From the NCBI RefSeq assembly GCF_002078605.1, contig NZ_MSJR01000008.1, forward strand, positions 124,001-188,000: 64,000 bases of DNA, written 5' to 3'. Of the stretch, positions 1 to 64,000 are shown piece after piece. The position numbers and the translations under genes were made by a program. This stretch comes from Salegentibacter sediminis. GTDB lineage: Bacteria; Bacteroidota; Bacteroidia; Flavobacteriales; Flavobacteriaceae. Below the pieces are notes generated by a model that was not told the DNA's origin, ran no database searches, and saw only the letters and a program-made list of their open reading frames with translations. Every line of letters starts with the position of its first letter. The first letter of the stretch is position 1.

Positions 1-15
1 AAAAACAACCAAATT

Positions 16-309
16 ATGAAACGACCAATTTTATTACTGGCAATGATATTTACATTATCCACCGCTTTAACTTCCTGTAGAGAAGTTAAGGAAGAGGAGA
101 ACGAAATGGAAATGCAAAGCGATGATATGGATGACATGGACGACATGGACGATATGAATGATGACCTTGATGATGTAGGAAATGATATCGAGGAAGCCGC
201 CGATGATACCGGTGATGCGATTGAAAATGCCGCAGACGAAACTGGGGAAGCCATAGATGAAGGTGCTCAGGAAGTAGAAGATGAGCTAGAAGATAACGAC
301 GACCTTTAA
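16..309 (+). CDS. Small acidic lipoprotein, function unknown
   Basis: The 97-residue product begins with a signal sequence ending in a lipobox (LTSC, Cys about residue 21), so it should be exported and lipidated. The mature part is extremely acidic. Residues around 37-52 are a run of Met-Asp-Asp units encoded by a 9-bp tandem repeat at about 126-160, and the rest is built of AADDTGDAIE-like 11-residue units expected to form an amphipathic or disordered helix. No catalytic domain is visible. The next gene (332-487) encodes a shorter protein of the same design, so the pair probably arose by duplication. I recognise no named family. The lipoprotein call is firm, the role unknown. Confidence 0.8.
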   Translation: MKRPILLLAMIFTLSTALTSCREVKEEENEMEMQSDDMDDMDDMDDMNDDLDDVGNDIEEAADDTGDAIENAADETGEAIDEGAQEVEDELEDNDDL

Positions 310-331
310 TATATTTTCCAATTATTAAAGT

Positions 332-487
332 ATGAAAAAGTTAGTTTTAATACTCGCATTGACCTTTAGCAGTGCCGCTGTTTTTACATCCTGCAGGGAT
401 GAACGCTCAGGTGTTGAAAAAGCTGCAGACGATATTGAAGATGCAGCAGATGATGTAGGTGATGCCGTAGAAGATGCTACTGATTAG
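332..487 (+). CDS. Very small acidic lipoprotein, paralogue of preceding gene
   Basis: A 51-residue ORF starts with ATG at 332 and stops with TAG at 485-487. It has a signal sequence (MKKLVLILAL...) ending in FTSC, followed by a short acidic tail of repeated AADDIEDAADDVGDAVED-type units. It lies 22 bases after the preceding acidic lipoprotein gene and shares its signal-lipobox-acidic repeat layout. The terminator at 512-540 follows directly, which fits a two-gene transcript. It is below the size many gene callers accept, but composition and context support it as real. Function unknown. Confidence 0.72.
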   Translation: MKKLVLILALTFSSAAVFTSCRDERSGVEKAADDIEDAADDVGDAVEDATD

Positions 488-511
488 TAACAAAATCTAT
501 TAACTACTAAT

Positions 512-540
512 AAAAAACCCTCCAACCCGGAGGGTTTTTT
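512..540. terminator. Bidirectional intrinsic terminator
   Basis: The arms AAAAAACCCTCC and GGAGGGTTTTTT form a perfect 12-bp stem around an AACCC loop. There is a T-run on both strands. It lies between the small lipoprotein gene ending at 487 (+) and the repressor gene whose stop is at 539 (-), so it can end both convergent transcripts. Confidence 0.9.
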
Positions 541-1312
541 ATGCTTCCTTTTTAAAAGCTTTCAAATCTCTTTTTAATTCCTCCATAGATTCCTGAAGTT
601 CCCGGAATAATCCGCTCTGCGAGGGATTATCCAGGTTAAAGGTCAATTTACTGTTAACCTGCCAAATCTCCTGGATATCATTTACATCAACCTCTATAGG
701 CAAGTATTCTTCGTTGAAGGAAATAAGCAACACCTTGGAGGGATCAGGTAATTTCTGAAGTTTTTTTACAAGCACAGAATCATAAAGTACCACAACATAG
801 ACCTTATTGTTAGAAGCCTGATCCAAATCGGCTACGGCCTTCCCCAATACCCATTCCCCTGGGTAATAGTTTGGAAGCATGCTGTCGCCCTCTATCTGAA
901 AGCCACGATAGGTAGCATTTCGGAATTCAGGGAGAGGAATATCGAAAGCCGGGAGTTGGTGATACCATTCTACATCCTGAACATTATGCGGATAACCCGC
1001 CGCAGCTTTCTGATTAACCATTATAATATTCTCATTGTCAGCACTATCTACAGTCACCACTTTTGGACTCACATCCCCTTTGCTTAATTGCAAATATTTC
1101 TGCCCGCTTTCCCCAAATAACCAGAGCGGGTTAATTCCAAAGCGACTCAAAAGTCCGGCCACCACCTTACCCGATAATTTCGTTCGTCCTCGTTCAATAT
1201 CAGCAGTGGAATTCTTTATCCCCAGCAGTTCTGCAAATTCAGATTGAGTAAAATTATTTTCTTCTCTTACTTCTTTAAAGTGCTTGATCTCAATAGATGG
1301 TGGTGTTCCCAT
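539..1312 (-). CDS. XRE-family repressor with S24 (LexA-like) autocleavage domain
   Basis: The 257-residue protein has an N-terminal helix-turn-helix (about residues 10-65, FTQSEFAELLGIK...TADIERGR) and a C-terminal S24 peptidase-like domain. The likely catalytic Ser is S144 in GDSMLPN and the Lys is K183/K184 in VLVKKL. A KAAAGY segment at 102-107 offers an Ala-Gly bond (A105-G106) of the kind cleaved in LexA and phage repressors. It probably acts as a stress-cleaved DNA-binding repressor. Whether RecA or another signal triggers it cannot be seen. Upstream DNA holds a Bacteroidota promoter overlapped by operator-like palindromes, which suggests autorepression. No phage genes are adjacent, so it is more likely a chromosomal regulator than a prophage repressor. 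Confidence 0.85.
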   Translation of the reverse strand: MGTPPSIEIKHFKEVREENNFTQSEFAELLGIKNSTADIERGRTKLSGKVVAGLLSRFGINPLWLFGESGQKYLQLSKGDVSPKVVTVDSADNENIIMVNQKAAAGYPHNVQDVEWYHQLPAFDIPLPEFRNATYRGFQIEGDSMLPNYYPGEWVLGKAVADLDQASNNKVYVVVLYDSVLVKKLQKLPDPSKVLLISFNEEYLPIEVDVNDIQEIWQVNSKLTFNLDNPSQSGLFRELQESMEELKRDLKAFKKEA

Positions 1313-1327
1313 ATTAAATTATTTATT

Positions 1328-1380
1328 GGAATAATTCCCAGTGCTAATCCAAATCTATTGGATTTATTCCGATAGAGCAA
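1328..1380 (-). promoter_or_regulatory. Promoter with paired operator-like palindromes for S24 repressor
   Basis: Read on the minus strand, TTG (1378-1380) is followed after 20 bases by TAGATTTG (1350-1357), a perfect match to the Bacteroidota -33/-7 consensus. GGATTTATTCC (1360-1370) lies between the two boxes. A second, perfectly symmetrical GGAATAATTCC (1328-1338) lies downstream, with centres 32 bp apart, about three helical turns. AATCCAA-N5-TTGGATT (1346-1364) overlaps the -7 box. The boxes are seen directly. Binding by the repressor is inferred. Confidence 0.6.
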
Positions 1381-1406
1381 CTAAAAATTCTGATTTTTTT
1401 TAAAAA

Positions 1407-2153
1407 TTATTGTGCGAGATACCCTCCGTCTACAGGATAATAGGCGCCGGTAGCAAAAGACGACCGGTCTCCGGCAAGCCACATAAAAAGTTCAGCTACC
1501 TCCTCCGGTTCTCCCAAGCGTCCAATGGGATGAACACTAACCAACTGCTCCAACACATCCTTATCCAGGTTATCCAGCAAGGGGGTCCTGATAAAAGCCG
1601 GGCCTACCGAATTTATCCGTATCCCTTTTGCCGAATATTCCAGGGCAGCTGTTTTAGTGAGCCCAACAACGCCGTGCTTGGCTGCCACATAAGCTGCTGA
1701 ATTAGAAAAACCAACGCTCCCAAGAATGGAAGCTACATTTATTATCGAAGCCTTTCCATTCTTCAGCATAGCAGGAATCTGATAGCGCATTCCATAGAAA
1801 ACCCCCGAAAGATTGATCCCGATCACCTTATTCCAGGACTCAATACCATACTCACCCACTGGTAGTTGCTCTCCACCAATACCAGCATTGTTAACCGCAA
1901 TGTCCAGCTTACCAAAATGGGATAATACCTCCTTCACACTATTTTCTGAATCCTTCGGTTGCGAGGTGTCTGCTTTCACAAACACTGCCTTCCCTCCGGA
2001 AGCCTTAATTTCCTCAGCCAGTTTTTCGCCTTTTTCCACATCGATATCGGTTAGGAGAACCGAAGCCCCGTTTTTCGCAAAAAGCAGGGCAGTGCTTTTC
2101 CCTATCCCGGATGCTGCTCCAGTAATAAGGGCTACTTTTCCTTTTAGTTCCAT
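1407..2153 (-). CDS. Classical SDR-family NAD(P)-dependent oxidoreductase
   Basis: The 248-residue product has every landmark of a classical short-chain dehydrogenase: TGAASGIG dinucleotide-binding motif (11-18), NNAG (88-91), catalytic N114, S142, Y155 and K159 (YVAAK), and a PVDGG C-terminal signature. Asp at the end of beta-2 (LLTDID, 35-38) suggests a preference for NAD over NADP. Length is standard. It is cytoplasmic and apparently monocistronic, between the S24 repressor and a divergent dipeptidase gene. The substrate cannot be read from the sequence. Families of this kind reduce or oxidise sugars, glucose, acyl or aromatic alcohols. Confidence 0.9.
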   Translation of the reverse strand: MELKGKVALITGAASGIGKSTALLFAKNGASVLLTDIDVEKGEKLAEEIKASGGKAVFVKADTSQPKDSENSVKEVLSHFGKLDIAVNNAGIGGEQLPVGEYGIESWNKVIGINLSGVFYGMRYQIPAMLKNGKASIINVASILGSVGFSNSAAYVAAKHGVVGLTKTAALEYSAKGIRINSVGPAFIRTPLLDNLDKDVLEQLVSVHPIGRLGEPEEVAELFMWLAGDRSSFATGAYYPVDGGYLAQ

Positions 2154-2264
2154 AATTATTCTTTATTAAAGTTCAAACCTTTAAAAATAAATCGGAAAAG
2201 GCTCAAAAACTATGAGAAAACTCAGGAAGGCAAATTTTACTTAAATTGCAGGGAAATTTTCCTG

Positions 2265-2939
2265 ATGAAATCCTTATTAATCACACTCAGCATTTTGTTC
2301 TGCTTTTCGGGCCAGGCCCAGGACAGGGCATTACCTCAAGGCTTTGTTTATCTCCACCATATAATACCCGGTCTCGAACTCGAGATTCGTTACGCGGGAG
2401 AACATAACTTCCTTGGCAAACCGGTGGATGGATACCACCGCCCTGTTGCCATTCTTAGCAGGCCCGCAGCAGAAGCCCTAATAAAAGTTCAGCACGATCT
2501 CAGGCAACAAGGCTACTGCCTTAAGGTATTTGACGCCTATCGCCCACAGAGGGCGGTAGATCATTTTGTACGTTGGGCCCGGGATGCAACCGATACTCTG
2601 GAAAAACCAGAATTCTACCCAGATGTTCCAAAATCAGAGCTTTTTCAGCGGGGTTATATTGCTTCCAAATCGGGGCATTCCCGTGGAAGCACTGTAGACC
2701 TAACTATTATTAATGCAAATACAGGAGAGGAGCTGGATATGGGCAGCCCTTATGATTTCTTCGGAATTATCTCCCATTACGACTCCGAACAGGTTACCAG
2801 CGAACAAAAAGCCAATCGCGAGCTCCTTAAAAGCCTGATGGAAAAGCACGGCTTTCACCCCTACCCTGAAGAATGGTGGCACTATACGCTAAGAAACGAA
2901 CCCTATCCTGAAACTTATTTCGATTTTCCGGTAGAGTAA
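2265..2939 (+). CDS. D-Ala-D-Ala dipeptidase, VanX/M15D family
   Basis: This is a secreted zinc peptidase of 224 residues with an N-terminal signal peptide (cleavage near residue 18, SGQA/QD). The M15D landmarks are complete: DAYRP with R93, the zinc motif SGHSRGSTVDLT (H138, D145) and EWWH (catalytic E203, zinc ligand H206). Family members hydrolyse D-Ala-D-Ala and related dipeptides. In a Bacteroidota without glycopeptide exposure the likely role is periplasmic recycling of peptidoglycan peptides rather than vancomycin resistance, since no vanH/vanA ligase genes are adjacent. Length matches the family. Confidence 0.93.
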   Translation: MKSLLITLSILFCFSGQAQDRALPQGFVYLHHIIPGLELEIRYAGEHNFLGKPVDGYHRPVAILSRPAAEALIKVQHDLRQQGYCLKVFDAYRPQRAVDHFVRWARDATDTLEKPEFYPDVPKSELFQRGYIASKSGHSRGSTVDLTIINANTGEELDMGSPYDFFGIISHYDSEQVTSEQKANRELLKSLMEKHGFHPYPEEWWHYTLRNEPYPETYFDFPVE

Positions 2940-3070
2940 TCCATTATTTTCAAAAAGTAGTGTATTCAAAATCTCATTGCCCATACAACAGGCAAAACCA
3001 GTTTCCCTAAAGTGCTGTTGGAACCCCATAATTAACCCCTAAAAAAGTCAGCTTTTGTCGTTTGCATTCC

Positions 3071-3078
3071 TAATTTTG
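3071..3078 (+). promoter_or_regulatory. Probable -7 box for sbcDC
   Basis: TAATTTTG matches the Bacteroidota -7 consensus TAnnTTTG and lies 27 bases before the sbcD ATG. No TTG is present at the usual 17-23 base spacing, so the -33 element is weak or absent. Confidence 0.35.
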
Positions 3079-3105
3079 TAATCCAAAAGCCCAAATTCCG
3101 TATTC

Positions 3106-4320
3106 ATGAAAATAGTCCACACCGCCGATTGGCATATAGGGAAAAAGCTACATAAACATGAGCTTTCTAAGGATTTCGAGCTCTTTATAGGCTGGCTGTG
3201 CGATTTTATTAAAAAAGAGAGGGTAGATGTTTTGCTAATCTCCGGCGATATCTTTGATCTGGCCAACCCCTCTTCAGAGGCCAGAAAACAATACTACCGG
3301 GCCCTGATGCGGCTTCGAAAGCTCGACTGTAAGCTCGTGATTACTGGAGGAAACCACGATTCGCCGGCGATGCTGGACGCCCCGCAGGAAATCCTCCGGG
3401 AACTGGAAATGCATGTAATTGGTGGCTTGCCGTCAGCTCTGGAAGAACTCATCATCCCCTTAAAAAATAAGCAAGGAGAAACCGAACTGGTCATCGCTGC
3501 CATGCCTTACCTCCGGGACGCCGATCTCCGTAGTGCGGCCGAGGCTGAGACTTATGAAGACAGGCTGGAAGCTATTCGCGCGGGAATTCAGCAGTGTTTT
3601 GCGAAGGCTGCCGAACTATGCCAGGAAAAACATCCTGGAATCCCGGCCATAGCCATGGGGCATCTTTTTGCTGCCGGGGCTGAAACTTCAGAAAGCGAGC
3701 GGGAAATACAGATCGGAAACCTGGCGGCTTTTAATGCACTTCAGTTTGGAGACTATTTCAATTATATCGCTTTAGGACATATCCATAAACCCCAAAAGCT
3801 AAACGCAGCGATACCTACTTACTACAGTGGTTCCCCACTTCCACTTTCCTTTAGCGAGAGAAGAGACATTAAACGCATATTGCTGTTAAACACCGAAACC
3901 GGTTGGGAGCCGGAGAATATCCCGGTGCCCAGCTTCCGCAGTTTACTGAAATTAAGTGGAAGCCTGCAAGATCTGGAACTGAAGCTGAGGGAGCCGGGAG
4001 AACAAAAAGAACTGGAATCGCTTATTGAAGTGGAACTCACCGAGCAAAATTATGATGCTAACAAAATCCTGCAACTTGACAATTTAGTTAGCAATTTTGA
4101 GCTCGAGGGCTTCAGAATTGTAAAACACAGAGTAAATTTCAAAAACCGAATTATAGGAGCATCAGAAATTTACAAGGAACAAAAACTGGAAGATCTAAAG
4201 CCCAGAGAGGTATTTCTCGAGCTTATTAAGCGACAGGAATACGATGAAAAAACCAGAAAGGAGATCCTAAGTGCTTTTGAAGAATTACTCGGTGAAACCT
4301 ATCAAAACGACAACCTGTAA
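3106..4320 (+). CDS. sbcD: Exonuclease subunit SbcD (Mre11-type nuclease)
   Basis: The 404-residue protein starts with the calcineurin-like phosphoesterase motifs in order: ADWHIGK (8-14), SGDIFD, GGNHDSP, GHLFAAG and ALGHIHKPQ, which together supply the two-metal site. The C-terminal part is the SbcD capping and SbcC-interaction region. With SbcC it forms the Mre11-Rad50-like complex that cleaves hairpins and protein-blocked DNA ends. The sbcC gene begins 3 bases after the stop, so the two are an operon as in most bacteria. Length is that of the E. coli family member. The ATG at 3106 begins exactly at the conserved MKI-HTADWH start. Confidence 0.97.
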   Translation: MKIVHTADWHIGKKLHKHELSKDFELFIGWLCDFIKKERVDVLLISGDIFDLANPSSEARKQYYRALMRLRKLDCKLVITGGNHDSPAMLDAPQEILRELEMHVIGGLPSALEELIIPLKNKQGETELVIAAMPYLRDADLRSAAEAETYEDRLEAIRAGIQQCFAKAAELCQEKHPGIPAIAMGHLFAAGAETSESEREIQIGNLAAFNALQFGDYFNYIALGHIHKPQKLNAAIPTYYSGSPLPLSFSERRDIKRILLLNTETGWEPENIPVPSFRSLLKLSGSLQDLELKLREPGEQKELESLIEVELTEQNYDANKILQLDNLVSNFELEGFRIVKHRVNFKNRIIGASEIYKEQKLEDLKPREVFLELIKRQEYDEKTRKEILSAFEELLGETYQNDNL

Positions 4321-4323
4321 GCT

Positions 4324-7300
4324 ATGAAGATTCTCAGGATAGAATTCAAAAATATAAATTCCCTTAAGGGAGAACACGAAATAGATTTTACCGGGCTGCC
4401 CTTTACCGGCAGTTCCCTTTTTGCCATTACGGGACCTACAGGCAGTGGGAAAAGTACTATTTTGGATGTGATCTCACTTGCCCTTTTCAATAACATCCCC
4501 CGAATGGGCAAAGTTTCCACCTCAGAGATCAATAAGACCGGCGCTATCCTCACCCGAAACCAACAGGAAGCAATGGCAGCAGTGACCTACCAGGGAAAAG
4601 CGGGAAAATACAGGTCTCAATGGAGCATTTCAACCGCCAGAACTGGAAATCTCCGGGATTATGAAATGGAGCTAAGCAATGCGGAAACCGGAAAACTGAT
4701 AGATCTTAAGAAATCTGAGGTACCCGGGAAGAACGAAGAGCTCATAGGTCTCAATTACAACCAGTTTATTAAATCGGTTTTATTGGCCCAGGGAGAATTC
4801 GCTCAGTTTCTGAAGGCTAAAAAAGAAGAGCGTGGGGAATTGCTGGAAAAGATAACGGGCACAGGAATTTACAGGCAATTAGGGATAAAAGCATTTCTGA
4901 AATACAGGGAAGAAAACCGGGAAATTCAAGCGCAACAAAACAGAATAGAAGCAATTAAAGAAGACTTACTTAGTGAGGAAGAATATGCAAAAAAAACCAG
5001 AGAACTAAAAGCCAAAGACGAGCTTGAACAAGAGTTGAAGAAGAAGATTGAAAACCTGAATAAAAACCTGGAATTAAAGCAAAAGATCCTGCTACAGGAA
5101 AAGGAGATCAAAAACCGGGAAAACGAAAACTCGCAAGCCGAAGATAAACTCAAAACATTTGAACAGGAACACGGCCTCCCGCTTAAAGAACACGAAAAAA
5201 TAGAAGAATGTGCAGAGGAGCTACGCAGTTGGACCCTACTTAGGAAAGAACTCACAGACCTGGAGCTTGAGCTTAAAAGTATTCAAAAAAATGAGCAGCT
5301 TAATCATCAAAACCGAACCAACTGCCTTTCAGAAGCAGAACAACTCACCGGTGCCGAATTAAAACCCGAAAACATCGAAGAAGTCCTGGGCGCTTTCTAC
5401 AAAAAAATAAGCTGGCTGGAGGAAGAACGCCGGGCAAGACTCCAGGAATACAGAGGGCTTTGTAATCAGGTTAGGAGTGAGACCAGGGAACTTCAGTTCA
5501 AATTAGAAGAAGAGAATCCCGGAAAAAGCAGGGAAGAGCTATTAGTGCTAGGTCGTACTTCAGAAGAAAAAAAGAATAAATTACAGGATAGTCTTACTGG
5601 AATAGACCTTTCCCATCCTACCGTAGAAAGGCAACAGATAAATGAGCGCCTTGAGCAGGCTCGGGAAGCCTGGCGCAAAGAAGAGGAATTAAAAAATTTT
5701 TCTACGGAAATAAAAAAGTTACAGCTCGAAGCTGAAGGTATTCAGCCTAAATTAAAAATCCTTCCACAGGAAATCCAACAGGCAAAAGATAAGTGTGAAT
5801 TGCTTGGGGAACGACAGGAAAAATTAGAACTGAAAAAGCAAAATCAGTTACTTCAGGCGAAATTCGAAGACCAAAGACATATTCTGAAAGACGGAAAAGC
5901 CTGCCCCCTATGCGGTGCCCTGGACCATCCCTATGCTGAAGAACTTCCGAAAAAGGATGATACGCTAGAAGTAGAAATAAAAAAAACCGGGCAGGAGCTC
6001 TCAGGATGGAGCAAGAAGCTCAGCACTTTTGATGCTGAATTAAATCATCATAAAATACGCCTGGAAGGATTGCAGCGGGAACTCGAGGCAACACAAACAA
6101 AACTGGCTAAAGGGAAAAAGAATTTCACAGAAAAATATGGACATCTGCAGGAAGAAGAAAGCAGGGATTGGGAAGAGCTTTGTAATAACTGGCAGAAAAA
6201 ACTTAATGATCTCGAAGCCTGGGAAAAAGAGCAGCACAGATTAAGAGCGATAAAAACCGCGCTTCCTTTGCTGGAAAAGCTACAGAAAGTCCTGGAGGAG
6301 GGTAAAAAAATTAGCCGGGAACGGGAAAGCCTGTACCAGGGTAAAGATATTTCACAGGATACCGGGAGACTTAAAACCCGATGGACCAGCCTGCAGCAGG
6401 AGCAGAAACATATAAAAGAAAGACTTCAGGAAACAGAAAAACGATCAGCTCAAAAAAAGGCTAAGCTTGAGGCTCTGGAAAGAAAACTATTTCCCGAGGT
6501 TAAGGAAAAAGGCTTCGAAGATATAAGCTCAGCCCGGCAGGCCTTAATGCCCGAGGCAGAATGCCGCGCCTTGCGGGTACAAAGAGAGGAAATAAAGAAA
6601 ACCATAACCGCGGTAGCTTCTTCCCTTAAATTGCTTCATTCCCAGCTTGAGAAGCTTAAAGACGAAGATATTGATGAGTCCCGGGAGAGCTTAGAGGAAA
6701 AACTAAGTAATCTAAAGCAACGTCTGAACGAGGTTGCCGCAGAATGCAGGGAGCTTTACAGCAGCATCAAAAACCACGAAAGCAACCTGGAACGTCTGGA
6801 GGAGATTAAAGCCTTGATCGTTGAAAAAGAAAAACAAATAAGACGATGGCGACTGCTTGATGAACTCATTGGGGATTCTAAAGGAAAAAAATTCAACGAT
6901 TTTGCACAGGACCTGAGTTTAAGCCAGCTGCTTCATCTGGCTAACCACAGGCTCAAGGACCTTAGCGACCGCTACCGCATAGATAAACCGGAAGAGGAAG
7001 AAGATGACGGATTGGTGGCAATAGACGAGCATATGGGAGGACAACGCCGCTCTGTGAAAACACTTTCGGGAGGAGAGACCTTTATTTTGAGTTTATCTAT
7101 GGCCCTGGCCTTGTCAGATCTGGCTTCGCGAAATGTAGAGATCAACTCCCTATTCATAGACGAAGGCTTTGGCACGCTGGATCCGGAGACACTCGATCAA
7201 ACTCTAGACACCCTGGAGAAGCTCCAGGCCGAGTCCTCAAAGATGATCGGGATTATTAGTCACGTAGACTCCCTTAAGGAACGAATCGCAACACAAATAC

Positions 7301-7350
7301 AATTACAGCGAAACGGGCAGGGCTATAGCAGCCTGGAGATAAAAGGCTAA
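4324..7350 (+). CDS. sbcC: Exonuclease subunit SbcC (Rad50-type ATPase)
   Basis: This is a 1008-residue SMC-like ATPase. Walker A GPTGSGKST is at residues 37-45, then a long antiparallel coiled coil is interrupted by a zinc hook CPLCG (C527, C530) near the middle. The C-terminal half carries the ABC signature LSGGE (914-918) and the Walker B region SLFIDEGFGTLD. The hook dimerises two SbcC molecules while the heads bind SbcD. Lys/Glu-rich heptads dominate residues about 170-510 and 560-850. It lies 3 bases downstream of sbcD and is surely co-transcribed. Confidence 0.97.
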   Translation: MKILRIEFKNINSLKGEHEIDFTGLPFTGSSLFAITGPTGSGKSTILDVISLALFNNIPRMGKVSTSEINKTGAILTRNQQEAMAAVTYQGKAGKYRSQWSISTARTGNLRDYEMELSNAETGKLIDLKKSEVPGKNEELIGLNYNQFIKSVLLAQGEFAQFLKAKKEERGELLEKITGTGIYRQLGIKAFLKYREENREIQAQQNRIEAIKEDLLSEEEYAKKTRELKAKDELEQELKKKIENLNKNLELKQKILLQEKEIKNRENENSQAEDKLKTFEQEHGLPLKEHEKIEECAEELRSWTLLRKELTDLELELKSIQKNEQLNHQNRTNCLSEAEQLTGAELKPENIEEVLGAFYKKISWLEEERRARLQEYRGLCNQVRSETRELQFKLEEENPGKSREELLVLGRTSEEKKNKLQDSLTGIDLSHPTVERQQINERLEQAREAWRKEEELKNFSTEIKKLQLEAEGIQPKLKILPQEIQQAKDKCELLGERQEKLELKKQNQLLQAKFEDQRHILKDGKACPLCGALDHPYAEELPKKDDTLEVEIKKTGQELSGWSKKLSTFDAELNHHKIRLEGLQRELEATQTKLAKGKKNFTEKYGHLQEEESRDWEELCNNWQKKLNDLEAWEKEQHRLRAIKTALPLLEKLQKVLEEGKKISRERESLYQGKDISQDTGRLKTRWTSLQQEQKHIKERLQETEKRSAQKKAKLEALERKLFPEVKEKGFEDISSARQALMPEAECRALRVQREEIKKTITAVASSLKLLHSQLEKLKDEDIDESRESLEEKLSNLKQRLNEVAAECRELYSSIKNHESNLERLEEIKALIVEKEKQIRRWRLLDELIGDSKGKKFNDFAQDLSLSQLLHLANHRLKDLSDRYRIDKPEEEEDDGLVAIDEHMGGQRRSVKTLSGGETFILSLSMALALSDLASRNVEINSLFIDEGFGTLDPETLDQTLDTLEKLQAESSKMIGIISHVDSLKERIATQIQLQRNGQGYSSLEIKG

Positions 7351-7394
7351 GCTGCGGAAAACAGTTGTTATAAGTCGAATTTGTTTATTTTTAT

Positions 7395-7402
7395 TATTTT
7401 TG
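7395..7402 (+). promoter_or_regulatory. Probable -7 box for GAF histidine kinase
   Basis: TATTTTTG matches TAnnTTTG and lies 38 bases before the GTG start at 7441, in an AT-rich stretch. TTG trinucleotides exist upstream but not at ideal spacing, so this is a tentative call. Confidence 0.3.
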
Positions 7403-7440
7403 AAAATTAACCTTGAAGCAAGCGTCCTATCAATAATAAA

Positions 7441-8634
7441 GTGCACCTCAGCAAAGATCAATTAAGCGAAATTGAAAACTTAAACCAGACACCAATTGTA
7501 TCTAAATTACTGGATCTAATATGCAGTACCACAGGAATGGGTTTTGCAGCCATCGCCCGGGTTACCGATGATGCCTGGATCACCTGCGCCCTAAAAGATG
7601 AAATTGCCTTTGGTTTAAAGCCCGGAGACGAATTGGATGTTAAAACCACTATTTGTCATGAAGTTAGATTGAGCGAGAAGGCTGTATTTATTGATCATGT
7701 GGACGAGAATCAGCGTTTTTGCAGCCACCCCACCCCTATTAAATACGGATTTCAGAGTTATGTTTCCTACCCTATTTTCAGGGAGGATGGTAGCTTTTTC
7801 GGGACCTTATGTGCTATAGATCCTAACCCGGCAAAAGTAGAAACCCCGGAAGTTGAAAGCATGTTTCGCTTGTTTTCCGATCTTATCTCTTTTCATTTAA
7901 ATGCCATCGAAGAAATCCAGGATTCGGCTGACGAACTGGCTGAAGAAAAATATAACTCAGAACTGCGGGAGCAATTTATCGCCATCCTGGGTCACGACCT
8001 TAAAAACCCCATTGCTACTACCCGTATGAGTGCCGATCTACTACTTAAAGTTTCAGATAGTGAAATGGTGAAGCGCCATGCCGGAATAATTAAAAGCACC
8101 AGCTTTAGAATGGCCGGGCTTATAGAAAATATTTTAGATTTTGCGCGAGGCCGCCTGGGTGAAGGGATTAAAATAGAACGTAAGCCCTGCCAGGAGACTT
8201 TACAAAAAACCCTGGAGCAAATTGTGAAAGAAGTAGATGTTATTTCTCCCGGCCGCAATATCGAATTAGACATGGATTTGCAGGAAGCTGTAGATTGTGA
8301 TGAAAACAGGATTGCCCAATTGTTTTCAAATCTGCTGGCCAATGCTGCTCTCCATGGATCTGAAGAGCATCCTATCCGGGCCATTGCCTCTTCGAAAAAC
8401 GGAGAATTCACACTATCTGTTTCCAATGCTGGGGAAAAGATTCCTGATTCAGCTAAAAAACATCTTTTTCGACCCTTTTACCGGGAGGATGTTAAACCGG
8501 GGAAACAAGGTCTGGGCCTTGGACTTTTTATCACCGCTGAAATCGCCCGCGCTCATGGCGGGGAAATGCTGGTGAGTTCTACCGATAAACAAACCCGGTT
8601 TACCTTTAAAATGCCGCTGGGAAACAACGAGTAA
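7441..8634 (+). CDS. Soluble GAF-domain sensor histidine kinase
   Basis: The 397-residue protein has an N-terminal GAF domain (about 20-160), a HisKA dimerisation/phosphoacceptor domain with H185 in LGHDLKNP, and a HATPase domain with N box (NRIAQLFSNLLANAALHG) and G box (GKQGLGLGLF). No membrane segment is seen, so it should sense a cytoplasmic ligand or chemical signal through the GAF domain. The start is GTG at 7441. The only later Met is residue 32, inside the GAF domain, so GTG is preferred. No response regulator gene is adjacent, making it an orphan kinase. The conserved CHEV/FCSHP motifs in the GAF part are typical of this two-domain family. Confidence 0.9.
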   Translation: MHLSKDQLSEIENLNQTPIVSKLLDLICSTTGMGFAAIARVTDDAWITCALKDEIAFGLKPGDELDVKTTICHEVRLSEKAVFIDHVDENQRFCSHPTPIKYGFQSYVSYPIFREDGSFFGTLCAIDPNPAKVETPEVESMFRLFSDLISFHLNAIEEIQDSADELAEEKYNSELREQFIAILGHDLKNPIATTRMSADLLLKVSDSEMVKRHAGIIKSTSFRMAGLIENILDFARGRLGEGIKIERKPCQETLQKTLEQIVKEVDVISPGRNIELDMDLQEAVDCDENRIAQLFSNLLANAALHGSEEHPIRAIASSKNGEFTLSVSNAGEKIPDSAKKHLFRPFYREDVKPGKQGLGLGLFITAEIARAHGGEMLVSSTDKQTRFTFKMPLGNNE

Positions 8635-8714
8635 AGATCGCTAATCAAGACTCAAAATAGACCTAAATTCTTCGGGCAAAAAACTTATCTTGTCCTTTAA
8701 AAACTTAATCAATT

Positions 8715-9590
8715 ATGGCCTCAGGATTATTTGCCCTTCTGGATGATATTGCAACTTTAATGGACGATGTGGCAACGATGAGTAAAGTCGCGGGAAAGAA
8801 AACCGCGGGACTCTTAGGTGACGATCTCGCCGTAAATGCTGAAAAAGCTTCCGGGTTTATGTCTAACCGGGAACTGCCGGTGCTCTGGGCCATTACCAAA
8901 GGCTCCTTCCTGAATAAACTGATTATCCTGCCGCTGGCATTTTTACTAAGTGCTTTCTTTCCTGTGATCATTACGCTTATTTTAGTAATCGGCGGACTTT
9001 ATCTGGCCTACGAAGGCGCTGAAAAGATATTTGAATATTTTTTTCCACATTCTCCTAAAGCCGAAACAACTAATCTCGAAAAACTTTCTAAAGAGGAAAT
9101 TCTAAGTAGAGAAAAAGAGAAAATCAAATCTGCCATTCTCACCGACTTTATTCTTTCTGTAGAAATTGTGATCATAGCGCTTAGCAGCGTTGAAAACCAG
9201 GACCTGCTTACTAAAATTATTGTAGTTACAATTATCGCTGTTATTGCCACCGTAGGAGTTTACGGCATTGTAGCTCTTATAGTTAGAATGGATGACTACG
9301 GCCTTAAGCTTATCGAATTAAATGAAAATGAAAAAAGCTTTTCCAATAAAATGGGTCATTTTCTGGTTAATGCGCTGCCCAAGGTTATTAAAAGTCTTAC
9401 CGTAATTGGGACCATAGCCTTACTCCTGGTGTCCGGAGGGATTTTTGTACATAATATCGATTTCTTTCACGGTCTTTTTGAAACGCTCCCCGGGATTCTC
9501 GTTGAGTTTCTAATTGGCCTGGTGGTTGGATTTGTCGTTTTGCTAATCCTAAAAGGAGCTAGCAAAGTTTGGAAAAACTTAAATAGCTAA
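8715..9590 (+). CDS. DUF808 (YedI-type) inner membrane protein
   Basis: The 291-residue protein matches the DUF808 family in its N-terminal signature (ASGLFALLDDIATLMDDVATMSKVAGKKTAG...DDLAVNAEKASGF). It has hydrophobic segments consistent with about five membrane passes (near 75-105, 140-160, 165-190, 230-250 and 260-285). The molecular role of the family is not established. It stands alone between the GAF kinase and a convergent gene. Assignment to the family is confident from the N-terminal pattern. Confidence 0.85.
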   Translation: MASGLFALLDDIATLMDDVATMSKVAGKKTAGLLGDDLAVNAEKASGFMSNRELPVLWAITKGSFLNKLIILPLAFLLSAFFPVIITLILVIGGLYLAYEGAEKIFEYFFPHSPKAETTNLEKLSKEEILSREKEKIKSAILTDFILSVEIVIIALSSVENQDLLTKIIVVTIIAVIATVGVYGIVALIVRMDDYGLKLIELNENEKSFSNKMGHFLVNALPKVIKSLTVIGTIALLLVSGGIFVHNIDFFHGLFETLPGILVEFLIGLVVGFVVLLILKGASKVWKNLNS

Positions 9591-9622
9591 AAAAAAATAA
9601 ACTCTCTCAACATAGTAAATTG

Positions 9623-9642
9623 GTCCCGGTTTTCACCGGGAC
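9623..9642. terminator. Hairpin between convergent genes
   Basis: GTCCCGGT and ACCGGGAC form a perfect 8-bp GC-rich stem around a TTTC loop. It lies between the DUF808 gene (+) and the NPD-like gene (-). There is no clear T-run on either side, so it may be a terminator or just an mRNA 3' end stabiliser. Confidence 0.4.
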
Positions 9643-9731
9643 TCCTAACTCAAAATAGAGCTTTGGAAATACCATCGTCTTATCAAAGACACTCAGATTG
9701 GCATCGACGTACCACAAGCCTTAAGCTCATA

Positions 9732-11516
9732 CTACGAAGAGACCAGCATTTCTTCCAGCCTGCTTTCAGCTTTATCCAGAGAAGCTTCAAATCCGTTAGG
9801 GAAGGAATTGTCCTCAAGCAATGTCCGGTAATAAGCGATACCTTCCTGCAAACTTTTAGAAAAATTATTCTGATTCCGTTTACTTTTCTTATCGGGATTT
9901 TTAGTCTCGTTTAGCTCTTCCTGAAAATAATCCAGGTACAGATCCAGCTCTTTGATAAACATATGTGGCCTGTCTTTATTGCTAAGCAGGTCTTTTCTTC
10001 CGTAAATATGATCGGTCATTTCCTGTAGGGAAGCGATCTTTGAGTAATTAGCGATATTTGGTCCCGGACAAATGGTCACCGCTTCCAGTTTTTTCAGGAA
10101 AGGTTCTTTATAAATCACCGGTGCAGCGTTGCTCAAACCAATACAAAGACACTCTTTGGTCAACACTTCGTCGAGTTGTTTTTTCAATTCCTGCTCCGGT
10201 AATCCCGCCCCCTCCAGCTGCTTTATCTTTAGCTTCTGATATTTCGTAGATGCCGTACAAATAGGTTCACTGGTGAATTCGGTATTAGAAACCAGGTATT
10301 TTTCGGTACAGGGGCTTCCGGGCTTAGCCTTTTTTATTCGATCCAGCTTTTCCTTTTCGGCGCTGGTTCCTTTAAGATAATTGAAACGAACCCCCAAAGG
10401 AGAATTCTTACTCAAAACCACATCCTTCTCTCCTGCTTTGCTAAGGAGATCAAGGGTCTTATCATCAACAGTGGTCGCTTCGGGACATAATAAAAATGGC
10501 GTGCCCCATCCGGTACTGTCCACCCCGTAGTTTTTCTGCAGAAACCTGGCCTCTTCAGCAGTCCCTATCCCGCCCTGCACGGTAATTTTTATTGGATGTG
10601 GTTTCTCAAAACCAGCCTGTCCCTTCGCCCTGATGGCAGGATTATAAATACTGAAAAGCTCCTCAGCCAATTCATCTCTTTTACTGCTGAATTCTTCCAG
10701 GATAGGTCCCAGCAATAAGCCCTGGGTGGCGAAAGCGTGTCCACCACAATTCAGGCCTGATTCTATTCTGAATTCACTCACCCAAATGCCTTTTTTGGCC
10801 AGGTATTTCCCCTGGATTAGTGCTGAGCGGTAATCGCTCACCTTAATTACAATCCTTTTGCTGAAGCTTCCCCAGGCCGTAGCGTCAAATTCCCTGAAAT
10901 CTTCCAGATAATTGTAAAGTCTTGGATTCATCCCCGCCGAAAAGATCACGGCCGAATTATCCAAACTGCTTTGTGCATAAGCCTTTAAAGCCTCAAGTGC
11001 ATCGGAACCGTTAGCGATAGGCTCCCCAGATTTATCAAAATTGTTCTTATCTACTTTGGTCATTATATTCACCTCAATAGCGCCTGCCTTAACCTCTTTC
11101 CGCAGTAGCTTCTCCAAAGTCCTTTTCAACTCTGCGTCTCCTGTTTTAATAAACTCATGATATTTTTCCTTCAAACCAGAGTTTTCTGGCAACATCTCAA
11201 AATATTTAACCAAATCTGATCCCGTCTCAAAGGCAGAGTTTCTGATTTTTTCCAGGCGTTTCTGAACATTCCTGTTAACCAAATCCAGGTAATCGGTGAT
11301 ACGACGGGAGCGATAATTCTCTTCCTTATTCGAAATCGGCACATAGGTTTCCCCGGTGTTCTGGTAATAATATTTTCGCATGGTCTCGATAAGGTTATCT
11401 TCAATAATGGAAAGCGCCGAGCTTATACCAAAAGCGGCGACCTTAACGGGAGAATCGATAGTAAAAGCAATACCCATTACAGGGATATGGAACTGGTGCG
11501 GGGATAATGTATTCAT
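9732..11516 (-). CDS. Nitronate monooxygenase/NPD-like TIM-barrel protein, Cys-rich
   Basis: The 594-residue protein carries scattered signatures of the FMN-binding 2-nitropropane dioxygenase fold: IPVMGIAFTIDSPVKVAAFG near the N terminus (12-30), CGGHAF (257-262, equivalent to the EAGGH loop), the phosphate-binding GGIGTAEEA (315-323) and GWGTPFLLCPEA (337-347). It is far longer than ordinary nitronate monooxygenases. There is a helical insertion at about 40-170 and a C-terminal extension with cysteines at 403, 420, 456, 458 and 483, which could bind an iron-sulfur cluster or zinc. Glu in the EAGGH loop is replaced by Cys (NCGGH). It is divergent from the cupin gene and apparently monocistronic. 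Fold assignment is an inference from motifs. The reaction is unknown. Confidence 0.65.
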   Translation of the reverse strand: MNTLSPHQFHIPVMGIAFTIDSPVKVAAFGISSALSIIEDNLIETMRKYYYQNTGETYVPISNKEENYRSRRITDYLDLVNRNVQKRLEKIRNSAFETGSDLVKYFEMLPENSGLKEKYHEFIKTGDAELKRTLEKLLRKEVKAGAIEVNIMTKVDKNNFDKSGEPIANGSDALEALKAYAQSSLDNSAVIFSAGMNPRLYNYLEDFREFDATAWGSFSKRIVIKVSDYRSALIQGKYLAKKGIWVSEFRIESGLNCGGHAFATQGLLLGPILEEFSSKRDELAEELFSIYNPAIRAKGQAGFEKPHPIKITVQGGIGTAEEARFLQKNYGVDSTGWGTPFLLCPEATTVDDKTLDLLSKAGEKDVVLSKNSPLGVRFNYLKGTSAEKEKLDRIKKAKPGSPCTEKYLVSNTEFTSEPICTASTKYQKLKIKQLEGAGLPEQELKKQLDEVLTKECLCIGLSNAAPVIYKEPFLKKLEAVTICPGPNIANYSKIASLQEMTDHIYGRKDLLSNKDRPHMFIKELDLYLDYFQEELNETKNPDKKSKRNQNNFSKSLQEGIAYYRTLLEDNSFPNGFEASLDKAESRLEEMLVSS

Positions 11517-11659
11517 AACTCAAATAATTTTAAGCGGATAAAGGTGAGCAATCAACAGGCATTAAAATATGAGCACAATCATATTTGGAAAAGCTTATCG
11601 TTTTCTTTGCCGATGCTTTTTTGTATCTTCAAAAGTATAATCAATTTAAAACCTGAAGA

Positions 11660-12004
11660 ATGAAAAGCGCATCCCTTTCCAAAAACCTTAATTACAATGA
11701 TTCCAAATCGGCCGTAGAAATTCTGCTGGACACCGATAGCAGCAAAGAAATACGTATCCTGATGAAGAAAGGCCAGGTAATGAAAGAACATAAAACCTCC
11801 TATCCGATCATGGTAGAAATCTTCGAAGGCAAAGTCTCTTTCGGGGTTAATGGCAAAATCCATCATCTTGAAAAAGGTGACCTGGTATCTTTAGAAGCCA
11901 GTATACCTCATGACCTAACAGCCACCGAAGACAGCACCATAAGGCTTTCACTTTCTAAGGCAGATTCTGTAGAAAGAGTAAAAGAAGTGGCTAAAAAAAG
12001 TTAG
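11660..12004 (+). CDS. Single-domain cupin protein
   Basis: The 114-residue protein contains a conserved cupin barrel: a first motif region around residues 38-62 (KEHKTSYPIMVEIFEGKVSFGVNG) and a second around 66-85 (LEKGDLVSLEASIPHDL). It retains two histidines (H41 in the first motif, H82 in the second), fewer than the full metal-binding set, so metal binding is uncertain. It has no signal peptide. Its gene is divergent from the NPD-like gene. Small cupins serve as sensors, isomerases or dioxygenases. No specific reaction can be assigned. Confidence 0.8.
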   Translation: MKSASLSKNLNYNDSKSAVEILLDTDSSKEIRILMKKGQVMKEHKTSYPIMVEIFEGKVSFGVNGKIHHLEKGDLVSLEASIPHDLTATEDSTIRLSLSKADSVERVKEVAKKS

Positions 12005-12108
12005 AAGGCAGGGGCATTATATAGATTCACTAATAAACAAACCTCACTTAAAGCGAGAATTAATCCAGGGAGCTATCGGGACCCACATTAGACAACTGGC
12101 AAACGAAT

Positions 12109-13257
12109 TCAGGAAAACTTCTCAGGGATTTCATATCTCGCTTTAAGCTCTTTCATATCCAGTTGCTTTCCTATCGCCTCATTAACGAGGATAAACTCAT
12201 AGATATTTTCCTTGTCTATTATTCCCAGCAGCTCACCGTTTTGAACTACCGGCGCAACCGAAACCTTTTGCACCAAAATTTGTTGATATACCTCCTGCAG
12301 GGGCATTCCGGGATCCAGGATCAGGAAATCGGTTTGCATCGCCTCAGTGACCAGAGTAGAATTGCCTTTTTCTGATAAGCCTTTTATCAGGTCATTCCGG
12401 CTTAGTATTCCCAGCACCTTTCCGTCTTCCACGATCACAAAGTCGTGAGCTTGCCCGTCAAGAAGAAGTTCCACGGCTTTTCCTAGATTGTCCTGCGAAC
12501 TAAGGCTGGCAAACTGTTTCATGAGTATATCCTTAACTTTGTAACCCGTAAGGGAAGTTTTGGTCATTTCCATTTCAGCTTCGGCCCCGGCGCCCAAATA
12601 GATGAAAATCCCTATAAATACCAGGAAAATATTGGCGTATAATCCCAAAAAGACAAACCCGATAGCTAAAACCTGTCCTATCCCAGCCGCGATCTTTGTA
12701 GCCTTCCCACGCTCAAACTTAAACAGCAACAGGGCCCGCAGGATCCTGCCCCCATCCATAGGAAAAGCCGGAATAAGATTGAAAATCGCCAGGACCATAT
12801 TAGCAAAAAGCAGGTTGTACCAGAACCCCACCCCACTGAGAGTCATAAGGTCAAGCGGTTCTGAAAATGACGGAAAACTATTAATGGCCAAAAGAGCCAG
12901 AAGGATAAAAACACCTATCACTAGGTTCACCAGGGGCCCGGCAATGGCTACCAAAAGTTCCTGCATAGGTTTTTCAGGGAATTTCTCAAGTCGGGCTAGA
13001 CCACCAATAGGCAAAAGGCTTATACTTTTTGTGTTAATGCCGAATCTTTTGGCCGTTAAAGCGTGGCCAAATTCGTGAAGCGTGACGCATAAGAAAAGGG
13101 CCAGAATAAAAACCACGCCCAGAAGCCCCTGCATCAGGTTTTGTTCAGTCCGATAATGCAGAATAAAGATCCATACCAGAAGGATTAAAAAGGTCCAGTG
13201 TACCGAGACTTTTATCCCGGCAATGCGCCCAAGGTTTAAAGACCATTTCATCACCAT
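12109..13257 (-). CDS. Site-2 protease family (M50) metalloprotease with CBS pair
   Basis: The 382-residue integral membrane protease has HEFGH zinc motif (H61, E62, H65) in a membrane segment and the second motif NLIPAFPMDGGR (D168). Four to six transmembrane helices (first about 20-36, then 45-62, 98-126, 145-165 and 190-220) are followed by two CBS domains (about 250-305 and 315-370). This is the SpoIVFB/Rv2869c-like subclass, whose members cleave membrane-bound substrates, often anti-sigma factors. The CBS pair may sense adenine nucleotides. The start could be the first ATG or Met3. No anti-sigma gene is adjacent, so the substrate is unknown. Confidence 0.92.
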   Translation of the reverse strand: MVMKWSLNLGRIAGIKVSVHWTFLILLVWIFILHYRTEQNLMQGLLGVVFILALFLCVTLHEFGHALTAKRFGINTKSISLLPIGGLARLEKFPEKPMQELLVAIAGPLVNLVIGVFILLALLAINSFPSFSEPLDLMTLSGVGFWYNLLFANMVLAIFNLIPAFPMDGGRILRALLLFKFERGKATKIAAGIGQVLAIGFVFLGLYANIFLVFIGIFIYLGAGAEAEMEMTKTSLTGYKVKDILMKQFASLSSQDNLGKAVELLLDGQAHDFVIVEDGKVLGILSRNDLIKGLSEKGNSTLVTEAMQTDFLILDPGMPLQEVYQQILVQKVSVAPVVQNGELLGIIDKENIYEFILVNEAIGKQLDMKELKARYEIPEKFS

Positions 13258-13376
13258 AGTCCTAAGCTGTTAATTAATTTCCAGGTAAGTACATCAGGAA
13301 CTCCCCTTAAATTTACTGAAAAATTCACAGATTTTTTATAATCTTCTTCGGAAAGCTCTTAAGCAGGTAGCTTTGT

Positions 13377-14528
13377 TTAGGGTCCCAAATGCTGCCGGTA
13401 AATTTCATAGAAAATTGAAATTCCGGTAGGGATAATCTCATCAGGGAAATCATAATCGGGATGATGAAGGGCCGGTTGGTTCTCACCTGCTCCCAGACCA
13501 AAGAAAGCACCTTTGAAATGCTGAGTAAAAAGCCCGAAATCTTCCCCCCATTTAAAGGGCTGCTCCCTCTCTTTTAGATTTAATCCCAGCTGCATCCCTG
13601 CTAATCTGATAGAATTCACTGCTTCAGGAAGGTTATGAGTGGCCTTGAACTCTTCGGTATAATAAAAATCAACACCCAACTGATGGGCATCTTTTATTCG
13701 CTTTAGAAATTCCTTTATCTGATCTTGCAATCCCTGCATTTGGGACTGCGTCCAGGTGCGTAGGGTAAAACGCAGTTCTGCGGCCCCGGCCGAAACTCCA
13801 TAGGCTATACTGCCAAGTTCTACGTGAACAGGAGTAATGAGTTGAAATTCATCTTCTTCGGGCCGGTTATCAGACCAAAGTTGCATCTGCAATAGGATCT
13901 CTGCCACAGCCTGTGCCGGATTGATTCCGTTTTCGGGCTCGGCGGCATGGGCAGTTTTTCCTTTGAGTTTAATAACCAGGCTGCTCACCGAGGCAGTAAA
14001 GGCCCCATCTTTTATCAGCAGTTGGTGCATAGGGTAACCCGGCAAATTATGAAGACCAAAAATAAGATCAGGCTTCAGTTCCTGAAAAAAACTTTCCTTT
14101 AGCATGGCCGCGGCACCCTCTCCTGTTTCTTCTGCGGGCTGGAACAATAAGACCACTTTCCCCTTTTCAGGCGGATGTTCCATTAGACAGTGCGCAAGCC
14201 CCAGCAGAATTGTGGAATGCCCGTCATGCCCGCATTTATGGGAAACTCCTTCCACCAGAGATTTATGTTGAAAATCGCTGGTCTCGGTAATTGGTAAAGC
14301 ATCCAGTTCTGCCCTGAATACAATGGTTTTTCCGGGGTTTCCACTGTCGAAAACCGCTATAAGTCCATGGCAATCCCGCCCCCTTAGGATGTGGGTTGGC
14401 TTTAAATTCTGTAGGTGAGTGGCTAAGCTTGCCGCGGTTGAACTTTCATCACCCGAGACTTCAGGATTCGCATGGAGCGACTTCCGGAACGAAATCAGAT
14501 CTTCGAGGGTTTCAGGCTTCAGTTTCAT
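13377..14528 (-). CDS. M20 family metallo-amidohydrolase
   Basis: The product (383 residues from the ATG at 14528) has the M20D pattern: a KCGHDGHST metal-binding motif near residue 80, QPAEETGEGAA with catalytic and metal-binding Glu near 115, and the satellite dimerisation domain in the middle. It resembles IAA-amino-acid and N-acyl-amino-acid hydrolases, which release amino acids from N-acyl or peptide conjugates. An in-frame ATG at 14585 would add 19 residues with no conserved feature, so I prefer 14528, where MKLKPETLEDLISFRKSLH begins. It is divergent from the saccharopine-dehydrogenase-like gene across a 92-base gap. Confidence 0.88.
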   Translation of the reverse strand: MKLKPETLEDLISFRKSLHANPEVSGDESSTAASLATHLQNLKPTHILRGRDCHGLIAVFDSGNPGKTIVFRAELDALPITETSDFQHKSLVEGVSHKCGHDGHSTILLGLAHCLMEHPPEKGKVVLLFQPAEETGEGAAAMLKESFFQELKPDLIFGLHNLPGYPMHQLLIKDGAFTASVSSLVIKLKGKTAHAAEPENGINPAQAVAEILLQMQLWSDNRPEEDEFQLITPVHVELGSIAYGVSAGAAELRFTLRTWTQSQMQGLQDQIKEFLKRIKDAHQLGVDFYYTEEFKATHNLPEAVNSIRLAGMQLGLNLKEREQPFKWGEDFGLFTQHFKGAFFGLGAGENQPALHHPDYDFPDEIIPTGISIFYEIYRQHLGP

Positions 14529-14620
14529 TAGATGAATATAGTATTTTTTAGGACGAAAAAGAGGTGCGAATTTATAATATGGCATCAGAATGTATCCTCG
14601 AATATTAAAATTCGTAAATT

Positions 14621-15769
14621 ATGACTATGAAAAAGCATTATAACATCATTATAGCCGGGGCCGGTGGAATTGCTGAAGCTGCAGCCCTACTTCTGGCAGA
14701 ATGGAGCGGGATTACTCCCTCCATTTACATAGGAAATCGTACGCTTGTTAAGGCTCAGGAGTTAGTCACATGGGTTAAAGAGGGAACCACAAAAAACTGT
14801 GAATTAGAGGCCTTCCATCTTCCGGAAGAAAAAGTAACCGAAGGAATGATTGCCATTCTGAAAAAATCAGAGATCATCCTGGATTGCCTGCCCGGTAGCC
14901 AGGCGCCAAGAATTGCCAGACTCGCGAAGGATTACGGTCTTCATTACGTAAATCTAACCGAATATGTTGCCGAGACCGAACAGATTATAGACCTGGCCAG
15001 CAATGCAAATTCCGGTTTTGTGCTGCAAAGCGGACTTGCCCCGGGATATATCAATATCCTGGCGATGGATCTTTTTTATGATTTCTGCAAAGATTTTGAA
15101 GTAGAGAAAGTTGACAAACTGGAATTCAAAGTAGGTGCACTCACTAAAAATGCAGTATCCCCGCATTATTACGGCTTCACCTGGAGCCCGGTAGGGGTAG
15201 CGACCGAATATTTAAACAAGGCCCTGGTGCTCCGTGATTATAAAAAGACCAGTCTCCCATCCCTCTCGGAACGCAAAAAAATCATTATAGACGGGCTCCC
15301 CTATGAAGAGGATCTCACCTCGGGTGGTGCGGCAGATCTACCCGACACCCTGGGCGGTAAGGTAGGTAGTCTTAATTATAAAACCTTAAGGCATCCCGGG
15401 CATTACGCCTGGGTGGAGACTCAACTGGAGAAAACCGGAAAAGGACCTGAAGCGGTAAAAGATTTACAGAAAATAATGCAGAAAGTGATTCCCAGCATAG
15501 AGGACGACCAGATTATCCTTTATGCCGCGGTAGAGGGAAAAGATGAAACGGGAATCCTGCAAAGACGGGAGATATCCAAACGCATCCTACCCCTGCAGGT
15601 AGGAAGACATAAATTAAGAGCCATCCAAACCACTACCGCAGCCGGTTTGCTGCAATGTGCACAGATAATTCTGGAATCGAATAAAAAAGGGGTGATTTTA
15701 CAGAGTATGATTGACCCGAAAAATTTTCTTGCCGGGGATTTTATAACTCCGGTGTATGGGGAAAAATAA
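14621..15769 (+). CDS. Saccharopine dehydrogenase-like NADP-binding protein
   Basis: The 382-residue protein opens with a Rossmann motif (IIIAGAGGIAEAAALLLAE, about residues 8-26) and continues with the family's catalytic-domain pattern (QSGLAPGYINILAMDL near 140, and a C-terminal ALQTTTAAG-like segment). Members act on saccharopine, carboxynorspermidine or related imino acids. No lysine- or polyamine-pathway gene is adjacent, so substrate is open. ATG at 14621 or 14627 are both possible starts. It is divergent from the M20 amidohydrolase, and both genes could act on amino-acid derivatives, but that link is weak. Confidence 0.82.
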   Translation: MTMKKHYNIIIAGAGGIAEAAALLLAEWSGITPSIYIGNRTLVKAQELVTWVKEGTTKNCELEAFHLPEEKVTEGMIAILKKSEIILDCLPGSQAPRIARLAKDYGLHYVNLTEYVAETEQIIDLASNANSGFVLQSGLAPGYINILAMDLFYDFCKDFEVEKVDKLEFKVGALTKNAVSPHYYGFTWSPVGVATEYLNKALVLRDYKKTSLPSLSERKKIIIDGLPYEEDLTSGGAADLPDTLGGKVGSLNYKTLRHPGHYAWVETQLEKTGKGPEAVKDLQKIMQKVIPSIEDDQIILYAAVEGKDETGILQRREISKRILPLQVGRHKLRAIQTTTAAGLLQCAQIILESNKKGVILQSMIDPKNFLAGDFITPVYGEK

Positions 15770-15837
15770 TAGTCTGTCCACACAAAAATAATGGCTCCAG
15801 GCCTTAGGACACCGCTTAGAAAAAGCTTTTTCCAAAA

Positions 15838-15869
15838 TAAAAAACCCTGCAAACCAGAGTCTGCAGGGT
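15838..15869 (-). terminator. Intrinsic terminator at end of PUL1
   Basis: The stem ACCCTGCA (15844-15851) pairs perfectly with TGCAGGGT (15862-15869). On the minus strand a T-run follows (complement of the A-run at 15838-15843). It lies 34 bases after the stop of the GH3-GH16 gene and ends the PUL1 transcript. It also separates the convergent saccharopine-dehydrogenase-like gene. Confidence 0.85.
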
Positions 15870-15902
15870 AAAAGTCAAAAAAATTCAGTTATTGACCTGT
15901 TT

Positions 15903-18875
15903 TTATTTAGTAACCTTCACATAGTCGATTATAAATTCTGCAGGGAAGATGGAATCATCCACCTCGGGCCCTCCAAAATTCCCACCTATAGCCAGGTTTA
16001 GCAGCAAATAGAACGGATGATTATAAGGGTAAGTTTCTTCATTCTTAACTTCCGGAGAGAAGGTATAGGTTTTTTCATCGTTGATAAAGAATTCGATGGC
16101 ATCCTCACTCCAGTCCATTCTGAAAACCTGGAAATCTTCTGTGATTCCCGGAACAGGAGTGCTTTTAATATTCTCGGTCTCTCCGTGACTCGCCGGGGTG
16201 TGCAAAGCATTATGCAGCGTGTCCGGCTGGCGGCCCACAAACTCCATAATATCTATCTCTCCCGAAGCAGGCCAGCCCACTTCCTCAATGTTATTGCCTA
16301 ACATCCAGATCGCCGGCCAAAGACCATGGCCGGCAGGAAGTTTGGCGCGTACTTCAACGCTACCATACTTAAACTCAACCTTATCCTTGGTATTGATCTT
16401 TCCAGAGAAATACTTATCGCCTTCTTTTACAGCCGTAATAATAAGTTTTCCATCTTCTACTTTTACAAATTCGCGGTAATAGCCCTGGCGTTCATTATTT
16501 CCCCATCCACAAAGATTGGGACAACCATCACCTTCTTCGTAATTCCAGTTTTCCATGTTCAGTTCTTCCCCCTCAAAATGATCTTCAAAAACCACCTTGC
16601 TTTCCTTTAAAGTGAAACCTGCTTTTTGCAGATCACGGGAATTACCGCCAATAAGTACTTCAAAATCTCCGGCTTCTGCTTCCCACTTGTCATTGGCATT
16701 ATAGAACTTCAGCATTTCTTCATCTATGGTAAAGTCAATGCGTTTACTTTCTCCTGGAGCAAGTGTCACCGCCTCAAAACCTTTAAGTTCTTTTACAGGC
16801 CGGGTGGTACTGGCCACAAGATCGCGAATATATAATTGCACGATTTCCTTCCCTTCTACATCGCCGGTGTTAGTGAGATTAATACTTGCTCTTATACTTC
16901 CATTCATTTCCATTTCTTCAGAAGAAAGCTCCAGGGCTCCGTACTCAAAATCGGTGTAGCTAAGTCCAAAGCCAAAAGGATAAAGCGCGTCATTTCTCTC
17001 ATCGGTATAAGCCGAATAGGTCACGTGCTCCTCACTTGATGGGCGCCCGGTATTCTTCTGATTGTAATACAGCGGCTCCTGCCCTACCGCTCTTGGGAAG
17101 GATACAGGTAGTTTTCCTGAAGGATTATATTTTCCGAAGAGAACATCGGCGATTGCATTCCCGCTCTCAGAGCCCAGTTGCCAGGCAACGGCTATGGCAG
17201 GAACATTTTGTGAGGCCCAGTTGATTTCCAAAGGTCTACCGTTGATAAGAACCAACACTATATTTTTATTCACCTTGTGGATCTCCTTAAGCAATTCCTC
17301 TTGAAGTCCGGCAAGACCAATATTCACCTGGCTTCTGCCTTCCCCCGATTGGAATGCGTCCTCTCCAAGAGCCATTACAACAAGGTCGGCTTCAGCAGCA
17401 GTAGTTATAGCTTCTTCAAAACCTGATCTGTCAGTAGTATTAATCTTCAAAGGCATTAGGAAACTTCTTTCCCCAACCCCCAGGTCTGCACCTTTGGCAT
17501 AAGTGACTTTTACATCATCTCCAACTGCATTTTTTATTCCTTCTAAAACAGAAACCGCCGAATTGGCTTCTCCCTGTGCTCTCCAGTTTCCTATTGGGGT
17601 ATCCTTATCGTTTGCCAGTGGGCCGATAACCGCAATATTCTTAACTGAAGATTTCAATGGCAATAGCTCATTTTCATTCTTTAAAAGAACGATAGATTTC
17701 TTTGCAATATCCCGGGCTGCCGCTCTGTGTTCCTCATAGGGAACCTTAGTGGCCATATCAGGATTTGAATATCGGTAAGGATCTTCAAAAAGTCCCATTT
17801 TGAATTTAACTCTAAGCACTCTTCTTACCGCGTCATCAATATCTTCCAGGCTAACTTTCCCTTCTTCTACCAGGTCAACAAGGCTGGATTCATAAGCCCC
17901 GCCTTCCATGTCTACGTCACTTCCAGCATTTAAGGCAATTTCTGCGGCATGTTTTTTATCTCTGGCAAAACCGTGGTCTACCATTTCAATAATAGAGCCC
18001 CAGTCTGAAACTACAAGACCATCCCAATTCCAGTCTCCTTTTAATATATCTCTTTGAAGTACCTTATGCCCCGTAGCAGGGGTGCCATCAAGATCATTAA
18101 AGGCATTCATAAAAGTTGCCACCCCGGCTTTGGCCGCAGCTTTAAAAGGAGGAAGGATGGTATTATGAAGTTCATTTTCACCTACGTGCACCGTATTATA
18201 ATCTCTACCGGCTTCGGCAAAACCGTAACCTGCAAAATGTTTTGCCGTTGCGGCAATAGTCTTTTCGTCGGCAAGGTCATTGCCCTGGTAACCTTTTACT
18301 TTGGCTACGGCAACCTGTGCGGTTAAATATGGGTCTTCCCCCGAGCTTTCCATAATTCTACCCCAGCGGGCATCACGGGAAACATCTATCATTGGAGAAA
18401 AGGTCCAGTTTACACCATCGGCAACAGATTCTAATGCGGCGATGCGGGCCGATTCTTCCATGGCCTCCAGGTCCCAGCTGGCAGTTTCTCCCAGAGGAAC
18501 CGGAAACATGGTCTTATAGCCATGAATCACGTCATAACCAAACATCATAGGAATCTTGAGTCGCGAATTTTCCATCGCAAGCCGCTGTGCTTCCGCGGTG
18601 GCCTCCACTGAAAGGACATTCAGCATAGAGCCTACGCGGCCATTTTTGATATTATCTTCTTTTTCTTTATTGTTCATCTCTGAAGCAGGTCCCGTAAGGT
18701 CCCAACTCCCGTTATATTGTACCAACTGGCCCACTTTTTCCTCCAGGGTCATAAGTGCCAACACAGAATCCACTTTGGTTTCTACATTTTTCACCGAGCT
18801 GGGTATTTCTGAATTTTGTCCCGTAACCATAAGGCTTCCGAAGAGGAAAAGGACAATCAGGTGAATATTTTTCAT
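15903..18875 (-). CDS. Two-domain glucanase: GH3 beta-glucosidase fused to GH16
   Basis: The 990-residue secreted enzyme has a signal peptide (cleavage near VTGQ, residue 20). A full GH3 module follows: the N-domain with nucleophile D291 in VVSDWGS, the C-domain, and a fibronectin-like tail to about 745. A complete GH16 domain begins about residue 761 with GEIDIME (nucleophile E873, acid/base E878) and GLWPAIWMLG. GH3 enzymes remove terminal beta-glucose. GH16 laminarinases cut beta-1,3-glucan internally. Joining both in one chain would give endo- and exo-cleavage at one place. There is no lipobox, so it may be periplasmic or secreted. It is last in PUL1, 151 bases after the PKD-GH16 gene. 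Confidence 0.92.
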   Translation of the reverse strand: MKNIHLIVLFLFGSLMVTGQNSEIPSSVKNVETKVDSVLALMTLEEKVGQLVQYNGSWDLTGPASEMNNKEKEDNIKNGRVGSMLNVLSVEATAEAQRLAMENSRLKIPMMFGYDVIHGYKTMFPVPLGETASWDLEAMEESARIAALESVADGVNWTFSPMIDVSRDARWGRIMESSGEDPYLTAQVAVAKVKGYQGNDLADEKTIAATAKHFAGYGFAEAGRDYNTVHVGENELHNTILPPFKAAAKAGVATFMNAFNDLDGTPATGHKVLQRDILKGDWNWDGLVVSDWGSIIEMVDHGFARDKKHAAEIALNAGSDVDMEGGAYESSLVDLVEEGKVSLEDIDDAVRRVLRVKFKMGLFEDPYRYSNPDMATKVPYEEHRAAARDIAKKSIVLLKNENELLPLKSSVKNIAVIGPLANDKDTPIGNWRAQGEANSAVSVLEGIKNAVGDDVKVTYAKGADLGVGERSFLMPLKINTTDRSGFEEAITTAAEADLVVMALGEDAFQSGEGRSQVNIGLAGLQEELLKEIHKVNKNIVLVLINGRPLEINWASQNVPAIAVAWQLGSESGNAIADVLFGKYNPSGKLPVSFPRAVGQEPLYYNQKNTGRPSSEEHVTYSAYTDERNDALYPFGFGLSYTDFEYGALELSSEEMEMNGSIRASINLTNTGDVEGKEIVQLYIRDLVASTTRPVKELKGFEAVTLAPGESKRIDFTIDEEMLKFYNANDKWEAEAGDFEVLIGGNSRDLQKAGFTLKESKVVFEDHFEGEELNMENWNYEEGDGCPNLCGWGNNERQGYYREFVKVEDGKLIITAVKEGDKYFSGKINTKDKVEFKYGSVEVRAKLPAGHGLWPAIWMLGNNIEEVGWPASGEIDIMEFVGRQPDTLHNALHTPASHGETENIKSTPVPGITEDFQVFRMDWSEDAIEFFINDEKTYTFSPEVKNEETYPYNHPFYLLLNLAIGGNFGGPEVDDSIFPAEFIIDYVKVTK

Positions 18876-18902
18876 CTTGTTAAATTTTATAGGTTACCCA
18901 TC

Positions 18903-18933
18903 CTGAAAGATTTCAAAGTTTGAAATCCTTCAG
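18903..18933. promoter_or_regulatory. Long intergenic palindrome in PUL1
   Basis: GATTTCAAA-G-TTTGAAATC (18909-18927) is a perfect inverted repeat with 9-base arms. It extends outward to CTGAA and TTCAG for an almost complete 31-base palindrome. It lies 28 bases before the GH3-GH16 start codon. It could be an operator or an mRNA hairpin. Confidence 0.6.
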
Positions 18934-18956
18934 TTAATTGACTATGAGCCCGGTAT

Positions 18957-18980
18957 CACCCCCGAAATTTCCCGGGGGTG
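18957..18980. promoter_or_regulatory. GC-rich intergenic hairpin in PUL1
   Basis: CACCCCCG (18957-18964) pairs with CGGGGGTG (18973-18980) around an 8-base loop. There is no strong T-run. It lies 46 bases after the stop of the PKD-GH16 gene and may attenuate read-through or protect the upstream mRNA 3' end. Confidence 0.55.
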
Positions 18981-19026
18981 CCCAGGTTCATTTGGCAACC
19001 AGATTTACTGGCTAATTCTCCAGATT

Positions 19027-20673
19027 TTATTGAAATACCCTGATGTAATCTACCTCCATCGATGATTCTGCGAAATCAGGGTCAATATCGCCTCCAAAAG
19101 TTCCGCCCATCGCTACGTTCAGGATAAGGAAGAAATCTTTATTAAAGGGGGAATCGGGGGTGTTCTCATAGGTGTGATAAACCTCACCGTCTACAAGGAA
19201 GACAATTCTCTTATCAGACCACTCCATAGTATAGGTGTGGAATTCATCACTCACACCATCGACCATAATAGTATTGCCATCGGCATCACCACCAGATCTT
19301 CCTTCATAGTGAAGGGTTCCGTGAATAAGGTCCTGCTCGTTCCCTGCATGCTCCATAATATCGATTTCTCCGGTTTGCGGCCATCCCACTTCATCAAAGT
19401 CGGAGCCCAGCATCCAGATCGCCGGCCAGGTGCCAGCGCCTTCCGGCAATTTGGCTCTGGCTTCTACCCTTCCGTAGGTAAATTCAAAATTATCTTTGGT
19501 GGTTATTCTTGAAGAAGAATAATCAAAACCTTCGATATCTTCGGCCTTGGCGGTAATCACAAGATTACCACCACTTATCACCGCGTTATCTTCGGTGTAG
19601 TATTGAGCCTCCTGGTTACCCCAGCCATCATTGTTTCCGGTTTCGAAGTTCCAGATGGAAGTGTCAAGATCGCCATCGGTATCAAAATCGGCTTCCCAAA
19701 GTAATTCATCGTACTCTGACTGAAATTCCTCTTCAGGTTCTTCTTCGGCTCCATCGCCAGAAGTAAGGATAAACCACCAGTCGAATTCTCCGTTCCCATC
19801 GGTAGATCTAAGGATTAACTCATCGGTACCCGAACGATCGAATATTTCATATCGGTGATCCCCACCAATGTAATAGCCAATGAATCCTAATCCGGTAAGA
19901 TTAATAGTTTCCTTACCTCCAGGAGCCGAGATTGACCAGTTTTCAGTATAATCATCGTAAGGGATATTAAGGACATCCGCACCCTCCGTTTCACAATCAC
20001 AGCTAACTCCTAATTGGTCAACCAATGGGGCTCTTCCGAATACAGTTCCTGATGGGTCTACGTTCTCATCATCATTAGTGGCATTGGTGATATGAACAAA
20101 AGTTCCATCTTCCTCGAAGATATACCGATCGTCATACATTCCAACCCCGGCTTTTTCATTTGGACCTGCACCATACCATTCGGTAGGAATATTTCCACCT
20201 ACAGGACCAAGACCAAAGTGACCGGCAGCTTCCGCTTTGATTCGCCATTCTTTCGCACCATCTCCAACTAACTTCTCAAGAAGATCGGCTGGTGGCGAAT
20301 AAGTAACAAGTACCTCCACATCTACAATTGTTGAAGTAGCAGTACCACCCGGTCCATAAGCTATTACGGTAACCATATAGGTTTTTGTACCGGTTTCAGA
20401 AAACTGATGGGTGTATTCTCCACTAGCAGTAGTTTCTGTACTTCCATTTTCAAAAACGTATTTATAGGTCATAGCGCCCTCTGCACTCGCGTTGAAGATC
20501 ACCTGGCCACTACCATCTCCCTCGGGCATATCCTCAGATTGACCCACCACAGTAGTTTCTACCTGGAGATCGGTTGGGGCGCTTATTTCGCCGATATCGT
20601 AATCGTCATTGGAGCATGCGCTGGCAAATACCAGCGACAATGCTACAAGACCTGTGTTAATTATATTTTTCAT
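19027..20673 (-). CDS. PKD-GH16 endo-beta-1,3-glucanase lipoprotein
   Basis: The 548-residue protein begins with a lipoprotein signal (ASAC, Cys20). It has a PKD-like domain at about 30-122 and an intermediate domain at about 128-305 with several Trp/Tyr-rich stretches (GAKEWRIKAEAAGHFGLGP). A GH16 catalytic domain from about 325 carries GEIDIME (nucleophile E436, acid/base E441) and TWPAIWMLG. The likely role is surface-anchored first cleavage of laminarin into fragments for the SusCD pair. The 128-305 module is probably carbohydrate-binding and is not a family I can name. It is in PUL1 between the glycan-binding protein and the GH3-GH16 gene. Confidence 0.92.
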   Translation of the reverse strand: MKNIINTGLVALSLVFASACSNDDYDIGEISAPTDLQVETTVVGQSEDMPEGDGSGQVIFNASAEGAMTYKYVFENGSTETTASGEYTHQFSETGTKTYMVTVIAYGPGGTATSTIVDVEVLVTYSPPADLLEKLVGDGAKEWRIKAEAAGHFGLGPVGGNIPTEWYGAGPNEKAGVGMYDDRYIFEEDGTFVHITNATNDDENVDPSGTVFGRAPLVDQLGVSCDCETEGADVLNIPYDDYTENWSISAPGGKETINLTGLGFIGYYIGGDHRYEIFDRSGTDELILRSTDGNGEFDWWFILTSGDGAEEEPEEEFQSEYDELLWEADFDTDGDLDTSIWNFETGNNDGWGNQEAQYYTEDNAVISGGNLVITAKAEDIEGFDYSSSRITTKDNFEFTYGRVEARAKLPEGAGTWPAIWMLGSDFDEVGWPQTGEIDIMEHAGNEQDLIHGTLHYEGRSGGDADGNTIMVDGVSDEFHTYTMEWSDKRIVFLVDGEVYHTYENTPDSPFNKDFFLILNVAMGGTFGGDIDPDFAESSMEVDYIRVFQ

Positions 20674-20685
20674 TATATATCTATT

Positions 20686-22782
20686 TTAATTTTTCAGTTG
20701 AATATCATCGTAATAGTAAACTGTTCCATCTCCACGTAGACCTTCATCTGTAGGATATTCAAAGAATATGATAACTTTTCCATACTCCTGCGTAGTATCT
20801 ATTCCTACTGTCGAGAAATCAAAGACTAGTTCTTCCCATTGATTTTCCTTTGTGGTCATTACAGACACCTCACTTTTGATACTGTTATCATCGCTGTTTT
20901 CAAGCTTCAACAAAACAGGAATCCCGGCTTTAGGAGAATATACTTTCACACTAATTTTCGTAGTAGATGAAAAGTCTATAGACTCCTCAAGTTCGAGTGT
21001 GGCTCCTGCCCAAGGTTGAGAATCAACAGTTTTAGTGAACTTAACCACCGTACTACTAGGGTTTATACCTCCAGGGACCGGATTCGCTTCTATTACAGTT
21101 TCTGCGCCTTCAAAAGGAATAAGAGAATAGGCCAAAGACGAATTTTCAAAACTTACCGGTAATGTGACGGTAGTTGCATTACTCTCTTTAGAAAAGTAAA
21201 GATTATCAATATAAAATGTTCCACCAGGCGCAGCTCCTACGTCAAACTTGAACTGAAAAATATCGCTTATATCAAGATCCTGACTGGTAAATTCAGATAA
21301 GGGAATTTCAATGCTGTTCCATTGATTTGGAGTTACATTAAGGTTTACACTTTTTTCTCCTGAACCAGAAGAAATAAGGAAGAATGGAATTGAAGAATAA
21401 TCTCCAGACCAAACATCAATGTGAACAGTTTCAAATGCGGTTACATCTATATTCTCACCAATAGCAATTCCCTGATAATTTGCATTGCCATATTTAATCG
21501 CTTCATTTCCATTTATAGAGACCACTTCATAGGTTGTTGATTGACCCCAATCTGGATAATAATTCACACTTTCAGGATCTGAAAACTTATCACTAAATAT
21601 CGACTTTACATCCTCATCTACATGAATTGGGGTTGGAGCAGCAATTACCGGCGAAGTTGGTACCTGTACACTCTCATCATAGAAGAATACATTATCAACA
21701 AGTACAGTGGTTTCACCCGCAGGTGCTGCTGAATATACTATTTGCGAGATATGTGCTCTGGTTGTTAATCCTGTGAAGTCTTCTAAAGGTATATCTAAAG
21801 TCACCCATTCACCTTGTGCGGGAGCCTCTATCTCTATTTCATGCTCAACATCGTCACCACCCTGATATTCTCCATCAGGCCCGAAGTCTACAAGTTTTAC
21901 TCTGAAGGTTTCTGCATCAAGAGTGAAAATATCGGTACGGAAATGAGTCATGCTGGTTGCATCAATCTGAGTACTTTCAGTTATAACTCCAACATAATTC
22001 AAATTAGAATATACCTTGATTTCATTTCCATCAATATCTGTTTCTTCAAGTTCAGCTTCAGACCAGTCAGTGATCCACATATCTACTGGTACATCAGTAT
22101 AAACATCACTGAATAAGGAGATAACGCTTTCAGGTAATTTATTGGGAGTAGGAGCAGGAACGGGACCTGTTCTTTCTACAGTTTCTTTGTATTCAACCGT
22201 TTCTGCACCACCACTTAAAGCGACAACCCGTATATTATAAGTACCGGTATCTGAATAAGTGTAAGTAATAGTTTCCCCAACCATCAAAGGCGTAGGTTCC
22301 TCATCTTCTACCTCACCAAAGTAGACCTCAAACATTGCGGCATAATCTGCTGCTGCAGACACAGAAACAGAATACCCATCAGGATCCTTGGTAATAGTGA
22401 CCTCCAGATTTTCAGGTTGACGGAAAGAAACCGTTAAAGGCTGTACTCCTGTTGCCGAAACTCCATTTAAATTGGTTCCGGTGATTTCTACCTCATAATC
22501 CCCTTCAGCATAGACATGATCTACGCTTTCTCCCGGCCTGATTCCTGAAGCAACATCACTTTCATCTCCAAAATCAACACTAAACATATTAGCACTTTCC
22601 CCCTTAGGAGTAACAGTCACAAGACCTGAATTGTCTTGAGTGATCTGGAAGGTAGCTCCTAATTCGGCTGGGGCCTCAATCTGGTTTAGGTCTACCAGGG
22701 AATCGTCATCACTCTCACAGCTTACAAAAGGCATGGTGAGCAGTAAGGCAAAAATTATTTTATAATATTTTTTCATAATCAT
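20686..22782 (-). CDS. PUL1 surface glycan-binding lipoprotein with PKD and repeated domains
   Basis: The 698-residue lipoprotein (signal ending FVSC, Cys22) has no catalytic motif. It contains two PKD-like Ig folds (about 30-125 and 125-205). Two tandem copies of a roughly 155-residue jelly-roll-like domain follow (about 215-375 and 385-530), visible from the shared patterns IFSD-YTD...W, NGNEIKVYSNLNYVG / NGNEAIKYGNANYQG and VTAFETVHIDVWS. A third beta-rich domain runs from about 540 to 698. Position right after susD and 12 bases before the PKD-GH16 gene marks it as the SusE/SGBP-B-type protein that captures beta-glucan at the cell surface. Start is ATG at 22782 or the Met two codons later. 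Confidence 0.85.
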   Translation of the reverse strand: MIMKKYYKIIFALLLTMPFVSCESDDDSLVDLNQIEAPAELGATFQITQDNSGLVTVTPKGESANMFSVDFGDESDVASGIRPGESVDHVYAEGDYEVEITGTNLNGVSATGVQPLTVSFRQPENLEVTITKDPDGYSVSVSAAADYAAMFEVYFGEVEDEEPTPLMVGETITYTYSDTGTYNIRVVALSGGAETVEYKETVERTGPVPAPTPNKLPESVISLFSDVYTDVPVDMWITDWSEAELEETDIDGNEIKVYSNLNYVGVITESTQIDATSMTHFRTDIFTLDAETFRVKLVDFGPDGEYQGGDDVEHEIEIEAPAQGEWVTLDIPLEDFTGLTTRAHISQIVYSAAPAGETTVLVDNVFFYDESVQVPTSPVIAAPTPIHVDEDVKSIFSDKFSDPESVNYYPDWGQSTTYEVVSINGNEAIKYGNANYQGIAIGENIDVTAFETVHIDVWSGDYSSIPFFLISSGSGEKSVNLNVTPNQWNSIEIPLSEFTSQDLDISDIFQFKFDVGAAPGGTFYIDNLYFSKESNATTVTLPVSFENSSLAYSLIPFEGAETVIEANPVPGGINPSSTVVKFTKTVDSQPWAGATLELEESIDFSSTTKISVKVYSPKAGIPVLLKLENSDDNSIKSEVSVMTTKENQWEELVFDFSTVGIDTTQEYGKVIIFFEYPTDEGLRGDGTVYYYDDIQLKN

Positions 22783-22788
22783 TATTTT

Positions 22789-24255
22789 TTAGTATCCGGG
22801 GTTTTGCTCCCAGTTACCCTGAGAAAATTCTATTTCTTCCAGCGGAATAGGAAATACTTCGTTTTTTCCTACAGTAAATCCTTCTATATTAGCTGCCGCC
22901 CTGCCGGTTCTTACCAGGTCAAAGAAACGGTGTCCTTCTCCTACTAATTCTTTTCTTCTCTCCTGATAGATAATTTCTGTAAGGGGATCGCCTGAATTCT
23001 CTACTTCTCTTAAACCTGCTCTTTCTCTAACCATATTCAGGTATTCCTGAGCAAGCTGATCGTTTGGGTTAGGCTTACGGTTATGTGCCTCGGCAGCCAT
23101 TAACAACACGTCAGCATAGCGAATCGCACGGTAGTTATTAGGCTGGGTAAGGTTTGCATCTCCCATATTGTTATTTTTCCGCGGAAGATATTTCCTATTG
23201 AAATATCCGGTATGCTTATACCCTTCGGTATAGGCAACATCATACTGATCGGCCCAGGCTTCTATATCCAGGATTGATAAATCTTTCCTGATATCGTTAT
23301 CAGAAAACATATCATAAGCTTCCTGGGTAGGTACATTAAAGCTAAAGCCTGACTCAAACAATGGTCCACTATAGTTTCTTATTCCCTGGAATCCTACTGC
23401 TACGTTCCCTTCACTACACTGAAGACAATCAAACCCGGCACCTTCTTCTCCACTATATTGAACTTCAAAAACTGATTCTTCATTATTTTCACCTTCTTGT
23501 TCAAAAAGCGTTTCAAAATCTGAAAGGGCATAAGGCCCGTTATCGATCAAGGTGGTTAACACGTTTGCAGCAGCATCAAATTCTTCCTGGTACAGGTGCA
23601 CCTTACCTTTAAGAGCCATTGCAGCGCCTTTGGTTGCACGTCCAGTTTCAGGAGCTATGTAATCAAGGTTATCTATAGCAAACTGAAGATCGTTTTCGAT
23701 TTGGGTATAAACCTCTTCTCTTGAAGCCCTTGGGATAGATTGCTCATCACCAAGCACAAAACGCTCATCTCCTTTGATTGGAATAGGACCAAACCATTTC
23801 ATCAATTCAAAAGTGAAATAAGCTCTCAGGAATTTGGTTTCAGCTATTATTGTTTCCTTACCTTCAAAATCGGTTTTATCCTGAAATTCCAGGATGTAGT
23901 TGGCACGTTGAACTCCCGCAAAATTCCAATCCCAGATATCATCCAGGTTGTCATTAATGGGGGTGTGTGACATTTCATCTACCTGTTGGAAACCAATAAC
24001 ATCGGTAGCACTTTCTCCGCCGCTAAGAGTATTATCTGAAGCGATCTCGCCCAGCAGCACATTTACATAAGTAGATTGAAGGATATCATAAACTCCTATA
24101 AGGGCGTTATAATAATCATCTTCAGAATTGAAATAATTCTCCGAGTCTATGGTATACTCCTCGGTCTTATCCAGATAATCCTCACTACAGCCGGTGAATG
24201 TGATCACGGCCAGCAGCAGAAGAACGGATTTAATTTTTAAACTATATATTTTCAT
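22789..24255 (-). CDS. susD: SusD-type glycan-binding lipoprotein of PUL1
   Basis: The 488-residue lipoprotein has a signal ending FTGC (Cys22) and the SusD/RagB pattern: an N-terminal TPR scaffold (YFNSEDDYYNALIGVYDIL, LRAYFTFELMKWFG) and the C-terminal RYADVLLMAAEA and NPGY ending. It caps the SusC barrel and binds the oligosaccharide substrate at the outer face. It is 12 bases downstream of susC, so translation is coupled. Glycan specificity for beta-1,3-glucan is inferred from the GH16 neighbours. Confidence 0.96.
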   Translation of the reverse strand: MKIYSLKIKSVLLLLAVITFTGCSEDYLDKTEEYTIDSENYFNSEDDYYNALIGVYDILQSTYVNVLLGEIASDNTLSGGESATDVIGFQQVDEMSHTPINDNLDDIWDWNFAGVQRANYILEFQDKTDFEGKETIIAETKFLRAYFTFELMKWFGPIPIKGDERFVLGDEQSIPRASREEVYTQIENDLQFAIDNLDYIAPETGRATKGAAMALKGKVHLYQEEFDAAANVLTTLIDNGPYALSDFETLFEQEGENNEESVFEVQYSGEEGAGFDCLQCSEGNVAVGFQGIRNYSGPLFESGFSFNVPTQEAYDMFSDNDIRKDLSILDIEAWADQYDVAYTEGYKHTGYFNRKYLPRKNNNMGDANLTQPNNYRAIRYADVLLMAAEAHNRKPNPNDQLAQEYLNMVRERAGLREVENSGDPLTEIIYQERRKELVGEGHRFFDLVRTGRAAANIEGFTVGKNEVFPIPLEEIEFSQGNWEQNPGY

Positions 24256-24266
24256 CGCTCAATATT

Positions 24267-27200
24267 TTAGAATTTTAAGTTTAGTCCGGCCATATAAATA
24301 CGTGGAACAGGGTAGAAACCAAAATCGATTCCTCCGCCGATAGGTGCTCCGGTTGAAGCAGCAGGATCAAATCCCTTGTAATCAGTAAACGTATACAGGT
24401 TATTTACCGCCGCATAAAATCTCAATGATTGAATCCCTACTGAAGAAACAAAAGTTTCAGGCAAAGTATATCCCAACTGTACATTCTGAATTCTCACATA
24501 AGAGGCATCCTCTACGTAAAACTCTGAAAGCACCCTGTTTGAGGTCGCCCCGGAAGTAAGTCTTGGCACTTCTGTGCTGGTTCCCTCACCTCTCCATCTT
24601 TCCAATACATAGGCGTGTCGGTTTACATTCGGCTGACTTCTTTCGTAGTTTCTTACCATATCATTTCCTAAAGAAGCGTAGGTATAAGCCGTGAAATCGA
24701 AATTCTTATAATTTACATTTATATTTAATCCCATAGTGGCGTCCGGTATAGGATCCCCAATATTAGTTCGGTCATCGGGAGTAATTACTCCGTCTCCATC
24801 CAGGTCTACGTATCTCAAATCACCGGGAGCGGCATCAGCACCCAGGTCTTTTTGAGAAGGATGTGCATCCACCTCAGCCTGGTTCTGGAAGATTCCGTCG
24901 GTTTTGTAACCGTAGAAATATCCCATAGGGAAGCCAGGTTCAAAACGCGAAGGCTGTGGTTGCCCTACACCAAACTGTCCTCCGGGAATGAAATCCACAC
25001 CGTTTATAGCCGTTACCTCATTCTTAAGGAAAGTGGCATTATAGCTCAAATTAAAGTTGAAGTCGTCACTTATATAATTGCGGTATTTGATGGCGAATTC
25101 CAAACCTTCATTCCGGGTGGTACCGGCATTAATGGTTGGTGAGCCGGAACCCGGCGCTCCTCCTCCATGAATTCCTGATACAGGTATTCCTGAAACCAAA
25201 AGATCTTTACGGTCTTCCCTAAAAACGTCGGCTTCTATCTCTACCTGGCCATCCCATAAGCGAAGATCCATCCCGATGTTGGTTTTTTCAGATTCCTCCC
25301 ATCCTGAAAGTGGGTTGGCTATCCTTCCCATTGCTGTTCCGTTAACAAGGTTGCCGTCAAGAACATAAGTGGCCTCTCCATCCAGGAGCGAACGATAAAA
25401 CTCGGCGCCTCCTGCTTCATCATTACCAAGCACCCCAAAACTTCCTCTTAGTTTCAGGAAAGAGATCACTTCTGAAGAAGCTAAGAAATCTTCCTCTGAA
25501 AGGATCCATCCGGCAGTAAAGGATGGAAAAGTACCCACACGGTTTTTAGGACTGAATCTCGTAGAAGAGTCTCTACGAAGCATCCCTGAGACCAGGTATT
25601 TTCCCTGATAGTCATATTGTAATCTTCCGAAGAAAGAAAGCTTGCGGACATCATACTTATAAGAACCGTTGTTTTTTCCATCATTGGTTCCGGTAGTAAG
25701 ACTGATATCGGCAAATTCCCAGAAATTGTTGGGTACATCAAAACCGGTAGCAAACAAGCCGTCCCCCCAGTCCCGAATCACGGTCATCCCGGCTGTACCG
25801 GTAACATGGTGATCCTCGTCAAAGGTGTTTTCGTAAGTACCAAAAAGGTCGTAAGTATAAGAGTTGTCGTTGATCCTGTTTTGGTTTACCGTACTTCTTG
25901 GTACATTAAACACTTTCCCTGAACCGTAATCTACAATAGGCGCAAAATCTTTTCCTTTGCTGTTACTAAGATTGTAACCAATACGCGAAGTAAATGTCAG
26001 CTCTTCTATTGGAGTAAATTCCAGACTGAATGACCCGTTAAATTTATTCAGGTTATAATCGTTAAAAGTATTTTCTATTTGGGAAAGCGGGTTAATGATT
26101 TCATTACCCAAAAATCCGTCGCGGTCTTCCTGATCGATAGCAAAAGTAGGCGCGATGTTCAAAGCGTTAAACAACACAGACCCGAGTCCGTTCTCATTGA
26201 TAGAGCGACGATCTATACTGGTGTAAATGGAATTAGCTTGTAATTTGAATTCATCTGAAATATCTATCCCTAAATTAAACCTGGCAGTATTTCTTTGAAA
26301 ATCAGACTTATCAGCGCCAATAATCCCCTCCTGGTTCAGATGCGAAGCACCTACCGAGTAGGTTACCTTTTCTGAGCCTCCACTAAGGGTCACGTTATGG
26401 TTTATGATAGGCGCAGTATCAAATACTTCATCCTGGAAATCTGTTCCTTCTCCCAGCTCACTTACATTTGGATAAGGCAGTGCCTGCCCGTTATTAGCGT
26501 AGCTTTCATTTAAAAGCAAAGCATATTCGGTAGCATTAAGCAAAGGAAGCTTACGGGAAGTTTCCTGCATCCCTACATAAGAATCATACTGTACGGTAGG
26601 TGCCATTTCTTTTTTACCTCCTTTGGTAGTGATAAGCACCACCCCATTTGCACCGGCAATACCATAAATGGCAGCCTGGGCATCTTTAAGGATAGAGATA
26701 GACTCCACATCATTAGGGTTAAGAGTTCCCAAATCTCCCTGGTATCCATCTATAAGAACTAAGGGGCCGTTAACACTGTTTGAGGCCACCCCACGAATGT
26801 TGATGTTGATCCCGGCTCCCGGGGCACCAGAAGAAGGAGTAACATTTACCCCGGCGGCAGTACCCTGCAGGGCCTGTTCCAGCCTGATAGGCTTCATCTC
26901 TTCAATGGTTTCACCTGATACTACTGATACAGCGCCGGTGATATCCTTTCGCTGCTGAGTTCCATACCCAATCACCACTACCTCTTCGAGGGCACCAGCG
27001 TCGGTGTTAAGAACGATATTTAGAAAGGAATCTCCGGTTACGGGAACTTCCATCGTTTGAAAACCTACATAAGATACGACAAGCACGTTCTCTTCACTTA
27101 CCTCACTTATGGAAAAGTTACCGTCAAAATCGGTTGTAGTTCCCCGGCTTTCTCCTTTTACAAGTACATTAACTCCTAAAAGGGGCATCCCGTTCTCATC

Positions 27201-27290
27201 GGTCACATTACCTTCTACTGTAAAGGTCTGTGCCTGCATCGAGAAAAATCCGCCGAACAGGAGCAGTATTGAACATAAAAATTTCTTCAT
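24267..27290 (-). CDS. susC: SusC-type TonB-dependent transporter of PUL1
   Basis: The 1007-residue outer membrane transporter has a signal peptide (cleavage near SMQA/Q, residue 20) and an N-terminal carboxypeptidase-regulatory-like domain (about 22-105, FTVEGNVTDENGMPLLGVNVLVKG). A TonB-box/plug region follows (EEVVVIGYGTQQRKDITGAVSVV...NGVVLITTKGG), and then a beta-barrel ending in an aromatic residue (GLNLKF). It imports oligosaccharides with SusD using TonB energy. It is the first structural gene of PUL1. Confidence 0.97.
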   Translation of the reverse strand: MKKFLCSILLLFGGFFSMQAQTFTVEGNVTDENGMPLLGVNVLVKGESRGTTTDFDGNFSISEVSEENVLVVSYVGFQTMEVPVTGDSFLNIVLNTDAGALEEVVVIGYGTQQRKDITGAVSVVSGETIEEMKPIRLEQALQGTAAGVNVTPSSGAPGAGININIRGVASNSVNGPLVLIDGYQGDLGTLNPNDVESISILKDAQAAIYGIAGANGVVLITTKGGKKEMAPTVQYDSYVGMQETSRKLPLLNATEYALLLNESYANNGQALPYPNVSELGEGTDFQDEVFDTAPIINHNVTLSGGSEKVTYSVGASHLNQEGIIGADKSDFQRNTARFNLGIDISDEFKLQANSIYTSIDRRSINENGLGSVLFNALNIAPTFAIDQEDRDGFLGNEIINPLSQIENTFNDYNLNKFNGSFSLEFTPIEELTFTSRIGYNLSNSKGKDFAPIVDYGSGKVFNVPRSTVNQNRINDNSYTYDLFGTYENTFDEDHHVTGTAGMTVIRDWGDGLFATGFDVPNNFWEFADISLTTGTNDGKNNGSYKYDVRKLSFFGRLQYDYQGKYLVSGMLRRDSSTRFSPKNRVGTFPSFTAGWILSEEDFLASSEVISFLKLRGSFGVLGNDEAGGAEFYRSLLDGEATYVLDGNLVNGTAMGRIANPLSGWEESEKTNIGMDLRLWDGQVEIEADVFREDRKDLLVSGIPVSGIHGGGAPGSGSPTINAGTTRNEGLEFAIKYRNYISDDFNFNLSYNATFLKNEVTAINGVDFIPGGQFGVGQPQPSRFEPGFPMGYFYGYKTDGIFQNQAEVDAHPSQKDLGADAAPGDLRYVDLDGDGVITPDDRTNIGDPIPDATMGLNINVNYKNFDFTAYTYASLGNDMVRNYERSQPNVNRHAYVLERWRGEGTSTEVPRLTSGATSNRVLSEFYVEDASYVRIQNVQLGYTLPETFVSSVGIQSLRFYAAVNNLYTFTDYKGFDPAASTGAPIGGGIDFGFYPVPRIYMAGLNLKF

Positions 27291-27542
27291 TGGAATAATT
27301 ATTTGAATTTGTTACTGCAATCTATTAACAAATTATTATGATAGGTAAAAAGTCACCTTTACAAAAAGTATACATGGAAAATTATAGCCGTTAAAATTGA
27401 GAAATAGAAAAAAAAGAGCCTTGAAAATGGCAAATACAGGGCTTATGCGAGAGCAAATGCCAGACGGCTTATTGCAAACAATAACAGGGAATTATGCCTG
27501 TTGTAGAGTTTATGTAGAGTTTTTAAGGGGTTTTGTATAGCC

Positions 27543-30326
27543 TTAAACCTGGAGAATATAATCGGTTAAATTCACTTCACGTGGTAAATCCATCTTTTTC
27601 CGCAATCGATATCGTTTAATCTCGACACTTTTCACCGAAATATTGAGAAGTGGAGCAATTTCTTTAGAGCTAAGATTAAGACGCAGGTAGGCACATAATT
27701 TAAGATCATTACTGGTTAGCTCAGGATGTTTTGCCTTCATCTTTTTAAAGAAATCCTTATCGGCATTACTAAAGGCTTTTTTAAAGAACTTCCAGTTATC
27801 TTCTTCACTTATCTCTTTATCGATGGTTTTTATTACCGAGCGCACTTCGGTGGATTGCTCTGAATCCTTAAGCCGGTCTTTTATGATGTTTAAGAATTCA
27901 TTTTTCTTGATCAAACTCATGGTGGAAACCGCCAGTTCCTTATTCTTGCTAACCATATTTTGTTCCAGCTCCCTGTTCTGGAGTTTTATGATCTCCTGTT
28001 CAGCCTCCAGGTTTTTCATTCTAAGGGCTTTTTCACTTTCTTCTACAAACTTTTCATGCCGTCGTTTATAGATAATATTTACCCCGTAGAGTATTGCAGC
28101 AAAAAGAAGGAGATAGACCACCAGTGCTGAATAGCTAAAATACCAGGGCCGGGAAATGCTGAATTCATAGGTCGCCGAAGGCCCGGTTTGATCTCCAATC
28201 CTTGCCCGCACCTCAAATTCATAATTCCCAAAAGGCAGGTTCTTAAATTCTGCCGAGGGAGTTTCGCTCCATGGGCTCCATACAGAAGTAAAGCCGGTAA
28301 GCCGGTAACTGTATTCAGGAGTGAGAAATTTCTTATATTCAGGAATACTATAATTAAAAATTACATTGTTGGTTTTGTAATGAAAAGGCTCTTCCTCGCT
28401 TAAGTTAAGAAGGCGCGGTTCTTCATCAAGCGCTGCATTGTAAACGCTGCTTATGCGCAAACTGTAATTACCTTGTTCATAATCGGGTTCTTCCACTTTA
28501 AGATAGCCATTGGCGATTCCCAGAAGACGGGATCCATCGTAAAGCGGAGTTATATTTTCGTACCCGGGAGTGATATTCTGGATCTCTTCTGAAAGGTAAA
28601 GCGAATTCAGCTTAAATTTGGAGCTTAAAGGATCGGGGGTGATATTCAGCAAGGCATTGGCTGAAAAAGCCCAAAGTTCTTCCTCCCCTTCCTTGACGAA
28701 TTTTCCTGAAATACGCTTTTCAGCACTAAGAATTTCAGCTAAATCATTTTCAGGAGTAAAATCATCTTCTTCCGGGAGGTACTTGAACACATGCTCTTTG
28801 GTCGTAAAATAAAGTTCATCTTTAAAGCTGAAAAGACTGGAAGATATTCCCGATACCCCCTCGAAAGGATAATTCCTGATTTCGGAGAAGCCATCCATTT
28901 CTTCATTCAACTTCAACCTGAACACTCCCTTGTGTTCATTTCCCACCCAAATTTCCCCGTTTTCTTCGGAAACAATAAATTTAGAGGAATGCGGAAAACC
29001 TTCCAGCATAGGTAGTTCCTCAAAACCCCCGGCCGTGCGTTTAAGCAAGCTCAACCCATTATAATGCCCCTGAATGAAATATCCGGGATGGCTCTTTAAC
29101 TCCAGAGTAATCCAGGTACCAAAGCGTTCAGCGATTTCCTTTATTTGGGTGCCTTCCACTAAAAAGGTACCGGTGTTATGGCCTAAAAAAAGATTGCCAT
29201 CTACAAAACTAAGATTCCAGACCTGCCCGTTGCTACCTTCAATAAAATTAAACTCTTCCTCCCCATTTCGGCGATAATAAAGCCCCTGATTAGTACCCAG
29301 GTATAAATATTCCGAATTTTGAAAAGAAGTATATACGCTTCCCAGCTTTCCGTAGAGATCCTGATATATCTTAAAGGGAGAATCCAGGTTTATCACGCTA
29401 AGTCCGTTGTCCAGGGCCGCCCAGATATTATTATTCCGGTCTTTGAAAAGCCTTAGCACCGTATTGTTAAGAAAACCGTTCTCCTGATTAAAATGATGCA
29501 GGATCTCCCCCCCGGCATTCACGTGAAAGATCCCGTCTTCTACCGTCCCCAGAAACATGCCCTTATTTTCAACCGGTAAGGCCGAAAAAATACTTCTTCC
29601 TCTTAGCTGCCTGCTTAATTCCTGCTGATACTGATCCAATCGGTTTTGTTGCCATTTATAAAAACGAGCATCCCTACTAATGAGCACCAGGGTCTCGTCC
29701 TCTCTGAATATTCCCATTAATTCCAGGTTCCCAAGGGTTTCAGGAGGGATAATCATTTCCGGTTTTCCATTTTTTATACTGAAGAGTCCGCCCTGCGCCA
29801 CCTGGTAATAGATCTCCCCTCCTGTTTCAAAGAGGTTGGTAACCACGCCCTCAGACACAGGAAATTCAGAGAGCTTTCCACTTTGAATATCATAGAGGTA
29901 GAGGCCTTCAAAACTATGGAAAACTACTATCTCGCCCACATTTTCAATATGCCAGAACTGCTGCCCGTCTCTCAGTTCGCCGGGAAACTGGGGTATAAGA
30001 CTGGTATAGTCGAGTACGCCTTTCTCATCGCGCTTCCAGAAACCCAGTTCTTTATATGCTCCGGTGAAGATAAGCTCGCCCACAACATTCACCGATCTCA
30101 CCACGCTTTCATTGGGTACCGGATAGAGTTTCCATTCAGCTCCGTTATATTCCAGTAGGCCTGCGCTGTTTGCCACATAAATATTGCCGTTGGCAGCCTG
30201 GGAGACCATCCAGTTCTGGTTGCCCCCCGCATAGAGATTGGAATTGAAATTTATAACAGGAGGAAGTTCCTGAGCAGAAAGCACAGTGAGGAACAGGGTA
30301 AAAAGCAGAGAGAATATTGATCGCAA
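27543..30326 (-). CDS. Membrane-spanning propeller/YYY regulator with LuxR HTH (PUL1)
   Basis: The 927-residue protein has a signal peptide (residues 1-18) and a periplasmic propeller made of repeated NG-Y/W-G-D elements (about 25-640). A Y_Y_Y Ig-like domain follows at about 650-715 (YSYRLTGFTSVWSPWSETPSAEFKNLPFGNYEFEV pattern), then one membrane helix (about 718-742) and a coiled coil (745-800). The C-terminal LuxR/GerE-type helix-turn-helix contains SNDLKLCAYLRLNLSSKEIAPLL-type residues. It has no histidine kinase or receiver module, so it probably signals directly from a periplasmic oligosaccharide to DNA. It lies just upstream of susC on the same strand with a 252-base gap. Confidence 0.9.
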   Translation of the reverse strand: MRSIFSLLFTLFLTVLSAQELPPVINFNSNLYAGGNQNWMVSQAANGNIYVANSAGLLEYNGAEWKLYPVPNESVVRSVNVVGELIFTGAYKELGFWKRDEKGVLDYTSLIPQFPGELRDGQQFWHIENVGEIVVFHSFEGLYLYDIQSGKLSEFPVSEGVVTNLFETGGEIYYQVAQGGLFSIKNGKPEMIIPPETLGNLELMGIFREDETLVLISRDARFYKWQQNRLDQYQQELSRQLRGRSIFSALPVENKGMFLGTVEDGIFHVNAGGEILHHFNQENGFLNNTVLRLFKDRNNNIWAALDNGLSVINLDSPFKIYQDLYGKLGSVYTSFQNSEYLYLGTNQGLYYRRNGEEEFNFIEGSNGQVWNLSFVDGNLFLGHNTGTFLVEGTQIKEIAERFGTWITLELKSHPGYFIQGHYNGLSLLKRTAGGFEELPMLEGFPHSSKFIVSEENGEIWVGNEHKGVFRLKLNEEMDGFSEIRNYPFEGVSGISSSLFSFKDELYFTTKEHVFKYLPEEDDFTPENDLAEILSAEKRISGKFVKEGEEELWAFSANALLNITPDPLSSKFKLNSLYLSEEIQNITPGYENITPLYDGSRLLGIANGYLKVEEPDYEQGNYSLRISSVYNAALDEEPRLLNLSEEEPFHYKTNNVIFNYSIPEYKKFLTPEYSYRLTGFTSVWSPWSETPSAEFKNLPFGNYEFEVRARIGDQTGPSATYEFSISRPWYFSYSALVVYLLLFAAILYGVNIIYKRRHEKFVEESEKALRMKNLEAEQEIIKLQNRELEQNMVSKNKELAVSTMSLIKKNEFLNIIKDRLKDSEQSTEVRSVIKTIDKEISEEDNWKFFKKAFSNADKDFFKKMKAKHPELTSNDLKLCAYLRLNLSSKEIAPLLNISVKSVEIKRYRLRKKMDLPREVNLTDYILQV

Positions 30327-30691
30327 GGCAAAGAAATTTCAGGCTAAGTTAAGGAAATCCTGAATTAAAGAAAGATATGAAAGATGGGGTTTTAATTAAA
30401 GATGAATTAATCAGAATTTGTTCCTGGAAAATGAAGGCTTCATCAAACTAACGGGATTTCTCTAAAAAAGCCCGCCTCTCGCTAAAGTGTTTTGAGACAG
30501 GCAGGCTTTATGAAATGATTACCCCTGCAAGTAAGACGAAAAAGTCGGGATTTCATACAGGGGCTTTCCTGTAATTTAGGTAATCTCCACATTGGCGATC
30601 TAATTTCATAATCTTCTGTTATAAGGCTTGCGGCATTTACCAGACTCGACATTAATTCTTAATTTTAGCCGAAATAAAACACCTAACTTAA
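30327..30691. other. 365-base intergenic region with structured elements
   Basis: This gap between the start of the PUL1 regulator (-) and the DUF1232 gene (+) holds no convincing ORF. It contains the hairpin and pseudoknot-capable elements described for 30466-30563. The regulator's 5' leader, if transcription starts above 30563, would include them. No perfect TAnnTTTG box was found on either strand. Confidence 0.6.
30466..30563 (-). ncRNA. Candidate structured leader or small RNA with terminator
   Basis: On the minus strand, two interleaved complementarities (CCCCTG/CAGGGG at 30522-30527 and 30558-30563; TGAAAT/ATTTCA at 30511-30516 and 30550-30555) could form an H-type pseudoknot with an inner GAC/GTC hairpin. 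About 10 bases later an 11-bp stem (AAAGCCTGCCT with AGGCGGGCTTT, one G-T pair) is followed by a T6 run, an intrinsic-terminator shape. No minus-strand ORF ends here. It could be an attenuator in the leader of the regulator starting at 30326, or an independent sRNA. No promoter was identified. Confidence 0.25.
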
Positions 30692-31105
30692 ATGGCAGAA
30701 TTTTCTCAGCAGAAAGCAGATCAGGAACTAAAAAAAAGACAAAAGACCTTTTCTAGGGACAAACTCAAGCAACTCTTTAAAGAGAAAAATTCCTTATTCT
30801 CAAAGTTTCTAAACATTGAAAACCTCAACGAATATTACCGGGATTTTGTCGATCTGTTCTCCCTGCTGCAGGACTGGTATAAAGGCCGGTACAAAGATGT
30901 GCCCTGGCTGGTGATCTCCTCGGTAGGGGGAGCACTTCTGTATGTGCTCTCTCCTATTGACCTCATCCCCGATTTCCTGCCCTTTGTTGGATACCTCGAC
31001 GATGCCGCGGTATTCGCCGCCCTCCTGAAATATGTACGCCTGGACCTGCAAAAATACCGGGATTGGAAATATGACGAAGACCCATCCCCGGTGATCAATG
31101 ATTGA
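30692..31105 (+). CDS. DUF1232 (YkvA-type) membrane protein
   Basis: The 137-residue protein contains the DUF1232 signature (LLYVLSPIDLIPDFLPFVGYLDDAAVFAALLKYV, about 85-120), a short hydrophobic helical unit found in many small membrane-associated proteins. The N-terminal half is charged and probably cytoplasmic. The function of the family is not known. It is transcribed alone, between the PUL1 regulator and a convergent decarboxylase gene. Confidence 0.88.
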   Translation: MAEFSQQKADQELKKRQKTFSRDKLKQLFKEKNSLFSKFLNIENLNEYYRDFVDLFSLLQDWYKGRYKDVPWLVISSVGGALLYVLSPIDLIPDFLPFVGYLDDAAVFAALLKYVRLDLQKYRDWKYDEDPSPVIND

Positions 31106-31254
31106 TCGGGTGCCTTTTTTCAATTACCCAATAAGTACTATATCATGGAATCACAACCCGGCCAGGTTTAGAATATGTTTATGGTTCAGGATACAGGTTC
31201 AAAGTTCAGAACAAAAACAGAGAACTCACAAGAGTAAACCCAAAGAAACACAGG

Positions 31255-32715
31255 CTAAAGCCTTCCCAATAATCTAATCCTGGCTTCATCCAGGAGTTCC
31301 ACTGCCTTATCAACTTGTCCAATCTTTGTTCGAAAAGCCAGAAGGGCCATTCTAATCACGAAACGCCCGTTAATATTGGTGGAGCTGAAGAATACCGTGC
31401 CATCCTTATGGATCTCCTCCAACAGCTTTTTATTAAAATCGGTTTCATTTTCTGAAAATGGCCACCAGAAATAACTCACCGAAAGATCGGGTTCAGGCCC
31501 CAGGGCAAAACCTTTTTCTTTAAGTCGCTTCCTGAAATAGGTGGTAAGCAAAAGTTTCTCTTCCAAACAGGCCACAAAAGGTTTTGTCCCGTGCAACTGC
31601 AGAGGGAGCCATAAGCGCATGGCCCGAAAGTGTTTGGTAAGTTCAGGGGAGACATCAGCGGGATCTACCAGGTCTACATTTTTGACGGCATCCTGCATAT
31701 AGTTGGCACTGTGATGATGGGAATGAAAAACAGCTTCCCTGTCTTTAACCAGTACTGCCCCGAGTCCGAAAGGCAGAAAAAGTCCTTTATGCGGATCTAC
31801 CGCCAGCGAATCTGCTTTTTCTATGCCTTTAAAAAGATGTTTTCGCTCTTCGCTAAGAATGAAGAAGCCACCGTAGGCGGCATCCACGTGATACCATAAG
31901 TTATTTGTTTGGGCTATGTCCGCCAATTCGTTTAGAGGGTCCATGGCTCCTGTGTCGGTGGTCCCGGCAGAAGCGATCAACAGGAAAGGATTTAAGCCTG
32001 CTGCCTTATCGGCTTCCAGTTTTTGTTCAAGATCATCAGCAACAATTCTGGAGCCTTCGTCCAGTTCCAGTTCCCTGATGATCACATCTTCCAACCCGAT
32101 TATTCTTAATGCCTTCAGGTTACAATGATGTAGCTGTGGACTAAGATACACCACACTTTTTTCGATTCTTGCTCCCTTAATTTTATGTTTATCCCTGGCC
32201 GAGGTGAGAGCGATCAGGTTAGCGATAGAGCCTCCGGAAGTGAGATTACCCACGGCCGATTCAGGAAAACCAAACAGGGATTTCATCCAGTTGAGGAGCT
32301 CATGTTCAATAGCCACCGCTCCCGGGGAGGCAAAAGACATCCCGGCGTATTCATTGGTTATATCGGCCAGATAATCTCCCAGGGCCGAGGCGTAAATACC
32401 ACCGCCGGGAATATAGCCCATATAACCTCCCGAGGCAGGCTTGATGCCTTTCGCAGCCACCTCTTCAGCAAAGATCTTCAGGATTTCTTCCATTGGTTTG
32501 AGCTTCTCCCCAAAGGCGAAGGCTTCCCTTCTGGGTTTTTCCGGAGAATAAGTCCCAAAAGTGGAAAGCCCGTTCAGAAAACTGTTGGAATAGTCATTTA
32601 CTTTTTGAAAGTAAGTATCGCGTTGGTCGGAAGAAGGTTCCAGGCCGGCAGATATCTTTTGCAGAGCCAGGATACGGGTCTTTAGATCATCCATAAGAAC
32701 AGGTTTTACAGACAA
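31255..32715 (-). CDS. PLP-dependent group II amino acid decarboxylase
   Basis: The 486-residue protein has the aromatic-amino-acid/glutamate decarboxylase fold-type I pattern: TSGGSIANLIAL (159-170), H197 stacking residue (QLHHCNLKAL), HVDAAYGG with D278, and the PLP lysine K310 in VDPHKGL. Members release CO2 from aromatic L-amino acids, 2,4-diaminobutyrate, glutamate and similar compounds. Length fits. No partner aminotransferase or siderophore gene is adjacent, so the amine product is unknown. A small membrane-protein gene lies 43 bases upstream of its start. Confidence 0.92.
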   Translation of the reverse strand: MSVKPVLMDDLKTRILALQKISAGLEPSSDQRDTYFQKVNDYSNSFLNGLSTFGTYSPEKPRREAFAFGEKLKPMEEILKIFAEEVAAKGIKPASGGYMGYIPGGGIYASALGDYLADITNEYAGMSFASPGAVAIEHELLNWMKSLFGFPESAVGNLTSGGSIANLIALTSARDKHKIKGARIEKSVVYLSPQLHHCNLKALRIIGLEDVIIRELELDEGSRIVADDLEQKLEADKAAGLNPFLLIASAGTTDTGAMDPLNELADIAQTNNLWYHVDAAYGGFFILSEERKHLFKGIEKADSLAVDPHKGLFLPFGLGAVLVKDREAVFHSHHHSANYMQDAVKNVDLVDPADVSPELTKHFRAMRLWLPLQLHGTKPFVACLEEKLLLTTYFRKRLKEKGFALGPEPDLSVSYFWWPFSENETDFNKKLLEEIHKDGTVFFSSTNINGRFVIRMALLAFRTKIGQVDKAVELLDEARIRLLGRL

Positions 32716-32758
32716 ACCTAAAGAAAAATCCGGGATTAAACCCCGAATATTATTGCTT

Positions 32759-32986
32759 TCAGACTACAATTTTTTTCTCTTTCTTTACGGTAATCTCATT
32801 AGCTGCATCTTCTTCTGCCTTTAGCTTCTTGCACTTTTTATTATAGTTCCAGGCAAGGTAAACTGCACCGGCAGCCGCACCTAAGCCAACACCCAGGATC
32901 CCTCCTTTTTTTACCGCGGTTTTTCCTAATTTTAAGGCCAAAGCTCTTTTAGCCCATTTCTTTCCTTTTGCTCGTAAATTTTTCAT
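32759..32986 (-). CDS. Small basic single-helix membrane protein
   Basis: The 75-residue protein has a Lys/Arg-rich N terminus (MKNLRAKGKKWAKRALALKLGK), a Gly/Ala-rich helix at about 28-47 (GGILGVGLGAAAGAVYLAW) and a charged C-terminal tail ending VKKEKKIVV. It resembles small glycine-zipper envelope proteins but no family is recognised. It is on the same strand as the decarboxylase gene, 43 bases upstream of it. Confidence 0.6.
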   Translation of the reverse strand: MKNLRAKGKKWAKRALALKLGKTAVKKGGILGVGLGAAAGAVYLAWNYNKKCKKLKAEEDAANEITVKKEKKIVV

Positions 32987-33160
32987 AATCTATTTTTTTG
33001 TTGCACTAATAAAGATACGCCTCAAGCCCGCAGGGGAAAAATTTAAATCCTGAAAGTATTGTGAAAGAAGCTTAAGAAAAGCTTATTTTTTCGGTAAATT
33101 GATAGAAATAAAATATCAGCTATGCCCGCTTAGCTTTCCGATACCGCCTTAGGTTACGCT

Positions 33161-33274
33161 ATGATCACTGGTGCAGTTCTCCTCGCAGTGGTGATCTATA
33201 CCATCATCAAACTTCGGAAACAGGTGAGAAAAGCCAAAGAAAGGGAGGAAAAGAAGAAAGCCGGAAAGCCTTGA
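33161..33274 (+). CDS. Candidate 37-residue single-pass membrane peptide
   Basis: ATG at 33161 opens a short ORF with a hydrophobic helix (AVLLAVVIYTIIKL, residues 5-18) and a strongly basic tail (RKQVRKAKEREEKKKAGKP). The layout is that of small inner-membrane proteins. In the same frame, an earlier ATG at 33122 is followed by CCC GCT TAG, and the codons between that TAG and 33161 also look coding-like. This may be a shortened gene or a gene whose start was misplaced. The stretch 33000-33371 has no other ORF. Confidence 0.35.
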   Translation: MITGAVLLAVVIYTIIKLRKQVRKAKEREEKKKAGKP

Positions 33275-33371
33275 AAAAAGTTTATAGCACAAGGTTCAGA
33301 ATTTCCCTCTCCCTGAACTATCAGGCCCTTCCAAAATCCTGTAACCTACCCGGGCAATCTATTTAACTCAA

Positions 33372-33977
33372 CTAAAAAATATACCTAAACCCCAACAGGT
33401 AATGATCTTCAGAACTGCTGAAGGTGAGCTCCATATTTTTGTTTTTTCGGGGTGTAGTAAAAATCCAGGTACTGCCAATTCCTACTGCCGCCCCAGCCAA
33501 AATATCCCAGCTGTCATGACGAGTGGCGTGAAGCCGGCTAAAACTGGTGTATCCCGCAAGCAAATATGCTGGAATACTGTATTTAAAACCATACCTGCGA
33601 TGAAAGAAAGAAGCACCCTGGAAGGCTACAGAAGTATGTCCCGAGGGGAAGGCTTTTCCTCCATCGTTCAATGGCCGTTCTTTATTGATGATTACTTTGG
33701 CAGCACCGGTCACCACCAGATTAAGGGCAAGACTTTTAGTGTACTGCCAGGTGCCTTTATAATCTTTCAGAATCAAGCTGGTAGCCACTGCAGATGCCGG
33801 GATCAGTAATAATGTGCCATCTCCTGAATTTTCAATAAAAGAATCCTCGGGGTTGAAAAACTGTCCACGAAGTTCGGTTGAACCTAAGAAAATCACCAAA
33901 AACAGATTGAGCCATATAAAAACCCGCAGACGGCCCCCCGAAAATTGTGATCTCCCTGAAAATTCAGTATAATTCAT
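33372..33977 (-). CDS. PAP2-family phosphatase, membrane-associated
   Basis: The product (201 residues from ATG at 33977) shows all three acid-phosphatase/PAP2 motifs: KVIINKERP (motif 1), PSGHT (motif 2) and SRLHATRHDSWD (motif 3). A hydrophobic N-terminal segment (VFIWLNLFLVIFLGS) acts as signal or anchor. Members dephosphorylate phosphatidate, undecaprenyl pyrophosphate or lipid A, or act as haloperoxidase-like enzymes. An ATG at 34010 would add 11 residues without support. It is divergent from the serine hydrolase gene across about 326 bases of AT-rich DNA in which I saw no clear promoter. Confidence 0.9.
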   Translation of the reverse strand: MNYTEFSGRSQFSGGRLRVFIWLNLFLVIFLGSTELRGQFFNPEDSFIENSGDGTLLLIPASAVATSLILKDYKGTWQYTKSLALNLVVTGAAKVIINKERPLNDGGKAFPSGHTSVAFQGASFFHRRYGFKYSIPAYLLAGYTSFSRLHATRHDSWDILAGAAVGIGSTWIFTTPRKNKNMELTFSSSEDHYLLGFRYIF

Positions 33978-34303
33978 CAAAACTAAATAGTATTTTAAAT
34001 TAAAAAACAAACGACGAAATTACGGCTGCTCCCTCCATCAATTTTTTCCTCTCTTTCCTATAGAAGCCTTCCAAAAAATGGTTTTCAAGGCAAAAAAATA
34101 GTTATCTCAATATACCTAACCCAAAAATTAACATGTTTTTTGAGAAGCATCGGTCTAATCTTTAATGGGTAAAAAGAAATATAAAAGCTCAGAGCTGGAA
34201 ACAAACACCTGCTTTCCGCTTCTTCAGAAAAACCGGCTATAGCCAAAACCCAACTCAGGAAAATACCTTGAAATTACTATCTTTAGGCTTAAATAATTAC
34301 TAC

Positions 34304-35872
34304 ATGAAAACAAAATTACTTTCTACAAGCTTCCTGATAGCTTTTTTCTTCTTCGGAATTTCAGGAACGGCTCAGCAACTTAGCACAAACGAAATAGACA
34401 GTCTGGTTCAAAAAACCATGAATACCTTTAATGTTCCAGGCATTGCTGTTGCAGTGCTTAAGGATGGGGAGGTAGCTCATATGAAAGGTTATGGCACCCG
34501 CTCGCTCCAGGAAGGCGGAGACGTAGACGAAAATACGCTCTTTGGGGTAGCCTCCAACACCAAAGCGGTGACCGCCGCTGCCCTTGCCCGCCTCATCGAT
34601 GAAGACAAACTGGAATGGGACACCAGGGTGACCGAGATTATCCCTGAATTTAAATTATATGCCCCCTATGTGACCAGCGAATTTACTGTACGGGATCTGC
34701 TAACTCACCGAAGCGGCCTCGGGCTTGGAGCCGGAGACCTCATGGTATTTCCTGCTTCGAATATAACCGATATAGATCAGTTGATCTACAACCTGAGATA
34801 TTTGAAACCGGTTTCTTCTTTCCGCTCTCAATACGATTATGATAACCTGCTGTACATCGTTGCAGGCGAAGTGGTGGAACGAGTTTCAGGAACAGAGTAT
34901 GAAACTTATGTGAAGAAAAATTTCCTGGAGCCATTAGGAATGGATCGCACTGCGATGTCCTGGCACAGGATCGACGATTACTCCAATGTCATTGACGGAC
35001 ACGCCCCAGTAGATGGAGAATTGAAAATAACAGGTCTTAGCTTTACCAGGGTAGGAAACCCTGCTGCCGGGATCTATTCTTCGGTGAAAGACTGGAGCAA
35101 ATGGGTACAGGCACAGCTCGATGAAGGAAAATATGGAGAAAACCTGCAGGACAGCCTCTTTAGCACCAAAGCACATCGCGAGATGTGGACACCCCAAACT
35201 CTCACCGGAACCGGAAAAGGCGACTATAATACACATTTCAAAGCCTATGGCCTGGGATGGTTTTTAAGCGATGTAAACGGCTATCTGGAAGTCACCCATA
35301 CCGGCGGACTCCTGGGGATAGTTAGCCAGGTAACCATGATCCCTGAACTGGACCTGGGAATTATTGTCTTCACCAATCAGCAATCGGGAGCGGCTTTCCG
35401 GTCTATTACCAATTCGATTAAAGATGCTTACTTTGGAATAGAAGGAAAAAACCGGATTAAACAGTACAACGACAGCAGGTTGAAAGCAGAGAAAAAAGCA
35501 GATTCTGTAGTGGCCGAAGTTTGGAAGAACGTTAATGCTGCCCAGAAAAACAGCCAACTGGATAAGAGCATTCTGTCTAACTATACCGGCACCTACAGAG
35601 ATCCCTGGTTCGGGAAGGTGGAAATCACCATGAAAGATGAAAAACTTCATTTTAAGGCTGAGAATGTATCAGATCTACAGGGGAATATGAGCTATTATAA
35701 AGGGAATAGCTTTGTGGTAAAATGGGATGATCGCACGCTCAATGCCGATGCCTTTGTGATATTCAACCTGGACAGGGAAGGAAAGGCTAAAGGCTTTACT
35801 ATGGAACCCGTTTCGCCCCTAACCGACTTCAGTTATGATTTCCAGGACCTGGATTTTTCTAAGATAGAATAG
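34304..35872 (+). CDS. Class C beta-lactamase-fold serine hydrolase
   Basis: The 522-residue exported protein (signal peptide ending near GTAQ/QL) has SNTK (S84, K87) as the SxxK nucleophile motif, YDN (Y179, N181) and HTGG in place of KTG. The N-terminal 370 residues are the beta-lactamase/transpeptidase-like domain, followed by a small C-terminal beta domain. Members include esterases, D-aminopeptidases and PBP4-like enzymes. A TTG at 34268 gives a longer frame, but the ATG at 34304 starts a proper signal peptide. A strong terminator follows at 35943-35968. Confidence 0.9.
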   Translation: MKTKLLSTSFLIAFFFFGISGTAQQLSTNEIDSLVQKTMNTFNVPGIAVAVLKDGEVAHMKGYGTRSLQEGGDVDENTLFGVASNTKAVTAAALARLIDEDKLEWDTRVTEIIPEFKLYAPYVTSEFTVRDLLTHRSGLGLGAGDLMVFPASNITDIDQLIYNLRYLKPVSSFRSQYDYDNLLYIVAGEVVERVSGTEYETYVKKNFLEPLGMDRTAMSWHRIDDYSNVIDGHAPVDGELKITGLSFTRVGNPAAGIYSSVKDWSKWVQAQLDEGKYGENLQDSLFSTKAHREMWTPQTLTGTGKGDYNTHFKAYGLGWFLSDVNGYLEVTHTGGLLGIVSQVTMIPELDLGIIVFTNQQSGAAFRSITNSIKDAYFGIEGKNRIKQYNDSRLKAEKKADSVVAEVWKNVNAAQKNSQLDKSILSNYTGTYRDPWFGKVEITMKDEKLHFKAENVSDLQGNMSYYKGNSFVVKWDDRTLNADAFVIFNLDREGKAKGFTMEPVSPLTDFSYDFQDLDFSKIE

Positions 35873-35942
35873 GCTTTTTACTATTTAATTTAGAGGTGAT
35901 AACCTATAAATATTTGTTAGATCCAGCTGAATCGAAATGTAC

Positions 35943-35968
35943 AACAGCCACCGTTTTCGGTGGCTGTT
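35943..35968. terminator. Strong intrinsic terminator between convergent genes
   Basis: AACAGCCACCG and CGGTGGCTGTT form a perfect 11-bp stem with a TTTT loop, followed on the plus strand by ATTTTT. It lies after the serine hydrolase gene and before the end of the PUL2 regulator. Confidence 0.92.
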
Positions 35969-36112
35969 ATTTTTCCAACTGCTCCGGAAATTCCAGCTTC
36001 CTAAAAAAGTTTTTCGCAGTTTCCATTAAAAGCCAAATTTGTCGAAATAAATCCGAAAAATCCCATCTAACTTTCGCCCTATCAAAATATCAAACCAGGC
36101 TTTAGGCTTATA

Positions 36113-39019
36113 TCATAAAATTTCTTCCTTATTGTGAACAGGTAAGTTTTCAAGAAAATGCAGGAAATTTGGTTCCTGCACGTCTAATTTCTTTCTCACC
36201 CGATATCTGGCTGTTTCCACTCCACGCACCGAAATATTAAGAAGAGGAGCGATTTCCTTATTGGTAAGATCCATTTTCACAAAGGCACAGAGTCGCAACT
36301 CTCTTTTGGTAAGATCGGGATTAATTTCTTTTAATGTCCTGAAGAAGTTTTTATGAACTTTTTCAAAATTCACATCGAATACCTTCATATACTCTTCCCC
36401 GATCCGGTGATTATTTAATTTTTGAATGATATTCCGGAGATTTCTTCTGGCTCCCTGAGTTTTCAGGGTTTTTTGAAAATCCTGAAGGTTTTCATAAGTC
36501 TCGGTAAACACATCCTTTTTCTTGACCAGCATCATGGTATAATTAGCCAACTCTTTGCTTTTCCGTATATTATCTTCTTCGAGAAGTTTTTTATCCTGCT
36601 TAATTAATTCCTTATCCTTTTCAAGCTTAAGCTGTTCTATTTCAAGCTTTAATAAGCGTTGCGCTTTTTCTGCTGCTAACCTGGCTTTCCTTCTTTCAGA
36701 AATAATCTTTGCCCTGAATACGTAGATCATTAAAGTGATTAAAGCAATTATGCCAAGGAAATAAATGAATAAAGCCAGATCGGTTTGATACCAAATAGGA
36801 GGGATACTAAAACCAGCACTCGATATTTGGCCTTTATCCCCCATAAGATTCCTGCTTTTCACCTTAAATGTATAATCCCCGGGTCTTAAATGTGTAAACT
36901 CTTTAAATGGAGTTTTCTCCCAGGGGGACCAATGCTCATCAATCCCTTCAAGGATATAACTAAATTCAATTTCAGAAGATGGAGACATACGAGGTGTAGC
37001 AAATTCAAAACGAATGATTTCTGTATCTACCGGAAAATTCATTTCTGGATTATTAGCGATAGCCATCTCCCTTGAATCTTTAACATATTTAATCCCGGTA
37101 ATCTCTGTCTCCAGATTATCAGTTTGTTTACCTCTCCTAGTGTCATAAAGAAAAAGTCCGGTTGTAGCACCAATAAGAACCTTCCCATTCTCCATTGGCA
37201 GAATACACTCCATCCCCCGGTTCAATTTACCTTTAAGGTTTAAGAAAAGATTTTTTTGTACTTCTGGCTTTGCTTGAGAAAAATCTATAAAGCCTACTTC
37301 GTTATCCTGTACTATCCAGGCAGTATCTTTATTCTGAATTAGCTTTCGGGTATTAACGGTAGAGTCCAGGACAGCATTTAGTTTCTCATAAGGTTTAAAA
37401 GAATTGGAAGCTTCATCAAATTCATAGATTCCGGTATTGCTGGTAAAGACCAAATCATCATTCCATCGGGTCACATTCACATTAAAAGGCGAGATAAGTC
37501 CATTTCTATCCGTAAAATGGTCTACCGCATAAACCCGGGAGTAATCTTCGGTCAGTTTCAATTTATAAACACCCTGGTATCCATGACAGACCCAAAAGGT
37601 ATTAGGATTATCGCTAATTAGAATATCCCTGCTCGATTCATCAAAACCTTTGATCTTGCTTTGAAGCTCCCATTGACTCCCGTTATTTTTTAGTAAATAG
37701 ATACCATTATAATTGGAAGCGATATAGGTATATGGAGAATCCGGAATGCCTACTACCTTCCAAAAACCAGATACCTCCCCAATTTGCGAAGCCTTTAATC
37801 CATCTAATAGAAATAATCCCCTGTCATGACTTACAATTAGGGAACCATTTAGGTTAGAAATTGACCAGGCCTGACCTTCCAGGTGAGGAATACTCTTGAA
37901 TTGTAACATGGATTTATCTATTTCTCCCTCCTGAAGTTTTGAATAATACACCCCTTTGTTGGTCGCAAGGTAGATTCTATCTGTATCTATATATAGATCA
38001 TAAACCGACCCTACATCAAATAGCTGAGAAACCGGGGAATCAAAATCCACGAAAGATAACCCGTTGTTTAATAGGACCCATAACCCACTTCCGGCTTTAA
38101 ATAAATTAAGTATCGAGGAATCACTTATATCCTTAAAGGCCGGTGGATTCCGGTTTATGTAGCCATTCTCACTAAGAACTATTATTTTAGAGCTTAAGGT
38201 CCCCAGTAAATAATCATTTTCAAATTTAATAGCACTTATTACCTGACCCTGATTTTCCTTATCAAAAACCTGTTTCCAGAGGTAGACTTCATTATTTTTC
38301 AGATTCATCTTGAAGATGCTTCCCGCCTTGGTTATGGCCATCACTTCATTTTGCAAACCTGAGGGCAGAAAGCCAACTACCGAACCTCTCCGAAAATCGA
38401 AAACACGGCTTAATCGCATTTCCTCAGGATTAAATTCCATGATTCCAAAATCTGAATCCTGCACAAAGAATCTGTTGTTTACTATTCCGGAATGCACAAA
38501 GGAATTGTTTGCTGCTATGTGGGTAGCGGTATTCCCCGAAACAGCTATTAATTCATTAAAGGACCTGAAGATAATGTAATCTTTATACTCGTGAACCTGC
38601 CATAGATTTTCAAGTTCAATTCCTTCCAGATCAAGGTCTTTAAGCAAGGATCGGTAAATATAATCTCCGGTAGCTTGTTTCTCTATAATCCCTAATTCGT
38701 TGAAGCCTCCGGCGTAAACCTTGCCTTCTGAAGAGGTGATTAAACTCCTTACCGAGGAGTGATTGGGCAGGCTCACCTTATGCCATCGTTCGCCGTCAAA
38801 AATGACCACGCCATCATTGTTTCCAAAATAAGAAACTCCCCGATGGTCTTCTGTAGTAGTCCAGAACTGGGTATCCCCCTGAAAATCCTGCTGAGAATAA
38901 TGAGAGACCAGGGGTGATTTTCTCAAAGTTATACTTAATTCGGAAGATTCCTGACAATTTAATAGCCCGGGAAGGACTATTAAAAACGCAGCTAAAAAAA
39001 CACCCTGGAATAGTTTCAT
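36113..39019 (-). CDS. Membrane-spanning propeller/YYY regulator with LuxR HTH (PUL2)
   Basis: The product (968 residues from ATG at 39019) has the same layout as the PUL1 regulator: signal peptide (MKLFQGVFLAAFLIVLPGLL), periplasmic propeller (about 20-670), Y_Y_Y domain (pattern FSYILEG-DEHWSPWEKTPFKEFTHLRPGDYTF), a membrane helix (ALFIYFLGIIALITLMIYVF), coiled coil, and a C-terminal HTH with NPDLTKRELRLC and TNKEIAPLLNIS patterns. It has no kinase. It is divergent from susC of PUL2, with the shared intergenic region of about 276 bases. The longer frame from 39052 starts before any signal peptide and is disfavoured. It should control PUL2 in response to an oligosaccharide. Confidence 0.9.
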   Translation of the reverse strand: MKLFQGVFLAAFLIVLPGLLNCQESSELSITLRKSPLVSHYSQQDFQGDTQFWTTTEDHRGVSYFGNNDGVVIFDGERWHKVSLPNHSSVRSLITSSEGKVYAGGFNELGIIEKQATGDYIYRSLLKDLDLEGIELENLWQVHEYKDYIIFRSFNELIAVSGNTATHIAANNSFVHSGIVNNRFFVQDSDFGIMEFNPEEMRLSRVFDFRRGSVVGFLPSGLQNEVMAITKAGSIFKMNLKNNEVYLWKQVFDKENQGQVISAIKFENDYLLGTLSSKIIVLSENGYINRNPPAFKDISDSSILNLFKAGSGLWVLLNNGLSFVDFDSPVSQLFDVGSVYDLYIDTDRIYLATNKGVYYSKLQEGEIDKSMLQFKSIPHLEGQAWSISNLNGSLIVSHDRGLFLLDGLKASQIGEVSGFWKVVGIPDSPYTYIASNYNGIYLLKNNGSQWELQSKIKGFDESSRDILISDNPNTFWVCHGYQGVYKLKLTEDYSRVYAVDHFTDRNGLISPFNVNVTRWNDDLVFTSNTGIYEFDEASNSFKPYEKLNAVLDSTVNTRKLIQNKDTAWIVQDNEVGFIDFSQAKPEVQKNLFLNLKGKLNRGMECILPMENGKVLIGATTGLFLYDTRRGKQTDNLETEITGIKYVKDSREMAIANNPEMNFPVDTEIIRFEFATPRMSPSSEIEFSYILEGIDEHWSPWEKTPFKEFTHLRPGDYTFKVKSRNLMGDKGQISSAGFSIPPIWYQTDLALFIYFLGIIALITLMIYVFRAKIISERRKARLAAEKAQRLLKLEIEQLKLEKDKELIKQDKKLLEEDNIRKSKELANYTMMLVKKKDVFTETYENLQDFQKTLKTQGARRNLRNIIQKLNNHRIGEEYMKVFDVNFEKVHKNFFRTLKEINPDLTKRELRLCAFVKMDLTNKEIAPLLNISVRGVETARYRVRKKLDVQEPNFLHFLENLPVHNKEEIL

Positions 39020-39182
39020 AAAGGCAATTTTCGCATCAGATTGCTCGCCCAAATTTATGAAAATTTTAGAATATTTAAGAAATAATTAGCTTTTTAAAAT
39101 TTTCAAATTCAGAAGCTTATAAAAATTGACGTAGTTCTGATGTATTTTTTATTTACCCTGGCGTAATTCAAATGTAATCGAC

Positions 39183-39252
39183 TTGTCCTAACCCCCGAAT
39201 CCAAATTTTAACTTAGGCCTGTGAAATCGTTTTCGTCAGAATTAGATTTCAC
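39183..39252 (+). promoter_or_regulatory. Candidate PUL2 promoter and inverted repeat
   Basis: TTG (39183-39185) is followed after 23 bases by TAACTTAG (39209-39216), a one-mismatch -7 box. Just downstream, GTGAAATC (39221-39228) and GATTTCAC (39245-39252) form a perfect 8-base inverted repeat separated by 16 bases. Centres are 24 bp apart. The repeat would sit in the 5' untranslated region or just at the start of transcription, suitable for regulator binding or an mRNA stem. The promoter call is weaker than the repeat. Confidence 0.4.
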
Positions 39253-39295
39253 AATAAACTATCATAATTAATTTATACAAAAATCCTTTTTATCA

Positions 39296-42223
39296 ATGAA
39301 AATTAAAAAATACTTATGGGTATTGTTTTTTAGTTTCACGGCATTTTCCTGGGCACAGACCATCGAGGTCTCCGGAACTGTAGTAGATGGAAGCAATAAT
39401 CTTCCCCTACCAGGTGCCAATGTAATTGTAAAAAACACCACTAACGGAACCCAAACTGATTTTGATGGGAATTTTTCCTTGCAGGCCACGCCCGGGGATA
39501 TATTGGTTGTTTCCTTCCTTGGATATATAACCCAGGAAGTGACAGCTACCGAAAACCCTATCCAGGTTACACTTATGGAAGACTCTGAAACCCTAGACCA
39601 GGTAGTAGTTGTGGGATATGGGACACAAAGCAAAAGAGATATTACCGGCTCAGTTTCCATTATAGATGATGAGGCCTTTGATGACAGGCCAAATACTCAG
39701 GTTGGTGCCCTCTTACAGGGGAAAGCTCCCGGGGTGCAGGTAGTATCTGGTTCTGGAAAGCCATCCTCCGGATTAAACATTCGAATTAGAGGAACGAACT
39801 CTATTAATGCAAGTAGTGAACCTTTATATGTTGTAGATGGGGTTCCCACAAATGATACCCGATCGCTTAACCCTGCAGATGTGGAAAGCATTTCTGTTTT
39901 GAAGGATGCTTCTTCTGCAGCCATTTATGGTGCTCAGGGTGCAAATGGAGTTGTTTTGATAACCACTAAAAAAGGTACTTCTGAAAAACCGAGACTTACC
40001 TTCGACACTTACGTTGGGGTTTCCCAGGTTTGGAACACGCTTCCGGTATTGAATAGTGAACAGTATAGAGATTTAATGACTGAAATGGGTAGGAATACCG
40101 ATTGGTCTCGCTACACCGAAAATACCGATTGGCAGAATGAAATTTTTGGAGACGGACTTTCCTCTAATTATCAGTTAGGGATGTCCGGAAAATCCAACGG
40201 AACTTCTTACTATGTTTCCGGCGGGTATACCAAACAGGAAGGCGCAGTTAGAAGTGCTGAGATGGAACGATATAACTTTAAGGTTAACCTCTCTCAGGAA
40301 GTTACCGATTGGTTGGAGATAGGTACCAACATCGCCTATACCCATTATTCCGATGTAGATGTTGCCGACAACCAAAGTATCAATAGCGGCGGTGTGTTAC
40401 TGGGCGTTTTATCTACCCCACCGAATATTGGGATCTATAACCCAGATGGCACCTTTACCAGCAACCCTTTTCAGGATTGGGAAAACCCTGTAGCATCTAC
40501 CGATGGCTCTCAAAGAGAATACGTAAATCAACGACTACTGGGGAATATTTATGCTGAAATTTCATTCCTCCAGGATTTTAGCTTCAAAACTAATATCGGT
40601 ACCGATTATAGCAGTGCAAACTATGATTATTTCCTTGATCCGTTTAGAACAAGCTATGGTCGGGCCATGAAAGGGATAGGTAGATACAATACTAATCTCA
40701 CCAACTTCTACATTTTTGATAATACCTTAAGCTATGAGAAAGAATTCGGTAAACATAATCTGAAAGCTCTTGTAGGTTCTGTTTTTCAAAAATACAAATG
40801 GGAAGACAGTTCTATGGAAAGAAGAAATTTTGCAGGAGATAAGATCACCACTCCAAATGCCGGGGCTGAACTTATTGCTGCCACCGCAACAAAAGCCGAA
40901 AAAGCTAATGCTTCCTACCTGGTAAGGGTGAACTATGAGTTTGATGAAAGATACTTGCTTACAGCAAACTTTCGAGCCGATGGTTCCAGCAATTTCGGAC
41001 CAAAAGAACGCTGGGGTTACTTTCCCTCCTTCTCTGCCGGATGGAGAATCTCAGAAGAATTCTTTATGCAAAATCAGGAAACTGTAAATGACCTGAAATT
41101 ACGTGCAGGATGGGGATTGGTTGGAAATGATCAGGTTGGTAATTACGCTTACTTTGGCCGCGTTGGAAGCGGTGGTAATTACCCTATAGGAGGTATCGTA
41201 CTACCGGGAACTTATCCTGCGTCAATCGCCAATGAAACCTTGAAATGGGAAGAGTCAGAACAAATTAATGTTGGTCTTGATGTGGCATTTTTTAATAGTC
41301 GAATTAGATTCAGTGCAGATGCTTACCAGAAAGATACGCGCGATCTGCTTCTTAATGCACCACTACCCCGTTCAACCGGGTTTAATAGTGCCATTCAAAA
41401 TATTGGTCAACTTAGAAATAAAGGTCTGGAGTTTCAGTTAACTACCAGAAATTTCGAAGGTGAATTCAGCTGGGAGTCAGATTTCAACATCTCCTTCAAC
41501 CGTAATGAAGTAATTGATATCGTTGGCCAACAGATGTTTGCTGGAGGAGTTGCCGGTCGTGGAGAGGTTAGCCTTGTGAGAGAAGGTGAACCTCTGGGTA
41601 CTTTTTACGGCTATATTTGGGGAGGAGTTGATCCCGAAACAGGGATGGCTTACTACCTGGATAGCGAAGGAGAAACCACTTTCTCTCCCTCTGCAGATGA
41701 TAGAACAATAATAGGTGACGCTAATCCCGATTTTCAATACGGATTCACTAATAATCTATCTTATAAAGGATTCGGATTATCGGTTTTCCTGCAAGGATCA
41801 CAAGGCAATGACATCTTTAATGCAACCCGAATTGAAATTGAAGGAATGACCGATTCTAAGAACCAGTCCAGAGCTGTGTTAGATCGCTGGAGAGAACCGG
41901 GAGATATCACAGAAATCCCAAGGGCTTCTGAAGGAAATACCGATAATTCAAGATTATCAACCCGCTTCGTTGAAGACGGTTCTTATCTTAGAATGAAGGC
42001 GCTTACTCTAAGCTACAATTTACCGAAAACATTCCTTGAAACCATTAGCCTGGATGCAGTAAAATTATATGCAACGGGAGAAAACCTGTTTACTATTACA
42101 GACTACTCCGGTTTTGATCCTGAAGTGAACGCCTTTGGAGGCAGTAACACCGCAATGGGTGTAGATTTTGGAACCTATCCGCAAACAAGGAACCTTATCC
42201 TGGGCTTGAATGTTACTTTTTAA
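39296..42223 (+). CDS. susC: SusC-type TonB-dependent transporter of PUL2
   Basis: The 975-residue outer-membrane transporter has a signal peptide (cleavage near FSWA/Q), the carboxypeptidase-regulatory-like N-terminal domain (TIEVSGTVVDGSNNLPLPGANVIVKN) and a TonB-box/plug segment (DQVVVVGYGTQSKRDITGS, NGVVLITTKKG). The long beta-barrel ends with GLNVTF. It imports oligosaccharide fragments together with the SusD encoded 12 bases downstream. Divergence from the PUL1 copy is high, in line with a different ligand. Confidence 0.97.
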   Translation: MKIKKYLWVLFFSFTAFSWAQTIEVSGTVVDGSNNLPLPGANVIVKNTTNGTQTDFDGNFSLQATPGDILVVSFLGYITQEVTATENPIQVTLMEDSETLDQVVVVGYGTQSKRDITGSVSIIDDEAFDDRPNTQVGALLQGKAPGVQVVSGSGKPSSGLNIRIRGTNSINASSEPLYVVDGVPTNDTRSLNPADVESISVLKDASSAAIYGAQGANGVVLITTKKGTSEKPRLTFDTYVGVSQVWNTLPVLNSEQYRDLMTEMGRNTDWSRYTENTDWQNEIFGDGLSSNYQLGMSGKSNGTSYYVSGGYTKQEGAVRSAEMERYNFKVNLSQEVTDWLEIGTNIAYTHYSDVDVADNQSINSGGVLLGVLSTPPNIGIYNPDGTFTSNPFQDWENPVASTDGSQREYVNQRLLGNIYAEISFLQDFSFKTNIGTDYSSANYDYFLDPFRTSYGRAMKGIGRYNTNLTNFYIFDNTLSYEKEFGKHNLKALVGSVFQKYKWEDSSMERRNFAGDKITTPNAGAELIAATATKAEKANASYLVRVNYEFDERYLLTANFRADGSSNFGPKERWGYFPSFSAGWRISEEFFMQNQETVNDLKLRAGWGLVGNDQVGNYAYFGRVGSGGNYPIGGIVLPGTYPASIANETLKWEESEQINVGLDVAFFNSRIRFSADAYQKDTRDLLLNAPLPRSTGFNSAIQNIGQLRNKGLEFQLTTRNFEGEFSWESDFNISFNRNEVIDIVGQQMFAGGVAGRGEVSLVREGEPLGTFYGYIWGGVDPETGMAYYLDSEGETTFSPSADDRTIIGDANPDFQYGFTNNLSYKGFGLSVFLQGSQGNDIFNATRIEIEGMTDSKNQSRAVLDRWREPGDITEIPRASEGNTDNSRLSTRFVEDGSYLRMKALTLSYNLPKTFLETISLDAVKLYATGENLFTITDYSGFDPEVNAFGGSNTAMGVDFGTYPQTRNLILGLNVTF

Positions 42224-42235
42224 ATTAAAATACTT

Positions 42236-43723
42236 ATGAAAAAACAACATTTTATAAAATATTTTTCCGGACTGTTTATAGCAGCAAGTCTCTTCTCCTG
42301 TGATGATGAATTAGACCTGATGCCTATTTCGGAAGAAACAACAGAAAATGCATACACTACCGGAACTCAGCTTAACGCGGCTTTGACCGGAGTTTATGAA
42401 TCTTTTCAATCGAATGATTATTACGTTTGGGACAAAATTATTTTTGAGGATGTCCGATCTGATAATCACTATGCCGGTGGAGACAACCCTGAAATATTCG
42501 CATTTGATGACGTAGATGTATCTACTACCAACAACAGGGTTTTCAATGCCTGGTCGGCAATTTATAATGCTATTTCCAAGGCAAACCTGGTGCTTGAAAG
42601 AGCCCCGGAGATCGATCAGGAAATTACCGAGGAAGAACGCACCCAAATTATCGGGCAGGCGCTTTTCCTTCGAGCCTACAACTATTATAACCTGGTAAAA
42701 CAATGGGGTGGAGTTCCTCTAATCCTGGAACCCATCAAATCGGTAGATCCTTCTGAAGTGAGAATTCCAAGGAGTTCTGCAGAGGAGGTTTATGACCAAA
42801 TCATAACCGACCTAAACGATGCCAGGGAACTTTTACCGCATTCTTATGGGAATGACGCCAGCGTCAATAAAGCACGGGCAACTATTGGAGCTGCCAATGC
42901 CTTATTGGCCAAGGTAAATGCACAAAAGCCAAATCCAGATTATCCTGCCGTACTGGAAGCTGCCAATGCTGTTATAAGCAGTCCTGCAGGTTATAGATTG
43001 TTAGATGATTATGATAAACTTTTTGACGGCAATAACTATAATAACGAGGAGTCTATTTTAGAAATTCAATACTTAGGTGGTGATGAAGGTACCTGGGCAC
43101 CCCAAATGCATTTACCACCATCGCTAAGTGGAGATAGTTGGAGAAAATTTGTTACTCCCTCCAAAGACCTCGTAGCAGCTTTTGATAACGAAGGGGATGA
43201 GATCAGGAAGAATGCCACGATGATTTTTGAAGCAGTGCCATGGGTAGACGAATATTGGGGGAATGCTGTTAACAGCGAGATTCCTTTCGCCTATAAATGG
43301 AGAAACGCAGGCGGTTGGGCAAGTTCTGATAACGATTATATTTTCCGCCTTGCCGATATCATCCTTATGAAAGCTGAAGCTCTTAATGAATTAGGCCGGA
43401 TCGAAGAAGCTGCCGAACAGGTAAATATTGTTAGAGCAAGGGTGAATCTTCCTGAATTGACTGCTGAAGATAAGGCTTCCTACCAAACCATGAAAATGGC
43501 AATTCTAAAAGAAAGACGCCTGGAGCTTGCACAGGAAGCTTATCGCTGGGATGACCTTATTCGCTCTGGAATGGCGGTCGAAATCATGAACGCTGTAGAC
43601 GATATCGATCTTCGAACCAATCAACCGGTTGATTATAATGTTAGTGAAACCGACCTTCTTTTGCCTATTCCGCAAAACGAGATCAACCGGAATCCTAACC
43701 TAACACAGAACCCCGGATACTAA
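42236..43723 (+). CDS. susD: SusD-type glycan-binding lipoprotein of PUL2
   Basis: The 495-residue lipoprotein (signal ending LFSC, Cys22) has the SusD/RagB helical scaffold (QLNAALTGVYESFQSNDYY, LFLRAYNYYNLVKQWGG), FRLADIILMKAEALNE and the terminal NPGY. It partners SusC at the cell surface. It is 12 bases after susC and ends 2 bases before the first GH30 gene, so the genes are co-translated. Specificity is inferred from the GH30/GH3 set. Confidence 0.96.
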   Translation: MKKQHFIKYFSGLFIAASLFSCDDELDLMPISEETTENAYTTGTQLNAALTGVYESFQSNDYYVWDKIIFEDVRSDNHYAGGDNPEIFAFDDVDVSTTNNRVFNAWSAIYNAISKANLVLERAPEIDQEITEEERTQIIGQALFLRAYNYYNLVKQWGGVPLILEPIKSVDPSEVRIPRSSAEEVYDQIITDLNDARELLPHSYGNDASVNKARATIGAANALLAKVNAQKPNPDYPAVLEAANAVISSPAGYRLLDDYDKLFDGNNYNNEESILEIQYLGGDEGTWAPQMHLPPSLSGDSWRKFVTPSKDLVAAFDNEGDEIRKNATMIFEAVPWVDEYWGNAVNSEIPFAYKWRNAGGWASSDNDYIFRLADIILMKAEALNELGRIEEAAEQVNIVRARVNLPELTAEDKASYQTMKMAILKERRLELAQEAYRWDDLIRSGMAVEIMNAVDDIDLRTNQPVDYNVSETDLLLPIPQNEINRNPNLTQNPGY

Positions 43724-43725
43724 CA

Positions 43726-45174
43726 ATGAAGCGTTTAATAGCATTAATATTGGCCTTTTCTGTGAGTCTTCTGAATATCCAATGTTCAGAAGACGATCCG
43801 GCAACCCCACCCCCTCCTCCACTTAAACCTGGAGGAGAGGTGATTGGGAAAGCCCAGCTCTGGACCACCAATGCAGCAGGAACCCAATTACTGGAAGAAA
43901 TGCCCACAGTGGATATCTATGAAGAAGCTTTAAGCACAGAGGCTGAACTTATTATCGATCGTACTGAAAAATATCAGGAGATCGAAGGCTTTGGAGCTGC
44001 CCTTACCGGCTCCTCTGCCTTTCTCATTAATGAGCTGTCTTCTGGAAAAAAAAGCGCCTTAATAAAGGATCTTTTTGATCCTAAAACAGGTATTGGAATT
44101 TCCTATCTGCGGATGAGTATTGGTGCCTCTGACTTTTCCTTGCAGGATTTCACCTATAATGATCTGCCTTCCGGGGAGACAGATTCCAATTTGGATAAGT
44201 TTTCCCTGAAGGAAGATGAAAAAGATGTGATTCCGGTATTTAAAGATATTCTTCAGGTTTATCCTAAACTTAAAATTATGGGAAGCCCCTGGAGTGCTCC
44301 GGCCTGGATGAAAACCAACAATTCACTTTATGGTGGAAATTTAAAACAGGAATGGTACAATAGCTATGCTAATTATTTTGTGAAATATATCGAAGGCTAT
44401 GCTGCCCACGGGATAAACATCGATGCGATAACTCCACAAAATGAACCTTTACATCAGGCCCAATATCCAACTATGATAATGGAAGCCGGGCAACAAATTG
44501 ATTTTATAAAAGACCATCTGGGTCCGCTTTTCCAAAGTGAAGGTATCGAAACGAAGATTATTGCTTATGATCATAATTTCGATGAACCCCAATACCCCAT
44601 CGCGGTCCTTAGTGATGAAGAAGCCTATACTTATGTAGATGGATCAGCTTTTCACGCCTATGCGGGAGATGTCTCTGCTATGTCACAGGTTCATAATGCT
44701 TTTCCGGAAAAAGGAGTTTATTTCACGGAGATCTCCGGAGGGGAATGGGCTACAGACTTTGGTGATAATCTTAAATGGAATATCAAAAATATCTTTATAG
44801 GAACCACACGAAACTGGTCAAAAACAGCCTTATTATGGAACCTTGCCCTCGATGAGAATTCTGGGCCCACCAATAATGGATGCCAGAACTGTCGAGGGGT
44901 AGTTACCATAGAATCTTCAGGAGAAATAATTTATAATGAAGAATTCTATGCCCTGGCTCATTTTTCAAAATTCGTCAGGCCTGGTGCCAGAAGAATTGCT
45001 TCCAATCAACTAAGTGGCGGAATCTACAATGTAGCCTTTCAAAACCCTGATGGTACAATTGCGCTGGTCGTTCTTAATGAAACTTCTTCTAACAGAAGCA
45101 TAAACGTACAGGCCGGAGATAAATACCTGAAAATAAACAGTACAGCTAATTCAGTATCAACATTTGTGTGGTAA
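43726..45174 (+). CDS. GH30 glucanase lipoprotein, first copy
   Basis: The 482-residue protein has a lipoprotein signal (IQC, Cys20), a Pro-rich linker and a GH30 catalytic barrel. Acid/base E240 lies in TPQNEP and nucleophile E335 in YFTEISG. The C-terminal beta-sandwich ends at STFVW. GH30 members of this type hydrolyse beta-1,6-glucan (GH30_3) or related beta-glucosides. It starts 2 bases after the susD stop. Surface display, inferred from the lipid anchor and PUL context, suggests it makes the import-size fragments. Subfamily is inferred from context. Confidence 0.9.
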   Translation: MKRLIALILAFSVSLLNIQCSEDDPATPPPPPLKPGGEVIGKAQLWTTNAAGTQLLEEMPTVDIYEEALSTEAELIIDRTEKYQEIEGFGAALTGSSAFLINELSSGKKSALIKDLFDPKTGIGISYLRMSIGASDFSLQDFTYNDLPSGETDSNLDKFSLKEDEKDVIPVFKDILQVYPKLKIMGSPWSAPAWMKTNNSLYGGNLKQEWYNSYANYFVKYIEGYAAHGINIDAITPQNEPLHQAQYPTMIMEAGQQIDFIKDHLGPLFQSEGIETKIIAYDHNFDEPQYPIAVLSDEEAYTYVDGSAFHAYAGDVSAMSQVHNAFPEKGVYFTEISGGEWATDFGDNLKWNIKNIFIGTTRNWSKTALLWNLALDENSGPTNNGCQNCRGVVTIESSGEIIYNEEFYALAHFSKFVRPGARRIASNQLSGGIYNVAFQNPDGTIALVVLNETSSNRSINVQAGDKYLKINSTANSVSTFVW

Positions 45175-45204
45175 TAAAAAAACAAACTATTAAATAACAA
45201 TAAA

Positions 45205-46917
45205 ATGAAAAAAATAAAAATACTTCTTAGCACAATTCTGGTGCTTGCATTTATTTTTTCCTGCGAAGAAGATAACCTTGACCCTATTGGAGAATGGGAT
45301 CTTAGTGAGCCTTCTTTACTTAGCACGAACGAAAGCCTGGTCTTAGATGAAGACCAACCCAACGAGACCTTCGAATTCACCTGGGATCCGGCAGTCTCAA
45401 CCGAGAGATATCAGGTAAGGTATACCCTGATTTTAAGTACTCCGGGAAATTATGAGGCCCCTCTACTTAGTAAAGCTTCCGAAAATGGAGGCCGCGATAC
45501 CAATGGAAGTTTTACTGCTAGTGAAATCGACCTTGCATTATCTTATGCTGGATATAATGCCGGAACAGAAGTTGACCTGGAAGTTGTAGTACTCGCAAAT
45601 AGTATTGATAAACAAACTACCGATGCTGCGGAATTAAGTGTAAAACGTTTTGAATCCGAATACCTTCCCGGGCAATTGTACCTTTCTGGAGAGGCCACCG
45701 AAGCAGGAACTGATCTTTCACAGGCTTTATCAATGAGATCCCTGAAAGATACCGAAAATAACGCCACCGATGTTTTCGAAATCTATACCCATCTCGAAGC
45801 AGGAGCAGCCTTTATGATTTATAGTGAAACTTCCCTTCCCGCTCATACCTATGGGGGTAGCGAAGGAGAACTGGTTAAAAATGGGGATCCGATTATAGTT
45901 GATGAAACCGGGGAATACAGATTAACCGTAGACCTTGCAGAAGGAACATACAACCTTCTGAAGATAGAACACTTAAGTGTTGTTGGCGATGTTATCGCTG
46001 CCGGTTGGGGTGGAGATGAACCTTTGGAATACATCGGCAATGGCGTTTGGGAAGCTGAGCTTTCTCTGAATTCTGGAGGATTCCTTTTCAGGCTTAATGG
46101 CGACTGGGGTTACCTCTTTAAAAGAATTGCCGGCACCCAGAATGAACTTTATATGGAATCCCAGGCAGGAGATGCCGGAATTGAAATTGAAGATATCCCA
46201 TTAGGTGCTCCGGGAGATTATACCGTTACTGTAAACCTTTCAGGAGATACCTACACCTATTCCCTTGAAAGCAACCAGGTAAGCAATCCTCCTTCTGAAA
46301 CCCCTGATGCGCTTTACCTTCTTGCCGATGGCGTAGTAGTATTTGAATTCAATAAAGAAGATGATAAGTTTATGTCAGGTACCTATATTCCGTTACAGGC
46401 GGAAGTAAGCTATCAACTTAACAGCGCTGAAGACGGTACAGGAACAGCCTACTCACTTGACGGAATTATTGGAGAAACCTCCAACCCTGACGGAGATTCA
46501 GCTTTTGGCAGCCTTGGTCTTTTGGAAAGCCCTGGAAATATTTCTCCGGCAAGAGATCAGGCCTATTCCCTGGAATTTAATTTTGCCACGGGAGCGGTAA
46601 ACTGGAAATATTATAACATAAAATTATTCCATTGGGACGAAGAAGGCGGCGGCTGGGATAGTAGGGACGAGTTCCTTATGACCTATGTGCATCCGCATAA
46701 ATTTACGACGACCCAGGCTCTGGAAGCTGGTTACCACCTTAAATTTAATTCCCCCTGGGATATTCAGTTAGGTGGGGACGATCCCGATGCCCTGTCCGGA
46801 ACCATGACCAATGGCGGTCCAAACTTAACCAATATAACAACCTCGGCAACCTACGAGGTGAATATCGAAGTGGCCAATGATTATGAAACCGGAACTTACG
46901 AATTCATTTTACAGTAA
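45205..46917 (+). CDS. SusE/SusF-like outer-membrane glycan-binding lipoprotein of PUL2
   Basis: The 570-residue lipoprotein (signal ending IFSC) has an N-terminal SusE-like Ig domain (about 30-165, EFTWDPAVSTERYQVRYTLI pattern) and two or three CBM-like repeats with the SusF signature (SVVGDVIAAGWGG--PL-Y-GNGVWEAEL-L, then GDWGYLFKR). Aromatic residues in these modules would contact glucan. It has no catalytic motif. Located between two GH30 genes in PUL2, it probably holds the polysaccharide at the surface. Confidence 0.85.
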   Translation: MKKIKILLSTILVLAFIFSCEEDNLDPIGEWDLSEPSLLSTNESLVLDEDQPNETFEFTWDPAVSTERYQVRYTLILSTPGNYEAPLLSKASENGGRDTNGSFTASEIDLALSYAGYNAGTEVDLEVVVLANSIDKQTTDAAELSVKRFESEYLPGQLYLSGEATEAGTDLSQALSMRSLKDTENNATDVFEIYTHLEAGAAFMIYSETSLPAHTYGGSEGELVKNGDPIIVDETGEYRLTVDLAEGTYNLLKIEHLSVVGDVIAAGWGGDEPLEYIGNGVWEAELSLNSGGFLFRLNGDWGYLFKRIAGTQNELYMESQAGDAGIEIEDIPLGAPGDYTVTVNLSGDTYTYSLESNQVSNPPSETPDALYLLADGVVVFEFNKEDDKFMSGTYIPLQAEVSYQLNSAEDGTGTAYSLDGIIGETSNPDGDSAFGSLGLLESPGNISPARDQAYSLEFNFATGAVNWKYYNIKLFHWDEEGGGWDSRDEFLMTYVHPHKFTTTQALEAGYHLKFNSPWDIQLGGDDPDALSGTMTNGGPNLTNITTSATYEVNIEVANDYETGTYEFILQ

Positions 46918-46981
46918 TTAGCCAATACTATTAATTAGACAGATGCCGCTACTATGGCGGCATCTTTTTACCCCTATTGAA

Positions 46982-48403
46982 ATGCACAAACCCTTTAATA
47001 AACCAATACTTCTGGTGCTAATGCTCTTTACATTATTAGCCTGTGATCAGAAGAACGAAAAAAATAATAGTCCGGATGAACCGGAAATGTGGCTCACAAG
47101 TCTTGATAAAAAATCGCTTCTTGAAAAAAGAGAGCTTACAGCTAGCAAGGAAAATGATTTCAAAGCTCAGGCCACTATTACTGTAGACACCTCCAGGAAA
47201 TTTCAGAAGATAGACGGATTCGGATATACCCTAACCGGCGGAAGTGCCCTGCATATAAATCAAATGAGCGATGATGCCAGAAATGAACTCTTACAGGAAC
47301 TTTTTGGTACCGGCAATGATCAGATCGGGGTAAGTTACCTTCGGCTAAGCATTGGGGCATCCGATCTTGATGAGGCTCCGTTTTCCTATAACGACCTGGA
47401 AGAGGGAGAAACCGATGCGCAACTTGAAAAATTCTCTCTGGCTAAGGACAGCCTTCACCTCATTCCGGTATTAAAAGAGATTCTGGAGATCGCCCCTGAT
47501 ATTAAAATCCTTGGGTCCCCCTGGTCTCCTCCGGTTTGGATGAAAGATAATGGAGATACCCGTGGCGGCAGCCTTAAGGAGGAATACTATCCGGCCTATG
47601 CCTTATATTTTGTAAAATACATTCAGGCGATGGCCCAGGAAGGAATCACAATAGATGCCATCACCATTCAGAATGAACCTTTACACCCCGGGAATAATCC
47701 AAGTCTTTTGATGCTGGCAAAAGATCAGGCCGTATTCATTAAAGATCACTTAGGTCCTCTTTTTAAAGAAAAGGGTATTGAGACCAAGATCATCCTGTAC
47801 GATCATAACGCCGATCGCCCCGATTATCCAATTTCTATTCTGGATGATGCAGATGCTGCACAGTATGTAGATGGTTCTGCATTCCACCTCTACGGTGGGG
47901 ATATTAGTGCTCTCTCTAAAGTACACGAAGCTCATCCAGACAAGAATCTTTATTTCACCGAACAATGGGTGGGAGCTCCCGGCAATTTCGCACAGGAGAT
48001 GGAATGGCATACCGAAAACCTTATTATTGGTGCAACCAGGAATTGGAGTAAAAACGTACTGGAATGGAACCTTGCAGCCGATGAAAACCAGCAACCTCAC
48101 ACCGACCGTGGAGGCTGTGATCGCTGCCTTGGCGCTATCACAATAACCGGCGACGAAGTAACCAGAGAACCGGCATACTACATTATAGCCCAGGCTTCCA
48201 AATTTGTTCGTCCCGGTGCTGTTCGTGTAGCTTCAAATATACCTGAGAATGTACCCAACGTTGCCTTTCTTTCCCCCGAAGGAAAAGTGGTGATGATTCT
48301 TCAGAATAAAAATGAAGAACAAAAAAATATAGTCATCGAAATTGGAGAAAGGAGCTATAATGTTTCCCTCCCTGCAAAATCTGTGGCTAGCCTAAACTTT
48401 TAA
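46982..48403 (+). CDS. GH30 glucanase lipoprotein, second copy
   Basis: The product (473 residues from ATG at 46982) has a lipoprotein signal (TLLAC), and the GH30 barrel with acid/base E232 (TIQNEP) and nucleophile E327 (YFTEQWVG). It is a paralogue of the first GH30 in the operon, from which it has clearly diverged (FTEQ versus FTEI at the nucleophile). The two may differ in endo/exo action or chain-length preference. A longer frame from 46943 would precede the signal peptide and is not preferred. It ends 11 bases before the GH3 start. Confidence 0.9.
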   Translation: MHKPFNKPILLVLMLFTLLACDQKNEKNNSPDEPEMWLTSLDKKSLLEKRELTASKENDFKAQATITVDTSRKFQKIDGFGYTLTGGSALHINQMSDDARNELLQELFGTGNDQIGVSYLRLSIGASDLDEAPFSYNDLEEGETDAQLEKFSLAKDSLHLIPVLKEILEIAPDIKILGSPWSPPVWMKDNGDTRGGSLKEEYYPAYALYFVKYIQAMAQEGITIDAITIQNEPLHPGNNPSLLMLAKDQAVFIKDHLGPLFKEKGIETKIILYDHNADRPDYPISILDDADAAQYVDGSAFHLYGGDISALSKVHEAHPDKNLYFTEQWVGAPGNFAQEMEWHTENLIIGATRNWSKNVLEWNLAADENQQPHTDRGGCDRCLGAITITGDEVTREPAYYIIAQASKFVRPGAVRVASNIPENVPNVAFLSPEGKVVMILQNKNEEQKNIVIEIGERSYNVSLPAKSVASLNF

Positions 48404-48414
48404 GAAAAATAACT

Positions 48415-50730
48415 ATGAAAATAAATAAGATAATATTTACTGCTGGAATTTTATTGGCCGGGTTCAATTCCTATGCTCAGGAACAGCCTACTCCTGCAGA
48501 AATAGATAAAAAGGCCACCGAATTACTGGGTAAAATGACCCTGGAAGAAAAGGTTGGCCAAATGACCCAGGTCACCCTCGATGTTATTGGAGAAGGGGAA
48601 GACATATACTCCAGTTTTGAACCTTTTAATCTCGATAAAGAACTGGTGAGGAAAGCAGTTTCCCATTATAAAGTGGGATCCTTTCTGAACACAGCTAATA
48701 ACAGAGCCCTTCCAAGGGAAAAATGGTATGAGATCATCTCTGAAATTCAGGAAATTAATTCCGAAGAGAATGAATTGAATATTCCTATCATTTATGGAGT
48801 AGATGAGATTCATGGTGCCACTTATACCGTAGGCGCTACCATGTTTCCACAGCAAATTGCCCAGGCTGCCAGCCGAAATCCCGGATTGGTAAAAAGGGGA
48901 GCTGAAATAACCGCCTATGAGACCCGGGCCAGCGGAATTCCATGGAATTTCTCGCCGGTATTGGATTTAGGAATGGACCCCAGGTTCTCCCGTATGTGGG
49001 AATCATTTGGGGAAGACCCCTACCTCACTTCGGTACTCGGGGTGGCCATGATAGATGGTTATGAAGGTAAGGATAATAATATTGGCCATCCCCACCACCT
49101 TGCCTCAACGATGAAGCACTTTTTAGGCTATCACGCGGTAACCTCCGGAAAAGACAGAACGCCGGCCTATATCCCAGATGATGTACTAAGAGAATACCAT
49201 CTTCCGTCTTTTAAGGCGGCAATAGATGCAGGTGCGCATAGCATTATGGTCAATTCCGGACTTATTAACGGTAAACCGGTACACGCTAATTACGATCTTC
49301 TCACCAAACTTCTGAAAGAAGAATTAAATTTTGAAGGCCTGGTAGTTACCGATTGGGCCGACATCGAAAACCTACACCGCAGGGATCGCGTGGCTCAAAA
49401 TGATAAAGAAGCTATTAAAATGGCCATAAATGCGGGAATTGATATGTCTATGGTTCCTTATGAATATGAGCGGTTTGTAGAGAAGCTTCTGGAATTAGTA
49501 AAAGAAGGCGAGGTTAAGGAATCGCGCATCGATGATGCGGTAAAAAGAATTCTGAAAGTAAAACTCGCGCTAAACCTCTTCGAAGTTCCCGTTACTCACT
49601 ATGAGGATTATCCGAAATTTGGGAGTGAAGAATTTGAGCAGGAGGCCTTCAATATGGCTGCGGAGGCGATTACCCTTTTAAAAAATGAAAGTGATGTGTT
49701 ACCCCTTCAAAAAGATGTAAAAGTATTGGTGACCGGCCCAAATGCCAACTCCATGAGAACCCTGAACGGGGCGTGGACCTATTCCTGGCAAGGAGAAAAA
49801 ACACCCGAATTTGCTGAAGATTATAACACTATTTATGAGGCTGTAGCCAATAAACTCGGGAAACAGAACGTGATCTTTGAAGCGGGTGTTAATTATAAAA
49901 ATGACGGCAAGTATTTTGAAGAAGAAGATGCTGGTATTGCAAATGCTGTAAAACAGGCAGAAAATGTTGAGTACATTTTGTTAATCCTTGGAGAGAATTC
50001 TTATACCGAAAAACCGGGTGACCTGAATGATCTCTATATCTCTGATCTTCAAACTCAGCTCGCAAAAGAATTAGCAGCCACAGGGAAACCGGTAATTCTT
50101 ATTCTTAATGAAGGCCGCCCAAGGATAATAAGCAAATTCGAACAGGATATGGCCGCCGTGGTACAAACTTACCTCCCTGGAAATTTTGGTGGCGATGCCC
50201 TGGCCGATATCTTATTCGGAGATATCAACCCTTCCGGAAAACTGCCTTATACCTATCCGCGCTATCCTAATGCCTTGATTCCGTATATTCATAAACCTTC
50301 CGAAGAGCAAACCAAAGCCGAAGGAGTTTATAATTACGAAGCCGATTTTAATCCGCAGTATCCTTTTGGGTTCGGACTTAGTTATACCGATTTTGAAGTT
50401 TCAGACCTTCAAATCGATAAGACCGAAATCACCCAAAACGATACCTTCACCCTAAGTGTGAAATTATCTAATACGGGAAATCGCAGCGGAAAGGAAGTAG
50501 TTGAAGTTTACAGTTCAGATTTGTACGCCTCAGAGATCACGCCCGATGTAAAAAGACTTCGGAAGTTTAGAAAAGTAGAACTTGCTGCTGGAGAAACCAA
50601 AACTATCGAATTTAATATCAGTACCTCCGACCTGGCATCGGTTAATACCCAGGGAGAAACAATCGCAGAGCCGGGAGAATTCGAGATATCTGTAAAGGAT
50701 CTCAAAAAAACTATTCTTCTGAAAGAATAA
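48415..50730 (+). CDS. GH3 family beta-glucosidase of PUL2
   Basis: The 771-residue exported enzyme has a signal peptide ending near SYA/Q (residue 21), a GH3 N-domain with nucleophile D313 in VVTDWADI, the KHFLGY and RGxxGE-like substrate-binding motifs, a C-domain with KNESDVLPL, and a fibronectin-III-like tail from about 665. It should release glucose from the non-reducing ends of imported oligosaccharides in the periplasm. It is the last gene of PUL2 and is followed by a terminator at 50755-50792. Confidence 0.94.
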   Translation: MKINKIIFTAGILLAGFNSYAQEQPTPAEIDKKATELLGKMTLEEKVGQMTQVTLDVIGEGEDIYSSFEPFNLDKELVRKAVSHYKVGSFLNTANNRALPREKWYEIISEIQEINSEENELNIPIIYGVDEIHGATYTVGATMFPQQIAQAASRNPGLVKRGAEITAYETRASGIPWNFSPVLDLGMDPRFSRMWESFGEDPYLTSVLGVAMIDGYEGKDNNIGHPHHLASTMKHFLGYHAVTSGKDRTPAYIPDDVLREYHLPSFKAAIDAGAHSIMVNSGLINGKPVHANYDLLTKLLKEELNFEGLVVTDWADIENLHRRDRVAQNDKEAIKMAINAGIDMSMVPYEYERFVEKLLELVKEGEVKESRIDDAVKRILKVKLALNLFEVPVTHYEDYPKFGSEEFEQEAFNMAAEAITLLKNESDVLPLQKDVKVLVTGPNANSMRTLNGAWTYSWQGEKTPEFAEDYNTIYEAVANKLGKQNVIFEAGVNYKNDGKYFEEEDAGIANAVKQAENVEYILLILGENSYTEKPGDLNDLYISDLQTQLAKELAATGKPVILILNEGRPRIISKFEQDMAAVVQTYLPGNFGGDALADILFGDINPSGKLPYTYPRYPNALIPYIHKPSEEQTKAEGVYNYEADFNPQYPFGFGLSYTDFEVSDLQIDKTEITQNDTFTLSVKLSNTGNRSGKEVVEVYSSDLYASEITPDVKRLRKFRKVELAAGETKTIEFNISTSDLASVNTQGETIAEPGEFEISVKDLKKTILLKE

Positions 50731-50754
50731 TACTAAAAACACCTTCTGTTGATT

Positions 50755-50792
50755 AAGGGTTTAACCAGTTTTAAAGGTTAAACCCTTTTTTT
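50755..50792 (+). terminator. Intrinsic terminator at end of PUL2
   Basis: AAGGGTTTAACC (50755-50766) pairs perfectly with GGTTAAACCCTT (50776-50787) around a 9-base loop and runs into a T-tract. It lies 24 bases after the GH3 stop codon. Confidence 0.93.
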
Positions 50793-50901
50793 ATTTTAAA
50801 TACTAAACCATAACCGAGAATCGGGCATAGCCCCCTGACAAATATCATTGTTTTTCAAAGCTTTGGCGACTACCTTGATAGTCTCAAGAAACTTTAGGGC
50901 T

Positions 50902-52635
50902 ATGAATGCTACAGAAAAAAAAGCAGCCTATAACCTCGCCGATTATAACAGCGAAAGAACCTCCTTTTCCTGGAAGAATATTGAAAGTAAACTGGAGCTG
51001 GGGAAAACAAAGGGAGGATATAATATCGCGCATCTGGCGGTTGATCGTCACGCCAACACAAGTCTAAAAAGCACCCTGGCTTTCCGGTTTATTCAAAAGG
51101 ACAGGAGCCCGCAGGACTACAGCTATTCCCGTTTAAAGGAAGAGACTTCAAGATTTGCCAATGTGCTCCGCTCGCTGGGCATTCAGAAAGGGGAAACGGT
51201 CTTTTCCCTGGCCGGCAGGATCCCGGCTTTATATATCACTGCCCTGGGAACCCTGAAGACTACAGCCGTGTTTTGCCCACTCTTTTCCGTTTTCGGGCCT
51301 GAACCAGTTTTTCAGCGCCTGCATAAAGGAGAAGCCAAAATTCTGGTCACTACTTCTGCTTTATATGAAAAGACCGTAAAACAACTTGAAGAAAGGCTCC
51401 CTTTTCTGCGATATATAATCCTTAGCGACCTGGAAGAACATCAATCGGGAAAAGTGCTTTCCTGGTCCCGACTTATGAAAGAGGCTTCTTCCGACTTTAA
51501 GATCCCGCCCACGTCACCTGAGGATCCCGCGCTGCTACACTTTACCAGCGGTACTACCGGAATGCCTAAGGGCACCCTTCACGTTCATAAAGCCGTGCTC
51601 ACCCATTATATCACAGGAAAATTTGTGCTGGATTTTCATCAGGGAGATCTATTCTGGTGTACTGCCGATCCCGGTTGGGTAACCGGCACTTCTTACGGGA
51701 TTATAGCGCCCCTGGTCAATGGGGTTACTTCTATCATAGATCAGGAGGAATTTGATGCCATGCGCTGGTATGCTATTTTGGAAGAACAAAAAGTAAATAT
51801 CTGGTATACCGCTCCCACCGCCATCAGGAGGTTGATGCGAATGGAAATAAAACCCCGTGAAAAATTTAATCTGGGTGCTCTGCGCGTAATTTTAAGCGTG
51901 GGAGAGCCACTTAGTGCGGAAGCTGTGCTCTGGGGGGAACACAGCTTCGGAATTCCCATCCTGGACAACTGGTGGCAAACCGAAACCGGAGGCATTATGA
52001 TCGCTAATTATCCTTCCATGCCGGTAAGGCCCGGGTCCATGGGTAAACCCCTCCCCGGAATTGAAGCCGCCCTGGCGGAAGTGACCGAAGATGGATTAAA
52101 TTTCATAAAAGAACCCGGGAAACAGGGACATCTGCTGCTAAAAAAAGGATTTCCTTCCCTGTTTCGCGACTACCTGCATGAAGAAGAACGCTACCACAAA
52201 TGTTTTACTGGCGAGTGGTATCTCACCGGGGACCTGGCCAAAAAAGATAGCGACGGGTATTTCTGGTTCATAGGCAGGGCCGACGATATCATAAAAACCA
52301 GCGGCCATATGGTAGGCCCTTTTGAGGTGGAAAGCACCCTGATGAGACATCCTGCAATCGCTGAAGCTGCAGTGATAGGAAAACCCGAAGCCTCTATCGG
52401 GGAGTTGGTAAAGGCTTTTGTGGTTCTTAAGCCTGGAGAACCTACCAATGAAGAAATGAAACTGGACATTATAGGCTTTGCCCGAAAACATATGGGGCCG
52501 GCGGTAGCCCCTAAAGAAATCGAATTTATTGCCAGTGTGCCCAAAACCCGAAGCGGAAAAATCCTGCGCCGCCTTTTAAAAGCCCGGGAACTGGGATTAC
52601 CCGAAGGTGACACCTCCACTTTAGAACAAACCTGA
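50902..52635 (+). CDS. Acetyl-CoA synthetase-like acyl-CoA ligase
   Basis: The product (577 residues from ATG at 50902) is an ANL-superfamily enzyme. It has the P-loop-like FTSGTTGMPKG (about 213-223), A5 DNWWQTETGG, YLTGDLAKKDSDGYFWFIGRADDI and a C-terminal KTRSGKILRR with the catalytic, regulatable lysine. It converts a short carboxylate plus CoA and ATP to acyl-CoA and AMP. Length fits AcsA of Gram-positive type rather than the 650-residue Acs. An earlier TTG at 50848 is less likely than the ATG. It is the first gene of the operon and is followed after 2 bases by E1 alpha. Confidence 0.88.
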   Translation: MNATEKKAAYNLADYNSERTSFSWKNIESKLELGKTKGGYNIAHLAVDRHANTSLKSTLAFRFIQKDRSPQDYSYSRLKEETSRFANVLRSLGIQKGETVFSLAGRIPALYITALGTLKTTAVFCPLFSVFGPEPVFQRLHKGEAKILVTTSALYEKTVKQLEERLPFLRYIILSDLEEHQSGKVLSWSRLMKEASSDFKIPPTSPEDPALLHFTSGTTGMPKGTLHVHKAVLTHYITGKFVLDFHQGDLFWCTADPGWVTGTSYGIIAPLVNGVTSIIDQEEFDAMRWYAILEEQKVNIWYTAPTAIRRLMRMEIKPREKFNLGALRVILSVGEPLSAEAVLWGEHSFGIPILDNWWQTETGGIMIANYPSMPVRPGSMGKPLPGIEAALAEVTEDGLNFIKEPGKQGHLLLKKGFPSLFRDYLHEEERYHKCFTGEWYLTGDLAKKDSDGYFWFIGRADDIIKTSGHMVGPFEVESTLMRHPAIAEAAVIGKPEASIGELVKAFVVLKPGEPTNEEMKLDIIGFARKHMGPAVAPKEIEFIASVPKTRSGKILRRLLKARELGLPEGDTSTLEQT

Positions 52636-52637
52636 TC

Positions 52638-53624
52638 ATGAAAAATAAAAACAATTTAGATCCGGAGAAAGCCGAAAAACTTCTGTTTCAGATGCTCCTA
52701 ATGAGAAAGTTCGAAGAGAAGAGTGCTGAGCTCTACACCAAAGAAAAAATAAGAGGTTTTCTGCATCTCTATATAGGTGAGGAAGCAGTAGCCACAGGGA
52801 TCATACAGGCCCTTAAGCCTGAAGATTATATCCTTGCAACCTACCGGGAACATGCCCATGCTCTGGCACGTGGGGTGGACGCGGGGGTAATTATGGCCGA
52901 GATGTATGGCAAACAGGAAGGCTGTAGTCGCGGTCGTGGCGGTTCCATGCACCTCTTTGATAAAGAAAAAAACTTCTTTGGCGGCAATGCAATAGTAAGC
53001 GGTCATCTCCCCCTGGCCACGGGTATGGCCCTGGCTTCCAAAAAACTAAAAAGGGATAACATCACGGTCTGCTTTTTCGGCGAAGGAGCGGCAGCAGAGG
53101 GGGAATTCCATGAAGCCCTTAACCTGGCTTCGCTCTGGAAAGTGCCTGTACTGTTCGTTTGTGAAAATAACCTGTATGCCATGGGCACTGCCCTACGCTA
53201 CACTCATGCTGTACAGGAAATTGAAAAAAAAGGCCCTGCCTATGGGATAGAATCGAAAGCGGTAGACGGGATGGACCTGCTAAAGCTAATGGAAGCCGCT
53301 AATAAAGCCGTAGAGCAGGTAAGAAGTTCAGGGGAGCCCTACCTGCTGGTGTGCAACACTTACCGTTTCAGGGCACATTCCATGTTTGATGCTGAATTAT
53401 ATCGGGATAAAACCGAAGTTGAAAAATGGAAAAAACGCGATCCTATTCCAAAATTCCGGAAATATTTGCTGAAGGAGAATTTGATAAGCGAGGCGAAAGT
53501 TCAGGAATTAGAAAAAAGACTGAATACCGAAATCCAGAAAGCCGTCGACTTAGCCGAAGCAGGAACCTGGGAAGCTAAAGAGGAACTCACAAGATTTGTC
53601 TATTCTGAAAACCCTGTATCATGA
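52638..53624 (+). CDS. 2-oxo-acid/acetoin dehydrogenase E1 component, alpha subunit
   Basis: The 328-residue protein is a TPP-dependent E1 alpha with the [24 protein letters not shown] cofactor-binding block (in short: FGEGAAAEG...VLFVCENN), [11 protein letters not shown] and the phosphorylation-loop-like [17 protein letters not shown]. With E1 beta it decarboxylates a 2-oxo-acid or acetoin and passes the acyl or acetyl group to lipoamide. It overlaps the E1 beta start by 4 bases. Length and the [19 protein letters not shown] motif resemble the pyruvate/acetoin dehydrogenase subgroup. Confidence 0.9.
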
Positions 53625-54607
53625 GTGAACTAAAGAAAATAACATACCGCGAAGCCCTGAAAGCAGGGATAAGGGAAGCTCTTCTCAATGATGACAGGGT
53701 ATTTCTTATGGGAGAAGATGTAGGCCGCTACGGGGGTGCCTTTGCGGTGAGCAAAAGTTTATTGGAAGAATTCGGGGAAGACCGGATTATGGACGTACCG
53801 CTCTCGGAATCGGGCTTTGTAGGAGCGGGTATCGGCGCCTCCCTGGCCGGGATGAAACCCATCGTGGAGGTGATGACGGTTAATTTTGGGCTACTCCCCA
53901 TGGACCAGATCGTAAACAATGCCGCAACTTTATTACATATGTCGGGAGGACAACTAAACGTGCCGGTAGTGATACGCATGAGCTGCGGGATAGGGAAACA
54001 GCTCGCTGCCCAGCATTCCCACAGTTGGGAGCCCTTATTTGCCCATATCCCGGGGCTGGTGGTAGTCTCGGTGGGAACTCATGAAGATGCGAGAGGAATG
54101 TTGCATACCGCCCTGGAACATCCCGATCCGGTGATCATTTTTGAATATACTTCTATGCTCAATCTGGAAGCTGAAATACAAATTGATGCCGGGCACACCG
54201 ATATTTCACGGGCAAAAGTCCGCCGGGAGGGAAAAGATATCTCCATTATCACCTACGGGATCGGGGTTTACAAGGCACTGGAGGCTGCAAAGCGTCTTTC
54301 GGAACAGGGCATAGATGCCGAAGTCATCGATCTTAGGGTACTCCGGCCTTTGGATGAGGATTGCTTTATAAAATCGGTTAGCAAAACCCACCGGGCATTG
54401 CTGGTAGAAGAAGCCTGGGCCTCTGTTAATATCTCTTCAGAAGTTAGCGCCCGTATTATGGAAAATGCCTTCTATGAGCTGGATGCCCCGGTGAAAAGAT
54501 TAGGCGGAAGCGAGGTGCCTATCCCCTATCCCCTACACCTGGAGAATGCCTCTGTGCCGCAGGTGGAAGATATAGAAAATGCAGTAATTAAAATACTCAG
54601 GCCATGA
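53621..54607 (+). CDS. 2-oxo-acid/acetoin dehydrogenase E1 component, beta subunit
   Basis: The 328-residue protein matches E1 beta: [31 protein letters not shown]... then [21 protein letters not shown], and [11 protein letters not shown] in the C-terminal transketolase domain. It forms the alpha2-beta2 E1 and binds TPP through the shared interface. ATG overlaps the end of E1 alpha by 4 bases (ATGA) and its stop overlaps the E2 start by 4 bases, so the three are translationally coupled. Length is normal. Confidence 0.92.
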
Positions 54608-55821
54608 CAGACTTTTTAATGCCCAGCCTTGGGGCCGATATGGAAGCAGGGACGCTGGTGCAATGGAAAAAGAAACCCGGCGACCAACTCACACCGGGAG
54701 ATATCATTGCCGAGGTGGAAACCCAGAAAGGTCTTATTGAAATCGAGATTTTTGAAGCGGGGATCCTAGAAAGTTATCTCATCGAAGAGGGCGATAAAGT
54801 GCCAGTAGGCAGCCCCATGGCAAGACTCAGGCCTGAAGGCAGCTCTAAAAAAACCCCGGAAACACACCCTATTCAGGAAAAAAGCCAGGCCTCCAAGCCT
54901 TTGGCAGCTATTTCTGAAAAAACACCTTCAGAAAGCAGCTCTTCCCAAAAGAAAACTTCCGAAGAAATACCGCGGATTAAAATTTCTCCCCTTGCCCGCA
55001 GTATCGCCGAAAAAAATGGAATTGACCTATCAAGCATCACGGGCAGCGGGGAAGGAGGAGCTATCATCAAAGCAGATGTAGAAAAGGCCATGGTAGCGAA
55101 GGCCGGGGAGCCTGCCGGAAAAGAAACCAGGGAAGCGCCCTCTACCGCAAAAACAATTCCACAGGAAAGCATCCGCACTGCTGTGGCCGCTGCTATGAGC
55201 AGGTCCAACCGGGAGATTCCGCATTATTACCTCGAAAAAAGGATAGACATGCTGGCAGCGATGACCTGGTTACAGGAAGTCAACCGGCAACGGAAAATCT
55301 CCGAGAGGTTGCTTCCAGTGGTGTTGTTCATCAAAGCGGTAGCCAAAGCCTTAGAAAGCTCTCCTGAACTGAATGGCATATGGGATAATGGCCTGCAAAT
55401 CCAAAACCAGGTAAATATAGGTTTTGTTATCTCCCTTCGAGCCGGTGGACTGCTGGTACCCGCCATCCGCGACGCCGATCTCAAAAGCCCGGAAGAGATC
55501 ATGGCAGTATTGAACGAGCTTATCCCCCGGGCCCGCGCCCTGAAACTCCGCAGTTCAGAGCTTAGCGATTCCACCATCACTATTACCAGTCTTGGTGAAA
55601 ATGGCGCCGATAAGGTGTTTGGAGTGATTTATCCTCCGCAGGTCGCTATTGTAGGTTTTGGCAGTATAATCAATGAGGCAGTGGTTCATGAGGGAATGCT
55701 GGCCATACGTCCTGTGGTTCACGTTAGTCTTGCCGGAGATCACCGCGCCACAGACGGGCTCTCTGGTAGCCGTTTCCTGGAAGCTCTTAATAATAATTTA
55801 CAAAATCCCAACGCCTTATGA
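54604..55821 (+). CDS. Dihydrolipoamide acyltransferase E2 component
   Basis: The 405-residue E2 has an N-terminal lipoyl domain (about 1-75) with lipoyl-lysine K42 in [10 protein letters not shown], a Ser/Pro/Lys-rich linker, a peripheral-subunit-binding domain (about 118-155, [26 protein letters not shown]) and a C-terminal catalytic domain (about 180-405) with GDHRATDG (H380, D384). It transfers the acyl group from lipoamide to CoA. There is a single lipoyl domain. No E3 gene follows. The expected acceptor is CoA, but the ACP gene immediately downstream makes ACP a possible alternative acceptor. It overlaps the ACP start by 4 bases. Confidence 0.92.
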
Positions 55822-56063
55822 CTCGTGAACACATCCAATCGACCATCTTTGAGCTCCTTAAAAAGACAGCTCCCGAAACAGATCCCCACAGCCTACGTCC
55901 CGATGAAAACATAAGGGAAGCACTTAATATTGACTCCTTTGATGCCCTGCAATTTCTTGTCGCTTTAAATGAAAAACTCGGAATCGATATCCCCGAAGAA
56001 GACTATAGCAAGACAACCACACTTGGTTCCCTGACAGATTATTTGGAGCAAAGGTCCCGGTAA
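55818..56063 (+). CDS. Stand-alone acyl carrier protein
   Basis: The 81-residue acidic protein has the phosphopantetheine attachment pattern ALNIDSFDALQF (S40) and an overall three-to-four-helix acyl carrier fold (IQSTIFELLKKTAPE...GIDIPEEDYSKTTTLGSLTDYL). It starts with ATG overlapping the E2 stop by 4 bases, so it is made in step with the complex. It is not near fab genes. It would carry the acyl group produced by the ligase or E1-E2 unit. The target pathway is not visible here. Confidence 0.85.
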   Translation: MTREHIQSTIFELLKKTAPETDPHSLRPDENIREALNIDSFDALQFLVALNEKLGIDIPEEDYSKTTTLGSLTDYLEQRSR

Positions 56064-56605
56064 AGGGTCAAGCCCGGGATGACGACTCAAAGAAAACCGC
56101 ATACCCGAAAACGCACAACCGGGAACCCACAACCGGAAAGCGCAGGATGAGATTCCGGGTTAAGCCCGGAATGACGATTTCAACGAAACCGCAGAACCGA
56201 GAACGCACAACCGAGAACCGAGAACTCACCACTGAAGAAACCCACTTCTCCCGTCACCCTGAGCTTGACTAAGGACCTTGTTCGCCCGACGTAACACCCC
56301 TTGCCTGCTCAAATTTTCATAAATCCGGTTTTGATAAACTGAAATCAAAACTGCCTACAATAAAAAGAATTTCAATCTGAACGTGCCCATTAAACCAAAC
56401 TCAATTTTTTTTCCTTAAATTAGTAGCCAAGCTTAAGCTCACCCCCAACTAATTCCAATACCTGTTCCCTGCCCCGGGAGATTATTACTAATAATAAGCT
56501 TTTTACCAATACCGGTCTATTGTCGTTTTTTAGATGTTTTCTAAAAAAAGAAGTTTTGAATTCCCCACCATAATAGTATTAAAGGAAATTAAATCCCATT
56601 GTTCA
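56064..56605. repeat. Intergenic dispersed palindromic repeats
   Basis: This 542-base gap contains a cluster of dispersed repeat units: a partial GGGTCAAGCCCGGGATGAC unit at 56065-56083, a full GGATGAG unit at 56145-56175 with ATTCCGGG/CCCGGAAT arms (56152-56172), accompanying AACCGAGAAC-type short repeats (56180-56230), and a degenerate ACCCTGAG-type palindrome at about 56256-56275. These recur at 59637-59985. The last third (56330-56605) is AT-rich and would hold the promoter for the LytTR regulator. No ORF was supported. Confidence 0.75.
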
Positions 56606-57352
56606 ATGATTCAGCCCATACAGATATTACTAGTTGAAGATGAGATGATTATTGCCGCAACCATTTCCCTGCAACTTACAGAAATGGGCTATGAAGTTTC
56701 AGGAATTATACCCCGTGGGGAAGACGCCCTGCACCTGATTAAGAAAAATCTGCCGGATATCGTCCTGATTGACATTCAGCTTAGAGGTCGCTTAGACGGA
56801 ATTGATACCGCCCGGAAAATGCAGGAATTATGTCCTAATCTTGCTATCATCTATCTTACGCCCAATGCAGACCAGGCAAATTTTGAAAGGGCAAAAGATA
56901 CCAAACCCTATGCTTTTATTTCCAAACCTTTTAAAAGATTGGATTTACAGCGAACTATAGAATCAACTGTAAATCAGATAAGCTGTAGTATTAAAATCCA
57001 GGACCCGGATGTAAAGACCGAAAATTCTACTTACATCCTTAAAGATTGCCTTTTTATAAGACATCATGAAAGCATGATTAAATTGGATATTAAAGCGATT
57101 AGGTATATTGAGGCCGAGCGAAATTATAGCAGAATCTTTTGTAGCGAAAAAGAGCATCTGTTAGTATCCTCCCTTAAAGAAATGAATAAAAAACTTCCGC
57201 AACAACACTTTTTAAGAATCCATAGGTCATATATTATCAACCTCTCCCGAATAGATGAAATCGCAGGAACCTATGTTGTTATTGCAAAAAAGGCCATCCC
57301 CATGACTAAAGCAATGCGACCCGAACTTTTAAAAAGGTTACAAACCATTTAA
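56606..57352 (+). CDS. LytTR-family response regulator
   Basis: The product (248 residues from ATG at 56606) has a receiver domain (about 5-120) with phospho-acceptor D56 (LIDIQL), acidic pocket E11/D12/E13 and a conserved K near 105 (SKPFKR). A C-terminal LytTR DNA-binding domain (about 145-245) shows YIEAERNYSRIFC and FLRIHRSYIINLSRIDEI. It would bind direct-repeat-like sites near -35 after phosphorylation. A longer frame from 56534 lacks receiver homology. No kinase is adjacent, so its partner is unknown. It is followed by genes for two secreted proteins and an epimerase that may be targets. Confidence 0.92.
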   Translation: MIQPIQILLVEDEMIIAATISLQLTEMGYEVSGIIPRGEDALHLIKKNLPDIVLIDIQLRGRLDGIDTARKMQELCPNLAIIYLTPNADQANFERAKDTKPYAFISKPFKRLDLQRTIESTVNQISCSIKIQDPDVKTENSTYILKDCLFIRHHESMIKLDIKAIRYIEAERNYSRIFCSEKEHLLVSSLKEMNKKLPQQHFLRIHRSYIINLSRIDEIAGTYVVIAKKAIPMTKAMRPELLKRLQTI

Positions 57353-57412
57353 GGCTTCGGGAAAATAAACAGCCCTTTGGGACAGCATTCCCAGGTATTC
57401 GTCCTAAACAAC

Positions 57413-57443
57413 TTGATTTCAACAAATTACAATTCTACTTTAG
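57413..57443 (+). promoter_or_regulatory. Probable promoter of the secreted-protein operon
   Basis: TTG (57413-57415) is followed after 20 bases by TACTTTAG (57436-57443), a one-mismatch Bacteroidota -7 box. It lies 27 bases before the ATG at 57471. It is consistent with independent transcription of the 57471-59630 genes. Confidence 0.45.
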
Positions 57444-57470
57444 GTTGCTATTAATCTAAAATAGTATATT

Positions 57471-58238
57471 ATGAATACTCTAAAATTTATGGCCTTATTT
57501 ATTGCAGTTATAGGCTTAAACACCAATGCATTATTTTCCCAAAACGGTAGTTCCAATCAGGCTTTTTGGATACATGAAGATCAGGTTAAACCCTCTATGC
57601 TTAAGGAATATGAAGCCGCTACCAAAGATTTTATCGCGGCCTGTAAAGAACATGATCTAAAAGACTATGACTGGTCTACTGCCCAGGTTAATGGCGGTAA
57701 TTATTTGAGCATTGCCCCGATTGAAAAAATGGCCGATTTCGATAAGAATCCTCTGGCGCCTTTAGCCGAAAAAATGGGAGAAGAAAAATTCAGAGCCATG
57801 TTTTCCCGATTTGATAAAACTTATGACGTACACAAAAATTATATAGTCCATTTAATTAAGGACCTATCTTATATGCCAAATGGCATGGACACCAACACCC
57901 CCGGCCAGGACTACAGAAAATGGCACTTCTTTTACGTGACTCCTCAAAATGTTGCTAATCTTCGGAATAAGATAAATGAAATTAAAAACTTATATGAAGA
58001 AAAGGGCGCAAAAGAACACTTCAGGATCTATCGCAATGGCTTCGGGACTCCCGGCGATTATTACCTCGCAGTAATTTCGGCAAAGGATGAACAATCCTAT
58101 GCAAAAATTTCCGATGAAACAGAAACGCTTCTGGGAGAAGAAGGCAATAGACTCTTTGAAGAAATGATGAAATATGTGCATAAATATGAAACTAAAACCG
58201 GCCGTATGCGCCCCGACCTGGCGTATACATCTAATTAA
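57471..58238 (+). CDS. Secreted protein of unknown function
   Basis: The 255-residue protein has a signal peptide (cleavage near LFSQ, residue 24) and two similar halves (about 28-130 and 140-240) of mixed alpha/beta character, each with WIHEDQV/WHFFYVT-like aromatic segments. This is reminiscent of a dimeric alpha-beta-barrel (ABM-like) fold. There is no clear active site. It lies between an orphan LytTR regulator and a smaller secreted protein gene, with which it is probably co-transcribed (11-base gap). The family is not recognised. Confidence 0.75.
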   Translation: MNTLKFMALFIAVIGLNTNALFSQNGSSNQAFWIHEDQVKPSMLKEYEAATKDFIAACKEHDLKDYDWSTAQVNGGNYLSIAPIEKMADFDKNPLAPLAEKMGEEKFRAMFSRFDKTYDVHKNYIVHLIKDLSYMPNGMDTNTPGQDYRKWHFFYVTPQNVANLRNKINEIKNLYEEKGAKEHFRIYRNGFGTPGDYYLAVISAKDEQSYAKISDETETLLGEEGNRLFEEMMKYVHKYETKTGRMRPDLAYTSN

Positions 58239-58249
58239 AAACAATCACG

Positions 58250-58672
58250 ATGAAAAGCCTGAGATCATATTTTTTCCTTATTTCGTTTGTTTTACTGGGG
58301 GTTAGTCCGTCAAATGCTCAGAACACAAATAATCAATTGATCGTGCAGGAGATCTACGATTATTTGCAGGATAAAAATTCCACTTCCCGGGATATAGCCC
58401 GCTTAACCGGGAAGATAAAATGGGATGATGAAATCCACCGGAAAAACCTCCCTAAAAAGAACGGGATAAATTTTATCACGGTGCTGAATAATGAATATGG
58501 CAGGGTTTTATTCGAAAGGCTGAGCTTTAAGGAAGTAGAAAGAGATAAGGTGGTGGTTACGGGAATAATGAGTGGCCGCCAGGCTACCGAATGTGAATAT
58601 ATCTCCACCAATTTTCAGCATAAATGGTCCTTAGCTTTAGCTCAAGGGCAAATCATCGGCTTTTCTGAATAA
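58250..58672 (+). CDS. Small secreted protein of unknown function
   Basis: The 140-residue protein has a signal peptide ending near SNA/Q (residue 23) and a compact domain with alternating charged and hydrophobic strands (YDYLQDKNSTSRDIARLTGK, VVVTGIMSGRQATECEYIS). A single Cys is present. It starts 11 bases after the preceding gene and ends 19 bases before the epimerase gene, suggesting a three-gene unit. No family was recognised. Confidence 0.7.
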   Translation: MKSLRSYFFLISFVLLGVSPSNAQNTNNQLIVQEIYDYLQDKNSTSRDIARLTGKIKWDDEIHRKNLPKKNGINFITVLNNEYGRVLFERLSFKEVERDKVVVTGIMSGRQATECEYISTNFQHKWSLALAQGQIIGFSE

Positions 58673-58691
58673 GCCTGAACAATGACAAAAA

Positions 58692-59630
58692 ATGAAACGA
58701 GTAGGAATTATAGGAGGCTCGGGCTTTATTGGCAGCTATATAACCCGAAAATTTTTAGAGGAAGCCTACGAGGTTAAAGTCTCGGTTACCGATATTAATA
58801 AAAGTGAAAAATATAAACATCTTTTCAACCTAAAAAATTCCGATAATCTGCACATCCAGGCCTTAAAAGTAGAACAGTTTGAAGCTCTTGAGAATTTCAT
58901 CAAAGATTGTGATTTGGTGATCCATAGCGGTACTCCTTTTCAACTCGATGTAAAAGACCCGCAGACGGAACTCCTTGATCCTACAATAAAAGGCACCCAG
59001 AATTTCCTCCGGGCTATAAGCGCAGCCAAAGATATTGAAAAACTGGTTTTTATAGCTTCGGTAGCGGCCTGGAACACCAATTTCCCTATGCCCGCCGGCG
59101 GTAAAAGCTTTACCGACACCTACGATGAAAATGAAGTAGGCTATACCAATTCTCAGAGCCATCCTTATGCCCGGGCAAAATTTATCGCCAACCAGATGGT
59201 AAACGATTTTATAAAAGAAAATCCCCAGCTCCTATTTGAAATAAGCTCCCTTTCCCCGGTAATGGTAATGGGAAGATCACTATCAAAAAGGGAAGATTCG
59301 ACCTCCACGGGGATGCAGTTTCTTATAAAAAACAACATAGCTCCTAACGATTTTACCCAGGCCCTCTTCGATAATGATGTTCCTTTTGCGGTAGTGGATG
59401 TAGAAGATGTGGCAGAAGCAAGCTTCCTTGCGGCCACAAAAAAGGGCCTTCACGGAAAGAATTATTTATTGAGTAGTGAAACCTTTAAAGTATCTGATAT
59501 TCATGAAATGCTTAATAAAAGGGAGCCTAAGGAAAAAGCGCAGGTTATCTATAAAAACGACCTGGCAAAAACCGATTTGGGAGTTCAATTCAGGCCGGTA
59601 AAACAAACCCTCAACACCTATTCAACATAA
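58692..59630 (+). CDS. Extended SDR: NAD-dependent epimerase/dehydratase-like
   Basis: The 312-residue protein has the GGSGFIGS motif (8-15) for NAD(P) binding and the catalytic S123, Y159 and K163 (YARAK). It resembles dihydroflavonol-4-reductase/ketoreductase-like extended SDRs that act on small carbonyl compounds. It has no signal peptide and is cytoplasmic. It is the last gene of the probable unit with the two secreted proteins. Substrate is unknown. Confidence 0.88.
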   Translation: MKRVGIIGGSGFIGSYITRKFLEEAYEVKVSVTDINKSEKYKHLFNLKNSDNLHIQALKVEQFEALENFIKDCDLVIHSGTPFQLDVKDPQTELLDPTIKGTQNFLRAISAAKDIEKLVFIASVAAWNTNFPMPAGGKSFTDTYDENEVGYTNSQSHPYARAKFIANQMVNDFIKENPQLLFEISSLSPVMVMGRSLSKREDSTSTGMQFLIKNNIAPNDFTQALFDNDVPFAVVDVEDVAEASFLAATKKGLHGKNYLLSSETFKVSDIHEMLNKREPKEKAQVIYKNDLAKTDLGVQFRPVKQTLNTYST

Positions 59631-60027
59631 AAAAGGGGTAAGCCCGGGAGTTATCCTGCTTTTAGAAATCAGTGACCGGGAAAACTTAAATTAATTAAAC
59701 CCAGAGTTATGAAAAATTTATTAGTCTTAATCGCGGATGAGATTCCGGGTCAAGCCCGGAATGACGATTTCAACAAAACCGCAGAACCGAGAACGCACAA
59801 CTCACAACCGAAAAAACCCACTCCCCCGTCACCCTGAGCTCGACTCAGGGTCTCATCTGAGTGAGCAACAAAGAACTTCAGAACCCACAACGGAAAATTA
59901 TTAGGATGAGATTCCGGGTCAAGCCCGGAATGACTACTCCAGGAAAACCGCAGAACCGAGAACCCATAACCGAGAACTGGATAAACCAACTCCCCCTCTA
60001 AACCTCAAACAAGAAACAAACCGGCCC
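59631..60027. repeat. Second cluster of dispersed palindromic repeats
   Basis: This 397-base region holds two full GGATGAG units with ATTCCGGG-N5-CCCGGAAT palindromes (59742-59762 and 59911-59931), one perfect ACCCTGAG-N5-CTCAGGGT palindrome (59831-59851), AACCGAGAAC-type short repeats, and a partial unit at 59637-59648. It has the same composition as 56064-56280. No gene is supported. A short ORF at 59709 begins like a signal peptide but runs into repeat sequence. Confidence 0.8.
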
Positions 60028-60921
60028 CTACTCCCTTTTTGAGATCAGCCCCGAAGTCAGTAAAATTCCCAGGAATACCACTACCATCCCTACCACATCC
60101 ATAAGCTTAATACGATCTCCAAAAGCCAGCCAGGCCATGAACATGGTCACCGGCGGGCCCAGGTAAAACAAACTGGCAACCCGGGTAGCATCCAGACGTT
60201 CGATGAGGCGCCACATGAGCACATAAGCCCCCAGGGAAACCGCCAGGATCAGCCAGATCATCGCATAAGTGAATTCCGGCACCCATTCTACAGCCAGATC
60301 TTCAACCAAAACAGCAGGTAAGGCCAGAGCCAATGCTGTTGCCATGCTCTGATAAAAGAGGGTCTGGTCCAGTGGTAATTTTTCCTGTTTGTTCTTTATC
60401 TCCATTTTGCGCTGTATCAAGCTAGCGACGGTGATTCCGATAACAGACCCAAGCGGAATAAGATACCCGAAGATGGAACCTGAATCGCCAAAGTCTATTC
60501 TGGAAACCACAGTGATCGCCACGCCTATAAAACCGAGTATAAGCCCCAGCCACTGTTTCCGGCTGGTTTCTTCATTGGTAACATACCCCGAAAGTGCGCC
60601 CGTAGCCAATGGTTGCAGGGCCACGATAAGAGCTACAATTCCTGCCGGAACATCTTTATCCAGGGCTAGTAACACACAGGTAAGCCAAACCCCATGCGCC
60701 AAAAAACCGATTAACATATTTAAAGCGGCTACCTTTAAACCTACCCATCTTAACCTGTTTCTTATAAGCAGGTAAAGCGCCAGTATTACAGTTGCGGCCA
60801 GGTAGCGTAAAAAGATCAGGGTATAGGGCCCCGTATAAGGCAGGCCATACTCCGCCCCTATAAACCCGGAGTTCCATAACAGCACGAAACCCACAATTAA
60901 TAAAATTGTACTTTTTTTCAT
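60028..60921 (-). CDS. EamA/DMT-family transporter
   Basis: The product (297 residues from ATG at 60921) is a ten-helix drug/metabolite transporter with two EamA repeats (about 4-140 and 150-290), containing WNSGFIGAEYGLPYTGPYTLIFLRY near the first repeat. Members export amino acids, nucleosides, or organic compounds. A TTG at 60942 would overlap the upstream gene by 4 bases but the ATG at 60921 is preferred. It lies 17 bases after the serine hydrolase gene, so co-transcription is likely. Confidence 0.9.
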   Translation of the reverse strand: MKKSTILLIVGFVLLWNSGFIGAEYGLPYTGPYTLIFLRYLAATVILALYLLIRNRLRWVGLKVAALNMLIGFLAHGVWLTCVLLALDKDVPAGIVALIVALQPLATGALSGYVTNEETSRKQWLGLILGFIGVAITVVSRIDFGDSGSIFGYLIPLGSVIGITVASLIQRKMEIKNKQEKLPLDQTLFYQSMATALALALPAVLVEDLAVEWVPEFTYAMIWLILAVSLGAYVLMWRLIERLDATRVASLFYLGPPVTMFMAWLAFGDRIKLMDVVGMVVVFLGILLTSGLISKRE

Positions 60922-60938
60922 GAAAGTTCGAATTTTAT

Positions 60939-62297
60939 TCAACCTTTCTCCGGATTTCTGGACCTTTTTCCAGTAATACGATTTCCGTTAATTTCTATAA
61001 TCATAACTCCTTTTTCAAAAGAGATTTTCAGTTCATCGGTATAGGTAAGTTTTAATGATTTGTTTTCACTGGCTAAAAGCTCATCATCCATGAATAATCT
61101 TCCTTCAACCTCATGTAATTTAATATTAGTCTTGTTAATTCCCAGGTGTTTTGTAAGTTCCTCTTTATCGAAAAAATAAGTACCAAAATGTTCTGCAAAT
61201 AACTCTGGGTTTGCCAATTCATCCTCATAGGGTAGGTCAACACTTGCTCCCTTTGTGCTGAGATACAAATCCCGTAACAATTGTAAAATAGGCGTATTAC
61301 CCCAATTAGAAGTAATGCCTATAAAACCACCTGTTTCAGGTAACCTTATTATAACACTTTTGGTTCCATAACCGCTGCCTGCTGCAAAATAAATTTTTTC
61401 TTCACCAAAATATTTAATACTCCAGACATAAGCTTCAAAATCTGTTTCTCCACTTTTTACATAAGGCTGAAATAATAACTTCGTGTATTCCTTTGAAAGC
61501 AGCCTATTGGCTTCCACCGCTTTTATAAATTTAAATAAATCAGAGGGAGTGGAATATAATCCGCCTCCGGCATTATCTCCCAAATGTTTGCTTCTCTGTG
61601 CGAACTCCAATCCATTGGAGGTTATTCGGTAGGGCACTGCTAATCTTTTCACCACATTTTTTCCACTATAATAACCGGTATTATTCAGGTTCAAAGCTTC
61701 GATAATGTTTTGCTGAAGAAATGCTTCATACCCTAAATCACTTATTCTTTCAATAATGGCTCCTAGTACCGTAATACCAGCATTGGAATATTCATAACGC
61801 GCCCCGGGTGTAAACAATAAACTCTGCTTCTCAATTAGATCAAGCTGTTCCTTAAAATTTAAATTTTGATGAGGCTGAATACCCGATTCTCGTGGGAGTC
61901 CCGAGGTGTGAGTTAATAAATGGTGTATAGTAATGCTGTCGCCCCATATTGCTTCTAAAGTTGGCAAGTATTCTTTAATAGGTTTATGTAATTCTACTTT
62001 ATTATCTTCTGCTAATAGTAATATGGCTAATGCTGTGAAGGTTTTTGAAATGGAATTAATGGAAAATCGAGTGTCCCTGGTATTCTTAATATCAAAGCTC
62101 CTATTGGCATACCCATAGCTTTTTTCAAATGATACCCGATTATTTGAAGCCACTAATATACTCCCGGAAAATCCATATACATTTTCATAAGCTTCAGCTA
62201 TTTCATTTAACTTATCTCCTAAACCTGATCCCTGAGTCCAGCCTGTAGTTAGGTATAGCAATAAAAATACTTTCAATAATACGGTTTTCATGGTCAC
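60939..62297 (-). CDS. Class C beta-lactamase-like serine hydrolase
   Basis: The 452-residue protein has a signal peptide (cleavage near TTGWTQ), SISK (S82, K85), YSN (Y170, N172) and a C-terminal small beta domain (from about 370). The third motif is HTSG-like in position but the classic KTG is not clear. Family members include esterases, D,D-peptidases and beta-lactamase-like enzymes. It starts at ATG 62297 or the Met two codons later. It sits 19 bases downstream of the alpha/beta hydrolase gene in the same direction. Confidence 0.88.
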   Translation of the reverse strand: MTMKTVLLKVFLLLYLTTGWTQGSGLGDKLNEIAEAYENVYGFSGSILVASNNRVSFEKSYGYANRSFDIKNTRDTRFSINSISKTFTALAILLLAEDNKVELHKPIKEYLPTLEAIWGDSITIHHLLTHTSGLPRESGIQPHQNLNFKEQLDLIEKQSLLFTPGARYEYSNAGITVLGAIIERISDLGYEAFLQQNIIEALNLNNTGYYSGKNVVKRLAVPYRITSNGLEFAQRSKHLGDNAGGGLYSTPSDLFKFIKAVEANRLLSKEYTKLLFQPYVKSGETDFEAYVWSIKYFGEEKIYFAAGSGYGTKSVIIRLPETGGFIGITSNWGNTPILQLLRDLYLSTKGASVDLPYEDELANPELFAEHFGTYFFDKEELTKHLGINKTNIKLHEVEGRLFMDDELLASENKSLKLTYTDELKISFEKGVMIIEINGNRITGKRSRNPEKG

Positions 62298-62316
62298 TTA
62301 GTTTTTATGGTCTGTT

Positions 62317-63771
62317 TTAATCAGCTGAAAAGTTTCCTTTAAAAATTGATAATTTAAGTTGCTCATATCTGGAATCCAATGAACTAAAATCTACTTCTTT
62401 ACTTCTAAGATGCTTATCAAAAAATAAAGTCACTAATTTACTGGTAATTTCAATACCTAACCCGGGCTCAATATCTCCGGCCTGGTTAAGAGCCTCCAAC
62501 GGAATCATAAAAGGAATATCCATAAAACTGCTATGGCCGGTATTCATTATTTTGGCTTCATAGAAGGCCACATTACTTTTATTGATATATGCATGAGAAT
62601 TTAGATCTTCTTTTTCTTCTGGCCAGTCTGCTGAAATAAATAGAAAAGGATCATCAAAGCTGGTATCGACAATGCGCCCCCATTGTACCCCATCAATATT
62701 TGTTCCGGCTTTTACCCTATCGTTAGTAAGAAGTGTTTCCCCTGCTGCTCCCCCACCTCTGGAATGACCAAATACTCCTATTCGTTCCTGATCTAACTTT
62801 CCCTCAAAAAAACCGGATTTATTCCAGGTTTCAATGTTATTAACCACATCTGAGAGATCTTGAGCCCAGCGCTCTATTATATCTTTTACAAAATAATTTT
62901 TCAGGCCTTTTCTCACTATAGGATGGCGTTCTTCAAATGAAAGGCCATTTTTAAAAGAAGCTATCACCGGCTCCATATCTTTCCAGGTGCCCGCTTCAAT
63001 ATTTTGGGCATAATTATAATCGAAGTAAACTTCAGTTCCATCAGGAAATGTACTCCCGGTGCTTTCATAAGTATGATTCACTGCAAAGACAACGTAACCC
63101 TGACTCACGATTGCTGATAACAAGGCATAATAATTATTAGCCTTGGAATTGTATCCATGGGAAAAAACCAGAACCGGAAATTTTCCATCAGCAATAGTAG
63201 CCTTCCTAAATACATGGGTTTCAATTAAATCTAAATAATTAAAAGTAGAATTGGGTAATCCATATTTCTGGGCGAAGCCATGCCTCCCACCTTTATCAAT
63301 ATATGGATCCATTTCTGTACCTCTGTCGTTGGAAGGATACCAAACTTTAACCATCAGTTTGCGGTTGTCAGTTTCATTCTCCGTAATAACTTCTTCCCGG
63401 TCCAATTCTAAAAATATATCCCTGGTTCCCACAGCATACGTACCCTTAGGTTCCGGAAGCTCAAAAACAGGTAAAACTGAAGGAAGAAAAATACCCAGTG
63501 CTAATAAAAGTATTAGTCCGGCTCCTTTTAAAATTTTGATGGAAGTTCTTGATTGCTGCTTTGAGTGCACCAGTTCATTTACTAAAGCAATCAACCAGAT
63601 CAAATAAGCAGGGATCATTTGCCATCTATAGCCTTCAAATAAAAAATGAAGCAACACCACAAATACTAATATTCCTATTCCATATGGTCTTTTAATATTT
63701 TTCTGGAAAAACAGATTTGAGAGGAGTAAAATAATTGATGTACTTAATAAAATAATTTCAAATACCTGCAT
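62317..63771 (-). CDS. Membrane-anchored alpha/beta hydrolase, PAF-acetylhydrolase-like
   Basis: The 484-residue protein has three to four N-terminal membrane segments (about 5-22, 30-46, 50-66 and 83-103) followed by an alpha/beta hydrolase domain with GHSRGGG (nucleophile S337), a likely acid D360 (TNIDGVQWG) and histidine H413 (NTGHSSFMD). The oxyanion region FSHGYNS is near 204. The layout resembles the platelet-activating-factor acetylhydrolase-like family. Substrate is unknown. It is upstream of, and probably transcribed with, the serine hydrolase and EamA genes. Confidence 0.88.
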   Translation of the reverse strand: MQVFEIILLSTSIILLLSNLFFQKNIKRPYGIGILVFVVLLHFLFEGYRWQMIPAYLIWLIALVNELVHSKQQSRTSIKILKGAGLILLLALGIFLPSVLPVFELPEPKGTYAVGTRDIFLELDREEVITENETDNRKLMVKVWYPSNDRGTEMDPYIDKGGRHGFAQKYGLPNSTFNYLDLIETHVFRKATIADGKFPVLVFSHGYNSKANNYYALLSAIVSQGYVVFAVNHTYESTGSTFPDGTEVYFDYNYAQNIEAGTWKDMEPVIASFKNGLSFEERHPIVRKGLKNYFVKDIIERWAQDLSDVVNNIETWNKSGFFEGKLDQERIGVFGHSRGGGAAGETLLTNDRVKAGTNIDGVQWGRIVDTSFDDPFLFISADWPEEKEDLNSHAYINKSNVAFYEAKIMNTGHSSFMDIPFMIPLEALNQAGDIEPGLGIEITSKLVTLFFDKHLRSKEVDFSSLDSRYEQLKLSIFKGNFSAD

Positions 63772-63927
63772 GTCTTACATATTTTGATTTATGCAAACAA
63801 TTTTAGGGATATCCTGAATTTGAACCAATGTAGAATCCATAACAAAACCTGCATTCTACCGATAAAACAAGGGTTCCAGGCGTTTTTGATAGCTATGGGG
63901 TGGAAGTTTGAAACTGAAATATTTTAT

Positions 63928-64000
63928 TTAAGATTTTTGCTGAAGGCTTTCTAAAGTTTCAATAGCTTGTTTTTTATAAGTTCTGCTTATAGGAAGAATG
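63928..64000 (-). CDS. C-terminal fragment, probable LytTR DNA-binding protein (window-truncated)
   Basis: An open minus-strand frame enters from the window edge and ends at TAA (63928-63930). Its 23 visible residues read ILPISRTYKKQAIETLESL..., which matches the end of LytTR domains (a conserved ISR-Y at the start of the final strand/helix). The rest lies outside the window. The family call is an inference from a short stretch. Confidence 0.5.
   Translation of the reverse strand, partial: ILPISRTYKKQAIETLESLQQKS

Follow-up and report, generated by a model that had tools for sequence, protein, structure and literature searches.

A conserved five-gene unit joining an acetate--CoA ligase and pyruvate dehydrogenase-type E1 and E2 to its own acyl carrier protein, with a possible role in acetyl transfer to that carrier

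Introduction

Textbook 2-oxo-acid dehydrogenase complexes yield acyl-CoA. Acetoin dehydrogenase has E1alpha, E1beta and E2 components. A different acceptor is met in the glycolyl sets of the quinocarcin (Qnc) and scleric acid (Scl) systems. As described in the parts of PMC6335953 considered here, such a set combines an E1-like and an E2-like protein with an acyl carrier protein (ACP) and a phosphopantetheinyl transferase; the proposed source of the acyl unit is a ketose phosphate. The window analysed here, a stretch of 64,000 nucleotides from Salegentibacter sediminis (contig NZ_MSJR01000008.1), harbors an operon in which E1 and E2 genes of the pyruvate dehydrogenase (PDH) kind lie between a ligase and an ACP gene. 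No publication on this five-gene unit, denoted in the following as the cassette, was found in the open-access literature.

Results

Organization of the operon

The operon comprises five plus-strand open reading frames in the order ligase, E1alpha, E1beta, E2 and ACP (Table 1), separated by +2, -4, -4 and -4 bases; the one short gap and three 4-base overlaps described in the sequence-only reading are thus borne out by the coordinates, as is its placement of the ACP attachment serine at residue 40 within an NIDSF motif. Counted from the ATG at 50902 the ligase has 577 amino acids, while the mechanically derived reading frame starts earlier at a TTG at 50848. No E3 gene is present in the operon.

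Table 1. Genes of the cassette in the Salegentibacter sediminis window
Feature	Position	Strand	Assigned from
AMP-forming acetate--CoA ligase (AcsA type)	50902..52635	+	NF003313 over cut-off; PF00501 and PF13193; first gene
E1 alpha, pyruvate dehydrogenase type	52638..53624	+	TIGR03182 over cut-off
E1 beta, pyruvate dehydrogenase type	53621..54607	+	NF006667 over cut-off; E1beta grouping
E2, distinct subtype	54604..55821	+	lipoyl, E3-binding and acyltransferase domains (Pfam); Lys42 and His380; profile score gap
Free-standing ACP	55818..56063	+	PF00550 over cut-off; attachment site Ser40; position downstream of E2

The first three gene products exceed the cut-offs of their family models. The ligase is an equivalog of acetate--CoA ligase by model NF003313 (857.8 bits, cut-off 729), and the motif WWQTETG is present in 71 of 74 cassette ligases. 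E1alpha and E1beta are of the PDH type, with 446.2 bits against TIGR03182 (cut-off 393.85) and 379.9 bits against NF006667 (cut-off 321), respectively, and the cassette E1betas form a group separate from 23 ordinary E1betas. These family matches point to acetate as the probable substrate of the ligase and pyruvate as that of E1.

Conservation of the gene order

In a wide scan, for which all counts rest on the best 80 loci, the order ligase-E1alpha-E1beta-E2-ACP is complete in 75 loci and the remaining five are cut by contig ends. An ACP gene lies downstream of E2 in 79 of the 80, directly in 78 and after about 1 kb in one (L052); the contig of the 80th stops at the E2 stop codon. The E2-ACP overlap of 4 bases would be provided by a possible start codon in 73 of the 80 ACP hits, an upper bound as the starts were chosen to give the overlap. 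In three class samples, each including one genome chosen for having the cassette, it was found in 15 of 289, 10 of 274 and 18 of 296 genomes, so that the unit is less rare than the sequence-only reading had implied. Here the ACP follows directly after the cassette-type E2 in 43/43 loci and after an ordinary PDH-type E2 in 0/27. Within stretches of up to 20 kb, E1alpha-E1beta-E2-ACP was seen in all 29 cassette loci, with ligase and ACP together in 29/29 and the ligase directly upstream in 28/29. The sequence-only reading is supported in that the five genes form a unit distinct from ordinary PDH operons and the ACP belongs to it; an absence of the ACP from related loci, which would have spoken against it, is not observed. 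The single exception to the presence of the ACP is a lower-scoring E2 in one genome (G1283), located beside a ligase with no adjoining E1 or ACP.

The gene distances co-vary (r = 0.48 to 0.80 over 51 loci, matched by 0/500 permutations), which is compatible with inheritance as a unit and equally with shared ancestry. An accidental gene order is rejected by both the scan (75/80) and the class samples (43/43 versus 0/27; 29/29): the arrangement, far beyond chance, is kept as one unit across many bacterial groups that are only distantly related.

Carrier-protein loading is frequent among ligases of the AMP-forming superfamily, and with ligase and ACP together in all scan loci not cut by contig ends and in all sampled ones, acetate or a different short acid could be transferred by the ligase straight onto the ACP while E1 and E2 add acetyl-CoA in parallel. 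However, the ACP gene adjoins E2 and not the ligase, the sole exception in the class samples being a locus with the two side by side on opposite strands (L223), and by its score the ligase is an equivalog of acetate--CoA ligase; this alternative is quite unlikely.

A distinct E2 subtype

The window E2 shows the domain architecture of a PDH E2, with lipoyl (PF00364), E3-binding (PF02817) and acyltransferase (PF00198) domains. It stays below the curated cut-offs for PDH E2s, as its best match, TIGR01349, gives 256.2 bits against a cut-off of 445 and the cut-offs of the other E2 models compared are not reached either. In the class samples a gap in profile scores separates cassette E2s from ordinary ones. 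The lipoyl Lys42 and the catalytic His380 are invariant in 58/58 cassette E2s, and both are lost in the E2 of G1283. Two arginines of ordinary E2s, at positions 223 (37/37) and 197 (34/37), are found in 0/58 cassette E2s, which at the same time have gained basic residues at 31, 200, 203, 230, 279, 354 and 369, where ordinary E2s are mostly without them.

In a structure model of E2 (mean pLDDT 86.9) the first helix of the acyltransferase domain spans residues 186-199 and contains part of the residue changes. In E. coli E2p an arginine at the tip of this helix docks the lipoyl domain, as stated in the part of PMC8421416 considered, and because some of the changes sit in the corresponding helix, they may bear on docking instead of on the choice of acceptor. 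Among the residues placed near the CoA thiol or the active site in the portions of PMC10415282, PMC5986005, PMC8421416 and PMC9681731 that were covered, none could be matched to positions 196, 197 or 223.

The acyl carrier protein

The last gene product is a type II ACP with PF00550 over cut-off and a DS motif bearing the attachment serine; Asp39-Ser40 is retained in 81/81 ACP sequences. It falls outside the curated fatty-acid-synthesis ACPs, the best family model, NF009104, giving 45.5 bits against a cut-off of 70. A phage-borne ACP is rejected, as a comparison at E 1e-6 with 50,697 phage records gave no match. A search of solved structures with query set A2 was of little use, because A2 also included the other ACP of the genome.

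An unlikely explanation is that CoA is the sole acceptor of E2 as in ordinary PDH and that the ACP is an accessory or regulatory subunit, for instance in sensing the acyl state or stabilising the assembly. ACPs are known as subunits of respiratory complex I (PDB chains are so named), the ordinary catalytic residues are retained in cassette E1 and E2, and acetyl-CoA is the product of the ligase family. Contrary to this explanation, the invariant Asp-Ser argues for a working phosphopantetheine arm, and ordinary PDH loci do without an ACP beside E2 (0/27).

E3 and further PDH components of the genome

For PDH, an E3 gene in or near the operon is frequent though not universal. E3 was found in 0/29 cassette loci within stretches of up to 20 kb, in contrast to 12/23 ordinary loci. 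In the wide scan an E3-like reading frame lies within 10 kb in four of the 80 loci (L101, L115, L116 and L119), three of them Campylobacterota according to their record titles. A standard operon that was rearranged so that E3 now lies immediately beyond its ends is not supported (0/29). All 20 host genomes tested encode an E3, and S. sediminis has two full-length ones over the TIGR01350 cut-off, both on other contigs, in agreement with the proposal that E3 is supplied from elsewhere.

The S. sediminis genome encodes three further E2s away from the cassette; since contig C20 carries another E2 with adjoining E1alpha, the cassette is unlikely to be the housekeeping PDH. The genome also has a second ACP, 20% identical to that of the window, and a single cassette-type ACP was found. 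Octanoyl-ACP is used in lipoyl assembly, and the cassette ACP might accordingly be imagined to provide it for lipoylation of the cassette E2. Given three further E2s elsewhere, a second ACP and one cassette-type ACP, the general ACP presumably suffices, and this function is highly improbable.

Genomic neighbourhood

Neighbour clustering revealed no partner gene in the majority of loci, the largest clusters covering 16/80 and 15/114; in the 114-locus set many clusters contain antisense frames and some contigs are short. The same holds for genes that use ACP, none of which recurs in the majority of loci. Since no gene beyond the five is common to most loci, the downstream user may be a general host pathway. 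Candidate users of ACP appear in single loci, namely a ketosynthase-III-domain gene at the stretch edge in Rhodococcus, an acylglycerophosphate acyltransferase gene in Sinorhizobium and two AMP-binding genes in Cupriavidus.

Seventeen plasmid loci gave a match, and each of the five annotated ones examined has a gene for a universal stress protein or for Hsp20. Genes for OsmC, a D-2-hydroxyacid dehydrogenase and a short-chain dehydrogenase lie beside the cassette in L034 (genome G126), a layout resembling that of Flavobacterium limicola (L035/L046). Selected stress markers occur near 10/29 cassette and 2/23 ordinary loci of the class samples (Fisher p = 0.046, uncorrected, with markers picked after the plasmids had been seen), and near 22/80 scan loci. 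Among the annotated reading frames around the operon in the window (45205-59630), no stress gene of the plasmid-locus kind was seen. There is thus no more than a hint of a stress-island context.

Discussion

Proposed acetyl transfer to the ACP

The reading that we tentatively prefer, at a little short of an even chance, is that of a PDH-like complex which borrows E3 and uses pyruvate, and acetate as a second source, to provide a dedicated ACP with acetyl groups. The genes with their domains and catalytic residues, the fixed order and the near-obligate ACP are observed; that the ACP is the acceptor, that the group is acetyl and what the ligase contributes are inferred. E1 would decarboxylate pyruvate and acetylate the lipoyl arm of E2, the acyltransferase domain of E2 would make acetyl-ACP by moving this group onto the phosphopantetheine arm of the adjacent ACP, with CoA either replaced as acceptor or used as well, and an E3 encoded elsewhere would dock on the E3-binding domain and re-oxidise the lipoyl arm. 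Free acetate could enter the same acetyl pool through the ligase, which would form acetyl-CoA or itself charge the ACP.

Transfer to the ACP is suggested by the fixed gene order with its near-obligate ACP, by the retained catalytic residues and Ser40, and by the change in cassette E2s of the arginines that ordinary E2s keep at 197 and 223. It is also suggested by the G1283 E2, which has neither E1 nor ACP adjoining and has lost both functional residues, and, by analogy, by QncN/QncL/QncM, where E1- and E2-like parts acylate an ACP according to the part of PMC6335953 considered. On the other side, the basic-residue changes in E2 go both ways, with losses as well as gains, the ligase appears to be a normal acetate--CoA ligase, which fits CoA as product, and no ACP-using gene recurs in the majority of loci.

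The Qnc precedent allows for another acyl group: E1 and E2 might draw two carbons from a ketose phosphate or from a different 2-oxo-acid and place glycolyl or some other acyl group on the ACP. Parts resembling E1, E2 and ACP serve for glycolyl in QncN/QncL/QncM and, by homology, in SclQ1-4, as described in the part of PMC6335953 considered, and a few cassettes have additional AMP-binding genes in their vicinity (L126, and one cluster in 4 loci). However, E1alpha of the window exceeds the PDH equivalog cut-off, an acetate ligase is part of the cassette, and no neighbour cluster, taken without annotation one by one, is found in the majority of loci. This alternative is very unlikely.

If acetyl-ACP is indeed formed, an own E2 subtype with an own ACP in many phyla would mean a second, CoA-separate outlet of pyruvate carbon, within genes that annotation pipelines name as ordinary pyruvate dehydrogenase parts and acyl carrier protein. 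The stronger proposition, that the cassette represents a widespread, mobile and so far undescribed class of 2-oxo-acid dehydrogenases whose natural acyl acceptor is the dedicated ACP and not CoA, appears rather doubtful at present; such a complex would convert pyruvate, and acetate, into acetyl that is bound to protein and separate from the CoA pool, perhaps serving under stress or low oxygen.

Comparison with known systems

The cassette shares E1alpha, E1beta, a three-domain E2 and the catalytic residues with PDH complexes of the alpha2beta2-E1 type. It differs from them in that the operon lacks E3 and contains genes for an acetate ligase and an ACP, in that its E2 remains below every PDH E2 cut-off compared, and in the separate E1beta group. 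Its first gene is by score a full member of the acetate--CoA ligases (acsA), whereas in the cassette it is joined to PDH parts. With acetoin dehydrogenase the cassette has E1alpha, E1beta and E2 in common, although its E2 reaches just 76.3 bits against the acetoin E2 model NF011457 (cut-off 307).

Nothing on the quinocarcin ACP step was found in the part of PMC9570651 covered. By their description in the part of PMC6335953 considered, the Qnc and Scl glycolyl-ACP systems resemble the cassette in the pairing of E1-like and lipoyl acyltransferase proteins with a small ACP. They are situated in natural-product clusters; around the cassette, as far as its neighbours are annotated, no gene cluster is common to the majority of loci.

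Organization of the operon

All five genes lie on the forward strand and are joined by junctions of +2, -4, -4 and -4 bases, which bears out the tight joining claimed in the sequence-only reading. The G+C content of the operon genes ranges from 0.44 to 0.50 as compared to 0.428 for the whole window, and the cassette copies in two same-genus genomes show values of 0.486 and 0.495. In the glucan-use cluster upstream, the endo-1,6-beta-glucanase-like protein scores under the NCBIfam cut-off. In one same-genus genome (G007), the BglX-like gene (91% identical) adjoins the cassette as well.

Features of the operon and its immediate surroundings in the window
Feature	Position	Strand	Remarks
Glucan-use cluster	45205-50730		upstream of operon; SusE-like protein, endo-1,6-beta-glucanase-like protein, BglX-like beta-glucosidase
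AMP-forming acetate--CoA ligase	50902-52635	+	over curated NCBIfam cut-off
E1alpha	52638-53624	+	over curated NCBIfam cut-off
E1beta	53621-54607	+	over curated NCBIfam cut-off
E2	54604-55821	+	lipoyl, E3-binding and acyltransferase domains; below all NCBIfam cut-offs listed
Free-standing ACP	55818-56063	+	below all NCBIfam cut-offs listed
69-base repeat	56065-56225		two copies (81% alike), directly 3' of ACP gene

The host assembly (3.26 Mb, 22 contigs) encodes three further E2s, one of them on contig C20 with an adjoining E1alpha, one ACP besides that of the cassette and one phosphopantetheinyl transferase match.

Distribution of the five-gene order

Within the genus the ACP is present in two of 14 other genomes, one of these being only 61% complete, and E2 is found at E < 1e-100 in four of 395 genomes of the phylum, host included. 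A wide scan of 84,980 species genomes with the E2 alignment yielded at least 582 confirmed relatives; among the matches listed, the closest named locus is that of Salinimicrobium sp. TH3. In the best 80 of these relatives the same five-gene order was sought and found complete in 75, while four of the others (L059, L060, L065, L079) start after the ligase and one (L096) stops at the E2 stop codon. The ACP directly follows E2 in 78 of the 80 and is about 1 kb off in L052. Judging by record titles, the 80 loci belong to Bacteroidota, Cyanobacteria, Chloroflexota, several delta-proteobacterial groups, Alpha- and Betaproteobacteria, Campylobacterota, Verrucomicrobia, Planctomycetes, Acidobacteria, Actinobacteria, Nitrospirota, Deinococcota and Balneolota. 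Furthermore, 17 of 72,556 plasmid records carry an E2 relative, and the five opened all contain the five annotated genes in order, with the parts named separately, one by one, by pipeline annotation.

In a few loci one or two genes are broken or short, namely in L051 (E2), L074 (E1alpha), L088 (ligase) and L119 (ligase and ACP). In Flavobacterium-type loci (L034, 11649-14863, matching L035 and L046) the succession of ligase, E1alpha and E1beta is interrupted by a trypsin/PDZ protease and small cysteine-rich proteins. In L085 (11254-11873) the first ACP is followed in tandem by another of its family, and E1alpha and E1beta form one long open frame of about 667 residues in three alphaproteobacterial cassettes (L095, L107, L117). 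On the Rhodococcus DK17 plasmid (L124, 1615-19890) the cassette is accompanied by PEP synthase, a 1-phosphofructokinase-family kinase, a universal stress protein, a GAF sensor kinase and a response regulator, a gene set which we take to be reminiscent of a hypoxia (DosR-like) set.

Comparison with ordinary E2 loci

With an E2 profile built from 58 sequences, two score classes (at least 363 and at most 334 bits) are separated in the Alsobacter- and Streptomyces-class samples; in the Vogesella-class sample the search cut-off left the lower class out of view. High-class E2s occur in 15/289, 18/296 and 10/274 genomes of the Alsobacter, Streptomyces and Vogesella classes, respectively, each count including a centre genome picked for its cassette; the three centre genomes overlap with the 80 scan loci. 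The ACP directly follows E2 in all 43 fetched high-class loci and in none of 27 low-class ones; one genome (G586) possesses a second copy with all five genes. For 29 of the 43 cassettes, picked for long flanks, the surrounding DNA (up to 20 kb per stretch) was compared with that of 23 ordinary loci. E1alpha-E1beta-E2-ACP is intact in all 29. The ligase immediately precedes this block in 28 and lies convergent to it, just downstream, in L223; neither ACP nor ligase was found in the 23 ordinary stretches.

An E3 near the cassette was seen in none of the 29 sampled stretches (versus 12/23 ordinary ones), though an E3-like ORF lies nearby in four of the best 80 scan loci (L101, L115, L116, L119). 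In L101, L116 and L119 (titles Campylobacterales, Sulfuricurvum, Sulfurimonas), unlike the sampled loci, this ORF shares 32-35% identity with the E3 of the genome that contains the window. The predicted supply from elsewhere in the genome is supported for the host by two E3s over cut-off on other contigs, and an E3 over cut-off is encoded in all 20 cassette-bearing genomes tested.

An exception is G1283 (L250, 8744-11856), where ligase and E2 stand without adjoining E1 and ACP. This E2 (312.9 bits) retains neither lipoyl lysine nor catalytic histidine (DRR for DHR) and contains two E3-binding-domain stretches. Judged from this locus, the case would fit an E2 that works only with E1 and ACP; a ligase-E2 pair serving some other role is equally plausible.

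Sequence features of the cassette proteins

All 58 cassette E2s possess the lipoyl lysine and the catalytic histidine; the E3-binding glycines are conserved almost throughout. Aligned with 37 ordinary E2s, the cassette E2s lack basic residues at positions 153 (basic in 37/37 ordinary, 1/58 cassette) and 223 (37/37, 0/58), Arg197 (34/37, 0/58) and the basic residue kept at 196, whereas basic residues are gained at positions 31, 200, 203, 230, 279, 354 and 369. Some of these changes may concern lipoyl-domain docking, since for E. coli E2 an arginine at the tip of the catalytic domain's first helix is described that docks the lipoyl domain (PMC8421416). The cassette E1betas (n=112, some genomes counted more than once) form one group with a support of 0.925 against 23 ordinary ones, and WWQTETG is kept in 71 of 74 ligases. 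The Asp-Ser pair and one proline occur in all 81 ACP sequences, and the motifs IAP[ED] and IPE.DY mark a separate ACP family.

Proposed function

Most likely, E1 would decarboxylate pyruvate and load the lipoyl arm of E2, E2 would hand the acetyl group to the ACP, a borrowed E3 would re-oxidise the arm, and the ligase would contribute further acetyl from acetate. The E1 and E2 steps are backed by the family matches and by the residues conserved. The transfer to ACP we infer from the near-obligate E2-ACP pairing and from a quinocarcin-type precedent in which a two-carbon unit is attached via an ACP by proteins resembling E1 and E2 (PMC6335953). Against such a transfer counts that no ACP-using gene common to most loci was found among the cassette neighbours. 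The main rival is that acetyl-CoA would be formed in the usual way and the ACP would serve as an accessory.

Relation to known systems

No paper on the five-gene unit came up in searches of an open-access library. We regard the cassette as a PDH-like complex, distinguished from PDH by its near-obligate ACP and acetate ligase and by the lack of an E3 of its own. With the quinocarcin-type system (PMC6335953) it shares the combination of E1- and E2-like proteins with an ACP.
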